22,059 nucleotides of DNA, from positions 1-22,059 of IMG/VR virus record IMGVR_UViG_3300032173_000404; one strand, 5' to 3'. Positions 1 through 22,059 of this stretch are shown in pieces. Under the pieces are notes generated by a model. It was not told the DNA's origin. It saw nothing but the letters and a program-made list of their open reading frames with translations, and did no database searches. The stretch's first letter is position 1, and every line of letters begins with the position of its first letter. Both the position numbers and the translations under genes were made by a program. The stretch is from a virus.

Positions 1-23
1 TTCGATTCTCCGTAGCGCTACCA
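1..23 (+). tRNA. 3' end of a tRNA (identity unknown)
   Basis: Only the last part is in the window. It shows a T-loop TTCGATT, the 3' half of the T stem CTCCG, the 3' acceptor strand TAGCGCT, discriminator A and an encoded CCA at 21-23. The anticodon lies upstream of the window, so the amino acid cannot be told. It sits 4 nt before the next tRNA, so both are probably cut from one transcript. Confidence 0.8.
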
Positions 24-27
24 TTTT

Positions 28-101
28 GCCCCTGTAGTTCAATGACAGAATACGCCCTTGGTAAGGGTGTGACCAGAGTTTGATTCTCTGCCGGGGCACC
101 A
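28..101 (+). tRNA. tRNA-Thr (anticodon GGU)
   Basis: The cloverleaf closes well. Acceptor GCCCCTG pairs with CCGGGGC with one mismatch. Anticodon stem CGCCC/GGGTG encloses loop TTGGTAA, giving GGT at 60-62. T stem CAGAG/CTCTG is perfect. The CCA end is encoded at 99-101. The T-loop reads TTTGATT rather than TTCGATT, so position 56 is not the usual C. Confidence 0.9.
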
Positions 102-107
102 TTTCAT

Positions 108-185
108 CCCTCCGTAGCCCAACTGGTAGAGGCACAGTCCTGAGAAGGCTGACAGGTGTGAGTTCGAATCTCATCGGCGGGACCA
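108..185 (+). tRNA. tRNA with leucine anticodon GAG, short variable arm
   Basis: Acceptor CCCTCCG pairs with CGGCGGG with one mismatch. D stem is GCC/GGC. Anticodon stem CAGTC/GGCTG encloses loop CTGAGAA, giving GAG. T stem GTGAG/CTCAT has loop TTCGAAT. CCA is encoded at 183-185. The region between the anticodon and T stems is only ACAGGT, whereas bacterial tRNA-Leu normally has a long class II variable arm. The charged amino acid is therefore inferred from the anticodon only. Confidence 0.85.
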
Positions 186-211
186 TCTTGATTTGACTGC
201 CTAGTTATGGC

Positions 212-1606
212 ATGGCAGACATGATAATGTATAGAGACGATAGTCCAGTTACCAATGGCTTGGTTGCATGGCTTGATGCTGGTGTATTTGCGTCATACCC
301 TGGTTCTGGTACGATCATGAACAATCTAACTGGCGACACTTCTATTTCTGGAGTAATAAGCAATGCTCCTGTATTTACTTCGTCAGGAGGTGGTGGTCTT
401 GTCCTTAGCGCTTCTGCTGCTCAAAAGATTCAGGTATCAGTGGGAACAAACAAAATAAGAGCAGCAGATTGTACGATCTTCTATGCTGTGAATCCAAGTT
501 ACAACGTACCAGCAGTTGGTCAAAATGCAAACATAAGTTATCGAGGTGCAGGAATGGGATCTCTGTACATGGGAACAAACCCAGCGTATGGTGGTTCCAT
601 TTTTACGTACTACGATTCTGCAACACCAGCAGGTCTATATGGACCAGGAACTGTTCTTCAAAATCAAGTAACTGTGTGTTGCGTTGTTGTAAGTCAATCA
701 TCTCCTGGTACTGGGTCTATTTCTCATTATACAAACGGCGTCTTTGCTGGGTCTAGTGCAAAGACGGGCCTGATTAGCACATCAGCGTCTGCACCACTTT
801 ATCTCGGTTACGATAATGGTGGAACAAACGAGTACTTTACAGGTACATTCCACTCGTGGCTTCACTACAATAGAGTGCTTTCTAACGATGAGATTATGCA
901 AAACTTCAGATGCTTCCAACGTAGATTTGGTTATCTGAACACAACAGGTACAATAGTCGCGTACAACAGTGGCAATCTTGTTACGAATGGTCTTGTTCTT
1001 CACCTGGATGCGGGCAATACATCATCATACCCAGGAACAGGAGCAACGTGGTTTGATTTAAGCGGTCAAGCAAATCATGCTGCGTTGAGTGGAAGTCCAA
1101 CATTTGTAAGTGGTGCTCTACAGTTTGGTGGCGCTGGCCAGTATGGTACTATTCAAGACGCTGCATCTTTGAACATTGTAAAACCAACCATCATAGTCGT
1201 GGCAGACGTAGCAACAGGAACGCCTGTTGCAAGAGGAGCGTACGGTGTTCTTTGGAACTATGGCATAACTGGCATCACCACCACGTCATTCAAGATAAGA
1301 AATAACAATGGCGATTACGTCTCAGATACTATTCCTGCAAAACCAGGACCAAGCTTTTTTGCAGGCGTCCATGATGGTGTACAGAGACTTTACTTTAGAG
1401 ACGGAGCTACAGCAGGTTCTAGTAGTACTGGGTATTCTCCGCAAATAGGAACTGCTTTTACAACGATAGGTGCTGTAATACAAGGGGCATCATTCGTCGA
1501 AAACTTTGCTGGCAAGATTTATTTTGTACTTATATACAACAGGGACTTGTCTGCGTCAGAGATACTACAAAACTTCAATGCAATAAGATCTCGTTTCAAC
1601 CTGTAA
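212..1606 (+). CDS. Tandem LamG/concanavalin A-like lectin domain protein
   Basis: This 464-residue protein is built from two copies of the same fold. Each copy opens with a similar stretch (GLVAWLDAG...SYPGSG near residues 16-33, GLVLHLDAG...SYPGTG near 256-273). Each closes with YNRxLSxxEIxQNF and then a short basic end (RCFQRRFG, AIRSRFNL). This is the pattern of LamG-type jelly-roll carbohydrate-binding domains found in phage virion and adhesion proteins. No signal peptide or catalytic motif is visible. The ATG at 212 has no clear Shine-Dalgarno sequence, and nearby in-frame ATGs at 221 and 227 are alternatives. The gene is alone between two groups of tRNAs and looks like an inserted single-gene unit. 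Its role, possibly virion decoration or glycan binding, is inferred. Confidence 0.75.
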   Translation: MADMIMYRDDSPVTNGLVAWLDAGVFASYPGSGTIMNNLTGDTSISGVISNAPVFTSSGGGGLVLSASAAQKIQVSVGTNKIRAADCTIFYAVNPSYNVPAVGQNANISYRGAGMGSLYMGTNPAYGGSIFTYYDSATPAGLYGPGTVLQNQVTVCCVVVSQSSPGTGSISHYTNGVFAGSSAKTGLISTSASAPLYLGYDNGGTNEYFTGTFHSWLHYNRVLSNDEIMQNFRCFQRRFGYLNTTGTIVAYNSGNLVTNGLVLHLDAGNTSSYPGTGATWFDLSGQANHAALSGSPTFVSGALQFGGAGQYGTIQDAASLNIVKPTIIVVADVATGTPVARGAYGVLWNYGITGITTTSFKIRNNNGDYVSDTIPAKPGPSFFAGVHDGVQRLYFRDGATAGSSSTGYSPQIGTAFTTIGAVIQGASFVENFAGKIYFVLIYNRDLSASEILQNFNAIRSRFNL

Positions 1607-1613
1607 ATATCAC

Positions 1614-1688
1614 GCCTATGTAGCCCAACTGGTAGGAGGCACAGCTCTCAGAATGCTGGCAGTGTGAGTTCGAATCTCACCATAGGTA
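1614..1688 (+). tRNA. tRNA with leucine anticodon CAG, short variable arm
   Basis: Acceptor GCCTATG pairs with CATAGGT (G1-T72 wobble). Anticodon stem CAGCT/TGCTG has a T-T mismatch next to loop CTCAGAA, giving CAG. T stem GTGAG/CTCAC is perfect with loop TTCGAAT. The variable region GCAGT is short, unlike normal tRNA-Leu. CCA is not encoded. The D-arm sequence (AGCCCAACTGGTAG) is nearly the same as in the GAG tRNA at 108-185, so the two look like duplicates that diverged in the anticodon. It begins 7 nt after the LamG gene's stop codon. Confidence 0.85.
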
Positions 1689-1703
1689 CTTATCTGTAGT
1701 ATA

Positions 1704-1805
1704 ATGTGTAAACACTGCGGTCAAAAGATTTTGGCAGCAAGAAACGAAAGTAAATGTCCGTGTGGTGAAATGGTAGACACACCACTCTTAGAAGGTGGCG
1801 CATAA
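1704..1805 (+). CDS. Possible 33-residue zinc-ribbon micro-ORF running into a tRNA
   Basis: The ATG at 1704 opens a 33-codon frame starting MCKHCGQKI, followed by KCPCG. This CxxC-x12-CxC layout looks like half of a zinc ribbon. The second half of the frame is the tRNA-Leu(UAG) gene beginning at 1756, so the C-terminal residues are tRNA sequence read as codons. There is no clear Shine-Dalgarno sequence, and the ATG lies inside a TATAAT hexamer. It could be a decayed zinc-ribbon gene, a real micro-protein or chance. Confidence is low. Confidence 0.25.
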   Translation: MCKHCGQKILAARNESKCPCGEMVDTPLLEGGA

Positions 1806-1836
1806 CAGCGTGTGAGTTCGAATCTCACCATGGACA
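1756..1836 (+). tRNA. tRNA-Leu (anticodon UAG), class II
   Basis: Acceptor GTCCGTG/CATGGAC is closed with one wobble. Anticodon stem CCACT/GGTGG encloses loop CTTAGAA, giving TAG. A longer variable arm contains a CGC/GCG stem, as expected for leucine tRNA. T stem GTGAG/CTCAC has loop TTCGAAT. No CCA is encoded. The D arm (TGGTGAAATGGTAGACAC) is a typical bacterial Leu D arm. This is the most canonical leucine tRNA of the group. Confidence 0.92.
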
Positions 1837-1853
1837 CTTTGGAAATACACTTT

Positions 1854-1928
1854 GCCCCTGTAGCAGAATGGTATATGCGGGAAACTTAAAATCTCTGTCA
1901 TTTGTCGGTTCGAATCCGACCAGGGGCA
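1854..1928 (+). tRNA. tRNA with leucine anticodon UAA, short variable arm
   Basis: Acceptor GCCCCTG/CAGGGGC is perfect. D stem is GCA/TGC. Anticodon stem GGAAA/TCTCT (one A-C mismatch, one wobble) encloses loop CTTAAAA, giving TAA. T stem GTCGG/CCGAC is perfect with loop TTCGAAT. The variable region is about 7 nt, too short for a normal tRNA-Leu. CCA is not encoded. The weak anticodon stem leaves some doubt about function. Confidence 0.8.
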
Positions 1929-1976
1929 CTTCAAGAAGCCATTAGTCCATTCTATGGCACCTTGAGAAGACATTAT

Positions 1977-2067
1977 GGTCGGTGGGGTGGGATACCCGGG
2001 GAGGCCTTATAAATCTCTTGCTCTAGATCGGAGCCCAGATAGAGTTCGAATCTCTAGCCGACTACCA
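1977..2067 (+). tRNA. Class-II-like tRNA, apparent anticodon UAU, reduced D arm
   Basis: Acceptor GGTCGGT pairs with GCCGACT through seven pairs including wobbles. T stem TAGAG/CTCTA has loop TTCGAAT, discriminator A, and CCA is encoded at 2065-2067. A long variable arm with stem GCTC/GAGC is present, the mark of Ser, Leu or Tyr tRNAs. The best anticodon stem, GAGGC/ATCTC, has a C-A mismatch and gives loop CTTATAA, hence UAU, an isoleucine anticodon that does not fit a class II body. The D arm seems cut to GGT-GGGAT-ACC. It is a tRNA gene or a degenerating one, with unsure identity. Confidence 0.65.
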
Positions 2068-2123
2068 TTTGTTTATTCCTGTTTCATTTTGTAGTACTAT
2101 CTACTCACTTAAGGAGACACACT

Positions 2124-2189
2124 ATGCGTCTTTACAACAGCAACTCCATGACCCAAAAGACTAGAAACTGCAGTACAACAAGTCTTTAG
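2124..2189 (+). CDS. 21-residue micro-ORF with a strong ribosome-binding site
   Basis: The ATG at 2124 is preceded by AAGGAG at 2111-2116, the best Shine-Dalgarno sequence in this part of the window. The frame encodes a 21-residue polar peptide beginning MRLYNSNSMTQK and stops at TAG 2187-2189. It lies between the last tRNA of the array and the small basic protein gene. No function can be assigned. It could be a leader peptide or a small phage protein; the RBS is the main support. Confidence 0.4.
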   Translation: MRLYNSNSMTQKTRNCSTTSL

Positions 2190-2244
2190 GGCAAGGGAGT
2201 AAGCAATAGGGTTTATTCCCTCTGCCCAGACTTAAGGAAAAGTC

Positions 2245-2478
2245 ATGGGCAAAAAGAGCGTTGCTACCGCTCAGATCGATGCTTTGATCTCCAAGGCGGG
2301 TGGCAAAAAGCAGGGAAAGAAGAGCAGGAAGCACGGGTGGTATAAGCGTTCGGCTTCTTGTATGCGTTATAAGGGTGAGCAGCGTTGGCTGTCGAACAAG
2401 GTTCGTCGTATTGAGCGCCATGTTCGTCGTTTTCCCGCCGATGCTCAGGCCCGTAACATCCTCAGCCAGTTGGCCTGA
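2245..2478 (+). CDS. Small basic protein, likely nucleic-acid binding
   Basis: This 77-residue, strongly basic protein has clusters KKQGKKSRKHG, KRSASCMRYK and NKVRRIERHVRRFP. AAGGAAA at 2232-2238 acts as the ribosome-binding site for ATG 2245. There is no hydrophobic segment. Short Lys/Arg-rich proteins with a KHG...MRYK...NK.RRI pattern occur in many phages without assigned function. RNA or DNA binding is inferred from charge alone. Its place directly before the tmRNA and after the tRNA array would suit an RNA-binding role, but nothing in the sequence proves it. Confidence 0.75.
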   Translation: MGKKSVATAQIDALISKAGGKKQGKKSRKHGWYKRSASCMRYKGEQRWLSNKVRRIERHVRRFPADAQARNILSQLA

Positions 2479-2504
2479 GGGTTGGTGGAGGCGCCGTAAA
2501 ATGA

Positions 2505-2523
2505 GAGCTTCCAGGTTAAGCTC
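2505..2523 (+). other. Hairpin upstream of tmRNA
   Basis: GAGCTT (2505-2510) and AAGCTC (2518-2523) form a perfect 6-bp stem with a 7-nt loop, about 25 nt before the tmRNA 5' end. GTTAAAAA follows, with no T tract. It may be a weak terminator for the basic-protein gene or a processing structure. Confidence 0.4.
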
Positions 2524-2546
2524 GTTAAAAACCCCTGGGCTTTATC

Positions 2547-2924
2547 GGGCCCGAAATGGTTTCGACAGAGAGACGGGACGGACAGGTTGCAAGCCGTGGT
2601 TGGTCATCAGGCCACGTAAAAAGAAGACCAAGCAATAAACGCTAAGTTCCTAAAGAACCTGGTCGCTGCAAACGAGACGATGAACTTCGCTCTCGCTGCT
2701 GCCTAAAAAGCAGACACAGCAAGTCTAATGAGAGACTGATCTCCTTACCTCATTGGACTATAAACATTTTGGAAGAGATCTGCTACGTCAGGGGTGGGCT
2801 CACCGGACCCTGCGGGACAAGTGATTGAGTGAGTAGTAGGGTCGCTGGGACCTAATAACCAGACAAGCTTGTAGTAATCTTATGTTAGTCTTTTTGGACG
2901 TGGGTTCGACTCCCACCGGGTCCA
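2547..2924 (+). ncRNA. ssrA: tmRNA (ssrA)
   Basis: Transfer-messenger RNA rescues stalled ribosomes and tags the stalled peptide for degradation. The 5' end GGGCCCG pairs with the 3' strand CGGGTCC (2917-2923), and the following AAATGGTTTCGACA matches the conserved tmRNA start. The 3' tRNA-like domain has T stem GTGGG/CCCAC with loop TTCGACT, then discriminator A; CCA is not encoded. The internal reading frame at 2668-2706 gives tag ANETMNFALAAA and a TAA stop, with the preceding GCT as an alternative resume codon. The tag ends in an ALAA-type degron with one extra alanine. The length, about 378 nt, is typical. SmpB is not visible in the window and would have to come from the host. Confidence 0.93.
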
Positions 2925-2951
2925 TCAGTGTTTAGTCGTTCTAGTTAGCGT

Positions 2952-3509
2952 ATGACCACACTAAACGAACTAGCACATAAGCACGGCGCCGATAAGGCGA
3001 GCAACCTTGAGGGTCGCGAGACGCACGGGTATGCAGACTTCTATGAAGAGTTGGTAAAGAAGTACCCTGCTGACATCAGATTACTTGAGATAGGTCTGTG
3101 GGACCCACAACTTCCAGGTGCTTCTCCACGTATGTGGCGTGAGTTCTTACCGCAAGCGAGACTATTCGGTATGGACATTGTCCCCGAAAGCAAAGCATTA
3201 GAGCAAGAGATCGGGATGGTCGTCTTTGTTCTTGACCAGAGTAATGCTGAGCAGTTGAAGCACGCTGCTGATGCCATGCCACCTCTTGATGTTATTATTG
3301 ATGATGGCTCTCACGTAAATCAACACTTTGTAACATCACTATACACTCTGTGGCCGTATCTTGCACCAGGTGGAACTTACTGTGTGGAAGACCTTCACGC
3401 TCCACAGGCTCATCCATCAAATATTCTTGAACTGGTTGCTAAGGATTTACCAGATGTGGCGTCTGCAGGTTTCGTCAATCCCAAACTTTTCGTGCTTTAT
3501 AAGAAGTGA
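2952..3509 (+). CDS. Class I SAM-dependent methyltransferase, macrocin-O-MT-like
   Basis: This 185-residue protein carries the SAM-binding motif I LLEIGLWD (residues 44-51). The acidic IIDDGSH (115-121) is followed by a hydrophobic LWPYLAPGGTYCVEDLH (133-149). The opening LAHKHGADK together with IIDDGSHVNQH is the signature of the small sugar O-methyltransferases related to macrocin/demethylmacrocin and CmcI-type enzymes. The likely role is O-methylation of a sugar during glycan or virion modification; the substrate is unknown. The ATG at 2952 follows the tmRNA by 27 nt with no strong Shine-Dalgarno sequence. The downstream glycosyltransferase begins 6 nt after this stop, so the two are probably co-translated. 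Confidence 0.8.
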   Translation: MTTLNELAHKHGADKASNLEGRETHGYADFYEELVKKYPADIRLLEIGLWDPQLPGASPRMWREFLPQARLFGMDIVPESKALEQEIGMVVFVLDQSNAEQLKHAADAMPPLDVIIDDGSHVNQHFVTSLYTLWPYLAPGGTYCVEDLHAPQAHPSNILELVAKDLPDVASAGFVNPKLFVLYKK

Positions 3510-3515
3510 GAGCAA

Positions 3516-4568
3516 ATGGGCGAGACATACAACTTCAAGAATGCATTTGATGAAACAACAGACCCGACATCTCTTGTCAAGAACTTTCATAACATTAACG
3601 GACCCGGAACAAAACTAAAGGCATGGTTCTACAACTCACAGCGTGCTGATGATGTCGCTGCTATGTTATACGGTGAGAACCCTGTTGGTCCTATTTTCGC
3701 TCGTAAGTATTCACTTCAGGGATTTTTCAGAATGCTTCTGGATGAGGGCTTCATTCCTCGCCTTGTTGGAACTGAGGGTGGCGTCGAGGTTAGTGATAAA
3801 CTCTTCAAGGTTGTAAAAGATGGAACAGAGCGTGGCGACGGTATTTTACAGTTGCTGCAAGTAAGCAAGTTCATCTTTGAAGCAGAGCGTATGCCAGACA
3901 TCAATGCACCTGATTTTGATGGCGTCGCTTTTCTAGTCTGCACTCACGGCGACCCAATGACGCTCAAGTATAATCTTGAGGCTTCAACAGATTTCAATAG
4001 TTCAAAGAATGAAAGGTATGTCATTCGTGGAGCAAAAAGTCAAGCAGAGGTTTATCACGCTGCAAGACATTCAAAAAAGAAGTTACTCATCAACATTCAC
4101 GATGACCTCTACATTCCAAGAAACTGGACAAAGAGAGTTTGGCAGCAGTTTTTTGAGCAGGACGCAAAATCTCCTGTAGGTGTCGCCGGTTTGTTTGGTG
4201 TTTCAGGAAATAGAGAACGCAGTGGTGGCAGAGTTGAGTCGGGTCTTGTAGTAGATCTTCTTGGTATGAGAACACTTGGAACAAACTGGCAGGTGACTGA
4301 TACCAGAGTTCTTGATGGTCTTTGTTTGGTGACTAAAAACGGCTCAGGAATAGTCCCAGATCATTCACTTGGCTTCCATTTCTATGACGCTGACATTTGT
4401 ATGGCTGCAGAGGCATTGGGTCAAAGAGTTATCTCTTTGTTTGCGCCTGCTCTCCATTCAAGTTATGTCATAAATGGTCCTGCAGATTTCAATGTTAGTA
4501 TGGAGATTTTCAAGAACAAGTGGCCTCAAATGCTTCCTGTAGAGACACCCTGCGCACTCGTCAAATAA
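3516..4568 (+). CDS. GT-A glycosyltransferase with StrF-like domain
   Basis: The C-terminal two thirds (about residues 137-345) read as a StrF-like (Glyco_tranf_2_5) domain: VAFLVCTHGDP start, NIHDDLYIP at 193-201 in the place of the metal-binding DxD, WQVTDTRVLDGLCLVTKN, and FHFYDADICMAAEALG near the end. It would transfer a sugar from a nucleotide sugar. The first 130 residues are not part of that domain and contain a GFFRMLLDEGFIPRLV stretch resembling the end of a methyltransferase fold; this is a weak impression. The gene follows the methyltransferase by 6 nt with GAGAG before the ATG. Together they look like a glycan-modifying pair. The acceptor is unknown. Confidence 0.8.
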   Translation: MGETYNFKNAFDETTDPTSLVKNFHNINGPGTKLKAWFYNSQRADDVAAMLYGENPVGPIFARKYSLQGFFRMLLDEGFIPRLVGTEGGVEVSDKLFKVVKDGTERGDGILQLLQVSKFIFEAERMPDINAPDFDGVAFLVCTHGDPMTLKYNLEASTDFNSSKNERYVIRGAKSQAEVYHAARHSKKKLLINIHDDLYIPRNWTKRVWQQFFEQDAKSPVGVAGLFGVSGNRERSGGRVESGLVVDLLGMRTLGTNWQVTDTRVLDGLCLVTKNGSGIVPDHSLGFHFYDADICMAAEALGQRVISLFAPALHSSYVINGPADFNVSMEIFKNKWPQMLPVETPCALVK

Positions 4569-4654
4569 AAACTTTATTCAAGACAGTCTGTATTCTTTGC
4601 AAGAGCACCATTTTCCAGGGAACATTCTAGTTATCCCCGAGGAGATGGACACCA

Positions 4655-5818
4655 ATGGATAGACTGGATGAAGCAAAACTCTTGAAGTTGCTTGAATGGA
4701 TGTCTGAGGCCGCTCCAGAAGAGCACCCAGATGATGTTGATAGCAGTGCTCATCTCAAGCAAAAGTTTGGTGATAAGCCACAGGCTGGTCACAAACGCAT
4801 CAATCCAAAAGATATGTCTGGCGACAATCCAGAAGACAACCCTGTCAAAAGCCAGATGTCTCCAAAACTTGCTGGTGAGCGTGCTAAGGCCATCACTGTC
4901 CTTGGTCGTGTCGCAGGTTTCATTGATAAGTATTCCAATCTCGCCGTAGATAAGTTTGGTGGTTCCAGCGCAACACCAGGAGGATTTGCTCTTGGTGGTG
5001 GAGTGCGTAAGACTGCTCCAACAACTGGCGCTGGTATTCGTGGCTCAGAGGGTGGCGGAACAAAGAGTTTCTCACAGATGATGTCTAAGGACAAGGTTAT
5101 GCAACTTGTCGAGAAACTTCCAATGATGCCTTCTTCGCAAATGAACTTTGCTGTTCGTGCGATCGGCAATTACATTTGGAAGATCCATGCTCAGGCTCGC
5201 GACGATCTGCGCAAGGCAACCAAGGAAAAGGTCAAGGGACAACTTGGTAAGGATCAAAAGGTCGATACTCAAGATCCAGCGTATCAGGATAAACTGAAGG
5301 CAGCATCTGCTGAGTTTGATAAGGACAGTACGATGATCAAGGGCGATCTAAATATGCTCGCTGCTGTATGCGGTCTTCTAAAGCGTTCAGGTGGTTTTGG
5401 TGGTGCTGCTGACCAGACATTCCTTCGTAAAGTCATCAAGGGTTATGTTGATGCTGCAGGTGGTTTCCACTTACTTGGCATCGACATCAAGCCACAAGAA
5501 AGTGATGTTGCACTTCCACCAGAACTTGCATCACTTGCTGCTGAACCTGAAAAGGAAGAAGACGAAGAGGATGAGCCTAAGAAGTCTAAGAAGAGTTCAG
5601 TGAAGGGATCTGCTTCACCTCCCAAGACTTCAGCAAAGGGACCAACAGTAAGAAAGGCATCAACTGTTGCGCAGTCTAGTGATACAAGTGATGAGGAAGC
5701 AGATGAGTTTCTAAAGGGTATTGCAGACTCATACGCAAGACGAGTTGATAACTTTATGACAAGCATCATTGAACTGGCTGCAGCAGATGCTACGCCAAAG
5801 TGGTGGAACGAGATTTAA
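4655..5818 (+). CDS. Large hypothetical protein with charged low-complexity C-terminal linker
   Basis: I do not recognise this 387-residue protein. Residues 1-70 are acidic and proline-rich. A Gly-rich stretch (about 100-135) is followed by a helical region that may be the folded core (about 140-275). A strongly biased linker then alternates acidic (EPEKEEDEEDEP) and Lys/Ser runs (about 290-340). A final helix ends in TPKWWNEI. There is no signal peptide or membrane segment. GAGGAG at 4637-4642 lies 12 nt before ATG 4655; the nearer ATG at 4644 reaches a stop after five codons. Its size and composition would fit a structural or scaffold-like virion protein, but that is a guess. Confidence 0.75.
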   Translation: MDRLDEAKLLKLLEWMSEAAPEEHPDDVDSSAHLKQKFGDKPQAGHKRINPKDMSGDNPEDNPVKSQMSPKLAGERAKAITVLGRVAGFIDKYSNLAVDKFGGSSATPGGFALGGGVRKTAPTTGAGIRGSEGGGTKSFSQMMSKDKVMQLVEKLPMMPSSQMNFAVRAIGNYIWKIHAQARDDLRKATKEKVKGQLGKDQKVDTQDPAYQDKLKAASAEFDKDSTMIKGDLNMLAAVCGLLKRSGGFGGAADQTFLRKVIKGYVDAAGGFHLLGIDIKPQESDVALPPELASLAAEPEKEEDEEDEPKKSKKSSVKGSASPPKTSAKGPTVRKASTVAQSSDTSDEEADEFLKGIADSYARRVDNFMTSIIELAAADATPKWWNEI

Positions 5819-5830
5819 GGAGAAATACAA

Positions 5831-6088
5831 ATGGGTGCATTTACTGGTTGGGGCGTACTTTCTGGAACTTTGCCAAACGGTGGAACATTTACCACACCTG
5901 CTGGTGAGACTACACAAGTCAATGCTATCGTAGCATTGCAGGCAATTGAGACAGCAGCACTTGTATTGGAGGTTGCAGTATCAACTTCACTCACTGCTCC
6001 TGTCACCGGGTCAGCTCCTGGCATGGATGGACCCATCAAGGCCGCTCTTTCTGCGTCGTATTCAGCAGTTACAGCATCTATCTACTAA
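5831..6088 (+). CDS. Small Ala/Thr/Val-rich hypothetical protein
   Basis: This 85-residue protein has a Gly/Thr-rich first third (GVLSGTLPNGGTFTTPAGE) and an alanine-rich, helix-prone middle (VNAIVALQAIETAALVLEV). It starts at ATG 5831 with an excellent AAGGAG ribosome-binding site 12 nt after the upstream gene stops. It has few charged residues. I see no domain. The strong RBS suggests a protein made in quantity, such as a minor virion component, but this is inference. Confidence 0.7.
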   Translation: MGAFTGWGVLSGTLPNGGTFTTPAGETTQVNAIVALQAIETAALVLEVAVSTSLTAPVTGSAPGMDGPIKAALSASYSAVTASIY

Positions 6089-6099
6089 AGGAGTAGCAA

Positions 6100-6273
6100 A
6101 TGGGAACTAATACATACGGCGTATTGCCAGCCGCAGTCGTAGTAGAAGTTGTTGCGCCAGTTGAGGTGCCTGTTGTAGTTGAGACACCTGTTGTCGCGCC
6201 GCCACCAAAGCCACAAGTCCAGAAGCCATCCAAGAATAGGGAAGATCTTGGTACGCCTCAAGACGACGTCTAA
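6100..6273 (+). CDS. 57-residue Val/Pro-rich hypothetical peptide
   Basis: The ATG at 6100 follows AAAGGAG (6087-6093) and opens 57 codons ending at TAA 6271-6273. The centre is an unusual repeat-like alternation of Val, Pro, Ala and Glu (VVVEVVAPVEVP, VVVETPVVAPPPKP) and the tail is polar (KNREDLGTPQDDV). It is not a classic membrane segment because Glu and Pro break it up. The gene is last before a terminator at 6301, in series with the two genes before it. Function is unknown; an extended linker-like fold is plausible. Confidence 0.6.
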   Translation: MGTNTYGVLPAAVVVEVVAPVEVPVVVETPVVAPPPKPQVQKPSKNREDLGTPQDDV

Positions 6274-6300
6274 TACCAAACAAATAAAACAACAGTAAGC

Positions 6301-6330
6301 AAGGGGCTTACGCCCCTTCTTCTGTTTCTC
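6301..6330 (+). terminator. Rho-independent terminator
   Basis: AAGGGGC (6301-6307) and GCCCCTT (6312-6318) form a 7-bp stem with a TTAC loop, followed by the T-rich CTTCTGTTTCTC. It closes the gene group ending at 6273 and lies directly before the tRNA at 6331. Confidence 0.8.
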
Positions 6331-6400
6331 GTCCTGTCCGGCGGATCCGGCGGTGGGTTTCCTAAACCTACTTGCGTGAGTTCAACTCTCTCACAGGGCA
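6331..6400 (+). tRNA. tRNA-Arg (anticodon CCU), reduced D arm
   Basis: Acceptor GTCCTGT pairs with ACAGGGC. Anticodon stem TGGGT/ACCTA encloses loop TTCCTAA, giving CCT, which reads AGG. T stem GTGAG/CTCTC has one mismatch and loop TTCAACT. The D arm is cut to about 14 nt around GG-CGGAT-CC, so the whole tRNA is only 70 nt. CCA is not encoded. The acceptor, anticodon and T-loop agree, but the D arm is too short for an ordinary tRNA. Confidence 0.65.
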
Positions 6401-6467
6401 TTGTATGTGTCGTTTTATCATTTTTCTAAACTTTTGAACTAGTTATTGTAAGAAATACAGGAGGAGC

Positions 6468-6881
6468 GTGCCCGATAAAAATGTAGTTATTAAAGTAATG
6501 GTCATCGATGACATACAGATTTTATGTAATATGCTTCGTGACACGCTCAGAAATACAGGATACACTGTCATTACATTTACTGACCCAACTTTAGCGTTGG
6601 GTCAGATTCCAATCTGGAAGCCAGATGTTATTATTCTCGACTACGCAATGCCAATGATTTCCGGCATTGAAGTTTTAGAAATGATAAAAGTGATACGCGA
6701 AGATTTAGGGCTTAACATAGGAGTTCTTGGTCTTTCGGGATCTCACCCTGAGGCTCACGCTAAGTTTGTTGATGCGGGTGCAGATGATTACATGGCTAAG
6801 CCTTTTAGACGGTGGCCTCTCATTAGAGCAATCGAGAGGATTTACTGGAAGCGTAGAAACTTTGCAAATAAGCAGCCATAA
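6468..6881 (+). CDS. Stand-alone CheY-like response regulator receiver domain
   Basis: This 137-residue protein is a complete receiver domain with nothing added. The acidic pair D14-D15 follows VMVI. D58 in DVIILDYAMP is the expected phospho-acceptor. S90 (GLSGS) takes the Thr/Ser switch place and K111 is in the KPF motif. All catalytic residues needed to accept phosphate from a histidine kinase are kept. The start is GTG 6468 with an AGGAGG-type site directly before it. There is no output domain and no kinase nearby, so it may take phosphate from, or compete within, a host two-component pathway. Its last 10 nt overlap the tRNA-Gly gene. Confidence 0.92.
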   Translation: MPDKNVVIKVMVIDDIQILCNMLRDTLRNTGYTVITFTDPTLALGQIPIWKPDVIILDYAMPMISGIEVLEMIKVIREDLGLNIGVLGLSGSHPEAHAKFVDAGADDYMAKPFRRWPLIRAIERIYWKRRNFANKQP

Positions 6882-6945
6882 GTTAATGGCAAACTCCTTG
6901 CTTCCCAAGCAGGGCTCACGGGTTCGATTCCCGTTGGCTGCTCCA
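6872..6945 (+). tRNA. tRNA-Gly (anticodon CCC)
   Basis: Acceptor GCAGCCA/TGGCTGC is perfect. D stem is AGTT/AACT. Anticodon stem CTTGC/GCAGG encloses loop TTCCCAA, giving CCC. T stem ACGGG/CCCGT has loop TTCGATT. CCA is encoded at 6943-6945. The first 10 nt are the last codons and stop of the receiver gene, so cutting out the tRNA would destroy the 3' end of that mRNA. Confidence 0.93.
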
Positions 6946-6946
6946 T

Positions 6947-7019
6947 TTCAGAATGGTTGGAAAGTTGAGATGCATTACCCCTAGGTGTTGCTATTTGAAT
7001 GCACCAGCGCCCTTCTGAA
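6947..7019 (+). other. Structured non-coding stretch between tRNA-Gly and the endolysin
   Basis: TTCAGAA (6947-6953) and TTCTGAA (7013-7019) form a perfect 7-bp stem enclosing 59 nt, and TGCATT (6971-6976) pairs with AATGCA (6998-7003) inside. The span of 73 nt is tRNA-like, but no T-loop or anticodon can be found. It begins right after the CCA of tRNA-Gly. It may be a remnant or a structured leader of the endolysin mRNA. Confidence 0.35.
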
Positions 7020-7079
7020 GTCCCTCCATCTCCCTCAAACTACAATGGCTGACCTACCTATGCACAGGAGGCTTATACA

Positions 7080-7628
7080 ATGGCGGATTTCAACTGGGCA
7101 ATGAATGTGATTTTCAGGCACGAGGGTGGTCTTGCTGACAATCCTCACGACAAGGGTGGCATTACCAACTTTGGTATTACAATCGGTTTCCTCAAGACTG
7201 ATGAGTTGTGTCAGAAGTATTTTGGACATCCACTTCCTGTGACAAGAGATGACATTAGAGGTATGTCAAAAGATCTAGCACAACAGATCTATAAAAACGA
7301 GATTTGGGACTTTAATCGCTACGGCGAGATTTCTGATAACAAGGTTGCGACAAAGATCTTTGACTGCACTGTCAATATGGGCGAGGGGTGGGGTGAAACA
7401 TTTGCTCAGCAGGCTGCTAACCGTTGCGGGCAGAGCGTTGTTGTTGATGGGCAGATTGGTCCTAAGTCGATCGCTGCCATCAATGTTTGTAATCCAGATC
7501 AATTCCTCAAAGAATACTGTCAGCAGCAGAAGGAACGCTACGAACACATTGTGTTGAAGGACCCGTCACAGTCTATCTTCTTGAAGACTTGGCTGGCACG
7601 GGCGATGTGGCCCCTAAACGGAGATTGA
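7080..7628 (+). CDS. Endolysin, GH108-type muramidase
   Basis: This 182-residue protein begins MADFNWAMNVIFRHEGG. The HEGG motif with catalytic Glu15, followed by DKGGITNFGIT, is the mark of the glycosyl hydrolase 108 family, which cuts peptidoglycan glycan strands. The second half, from about residue 88 (KVATKIFDCTVNMGEGW...DGQIGPKSIAAIN), fits the C-terminal peptidoglycan-binding-like domain usual in this family. The length is typical. There is no signal peptide, so export depends on a holin. AGGAGG lies just before ATG 7080. A putative metallopeptidase follows after 4 nt and a single-span membrane peptide comes slightly later, a likely lysis cassette. Confidence 0.9.
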   Translation: MADFNWAMNVIFRHEGGLADNPHDKGGITNFGITIGFLKTDELCQKYFGHPLPVTRDDIRGMSKDLAQQIYKNEIWDFNRYGEISDNKVATKIFDCTVNMGEGWGETFAQQAANRCGQSVVVDGQIGPKSIAAINVCNPDQFLKEYCQQQKERYEHIVLKDPSQSIFLKTWLARAMWPLNGD

Positions 7629-7632
7629 AGGT

Positions 7633-8148
7633 ATGACAACACCAGCGTGGGAAACGCAGGTACAGTTGCTCAAACAACGCTTCCCGAAGTTCAAAGTAAT
7701 GAAATACTCGGACAGCAAGTTGTGGGGCTTCCTGCAGAAGAACTTCTTCAAGTGGGCAGCAGCGACAACTCGTGGCTACACCGTCTATTTCAGGGACGAC
7801 TATTTCGAGACTGATCGTGGTGTAGAGGTACTACGACACGAAGCAGCGCATATGCTTGACTACAGCAAGTGGGGTATTCTGTATGAGTTATCATACATTC
7901 TACTTTTACCTGCTGTCTTCACAATGCGTGCGTATTGGGAGTGGCACGGGTACAAGGAAAGTCTTCGTTCTATCCACGAAGAGTATGCTCACTACAGAGT
8001 AGATAATCCTTCGTATTACACATACATCATGGACTATCACTGTCAATGGGTTGCTGGCATCTTTGCTGGTCCTGGGTATTTATGGATGTTCCCATTCAAG
8101 AACTTTATGTATAAGAAGTGTCAAACATTCATTTCGAGTCTGCCATGA
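7633..8148 (+). CDS. Putative HExxH zinc metallopeptidase-like protein
   Basis: This 171-residue protein contains RHEAAHMLDYSK, with H69-E70-A71-A72-H73 forming the zincin HExxH motif. The following stretch (about 82-100, GILYELSYILLLPAVFTMR) is hydrophobic, and a later helix SIHEEYAHYR (about 116-125) could supply the third metal ligand. The aromatic-rich C-terminal part (residues 127-160) may be membrane-associated. The family is not recognised beyond the motif. It lies 4 nt after the endolysin and overlaps the next gene by ATGA. A role in lysis or in processing an envelope or virion protein is inferred from location only. Confidence 0.7.
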   Translation: MTTPAWETQVQLLKQRFPKFKVMKYSDSKLWGFLQKNFFKWAAATTRGYTVYFRDDYFETDRGVEVLRHEAAHMLDYSKWGILYELSYILLLPAVFTMRAYWEWHGYKESLRSIHEEYAHYRVDNPSYYTYIMDYHCQWVAGIFAGPGYLWMFPFKNFMYKKCQTFISSLP

Positions 8149-8351
8149 AAAACTTACCGAGGCGAAATCCCATGGTCTCATTAGATGTAAGGTTTCGCTG
8201 CGAAGTGTGTAAAGCAGAGTTGATGCACGAGGTTAGAGTTGGACCAAACTTTTTTCTGGGTGCGGACCAAATGCCAGAAGGTTGGCGAGTTCAAGTCGAA
8301 GAATACACATTAAAAGTTTGGTGTCCCCTTCACTCTTGTGAAGCCAAGTAG
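8145..8351 (+). CDS. Small Cys-containing (zinc-ribbon-like) protein
   Basis: The chosen start is ATG 8145, overlapping the upstream TGA as ATGA. This gives 68 residues starting MKNLPRRNPMVSLDVRF. A GTG at 8118 would add nine residues but lies deeper in the preceding gene. The pattern FRCEVCKAEL (CxxC) near the start and WCPLHSC near the end offers four Cys for a zinc-ribbon-like site. Function is unknown. It is translated within the lysis-type group, probably by coupling to the metallopeptidase-like gene. Confidence 0.65.
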   Translation: MKNLPRRNPMVSLDVRFRCEVCKAELMHEVRVGPNFFLGADQMPEGWRVQVEEYTLKVWCPLHSCEAK

Positions 8352-8377
8352 TATAGTTATCTTTCAAGGAGAAACAA

Positions 8378-8521
8378 ATGGAAAACAATAATCCAGAGCA
8401 GCAAGGTGGAACTACAGGTCCTGCAACAGCGGTTCCTGAGAAGACAAAAAAGATTGTCATTGGTCTAGTTATCTTTGCAATCTTTGTGCTCGGCGCATTT
8501 GTTGGCCTGAAGTGCAACTAA
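8378..8521 (+). CDS. 47-residue single-span membrane peptide, holin-like candidate
   Basis: The ATG at 8378 is preceded by CAAGGAGAAACAA, a very good ribosome-binding site. The peptide has a polar Asn/Gln/Gly-rich N-terminus of about 25 residues, the basic patch EKTKK, and one membrane helix (IVIGLVIFAIFVLGAFVGL) ending in KCN-stop. The size and place after the endolysin fit a small type III-like holin or other lysis helper, but a single-span phage membrane peptide can have other roles. The stop is 9 nt before the tRNA at 8531. Confidence 0.65.
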   Translation: MENNNPEQQGGTTGPATAVPEKTKKIVIGLVIFAIFVLGAFVGLKCN

Positions 8522-8530
8522 AAATTTTAT

Positions 8531-8603
8531 AGCAGGAGGGCACAGTGCTCAACTGGGGCTCATAACCCCGGATCGATTGGTGCAAGTCCATTTCCTGCAA
8601 CCA
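8531..8603 (+). tRNA. Initiator-like tRNA-Met (anticodon CAU)
   Basis: Acceptor AGCAGGA faces TCCTGCA: six pairs with an A1.A72 mismatch. The 3' end A-CCA is encoded at 8600-8603. The anticodon stem carries the GGG/CCC block (TGGGG/CCCCG) around loop CTCATAA. An unpaired first acceptor position plus three G-C pairs below the anticodon are the two features that define bacterial initiator tRNA. Oddities are a D arm cut to GCA-CAG-TGC and a T-loop TGCAAGT lacking the usual TTC. Elongator Met or Ile2 cannot be fully excluded. Confidence 0.72.
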
Positions 8604-8606
8604 TTA

Positions 8607-8747
8607 TGTCGTGTCTTACCAGGTGGCGTACGCAACGCTTGCTAAGATGAGTTGGAGAAGTGAATAGGTAGTTGTGTCCAACACCGTGCCCCGCTGGGGG
8701 ATAACACGCAAATGCAGTTGCAACTGCAGAGCCTATTCATCACGGCA
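8607..8747 (+). ncRNA. Unrecognised structured RNA between two CAU tRNAs
   Basis: The 141-nt stretch folds by eye into a nested structure. An outer stem TGTCGTG/CACGGCA (8607-8613 with 8741-8747) is followed directly by a hairpin TCTTA/TAAGA (8614-8618 with 8643-8647) containing GCGT/ACGC. A second long stem TGAATAGG/CCTATTCA (8661-8668 with 8732-8739) encloses GTTG/CAAC, a CGTG-CCCC/GGGG-CACG hairpin (8685-8708) and TGCAGT/ACTGCA (8713-8728). GTTGG 8651-8655 could instead pair with CCAAC 8678-8682, forming a pseudoknot. It is not a tRNA: there is no usable anticodon loop. It starts 3 nt after one tRNA's CCA and ends 9 nt before the next. Confidence 0.6.
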
Positions 8748-8756
8748 CCTTTGTAT

Positions 8757-8827
8757 GCCACATAGGGCGGGATGCCCCGTTGGGTCTCATAAACCTGATC
8801 GCTAAGGTTCGAGTCCTTTTTGTGGCA
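8757..8827 (+). tRNA. tRNA with anticodon CAU (elongator Met or Ile2), reduced D arm
   Basis: Acceptor GCCACAT faces TTGTGGC with six pairs. Anticodon stem TGGGT/ACCTG encloses loop CTCATAA. T stem TAAGG/CCTTT (one T-T mismatch) has loop TTCGAGT. Discriminator is A and CCA is not encoded. Position 1-72 is a normal G-C pair, so it is not an initiator. CAU may read AUG, or AUA if C34 is modified to lysidine. The D arm is GGC-GGGAT-GCC. The 3' end is 1 nt before the RNase P RNA P1 helix. Confidence 0.75.
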
Positions 8828-8828
8828 C

Positions 8829-9077
8829 TGTTGTATCGGACCATCGCGGTGGCTGGAAGGCCTCAGTCAATCGAGGAAGTTCGCTGGTGCTCAGGACAAG
8901 TTGGTTTGCTCTGTGGGAGGGGACACATACGTTTGCCCCGTTTTACCACAACAGACGCTGCACTAAGCCAAACAGATCTTGATGACGCTGTCCGCCGAGA
9001 GATCGGGTTGGTGCTCAGATGAATGATGGTCTCCTGGTAGAACCCAGACAGACAGAACAGCGGCTACAGATACAACA
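8829..9077 (+). ncRNA. rnpB: RNase P RNA (phage-encoded, compact)
   Basis: RNase P RNA is the catalytic RNA that makes the mature 5' end of tRNAs. The ends TGTTGTATC (8829-8837) and GATACAACA (9069-9077) form a perfect 9-bp P1 helix. The 5' conserved block is GAGGAAGTTCGCTGG (8873-8887), matching the bacterial consensus start GAGGAAAGTC. The 3' blocks are AGATGAATGA (9018-9027) and ACAGAACAGCGGCTA (9052-9066), matching AGATGAATGA and ACAGAACCCGGCTTA. P4 is kept by compensating changes: CGCTG 8882-8886 pairs with CAGCG 9058-9062, where E. coli has CCGGG with CCCGG. A CAACAGA block is at 8949-8955. At 249 nt it is much shorter than the usual 350-400 nt, so peripheral helices must be missing. 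The host protein subunit would be needed or borrowed. Confidence 0.85.
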
Positions 9078-9080
9078 CTT

Positions 9081-9100
9081 GGGCTCCTTCACGGGAGCCT
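9081..9100 (+). terminator. Hairpin terminator after the RNase P RNA
   Basis: GGGCTCC (9081-9087) pairs with GGAGCCT (9094-9100), with a 6-nt loop. It begins 4 nt after the RNase P RNA. What follows is GAGTAGTTTATAG, only a weak T tract, so termination may be partial or may need a factor. Confidence 0.6.
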
Positions 9101-9251
9101 GAGTAGTTTATAGATCTATAGTTTAGTATCTTTAGTCTTTAGTAACTACTATCTATTCTGTCTCTTCTTATAGATCTTTCGCTTCTTAGTATAGTAGTAT
9201 AGAGGGTATCTGTATAATAGTATTACTAGTTAGTATGAAAGAGAGCGCCCG
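9101..9251 (+). promoter_or_regulatory. AT-rich promoter/regulatory gap with repeated sites
   Basis: This non-coding stretch is far more AT-rich than its surroundings. It holds a perfect 12-bp palindrome TATAGATCTATA at 9109-9120, with a partial copy TATAGATCT at 9169-9177. TTTAGT occurs three times (9122, 9131, 9138) and AGTAT-type repeats follow. A TATAAT hexamer at 9213-9218, preceded by TG, is a candidate -10 for the nuclease/glycan gene group starting at 9252. No convincing -35 is visible, so a phage-modified or factor-assisted promoter is possible. Confidence 0.5.
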
Positions 9252-10094
9252 TTGAGACCACACATTTCCTTTAGCGAGTTGTCTTCATTTGCAAATGAAT
9301 GTCAGCATCGCTGGAAACTAGACTACCTCGAAAATAAGAGATCAAACAAGTTCTCTGTTCATTTTGACTTCGGAACTGCTATTCACGAGGCTCTAGAGAA
9401 ACATTACACCAGAAAAGACCCGATCACCACCCCAGAAGCAGTGCAGGTCTTCAAGGACAAGTTCTCTAAACTAACATCAGAGAATGGTCCCTTCTACCCA
9501 AAGAAACTCCCAGTTAAAGACTACGTTGAGATGCTTGTTGCTGGTGAGCGCATTCTCAACCACTTTGACGAGTGTGAAGAACTCAAGGACGCAGAGGTCG
9601 TGCATAATGAGTTTGCTCTCTTCGAGGACATTGAACTACACGGCGACATTCAGATGAAGTTCAAAGGATACATCGATGTGATCATCAAGTCAAAGGACAA
9701 GAGAGGAAACAACATCCTCTGGATCTGCGACTTCAAGACCTGCTCATGGGGATGGGATAGAGATACTCGGTCGGATCAATGGAAGCACTTCCAGTTATTC
9801 CTCTACAAGTATTTCATATGCAAAAAGTTCAACATTGATCCTAAACAGGTTCGCACAGCATTTGTTCTATTGAAGAAGCGACCGCCAAAAGGCAGTCACC
9901 CAATAGAGTTCTTCCCAGTATCTGCAGGACCGGTAAGTGTCCAGCGTTCTCTAGATGCTCTCTCTGGTAATGTTTCAGAGATGGTAGCGCGTGAGAAGAA
10001 CAATTCATTCAAGAAAGATAGAAGTTTTTGCACCAGCAAATACGGTGAAAGGTGTCCGTATCTTGATACTAACTTCTGCACAAAGGACGACTAG
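9252..10094 (+). CDS. PD-(D/E)XK nuclease, Cas4/RecB-like
   Basis: This 280-residue protein has the RecB-type nuclease motifs in order: FGTAIHEALE (H45), GYIDVII (D142) and ICDFKTC (D160-x-K162). C17 near the N-terminus (NECQHRW) and three Cys at the very end (FCTSKYGERCPYLDTNFC) match the split four-Cys iron-sulfur site of Cas4 and AddB-type nucleases. It would be a DNA exo- or endonuclease for recombination, replication or DNA degradation. The reading start is TTG 9252, overlapping the TGA of a six-codon frame (ATG 9235). No good Shine-Dalgarno sequence is seen, so translation may be coupled. The following glycosyltransferase starts 7 nt downstream. Confidence 0.85.
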   Translation: MRPHISFSELSSFANECQHRWKLDYLENKRSNKFSVHFDFGTAIHEALEKHYTRKDPITTPEAVQVFKDKFSKLTSENGPFYPKKLPVKDYVEMLVAGERILNHFDECEELKDAEVVHNEFALFEDIELHGDIQMKFKGYIDVIIKSKDKRGNNILWICDFKTCSWGWDRDTRSDQWKHFQLFLYKYFICKKFNIDPKQVRTAFVLLKKRPPKGSHPIEFFPVSAGPVSVQRSLDALSGNVSEMVAREKNNSFKKDRSFCTSKYGERCPYLDTNFCTKDD

Positions 10095-10101
10095 ATAGAC
10101 T

Positions 10102-11499
10102 ATGGAAAACTCCACTGAAGTTCCGCAGCCTCCTGTAGAGATAACTCCGTCGGTGGTTATGAATGTGACCACTGTCGGCAAGAAGAAGATCCTAACGATC
10201 TCTGACCACCCACTCATCCCCAGTGGTGTAGGTCTTCAAACAAGGTATGTTATCGAAGGTCTTCTAAAGACCGGCAAGTATCAGGTAAAGTCTTGGGGTG
10301 CTGCTATCAAGCATCCTGACTATCGACCACAGAATGTCTTCCCTGAAATCTATAAGGGTGACTGGTTGGTTTGGCCTATTGATGGTTATGGTGATAGAGA
10401 TCGTATGCGGTCGTTCATCATCAATGAGAAGCCTGATGCTCTCTTCATTGTGACAGATCCTCGTTTCTATCAGTGGCTATTTGAGATGGCGGACGAAATT
10501 CAGCAGAATATGCCAGTCATTTATTGGCACGTTTGGGACAACGATCCAACTCCTATCTTCAACGATGCTTTCTATGAAGGCATTTCAACCATTGTGCCGC
10601 TTTCATTGAAAACATATGGACTGCTGCAAGATATGCAAAAGCGTGGGTTCTACAATGGCAAGTTTAAGTATGTTCCACACGCCATTCCACCAGATCAGTT
10701 CAAGATAGTCCCTGAGCAGGAAGTTATGGCATTCCGTCAGGCTAGAATGGGACAACACTGGAATAAGAAGTTCGTTGTATTCTGGAACAACCGCAATGCT
10801 CGTCGTAAGATGTCAGGCGATGTCGTTGCTATCTTCTCTAAGTTTGCGCAAGAGGTTGGCAAAGAGAACTGCGTTCTATTCCTACAAACGCAAACAAAGG
10901 ACCCAGAAGGTCAGGACCTCATTGCTGTTGCGCAACAGTTCAAGATTGATAGCAACCTTGTTGTCTCAGAGGCTCGTGTTTCTCCTGAAGACCTCAATAT
11001 GTTCTACAATGCGGCTGATGTGACGATCAACATTGCCAACAATGAGGGATTCGGTCTTGGTACTTTAGAGAGCCTGATGTGCGGCACTCCAATCATCCTG
11101 CAGATGACAGGTGGTTTGCAGTTCCAAATCGGTGACTGGTGGGAGGGTCGTGAAGACTTCTCTGACCAGGATGATATGACCAAGACTGCAAAACTTCTAT
11201 GGCAGAAGAAGGCCGGCAAGTGGTTCGGGGTTCCTGTCTTCCCAGCAAGTCGTTCTTGCACAGGCAGCCAGCCAATCCCTTACATCTATGACGACCGCGT
11301 TAGCCATGAAGATACAGTCAAGGCTCTAAAGAAGGTTTATGACATGGGGCGTCCTGCTCGTAAGGAACTTGGTGCTCAGGGTCGTGAGTGGGCTCTCAAG
11401 ACATTCAACATGGACTTTATGCTCAAGTCATTTGACGACATCATTGAAGATGCTATTGCGACGCACAAGAAACCAGTTCCTCGCATTGCAAACTTCTAA
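10102..11499 (+). CDS. GT4-type (GT-B fold) glycosyltransferase
   Basis: This 465-residue protein has the two-lobed GT-B organisation. The N-lobe begins at ILTISDHPLIPSGVGLQTRY (30-49) with a glycine loop. The linker VPHAIPPDQF (191-200) is typical of GT4 enzymes. The C-lobe has FVVFWNNRNARRKM (224-237) and the donor-binding E-x7-E motif NEGFGLGTLESLMCGTP with E315 and E323. It would transfer a sugar from a nucleotide sugar to a glycan, protein or modified base. It opens the run of sugar genes to 16511, and the epimerase begins 9 nt after its stop with AAGGAG between. Confidence 0.9.
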   Translation: MENSTEVPQPPVEITPSVVMNVTTVGKKKILTISDHPLIPSGVGLQTRYVIEGLLKTGKYQVKSWGAAIKHPDYRPQNVFPEIYKGDWLVWPIDGYGDRDRMRSFIINEKPDALFIVTDPRFYQWLFEMADEIQQNMPVIYWHVWDNDPTPIFNDAFYEGISTIVPLSLKTYGLLQDMQKRGFYNGKFKYVPHAIPPDQFKIVPEQEVMAFRQARMGQHWNKKFVVFWNNRNARRKMSGDVVAIFSKFAQEVGKENCVLFLQTQTKDPEGQDLIAVAQQFKIDSNLVVSEARVSPEDLNMFYNAADVTINIANNEGFGLGTLESLMCGTPIILQMTGGLQFQIGDWWEGREDFSDQDDMTKTAKLLWQKKAGKWFGVPVFPASRSCTGSQPIPYIYDDRVSHEDTVKALKKVYDMGRPARKELGAQGREWALKTFNMDFMLKSFDDIIEDAIATHKKPVPRIANF

Positions 11500-11508
11500 G
11501 GAGAATAC

Positions 11509-12474
11509 ATGGCCGTAGCAGTCATTGGAGGAGCAGGCTTTATTGGAAGCAATCTTGTTGATGAGTTGATGGTTCAAGGATTTGAGGTAACGGTCCTTGA
11601 TAGTCTTCTTGACGGCAAGATTGAAAACCTTGCTAGATGGAAGGGAAATCCAAGGCTTGAGTTTGTTAGGGGAGATGCTCGTGATAGAGATGTTGCTCGC
11701 AGGGTATGTGACCATAAGGATTGGGTATTCAATCTTGCTGCTATGGCGCGCATTCAACCATCAATCACGGACCCACATTTCGCACTAGAGAATAACATCA
11801 TGGCTGCCATCAACATCCTGGAAGCCTGTCGTGTTGGAGAGGTAAAGCGCTATGTCTATTCTGCCAGTTCTTCCGTCTGTGGAGACAACGGAGCAGAACT
11901 TGCTCACAACAACATCCCAGTCGATGAACTCTGCGAGCGAGACCTCAAGTCCCCTTACGCCCTCTCAAAAGTCTTTGGCGAGGACCTTGCACAGTTGTAC
12001 CAGCGATTGTACCGGTTGCCCACTTGCTCACTCAGGTACTTCAATGCCTATGGGCCCCGTCACCAAGAAAGTGGTTCTTATGCAACAGTCGTTGCGCTCT
12101 TCCGTAAGCAAAAGCGTTTGGGCCTCCCGCTCACTATTGTGGGTGATGGAACACAGAGAAGAGATTTTACTTTTGTTGGTGATTGCGTTCGCGCAAATAT
12201 GTTTGCGGCAATGAACTATTTTGCGGGTGGCACATACAACATCGGTACAGGGAAAAACTATAGTATCTTAGAGGTTGCAGAGATGATTGACCCGGGTGGT
12301 GAGCGTGAGTTCCTACCTGCAAGAGAAGGTGAATACTCAGCAACACTTGCAGATAACAAAAAGGCATTTGAAGAACTGGGATGGAAGCCTCAGATTGATT
12401 TTGCTACTGGCCTCCATGTCACAGACAAATACGAAGAGATGGGCAGACCTTCTCTAATCATTTCATCGAGGTAA
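11509..12474 (+). CDS. NAD-dependent epimerase/dehydratase (extended SDR)
   Basis: This 321-residue protein begins with the Rossmann motif GGAGFIG (7-13), and D31 after VTVL is placed to bind the NAD ribose. The catalytic set is S120-S122 (YSASSS) and Y150-x3-K154 (SPYALSK). RYFNAYGPRH and the later RRDFTFVGDCVRA are typical of UDP-glucose 4-epimerase-like and nucleotide-sugar dehydratase enzymes. It would change a nucleotide-sugar for the glycosyltransferases on both sides; the exact sugar cannot be told. AAGGAG precedes ATG 11509. The next gene begins 2 nt after the stop. Confidence 0.92.
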   Translation: MAVAVIGGAGFIGSNLVDELMVQGFEVTVLDSLLDGKIENLARWKGNPRLEFVRGDARDRDVARRVCDHKDWVFNLAAMARIQPSITDPHFALENNIMAAINILEACRVGEVKRYVYSASSSVCGDNGAELAHNNIPVDELCERDLKSPYALSKVFGEDLAQLYQRLYRLPTCSLRYFNAYGPRHQESGSYATVVALFRKQKRLGLPLTIVGDGTQRRDFTFVGDCVRANMFAAMNYFAGGTYNIGTGKNYSILEVAEMIDPGGEREFLPAREGEYSATLADNKKAFEELGWKPQIDFATGLHVTDKYEEMGRPSLIISSR

Positions 12475-12476
12475 TA

Positions 12477-14324
12477 ATGAAGAAGATCATTTTCCGCGCA
12501 CCAGTTCAGACAGCATCTGGTTATGGTGTCCATTCGCGTATGTTGCTCAAGGCTCTTGACGAAGATGGTCGTTTTGACATCACTGTTATGTCTGTTCCAT
12601 GGGGAGCAACACCACTTGTTTATGAAGACACTCCGGAAATGAACCGCATCCGCGAATTGTCAAACAAGTTTAACCCGGCCGGTCCTCATAACTTTGATGC
12701 ATCTGTTCAGGTCACCATCCCAAATGAGTTTATGAAGATGGCGCCAAAGAACATCTGCGTCACAGCAGGCATTGAGACAGATCGCGTGACGCCTCTTTGG
12801 CAGACAAAGACAAACGAAGTTGCTGATGTCCTTGTTGTTCCATCCATTCATTCTGCTCGAGGCTTCACAACCGGCATTTACAATGGTGACAAGGGACCCG
12901 AGCAACTCCTGCTGCAGAAGCCACTCTACATTCTACCAGAGTGGGTAAATGACGAGGTATTCAACACCACGCCAGTCTCGTCATCACTTGACCTTTCAGA
13001 TATGCCAGATTTCAACTTTGTCTGTGTTGGTCTTGGTATGGATAAGGCTGATGGTGAAGACCGCAAGAACATCACTAACACTGTAAAGTGGTTCTGTGAG
13101 CAGTTCCGCGGCAGTCAAAACATTGGACTTGTTCTCAAAGTGTCGATGGTAAATTACTCTCCACTAGATTTCAAAAACATTCGGGCCCGCATTGCATACA
13201 TCAAGGCCCAAACAGGCTGCGGCCAGTTCCCACGGATCAAACTCATTCACGGGCGCTTGAGCGATCTTGAACTGGCCGCACTTTACAAGCACCCAAAGGT
13301 GAAGGCGTTTGTCACGCTCACTCATGGTGAAGGTTATGGTCTCCCTATTATCGAGGCTGCAGCGTGTGGTCTTCCTGTAGTTGCAACATCATGGTCAGGA
13401 CAACTTGACTTCCTGCACATCGATGGTAAGAACAAGTTTGTTGCTGTAGATTATGACCTGGCACCCATTCCAGAAAGCAGTCACTGGAAGGATGTAATGG
13501 AGCCAGGAACAAGATGGGCAAATCCCAAGGAAGCAGATGCAAAGTTGAAGATGGCAAAGGTTGTCATCAGTTACGACAAGCCAAAGGAATGGGCAGTAGA
13601 ACTTGCTGAACACATTGCTAAGAACTTCAATAGCAGTCTTGGTAAGGCCTGGGCACAGGACGTGTTCGACCTGGTTGAGGGAAACCCTGTCAAACTCACC
13701 AAAAATGTTATGGCTAAGGTGGCCCCATCCGATAAGCAACTAACTGACGTCACCCTTGTGGCCATCTCAGACGTCAATCTACGGCAGACAGCGGATGCAC
13801 TCATCAAATCACTCAACCAGATAGGCGTAGCAAAGTGCCTACTATTCACAAGTGAGGTCGGATTTGATGCAGGTGATAGCAGGATTTCAGTCATAGAAGT
13901 CCCTGCAATGAAGAGTGTGCCAGATTATGACAGGTTCTTTGCAAGAGACCTTCATAAATACATCGAGACAAGCCATGTTATAGTCGTGCAATGGGATGGC
14001 TATGTTCTAAATGGCTCTGCTTGGGACGAGATGTTCCTTGATTATGACCTTGTTGGTGCTCCGTGGTTCTGGGACAGCGTTGTGGGAAACATGGGGTTCT
14101 GTCTTATCTCTCACAAGATGCTTCTTGCATTGAGTGTTGAGGATAACTTCCCGATTACGCATCCACTTGATGTTGGTGTATGCCGCACATACCGTGCCAA
14201 GTTGGAAGAGATAGGAATGAAGTTTGCACCCATTGAAGTTGCAAACAGGTTCTCTATTGAAAATCAACCTTATGAGAGCCAGTTTGGTTGGCATGGTGTA
14301 AATCCATTCTATGGAGACAAGTGA
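12477..14324 (+). CDS. Two-domain glycosyltransferase: GT4 fused to DUF5672-like domain
   Basis: This 615-residue protein joins two units. Residues 1 to about 405 are a GT-B enzyme: APVQTASGYGVHSR at the N-lobe loop, PEWVNDEVF linker, and HGEGYGLPIIEAAACG carrying the E285-x7-E293 donor motif. Residues about 425-615 match the DUF5672 pattern: VVQWDGYVLNGSAWDEMF, DYDLVGAPWFWD, VGNMGFCLISHKML. That domain often occurs in glycan-synthesis proteins and may be a second transferase. GAGGTAATA lies before the ATG. The stop overlaps the next start (TGATG at 14322-14326), so the next gene is translationally coupled. Confidence 0.9.
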   Translation: MKKIIFRAPVQTASGYGVHSRMLLKALDEDGRFDITVMSVPWGATPLVYEDTPEMNRIRELSNKFNPAGPHNFDASVQVTIPNEFMKMAPKNICVTAGIETDRVTPLWQTKTNEVADVLVVPSIHSARGFTTGIYNGDKGPEQLLLQKPLYILPEWVNDEVFNTTPVSSSLDLSDMPDFNFVCVGLGMDKADGEDRKNITNTVKWFCEQFRGSQNIGLVLKVSMVNYSPLDFKNIRARIAYIKAQTGCGQFPRIKLIHGRLSDLELAALYKHPKVKAFVTLTHGEGYGLPIIEAAACGLPVVATSWSGQLDFLHIDGKNKFVAVDYDLAPIPESSHWKDVMEPGTRWANPKEADAKLKMAKVVISYDKPKEWAVELAEHIAKNFNSSLGKAWAQDVFDLVEGNPVKLTKNVMAKVAPSDKQLTDVTLVAISDVNLRQTADALIKSLNQIGVAKCLLFTSEVGFDAGDSRISVIEVPAMKSVPDYDRFFARDLHKYIETSHVIVVQWDGYVLNGSAWDEMFLDYDLVGAPWFWDSVVGNMGFCLISHKMLLALSVEDNFPITHPLDVGVCRTYRAKLEEIGMKFAPIEVANRFSIENQPYESQFGWHGVNPFYGDK

Positions 14325-15592
14325 TGTCAGATTACAAGTACTCAACAGAGTGTCGCTCTTGTGGCAACAAATACATCAGGGACTTCCTAGACTTGGGTGA
14401 GCAGCCATTGGTAAATTCACTGCTCAACAAGGAAGATCTTGATAAGGAAGAGCAAAAGTTCCCACTTACACTTGCTGTATGCGGGTTATGCACGCTTGTG
14501 CAAATCAGAGAGACAGTTGATCCTTCAGTCTTGTTTAAAGACTACGTGTATTTCTCATCGCAATCCAAGACAATGGTAGAGAGCGCAAGAGAATGTGTTG
14601 TAAGAGTTATCTCTGAAGAGAAGTTGAACAATGATAGTCTTGCAGTAGAACTTGCAAGTAATGATGGCTATCTTCTTCAACACTACGTTAAGGGAGGTAT
14701 CCCTGTTCTTGGCATCGATCCAGCAGAAAACATTGCAAAGATAGCGAATGAGGCCGGTATCAGAACATTACCAGAGTTCTTTACAAATGAACTTGCAGAT
14801 AAAATGGTGAAAGATGGAATGCTTGCTGATGTAGTCCATGCAAACAATGTGCTTGCTCACGTTGCTGATACAAATGGGTTCGTAGAGGGTATTAAAAAAA
14901 TACTTAAGCCATCAGGTGTAGCCATTGTTGAGGTCCCGTACATTGGAGACTTTATTGAGAAGGCAGAGTTTGACACAACCTATCACGAACATCTGTGCTA
15001 TTTCTCATTCACATCAATCGACAAACTCTTTAGTCGTCATGGCCTCAAGATAACAAAGATAGAAAGGTTGCCAATACATGGTGGCTCTCTTAGAGTGTTT
15101 GCAAGAAGGTCATCATACTGGGTTGATGGATCTGTTGATGAAATCTTCAAGGAAGAGAAAGCAAAGGGATTGGAACTGGGTCATTACTACTTTGGTGGGT
15201 TTGGCGGAGGTCCTAGTTTTGAGAGACGTGTGTTTGACAAGATGACAAAGTTCTGGACAAAGGTAAAAGAACTTGCTGAGACGGGGTCAGTTGCTGCATA
15301 CGGAGCGGCGGCAAAAGGAAACACACTACTAAACTACAACTGTCCAGATAGAGACCCAACTCTAATCTCATTCATCGTGGATAGCACACCAGCAAAACAA
15401 GGCAAATGGTCCCCAGGAGCACACATCCCTATTGTGTCGCCTCACTTCTTCTTGGATCATTATCCAACTCACTGCATTATTTTACCTTGGAACTTTGCAG
15501 CAGAGATTGCTGGTAAGGAGCATCAGTTTGTAAATGAGGGTGGTACGTTCTGGGTACCTGATGAGAAACTTGGACTAAAGGAATGGAAATAA
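14324..15592 (+). CDS. Sugar C-methyltransferase (zinc-binding, TylCIII/NovU-like)
   Basis: I start this at ATG 14324, giving 422 residues; an upstream ATG at 14288 lies inside the preceding gene. The N-terminal zinc site is C10-x2-C13 and C53-x2-C56. The SAM-binding motif is VELASNDGYLL (108-118) with IDPAEN downstream. YHEHLCYFSF (about 220-229) is the catalytic-loop pattern of the deoxysugar C-methyltransferases. The C-terminal third (AAYGAAAKGNTLLNY...VPDEKLGLK) is the domain that completes this family. It would add a methyl group to carbon 3 of a nucleotide-linked keto-deoxysugar. It is coupled to the fusion transferase upstream and followed after 1 nt by the dehydrogenase-like gene. Confidence 0.9.
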   Translation: MSDYKYSTECRSCGNKYIRDFLDLGEQPLVNSLLNKEDLDKEEQKFPLTLAVCGLCTLVQIRETVDPSVLFKDYVYFSSQSKTMVESARECVVRVISEEKLNNDSLAVELASNDGYLLQHYVKGGIPVLGIDPAENIAKIANEAGIRTLPEFFTNELADKMVKDGMLADVVHANNVLAHVADTNGFVEGIKKILKPSGVAIVEVPYIGDFIEKAEFDTTYHEHLCYFSFTSIDKLFSRHGLKITKIERLPIHGGSLRVFARRSSYWVDGSVDEIFKEEKAKGLELGHYYFGGFGGGPSFERRVFDKMTKFWTKVKELAETGSVAAYGAAAKGNTLLNYNCPDRDPTLISFIVDSTPAKQGKWSPGAHIPIVSPHFFLDHYPTHCIILPWNFAAEIAGKEHQFVNEGGTFWVPDEKLGLKEWK

Positions 15593-15593
15593 C

Positions 15594-16511
15594 ATGGACA
15601 TAAATGCGCCTGATTTCGTAGCAAGTTTCAAGAAAGAGAATGCACTCGTTGGTATTATTGGACAGGGTTTTGTTGGTACGGCGATGCGAGCATACTTTGA
15701 GAGACACGAGTTCCCAGTTATCTCGTACGACAAGTATCAGTCTGCGTCGCTTGGTCTTGACGAAGTTGTCAAGAAGGCTGATATCATTTTTGTTTGTGTT
15801 CCTACACCAATGCGTCAAACTGGTGAGTGCTACACAGGTATTGTTGAAGATGTATTCCAGGACGTCGAGTGTATGTCAAGACAAGTTGGTCGTCCAACAG
15901 ACACGTTCATCGTATGTCTTAAGAGCACTGTTCCACCAGGCTTCACGGACAAGATGAAGAGCAGATACCCCAATATGAGGATCACCTTTAGCCCAGAGTT
16001 CTTAATGGAAAAGTCTGCTTCACAAGATATGATAAGTGCAAACCGTATTCTGTGTGGTGGATCTCCTGAAGATACAGCAGTTGTTCTTCAGTTCTTCCTG
16101 GCTGCTGATCAGCGTCGAGTTGATGAGGGGAAGGTCATCCTCGTTCAGTGTCCTGCCAAGTCTGCAGAGATGACGAAGTTGATGACAAATGGCTTACTCT
16201 TTACAAAGGTTGTGTTCTGCAATGAGATCTATCAACTATGTGAAAAGTTAGGCATTGATTATAGCGAGGTTCGGTGGCTTACAGTCCTGGACCCACGCAT
16301 CGGTGCAAGTCACACGCAAGTTCCAGGACCAGATACATTCCTTGGTGCTGGCGGTCATTGCTTCCCAAAGGATATGCATAACCTCAAGTTTGTTGCTGCG
16401 CAGAAGGGACTTGCTGAAAAGATGTTCTCAACTGTTCTTGCACGCAATGGTGATCTTCGTGAGGAAAAGGATTGGGAAAAGATGAATGACAGGGCGGTGA
16501 CTGACAAATGA
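15594..16511 (+). CDS. UDP-glucose/GDP-mannose dehydrogenase-like protein, short form
   Basis: This 305-residue protein has the NAD-binding GQGFVG (23-28), STVPPG (111-116), FSPEFLMEK (132-140), K195 in the central domain helix (AEMTKLMTN), and the catalytic Cys256 in GGHCFPKD. It matches the NAD-binding and central domains of UDP-glucose 6-dehydrogenase. However, it ends about 45 residues after the Cys, so the usual C-terminal UDP-binding domain (about 100 residues) is missing. It may still oxidise a nucleotide sugar to a uronic acid, or may have changed substrate. Its ATG lies 1 nt after the upstream stop, and its TGA overlaps the next ATG. Confidence 0.88.
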   Translation: MDINAPDFVASFKKENALVGIIGQGFVGTAMRAYFERHEFPVISYDKYQSASLGLDEVVKKADIIFVCVPTPMRQTGECYTGIVEDVFQDVECMSRQVGRPTDTFIVCLKSTVPPGFTDKMKSRYPNMRITFSPEFLMEKSASQDMISANRILCGGSPEDTAVVLQFFLAADQRRVDEGKVILVQCPAKSAEMTKLMTNGLLFTKVVFCNEIYQLCEKLGIDYSEVRWLTVLDPRIGASHTQVPGPDTFLGAGGHCFPKDMHNLKFVAAQKGLAEKMFSTVLARNGDLREEKDWEKMNDRAVTDK

Positions 16512-16849
16512 AGGCAACTCTAAGCATCACACCAACAGATAGGCTTCTCATTATTGATAGCAAGACAGCGGGCAGATTGCCACAGCCATTTGAGCAGGAC
16601 TATAAGCACGTAGTAGTGTTAGACACCAAGGGCATTGAGATACGCCAGTACGAGCAACTTGAGATGGGTAAGAGTAAGTATGCCATTCACAAAGAGCGCA
16701 TTGAAGCGGACTTTGAAATGCCTGAACTAACGATGCTTGTTGAGAACAAGTTCGTTTCTTCATTTATGAAGACTTGGGTTAAGGACAAGATTGATGTTCG
16801 TAAGCCTGCAAGATTAGCACTAAAGAGCCTGAAGCCTGTACTCGAGTAA
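16508..16849 (+). CDS. Hypothetical protein, 113 residues
   Basis: The ATG at 16508 overlaps the upstream stop (ATGA). The protein has a beta-rich first half (LLIIDSKTAGRLP, HVVVLDTKGIEIRQYEQL) and a basic helical second half ending in KPARLALKSLKPVLE. There is no membrane segment or Cys pattern. I do not recognise it. The overlap shows it is co-translated with the sugar cassette, but its composition does not suggest an enzyme. Confidence 0.65.
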   Translation: MKATLSITPTDRLLIIDSKTAGRLPQPFEQDYKHVVVLDTKGIEIRQYEQLEMGKSKYAIHKERIEADFEMPELTMLVENKFVSSFMKTWVKDKIDVRKPARLALKSLKPVLE

Positions 16850-16882
16850 GGATTTGTAGTAAGATACTAAAAGGAGAAACTA

Positions 16883-17119
16883 ATGAGACTTTCCAATGAA
16901 GCACTCCTGGAGATCATGGCGATTGTTCAGGACGGTATTATGGGTATCAAGGATGCATCAAAGGGACTTCGCGAACTTGACCTTGCTGTAAATGAAGATC
17001 ATACTGATGTTCTTGATCTAAGCACAGATTACACCAAGATGCATCCGCGTGTGAATGTTTGGCCTGATGATGTTGATGAAGATCAAGAGCCAACGCCTGG
17101 TGACGGGAGCCTAAACTAA
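16883..17119 (+). CDS. Small acidic hypothetical protein
   Basis: This 78-residue protein has a helical N-terminal half (LLEIMAIVQDGIMGIKDASKGLREL) and an acidic tail (WPDDVDEDQEPTPGDG). A strong AAAGGAG site precedes ATG 16883. The stop codon TAA shares its last A with the ATG of the zinc-ribbon gene (TAATG), so the two are translated in series. Function is unknown. Confidence 0.7.
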   Translation: MRLSNEALLEIMAIVQDGIMGIKDASKGLRELDLAVNEDHTDVLDLSTDYTKMHPRVNVWPDDVDEDQEPTPGDGSLN

Positions 17120-17364
17120 TGCCAACTTATGCTTTTAGGTGTCCGAAATGCTCAGGTGAAGTAGAGCACGTAATGCGCATTGCTGAGTATCTCGAAAATC
17201 CAAAGCCTGTTTGTTGTGCAGAGGGTTGTGATGGTCAGCAAGAGATGGTGTCTATTCCTGTCCTTTCTCACTTCTCTTTGACAGGTGTTGGCTGGACGCC
17301 AAAGTTCGCTAATGGCAATGCAGACGGTCCATCGACCGACCTTGTGATGCCACGCAAGAGGTAA
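17119..17364 (+). CDS. FmdB-type zinc ribbon protein
   Basis: This 81-residue protein begins MPTYAFRCPKCSGEVEHVM, the typical opening of FmdB/regulatory zinc ribbons (normally MPxYEYRCxxC). C8 and C11 form the first knuckle, and C32, C33 and C37 in the VCCAEGC stretch supply the second pair. Phages often carry such proteins among structural or regulatory genes. The target, nucleic acid or protein, is unknown. It starts by overlap with the stop of the gene before it. Confidence 0.85.
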   Translation: MPTYAFRCPKCSGEVEHVMRIAEYLENPKPVCCAEGCDGQQEMVSIPVLSHFSLTGVGWTPKFANGNADGPSTDLVMPRKR

Positions 17365-17367
17365 GTT

Positions 17368-17685
17368 ATGTGGGAATGGATCCTTATCTTCATCCTGTTG
17401 GTAGCATTATGCGGGATGACATTTGTAGCATACAGGTTTTATCGTAAGTGTGTTGTGTATGATGAGGTGTTTCAGTACATCTCTGATGACATCACAACAA
17501 ACTTGCTGCAGTTTCAGAGAATGATGAAGAGCAATGTTATGTCAAATGAGCCTGAAATAAAGGCTGCTCATTCTAACATGGCCGTAATGGGCCGCCGTCT
17601 TAACGAAATACTTCAGCGCATGGAAGAGGCAACGGGCCTCGAACTGCGTCCCCCGCCGTCGCCGCAACGCCCAGTAGTCAAATAG
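17368..17685 (+). CDS. Membrane-anchored hypothetical protein
   Basis: This 105-residue protein has one N-terminal membrane helix (residues 2-23, WEWILIFILLVALCGMTFVAY). A basic stop (RFYRKC) and a helical soluble part (residues 30-95) follow, with a Pro-rich tail PPPSPQRP. A single short segment near the N-terminus fits an N-terminal anchor with the rest in the cytoplasm. It begins 3 nt after the zinc-ribbon gene with AAGAGG before the ATG. Function is unknown. Confidence 0.75.
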   Translation: MWEWILIFILLVALCGMTFVAYRFYRKCVVYDEVFQYISDDITTNLLQFQRMMKSNVMSNEPEIKAAHSNMAVMGRRLNEILQRMEEATGLELRPPPSPQRPVVK

Positions 17686-17692
17686 GAGACAA

Positions 17693-18472
17693 ATGGCAGC
17701 GTATTTTACACGCAATACCGACAGGTCCATCGAGCATTTCCAGGACGCAGATGAGAGTGGAGATAAGGTTCTTGCTCACGAGATCTTTGATAAAGAGATC
17801 AGGCCTGCATTTGAGAAACTTATTGAGAACCTGATTTATGTTTATGGCTTCTACACCCTAGGTGATGTGCCCACACTTCAACGAGAATGCCTAACAGACC
17901 TCTATAGCACACTTCCTAAGTTTGATGCAACCAAGTCTGCAAATCCCAATAAACTCACATCAGCAGCGTTCTCATACTTCAACATGGTTGCCAAGAACTG
18001 GTTCATCGCCAGGGCTCGTGAGAACCAGAAGAAGAATAAGAATGAGAGCGAGTTGTTCTACGACCTGGACCACGAAGCGGCCAAGAATGACCCCAACTTT
18101 CAGGTAAGTGCTCACGAAGTTATTATAGAAGAGAAGGAACGCTGGCTTGAGTTTTATAAAGCAATGGACATCTGGCGTGATAAACTCAAGAAGAAGAATG
18201 AAAAACAGGTTCTTGAAGCAATCATCTTCATTATGAAAAACGCTGAGATGATTACTATTTACAACAAGAAGGCCGTTTATCTTTATCTTCGGGAACTTAC
18301 AGGCTTGAATACCAAGCAGATTGTGGTAAATCTCAAGAAGATCAAGGCCCTCTATGCAGAGTGGCACGAGACATACCACTCAACGGGAGCCACCAGCAAT
18401 GCTGAAGATGACGACGAAGATGACGAAGGAGAGTTTGACGGAGGAGATTATAGCGAATGCCAGACGCGATAG
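17693..18472 (+). CDS. T4 gp55-like late sigma factor
   Basis: This 259-residue protein has a central stretch at about 82-120, beginning FDATKSANPNKLTSAAF and ending in RARENQKKNK. It lines up with the sigma region 2-like core of T4 gp55 (FDETKYKNPHAYITQACF, then basic residues). The whole is similar in size to gp55-type factors but longer at both ends. The C-terminal tail is a run of Asp/Glu (AEDDDEDDEGEFDGGDYSE). gp55 replaces host sigma at phage late promoters and works with a sliding-clamp coactivator. GGAGA precedes ATG 17693. It sits just before the baseplate genes, the class of genes it would switch on. Confidence 0.82.
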   Translation: MAAYFTRNTDRSIEHFQDADESGDKVLAHEIFDKEIRPAFEKLIENLIYVYGFYTLGDVPTLQRECLTDLYSTLPKFDATKSANPNKLTSAAFSYFNMVAKNWFIARARENQKKNKNESELFYDLDHEAAKNDPNFQVSAHEVIIEEKERWLEFYKAMDIWRDKLKKKNEKQVLEAIIFIMKNAEMITIYNKKAVYLYLRELTGLNTKQIVVNLKKIKALYAEWHETYHSTGATSNAEDDDEDDEGEFDGGDYSECQTR

Positions 18473-18749
18473 AAAGCGTCTAGAGGCTGCCGCTGACGGT
18501 CTTACTCACGGATTTAGCAGGAAAACGGCCACCGAGGACGAGGATGAACCTCTCGATCCTGAGGTGGCCGCTGCTTTTGCAGAAGAGATAGCCGGGCTTA
18601 GTGAGGCTTTGACAAACGTGAATAAGCAACTTGTTGAACTTGTCAAACTTGAAAGTCGCAGTGCTCCTCCTGTAGAAGATCCAATGAGGTTGTCAAAGCA
18701 ACAGACTGAGGATGTCTTTGACGAAATCCAGCCGCAGGAAGCCAACTAA
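18420..18749 (+). CDS. Hypothetical helical protein overlapping the sigma gene
   Basis: The frame is open from 18354. I choose ATG 18420 (MTKESLTEEIIANARRDRKR), giving 109 residues; ATGs at 18399 and 18408 are alternatives. The overlap with the sigma gene is then 53 nt, coding the acidic sigma tail in one frame and this N-terminus in the other. The protein is helix-rich, with acidic stretches (EDEDEPLDPE) and a coiled-coil-like middle (EIAGLSEALTNVNKQLVELVKLE). No domain is recognised. Its stop lies directly before the GTG of the gp5-like gene, and it probably belongs to the baseplate/late group. Confidence 0.65.
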   Translation: MTKESLTEEIIANARRDRKRLEAAADGLTHGFSRKTATEDEDEPLDPEVAAAFAEEIAGLSEALTNVNKQLVELVKLESRSAPPVEDPMRLSKQQTEDVFDEIQPQEAN

Positions 18750-19397
18750 GTGTCTTCTGATATGTTCAACGAGAAGTATCGCCGACCTAACATCTCATTT
18801 ACTGAGATGCTCAAGAAAGGTGCTGGGGGTCAGTACCGCGAAAGAGGCGACTACGTCCCGAATATGTATCGTGCTCTCGTTATTGCTATGGATTCAGAGG
18901 GCGGGAAATTGGAGTCACCAGACGGTGAGCCAATGGATGGAAGTATTTTACACGTGACTGTGAAAAGTCAAGAGGGCAAGGAACTTGTAAAATACTATGT
19001 TGAACCTACGCTAGGGCCTTACAATCCTAAAAACTCTGTGAGAGCGCGCATAATGACCAACAACATGGACGAGGTTATAGCAGACGAAGACCTTAGAACA
19101 TACTGGCCACTCTTCCCAGGCGCAGACACACCTTCTGCAGGTGAAATGGTGTATGTAATGTTTGAAGACGAAGCGATGCATCATGGACTGTGGGTTGCAA
19201 AAGTTCCTATGGCAGAGCCAGGACCAGATGATGAAATCAAATCTACAAAAAATCTAATCTTGATGAGCACCGCTCTGAAGAACGCTGACAAGTCTAACAA
19301 ACAACTGTTCGTTGATACGAGCGCACCAAAACCGACAGCAGGAAATCCAAGCCCAATCAAGCCACAACAACCACTGACAGTGCTCTTTATGGACTAA
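18750..19397 (+). CDS. Baseplate hub protein, gp5-type OB-fold domain
   Basis: This 215-residue protein starts at GTG 18750, immediately after the previous stop. A stretch at about 95-160 (VRARIMTNNMDEVIADEDLRTYWPLFPG, then GEMVYVMFEDEAMHHGLWVAKVP) reads like the OB-fold domain of T4 gp5/VgrG-type hub proteins: a set of short beta strands in which a ligand-facing channel is described by 'G..V.V.F...'. No lysozyme domain or beta-helix spike follows, so the puncturing functions must be in other proteins. An in-frame ATG at 18762 is an alternative start. The next gene begins 1 nt after its stop. Confidence 0.75.
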   Translation: MSSDMFNEKYRRPNISFTEMLKKGAGGQYRERGDYVPNMYRALVIAMDSEGGKLESPDGEPMDGSILHVTVKSQEGKELVKYYVEPTLGPYNPKNSVRARIMTNNMDEVIADEDLRTYWPLFPGADTPSAGEMVYVMFEDEAMHHGLWVAKVPMAEPGPDDEIKSTKNLILMSTALKNADKSNKQLFVDTSAPKPTAGNPSPIKPQQPLTVLFMD

Positions 19398-19398
19398 C

Positions 19399-20139
19399 AT
19401 GGCAGGATACGATAAGGTCATAGAGCAAACACCAGAGACATTCACACGCCGTCAGGGTGATTGGGTGGCTGAAGGTGCAAACAACACCATCATTGTTCTA
19501 GGAACAGATAGAGCAAGAGCAAATGCTCCAGCAACAGGATTTGATGGACTTGGCACAGTTCCTGGTGCTGGCTCTATTGCTATCATTGCCGGCAGACACG
19601 ATCCCAAGGGACATCCAAACTTCAATAGCGATGACGCATTCGTGTATTTGTCAATGAAGACGAATGTTGATGCAAATCTCGCGTACGGCACTTCGGGTAG
19701 TCTCAATGGCGGCACAACATCGCCAGCAAAGTCGGCTGCCAAAGCCATCATCGCAAAATCAGACAACATCAGAGCGGTCTTTAGGGACAATGGCGATGTT
19801 AGAGTTGCGACACAAGATGGTAAGACTTTTGTTGTCATCTCAAAGGACTACATCGACGGCCATGTTGGAAAAGATCTCTGGATAGATGTTGGGGGTGTTG
19901 GTCTCGAGGTTCATAGCACAGACAAAGTCAAGTTAGGACCACTTGCTGATGCTCTCGATGATCTTGTTAAAAGAATAACAAGTGCATTTATGTCAGCAGC
20001 AACAGTTAGTACTGCAGGAAACCTTGGTGCTCCTGTTCCATTTGCGGGAAGCGATTTGCAGAAAAATGTAGCTGATACATTGACAGGACCTGATGGGTGG
20101 GCGAAGAAGTGGATTGATGATGGGTACATTAAGAGATGA
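19399..20139 (+). CDS. Probable baseplate/hub protein
   Basis: This 246-residue protein has a beta-rich first half (NTIIVLGTDRAR, GSIAIIAGRHDPKGHPNF, DAFVYLSMKTNVD). A middle Ala/Lys segment is followed by a second beta part (AVFRDNGDVRVATQDGKTFVVISKDYI). The tail is helical, ending in GWAKKWIDDGYIKR. There is no membrane segment. By its place between the OB-fold hub protein and the membrane-like protein upstream of gp25, it is taken as a baseplate part. The exact role is not known. It follows the hub gene by 1 nt and overlaps the next start by ATGA. Confidence 0.65.
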   Translation: MAGYDKVIEQTPETFTRRQGDWVAEGANNTIIVLGTDRARANAPATGFDGLGTVPGAGSIAIIAGRHDPKGHPNFNSDDAFVYLSMKTNVDANLAYGTSGSLNGGTTSPAKSAAKAIIAKSDNIRAVFRDNGDVRVATQDGKTFVVISKDYIDGHVGKDLWIDVGGVGLEVHSTDKVKLGPLADALDDLVKRITSAFMSAATVSTAGNLGAPVPFAGSDLQKNVADTLTGPDGWAKKWIDDGYIKR

Positions 20140-20975
20140 GCGATCCAATCACTAGCGTCTTCAACTGCCAGACACAGGAACTAGGTTCTGTTGTCCCACC
20201 AGCCTTTGTGTTCTTTAGGCTCGAAGACCCAGGAATGGCGAACATGGTTCGCGGAGTTATTCAGGCAGTTATAGAAGAAATGATGGGCATTGCTGGTGTC
20301 ATCAAGAGTTATGTTCCTGCTCCAATAGGAGAAGGTAATCCCAAGAAGATTGCAGACATTGTGAATGCAATCAAGGATTTGCCAGGAACACTTATTCAAC
20401 TATTTGTTGATAAGTTCCTGTCAAAACTGAAGTTACCTGATTTTGGTAAAATGATTAGGGACAGCATCAACGCAGCATCTGCAGCAGCCAAGGAATACAT
20501 CGTTCTGCCGACAATAGAGTTTTCAAAGTTGCTTGTAGATGTTCTCAAGGGAATGTTTTCTGGTGGAAATCCACTTGACGCAATCTCTGCTGCACTTGAG
20601 CCAATAAAGGCGATTGTCGCATCTGCTGCAGGTGAGATAAAGAATGCTGTGTCATGGATAACAAAGGTCATAGAGCAGTTTGTAAAGATGTTGTTGGCAT
20701 TTGTCGCCATTCCATTGATGATTTTGAAACTCGTGATCGAGTTTATCACATCAAAGTTTGCCGAACTTGCTTCAGGCCTCGGCGGCCTCAAGGATTTTAT
20801 TATCAATGGCCTAACAGAAGCAATGACATCTCTCTTGAAAATGCTTGGTCTTACACCTCCTGATGGAAAAATGTCCCCAATACTGCAGTTGTTTCTTTGC
20901 CTCTTGAAGCAGTGCAAGGAAATCATTACAGGCTTCCCTGGCAATCTTCCTGGACTTGCTCCATTAGTCGCATAG
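20136..20975 (+). CDS. Helical hydrophobic protein, baseplate region
   Basis: This 279-residue protein starts at ATG 20136, overlapping the upstream TGA. It is almost entirely helical, with hydrophobic stretches (LLAFVAIPLMILKLVIEFI at about 188-206, and weaker runs near 35-55) separated by basic and acidic residues. It ends in a Pro/Gly-rich tail. One or two membrane spans are possible, but a buried helical bundle would look alike. The pattern (long amphipathic helices, no signal peptide) would fit a tail-tube, tape-measure-related or membrane-entry protein. I do not recognise a family. Confidence 0.6.
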   Translation: MSDPITSVFNCQTQELGSVVPPAFVFFRLEDPGMANMVRGVIQAVIEEMMGIAGVIKSYVPAPIGEGNPKKIADIVNAIKDLPGTLIQLFVDKFLSKLKLPDFGKMIRDSINAASAAAKEYIVLPTIEFSKLLVDVLKGMFSGGNPLDAISAALEPIKAIVASAAGEIKNAVSWITKVIEQFVKMLLAFVAIPLMILKLVIEFITSKFAELASGLGGLKDFIINGLTEAMTSLLKMLGLTPPDGKMSPILQLFLCLLKQCKEIITGFPGNLPGLAPLVA

Positions 20976-21016
20976 ACAATCCGTAGGAAAGTAGGTGGTC
21001 GGCCTATTTACCTTGA

Positions 21017-21406
21017 ATGCCGAACCCTAACGGATTGACGATGCCACTCGCCAGAACCACCAGTTCGCTGGGGTACTTGGCTTATTCTGTCTCAGAGATA
21101 CAGGCAACGATGTTTAATTTGAAGTCTCTTGTCCTTACGAACTGGGGCGAGAGACCTAATCATTTCCACATGGGGTGCAATCTCATTGAGTTTATTTTCT
21201 ATCCTGCCACACAGGAAACCATTGACAAGGTGACTGCTCGTATCCTATCTCAGGTTGATAGCTGGCTTCCGTATGTCCAGATAAATGATGTAATAATAAC
21301 ATTTACAGAGCCAGATGGTCATGGAATGCACATTCGTATTGACTTCGGACTGAAAAACAGGCAAGACCTGAACACGATCCTGGAGATCGTAATAGAACCG
21401 CAGTAA
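21017..21406 (+). CDS. Baseplate wedge subunit, T4 gp25-like
   Basis: This 129-residue protein has the gp25/GPW fold pattern: SVSEIQATMFNLKSLVLTNW (near 24-43) then GERPNHFHMGCNLIEFIFYP, where most gp25 proteins have an L.T..GERP..P..G motif. The C-terminal beta strands VQINDVIITFTEPDGHGMHIRIDFGL complete it. gp25 joins the central hub to the wedge and starts sheath assembly in contractile tails. The frame could also begin at ATG 21041. The next gene begins 10 nt later, in the same order (gp25 then gp6) as in T4-like phages. Confidence 0.88.
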   Translation: MPNPNGLTMPLARTTSSLGYLAYSVSEIQATMFNLKSLVLTNWGERPNHFHMGCNLIEFIFYPATQETIDKVTARILSQVDSWLPYVQINDVIITFTEPDGHGMHIRIDFGLKNRQDLNTILEIVIEPQ

Positions 21407-21416
21407 GGAGCAAGCA

Positions 21417-22059
21417 ATGGCTAACTTGAAAGACACGACGGTTCGTTACGTCAATAAGGACTTCGAGGGCTTCAAGCGCGACCTAATGCGCTATGCTCAA
21501 GCACATTTCAGTGGATCTTACCAAGACTACAATGAAAGTTCTCCGGGTATGATGGTTCTGGAACTCCAGGCCTATGTTGGTGATGTTCTTGCTTATTATA
21601 TGGATCAACAATTCCTAGAGATAAAGGCAGAGACCGCTCGCCAGTTGGAGAACATTGAAGCATTCGCCAAGATGCGTGGTTACAAGGCGAAGGGACCTCG
21701 TGCTGCTCGCGTGCCTGTAAAGTGGATCTGCGAAGTTCCTGCAACAGGTACAGGTGAGCGTCTTGCTCCTGATCTTTCGCTTGCACCAATCTTCTATGCT
21801 GGTAGCCAGGCAACAGGACCTAACGGGATCACCTTTGAAATGCTGGAAGATCTCAATATGTCAGCAAGTGCGAACCCAGACGGTAGCAACAAACTTGAGT
21901 GGAAAGGTGTTCCAGGAAGTGAAAATACTTCTGGAGAGGTGACGAGGTTTGCTTTGCGTCGAGAGGCTGACATGGTGGCCGGCACTACGATCACGTCTCC
22001 ACCAATAGTAATCGCAGAATTTACGCCATTCCTCAGACTACCTCTCGCAAACGCAGATG
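21417..22059 (+). CDS. Baseplate wedge subunit, T4 gp6-like (partial, runs off the window)
   Basis: The gene begins at ATG 21417 with TAAGGAG before it and stays open to the last base (214 codons seen). The opening VRYVNKDFEGFKRDLMRYAQAHF, then SPGMMVLELQAYVGDVLAYYMDQQFLE and LENIEAFAKMRGYKAKGPRAARV, is the typical start of the gp6/baseplate-J-like wedge proteins. These form the inner ring of the baseplate and usually have 600 or more residues. The C-terminal part is outside the window. It follows the gp25-type gene, as expected. Confidence 0.9.
   Translation, partial: MANLKDTTVRYVNKDFEGFKRDLMRYAQAHFSGSYQDYNESSPGMMVLELQAYVGDVLAYYMDQQFLEIKAETARQLENIEAFAKMRGYKAKGPRAARVPVKWICEVPATGTGERLAPDLSLAPIFYAGSQATGPNGITFEMLEDLNMSASANPDGSNKLEWKGVPGSENTSGEVTRFALRREADMVAGTTITSPPIVIAEFTPFLRLPLANAD

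Follow-up and report, generated by a model that had tools for sequence, protein, structure and literature searches.

We identified, at positions 8607–8747 of an uncultured phage record, what is very probably a real and previously unlisted phage RNA gene, to judge from its comparison with a homolog in a sister phage. For this RNA, hereafter RNA-X, the two sequences compared establish a predicted secondary structure with a pseudoknot and invariant loops, a genomic association with the genes for tRNA-Met and RNase P RNA, and a non-coding nature. RNA-X is a new RNA family, although settings of the kind in which it occurs are known.

The Phage Record and the Setting of RNA-X

The window (the whole stretch of DNA analyzed) is the entire 22,059-base IMG/VR record IMGVR_UViG_3300032173_000404, which belongs to a tailed phage and encodes an endolysin, tail and baseplate proteins, and a late-sigma-like protein. 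ARAGORN identified eight tRNAs and one tmRNA in it; the latter (2547–2927; RF00023, 124.8 bits) carries the tag AKFLKNLVAANETMNFALAAA, and a tmRNA was also present in the relative L004. A search with the neighboring glycosyltransferase led us to a sister phage in IMG/VR, L003 (78% protein identity), whose DNA can be aligned with the window from position 8743 rightwards, across tRNA-Met and RNase P RNA. The features of the locus are listed in table 1.

Table 1. RNA-X and flanking features in the window, with the corresponding state in the sister phage L003
Feature	Position	Strand	Remarks
Initiator-like tRNA-Met(CAU), encoded CCA	8531..8603	+	Read from sequence
RNA-X, structured RNA, 141 nt	8607..8747	+	Homolog L003:4540-4663, 124 nt
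P1 5' strand UGUCGUG	8607..8613	+	Pairs with 8741-8747; L003 keeps 7/7, 5 double changes
P2 hairpin, UCUUA/UAAGA base	8614..8647	+	Adjacent to P1
AGAUGA, invariant	8645..8650	+	AGA closes P2, UGA unpaired
Pseudoknot 5' strand GUUGGA (L003 GGCAGU)	8651..8656	+	6/6 pairs kept, 4 double changes
GAA, invariant, joins pseudoknot strand to P3	8657..8659	+	
P3 5' strand GUGAAUAGG	8660..8668	+	Pairs with 8732-8740; 9/9 kept, 6 double changes
GUUGUG, invariant, unpaired	8671..8676	+	
Pseudoknot 3' strand UCCAAC (L003 ACUGCC)	8677..8682	+	
P4 hairpin CGUG-CCC...GGG-AUAA-CACG	8685..8708	+	Outer 4 bp kept, 2 double changes
16-nt palindromic hairpin TGCAGTTGCAACTGCA	8713..8728	+	Insertion in window copy only; absent from L003
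P3 3' strand CCUAUUCAU	8732..8740	+	Directly abuts P1
P1 3' strand CACGGCA	8741..8747	+	
U-rich spacer, 9 nt (8 nt in L003)	8748..8756	+	Before tRNA-Met
tRNA-Met (CAU), conserved neighbor	8757..8828	+	ARAGORN; L003 4672-4742
Phage RNase P RNA, reduced specificity domain	8829..9077	+	P1 8829-8837/9069-9077; AGATGAATGA at 9017

RNA-X, tRNA-Met, and RNase P RNA occur in the same order and with similar spacing in L003. Packing in the window is tight, with 3 nt between the initiator-like tRNA and RNA-X, 9 nt between RNA-X and tRNA-Met, and 0 nt between tRNA-Met and RNase P RNA. The initiator-like tRNA, called by neither ARAGORN nor Rfam, has three G:C pairs around a CUCAUAA loop and an unpaired 1:72 position (A:A), and the D-loop of tRNA-Met apparently measures 5 nt (in the window, GGGC-GGGAU-GCCC). 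No tRNA lies directly upstream of RNA-X in L003, where a 39-aa open reading frame ends 4 nt before it; because the initiator-like tRNA is absent there, the conserved unit consists of RNA-X, tRNA-Met, and RNase P RNA. An earlier note on this DNA had described the RNA as filling the space between two tRNAs and being freed by tRNA end-processing alone. The two short gaps bear out the first point for the window but not for L003, and, the upstream tRNA being missing from L003, release by tRNA processing alone is not a conserved property.

Two further observations were made around tRNA and RNase P genes in this group. At 9082–9240 of the window, a hairpin 3' of the RNase P RNA is followed by AT-rich short repeats ahead of an exonuclease gene, and a similar repetitive stretch occurs in several relatives (e.g., L004:4600-4740). 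In the related phage L005, a strongly folded RNA (3946–4022; 11-bp outer stem, z −6.3) with no visible sequence likeness to RNA-X lies between tRNA-Met and tRNA-Ser.

Comparative Evidence for a Conserved Structure

The window copy of RNA-X has a minimum free energy of −48.7 kcal/mol (z −1.54), a value reached by 16 of 200 shuffled sequences. As folding energy is ordinary in both copies (z about −1.5) and energy alone is thus unremarkable, the evidence beyond chance is comparative. Folded independently, the L003 copy adopts the same architecture. Across P1, P3, and the pseudoknot, all 22 pairs of the window are kept in L003, 15 of them through double changes, and out of 200,000 shuffled versions of the 3' strands not one matched this score, although with two sequences such counts are a guide and not a formal probability. 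MAFFT placed P1 one base off, and P1 was therefore counted by direct comparison of its strands, in a register set by hand. In the alignment of P2–P4 and the pseudoknot, both sequences form 26/26 pairs (12 double changes), and sliding the partners by 1–3 columns reduces pairing to 40–48%; this covariation amounts to one comparison between two sequences, in a partly hand-made alignment.

The stems have retained their pairing while their letters turned over, with only 1/7 and 2/7 identical positions in the two strands of P1 and 3/9 and 1/9 in those of P3. Conversely, the segments AGAUGA, GAA, GUUGUG, and AC are invariant between the two copies, with identical spacing. Predicted stems that are turned over and joined by invariant linkers are typical of structured RNAs that are functional. 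P2 occupies an intermediate position, its basal UCU/AGA being the same in both phages and its upper part diverged (it is an 8-bp stem in L003). P4 carries an A-rich bulge on its 3' side.

Most of the fold proposed in the earlier note withstood this comparison. Its outer 7-bp stem and the hairpin adjacent to it were found where it had placed them (P1 and P2), the former with 7/7 pairs surviving in L003 and the latter present in the independent L003 fold. Its second stem exists and its pairs are conserved, but it comprises 9 bp rather than 8, and the pseudoknot, which has the support of compensatory changes, extends to 6 bp instead of 5. Among the three hairpins placed inside the second stem, P4 is conserved, but the GUUG/CAAC hairpin and the one at 8713–8728 are not. 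Relatives with stems broken by uncompensated mutations would have spoken against the proposal; in the one relative compared, L003, the stems survived. The note's statements that the RNA lacks protein-coding sense and an anticodon loop also held, since no reading frame is open across both homologs and neither ARAGORN nor the Rfam tRNA model finds a tRNA at 8607–8747. A tRNA-like cloverleaf with T-arm and anticodon arm was not found in RNA-X, which shows no T-loop motif.

The strand that forms the pseudoknot can also form a local hairpin, GUUG-UGUC-CAAC, preferred energetically in the window. Releasing the two strands of the pseudoknot takes about 3 kcal/mol, whereas their duplex is worth −6.3 in the window and −8.5 in L003, loop penalties not included. 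This competition bears on a reading of RNA-X as a cis-acting leader, in which the nascent RNA, as an attenuator or riboswitch-like element that yields no free product, would govern either how far transcription continues into tRNA-Met and RNase P RNA or how these two are processed. In both phages RNA-X stands directly upstream of these two genes, P1 of L003 is followed by a terminator-like U6, and the position of the L003 copy 4 nt after a short reading frame makes a cis-acting role possible. On the other hand, L003 retains the pseudoknot but has lost the local hairpin formed by that strand, so that there is no sign of a conserved switch; the window does not preserve the U-run (CCUUUGUAU); and our promoter and terminator scan, in which no signal stood out, found no terminator after RNA-X. 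Riboswitches, moreover, normally sit ahead of coding regions. We regard such a leader as unlikely, though the least so of the alternatives to a free RNA.

Search for Further Members and Known Families

No known family matches RNA-X in Rfam at gathering or permissive thresholds; Rfam 15 returned only chance-level matches (TCL6_3, E-value 3.7; tpke11, E-value 4.7). Nucleotide similarity searches of phage records likewise gave only chance matches, one of them to a tRNA-Met. We scanned IMG/VR and the GTDB species genomes with the pattern AGATGA-N6-GAA(G)-...-GTTGTG, filtering for the pseudoknot and P3, and L003 alone combined the two, no third member being found. The match in L223 was rejected, as its six pairable pseudoknot positions arise by chance and P3 reaches only 6/8. 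A covariance model, R1, which leaves out P1, the 16-nt insertion, and one loop base, and in which the scores of the two founder sequences follow by construction, retrieved only L003 from 20 related phage records, many of which are fragments, making absence weak evidence. With a structural descriptor applied to the relatives, a 61-point match elsewhere on the minus strand of the window tied with the true L003 match, so that the descriptor alone is unable to identify members. Resemblances to 5S rRNA, 6S, SRP, tmRNA, and HDV-like RNAs were rejected on topology or for want of an Rfam match.

Comparison with RNAs Encoded Near Phage tRNA Genes

The RNAs nearest in kind to RNA-X, yet unrelated to it, are those of the T4 tRNA cluster, annotated as two "small, stable RNAs", rnaC (species 1 RNA, 139 nt) and rnaD (species 2 RNA, 119 nt). 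Like RNA-X, they are non-coding, adjoin phage tRNA genes, and measure about 120–140 nt. However, no homology is detectable, R1 finding nothing in the T4 region, and the fold of rnaC, a long arm and hairpins with a T-arm-like 3' hairpin, contrasts with the H-type pseudoknot of RNA-X, which has no T-arm. GOLLD and ROOL are structured RNAs of phages and mobile elements, frequently located near tRNA genes. They differ from RNA-X in that they span several hundred nucleotides and are homo-oligomeric (for their structures, see PMC12286853), and no Rfam family matches RNA-X.

Theta ribozymes, which are HDV-like, adjoin tRNA genes of gut phages, often tRNA-Met, and the one shown in a published gel is 56 nt long, is cleaved where the tRNA ends at its 3' side, and behaves like HDV (PMC10879173). 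RNA-X might by analogy be a self-cleaving ribozyme separating the RNAs of a putative operon. It shares with theta ribozymes a pseudoknot and a place beside phage tRNA genes (PMC10879173), possesses invariant unpaired segments, and in the window begins 3 nt past the 3' end of a tRNA. It is nonetheless larger and of another topology: the nested double pseudoknot of HDV was not found, as the crossing helices of RNA-X are not separated by a hairpin of the P3 type, none lying between a P2-like 5' strand and a P1-like 3' strand. No Rfam ribozyme matches it at an E-value of 10 or below, and with no tRNA immediately upstream in L003, there is no evident cleavage site common to both phages. A ribozyme thus seems improbable to us, more so than a leader.

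RNase P RNA of the Phage Lineage

At the level of sequence, the RNase P RNA is genuine in this phage lineage. The L003 copy (L003:4744-5009) belongs to RF00010 (E-value 1.8e−14) with a strongly shortened specificity domain; the window copy, itself unmatched in Rfam, is its homolog on the grounds of synteny and 64.8% identity. L006, which is more distantly related, has an unmistakable class A RNase P RNA (RF00010, 166.9 bits) within a tRNA cluster, likewise trimmed, and RNA-X was not detected in its record. The location noted for this L006-type RNase P RNA is L176:1501-1788 (minus strand). L003 was the only match retained in an RNase P pattern scan, candidates in L094 and L095 having been rejected because they look protein-coding. 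An exact-phrase search for phage-encoded RNase P in open-access papers, a body of literature that leaves most subscription journals outside its coverage, returned no paper.

RNA-X and class A RNase P RNA (RF00010), encoded next door to each other, both have an outer P1 helix around a pseudoknot; yet their helix order differs, RNA-X lacks the CR-I/CR-V motifs, and the two are not homologous. RNA-X could still act with the RNase P RNA, either as a second subunit in trans or as a decoy. The two genes are linked in both phages, much of the specificity domain is lost from the L003 RNase P RNA, and the invariant GUUGUG of RNA-X complements an invariant CACAAC of the RNase P RNA, the sole conserved complementarity between them. 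Against this, such complementarity arises in about 31% of shuffles, so that docking through these segments was rejected as not above chance, L006 has a trimmed RNase P RNA and no detected RNA-X, and specificity-domain motifs are absent from RNA-X. We therefore give a partner or regulator of RNase P little credence, and still less its most elaborate form, a two-RNA RNase P in which trans-acting RNA-X would help a reduced phage enzyme to replace or bias host tRNA processing. Nor did the decoy, guide, or RNase P regulator suggested in the earlier note find specific support. Its broader proposal, a new RNA class tied to translation or RNase P, stands insofar as RNA-X is structured, outside Rfam, and located beside tRNA-Met and RNase P RNA, but not as to role.

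A Proposed Stable RNA Processed from a Non-Coding Operon

Tight packing (3, 9, and 0 nt) together with the lack of coding potential points to an RNA gene within a processed non-coding operon. By a modest margin over even odds, we favor RNA-X being a non-coding RNA gene of its own, cut from the tRNA/RNase P transcript, stable and trans-acting. A short operon comprising RNA-X, tRNA-Met, and RNase P RNA, with the initiator-like tRNA added in front in the window, would be transcribed as a single unit. RNase P, cutting where tRNA-Met begins at its 5' end, would then separate RNA-X and free its 3' side, and exonucleases would trim the short U-rich tail back to P1. The mature RNA, roughly 125–140 nt, would persist as a compact particle in which P1 abuts P3 on one strand, P2 lies alongside, and J2/3 forms a knot with the loop of P3. 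The exposed invariant segments (UGA, GAA, and GUUGUG) would offer a surface to which a protein or RNA from the phage translation or RNA-processing set could bind, and contact with such a partner is their most likely role.

Phages endowed with tRNAs, a tmRNA, and even an RNase P RNA seem to assemble their own RNA side of translation, and RNA-X, whose place among these genes is conserved, may belong to this set as a part that had been missing. The role of the stable RNAs in the T4 tRNA cluster is a long-standing question, for which RNA-X would provide a second, unrelated example, one that offers a well-defined pseudoknot and invariant loops as targets for mutation.
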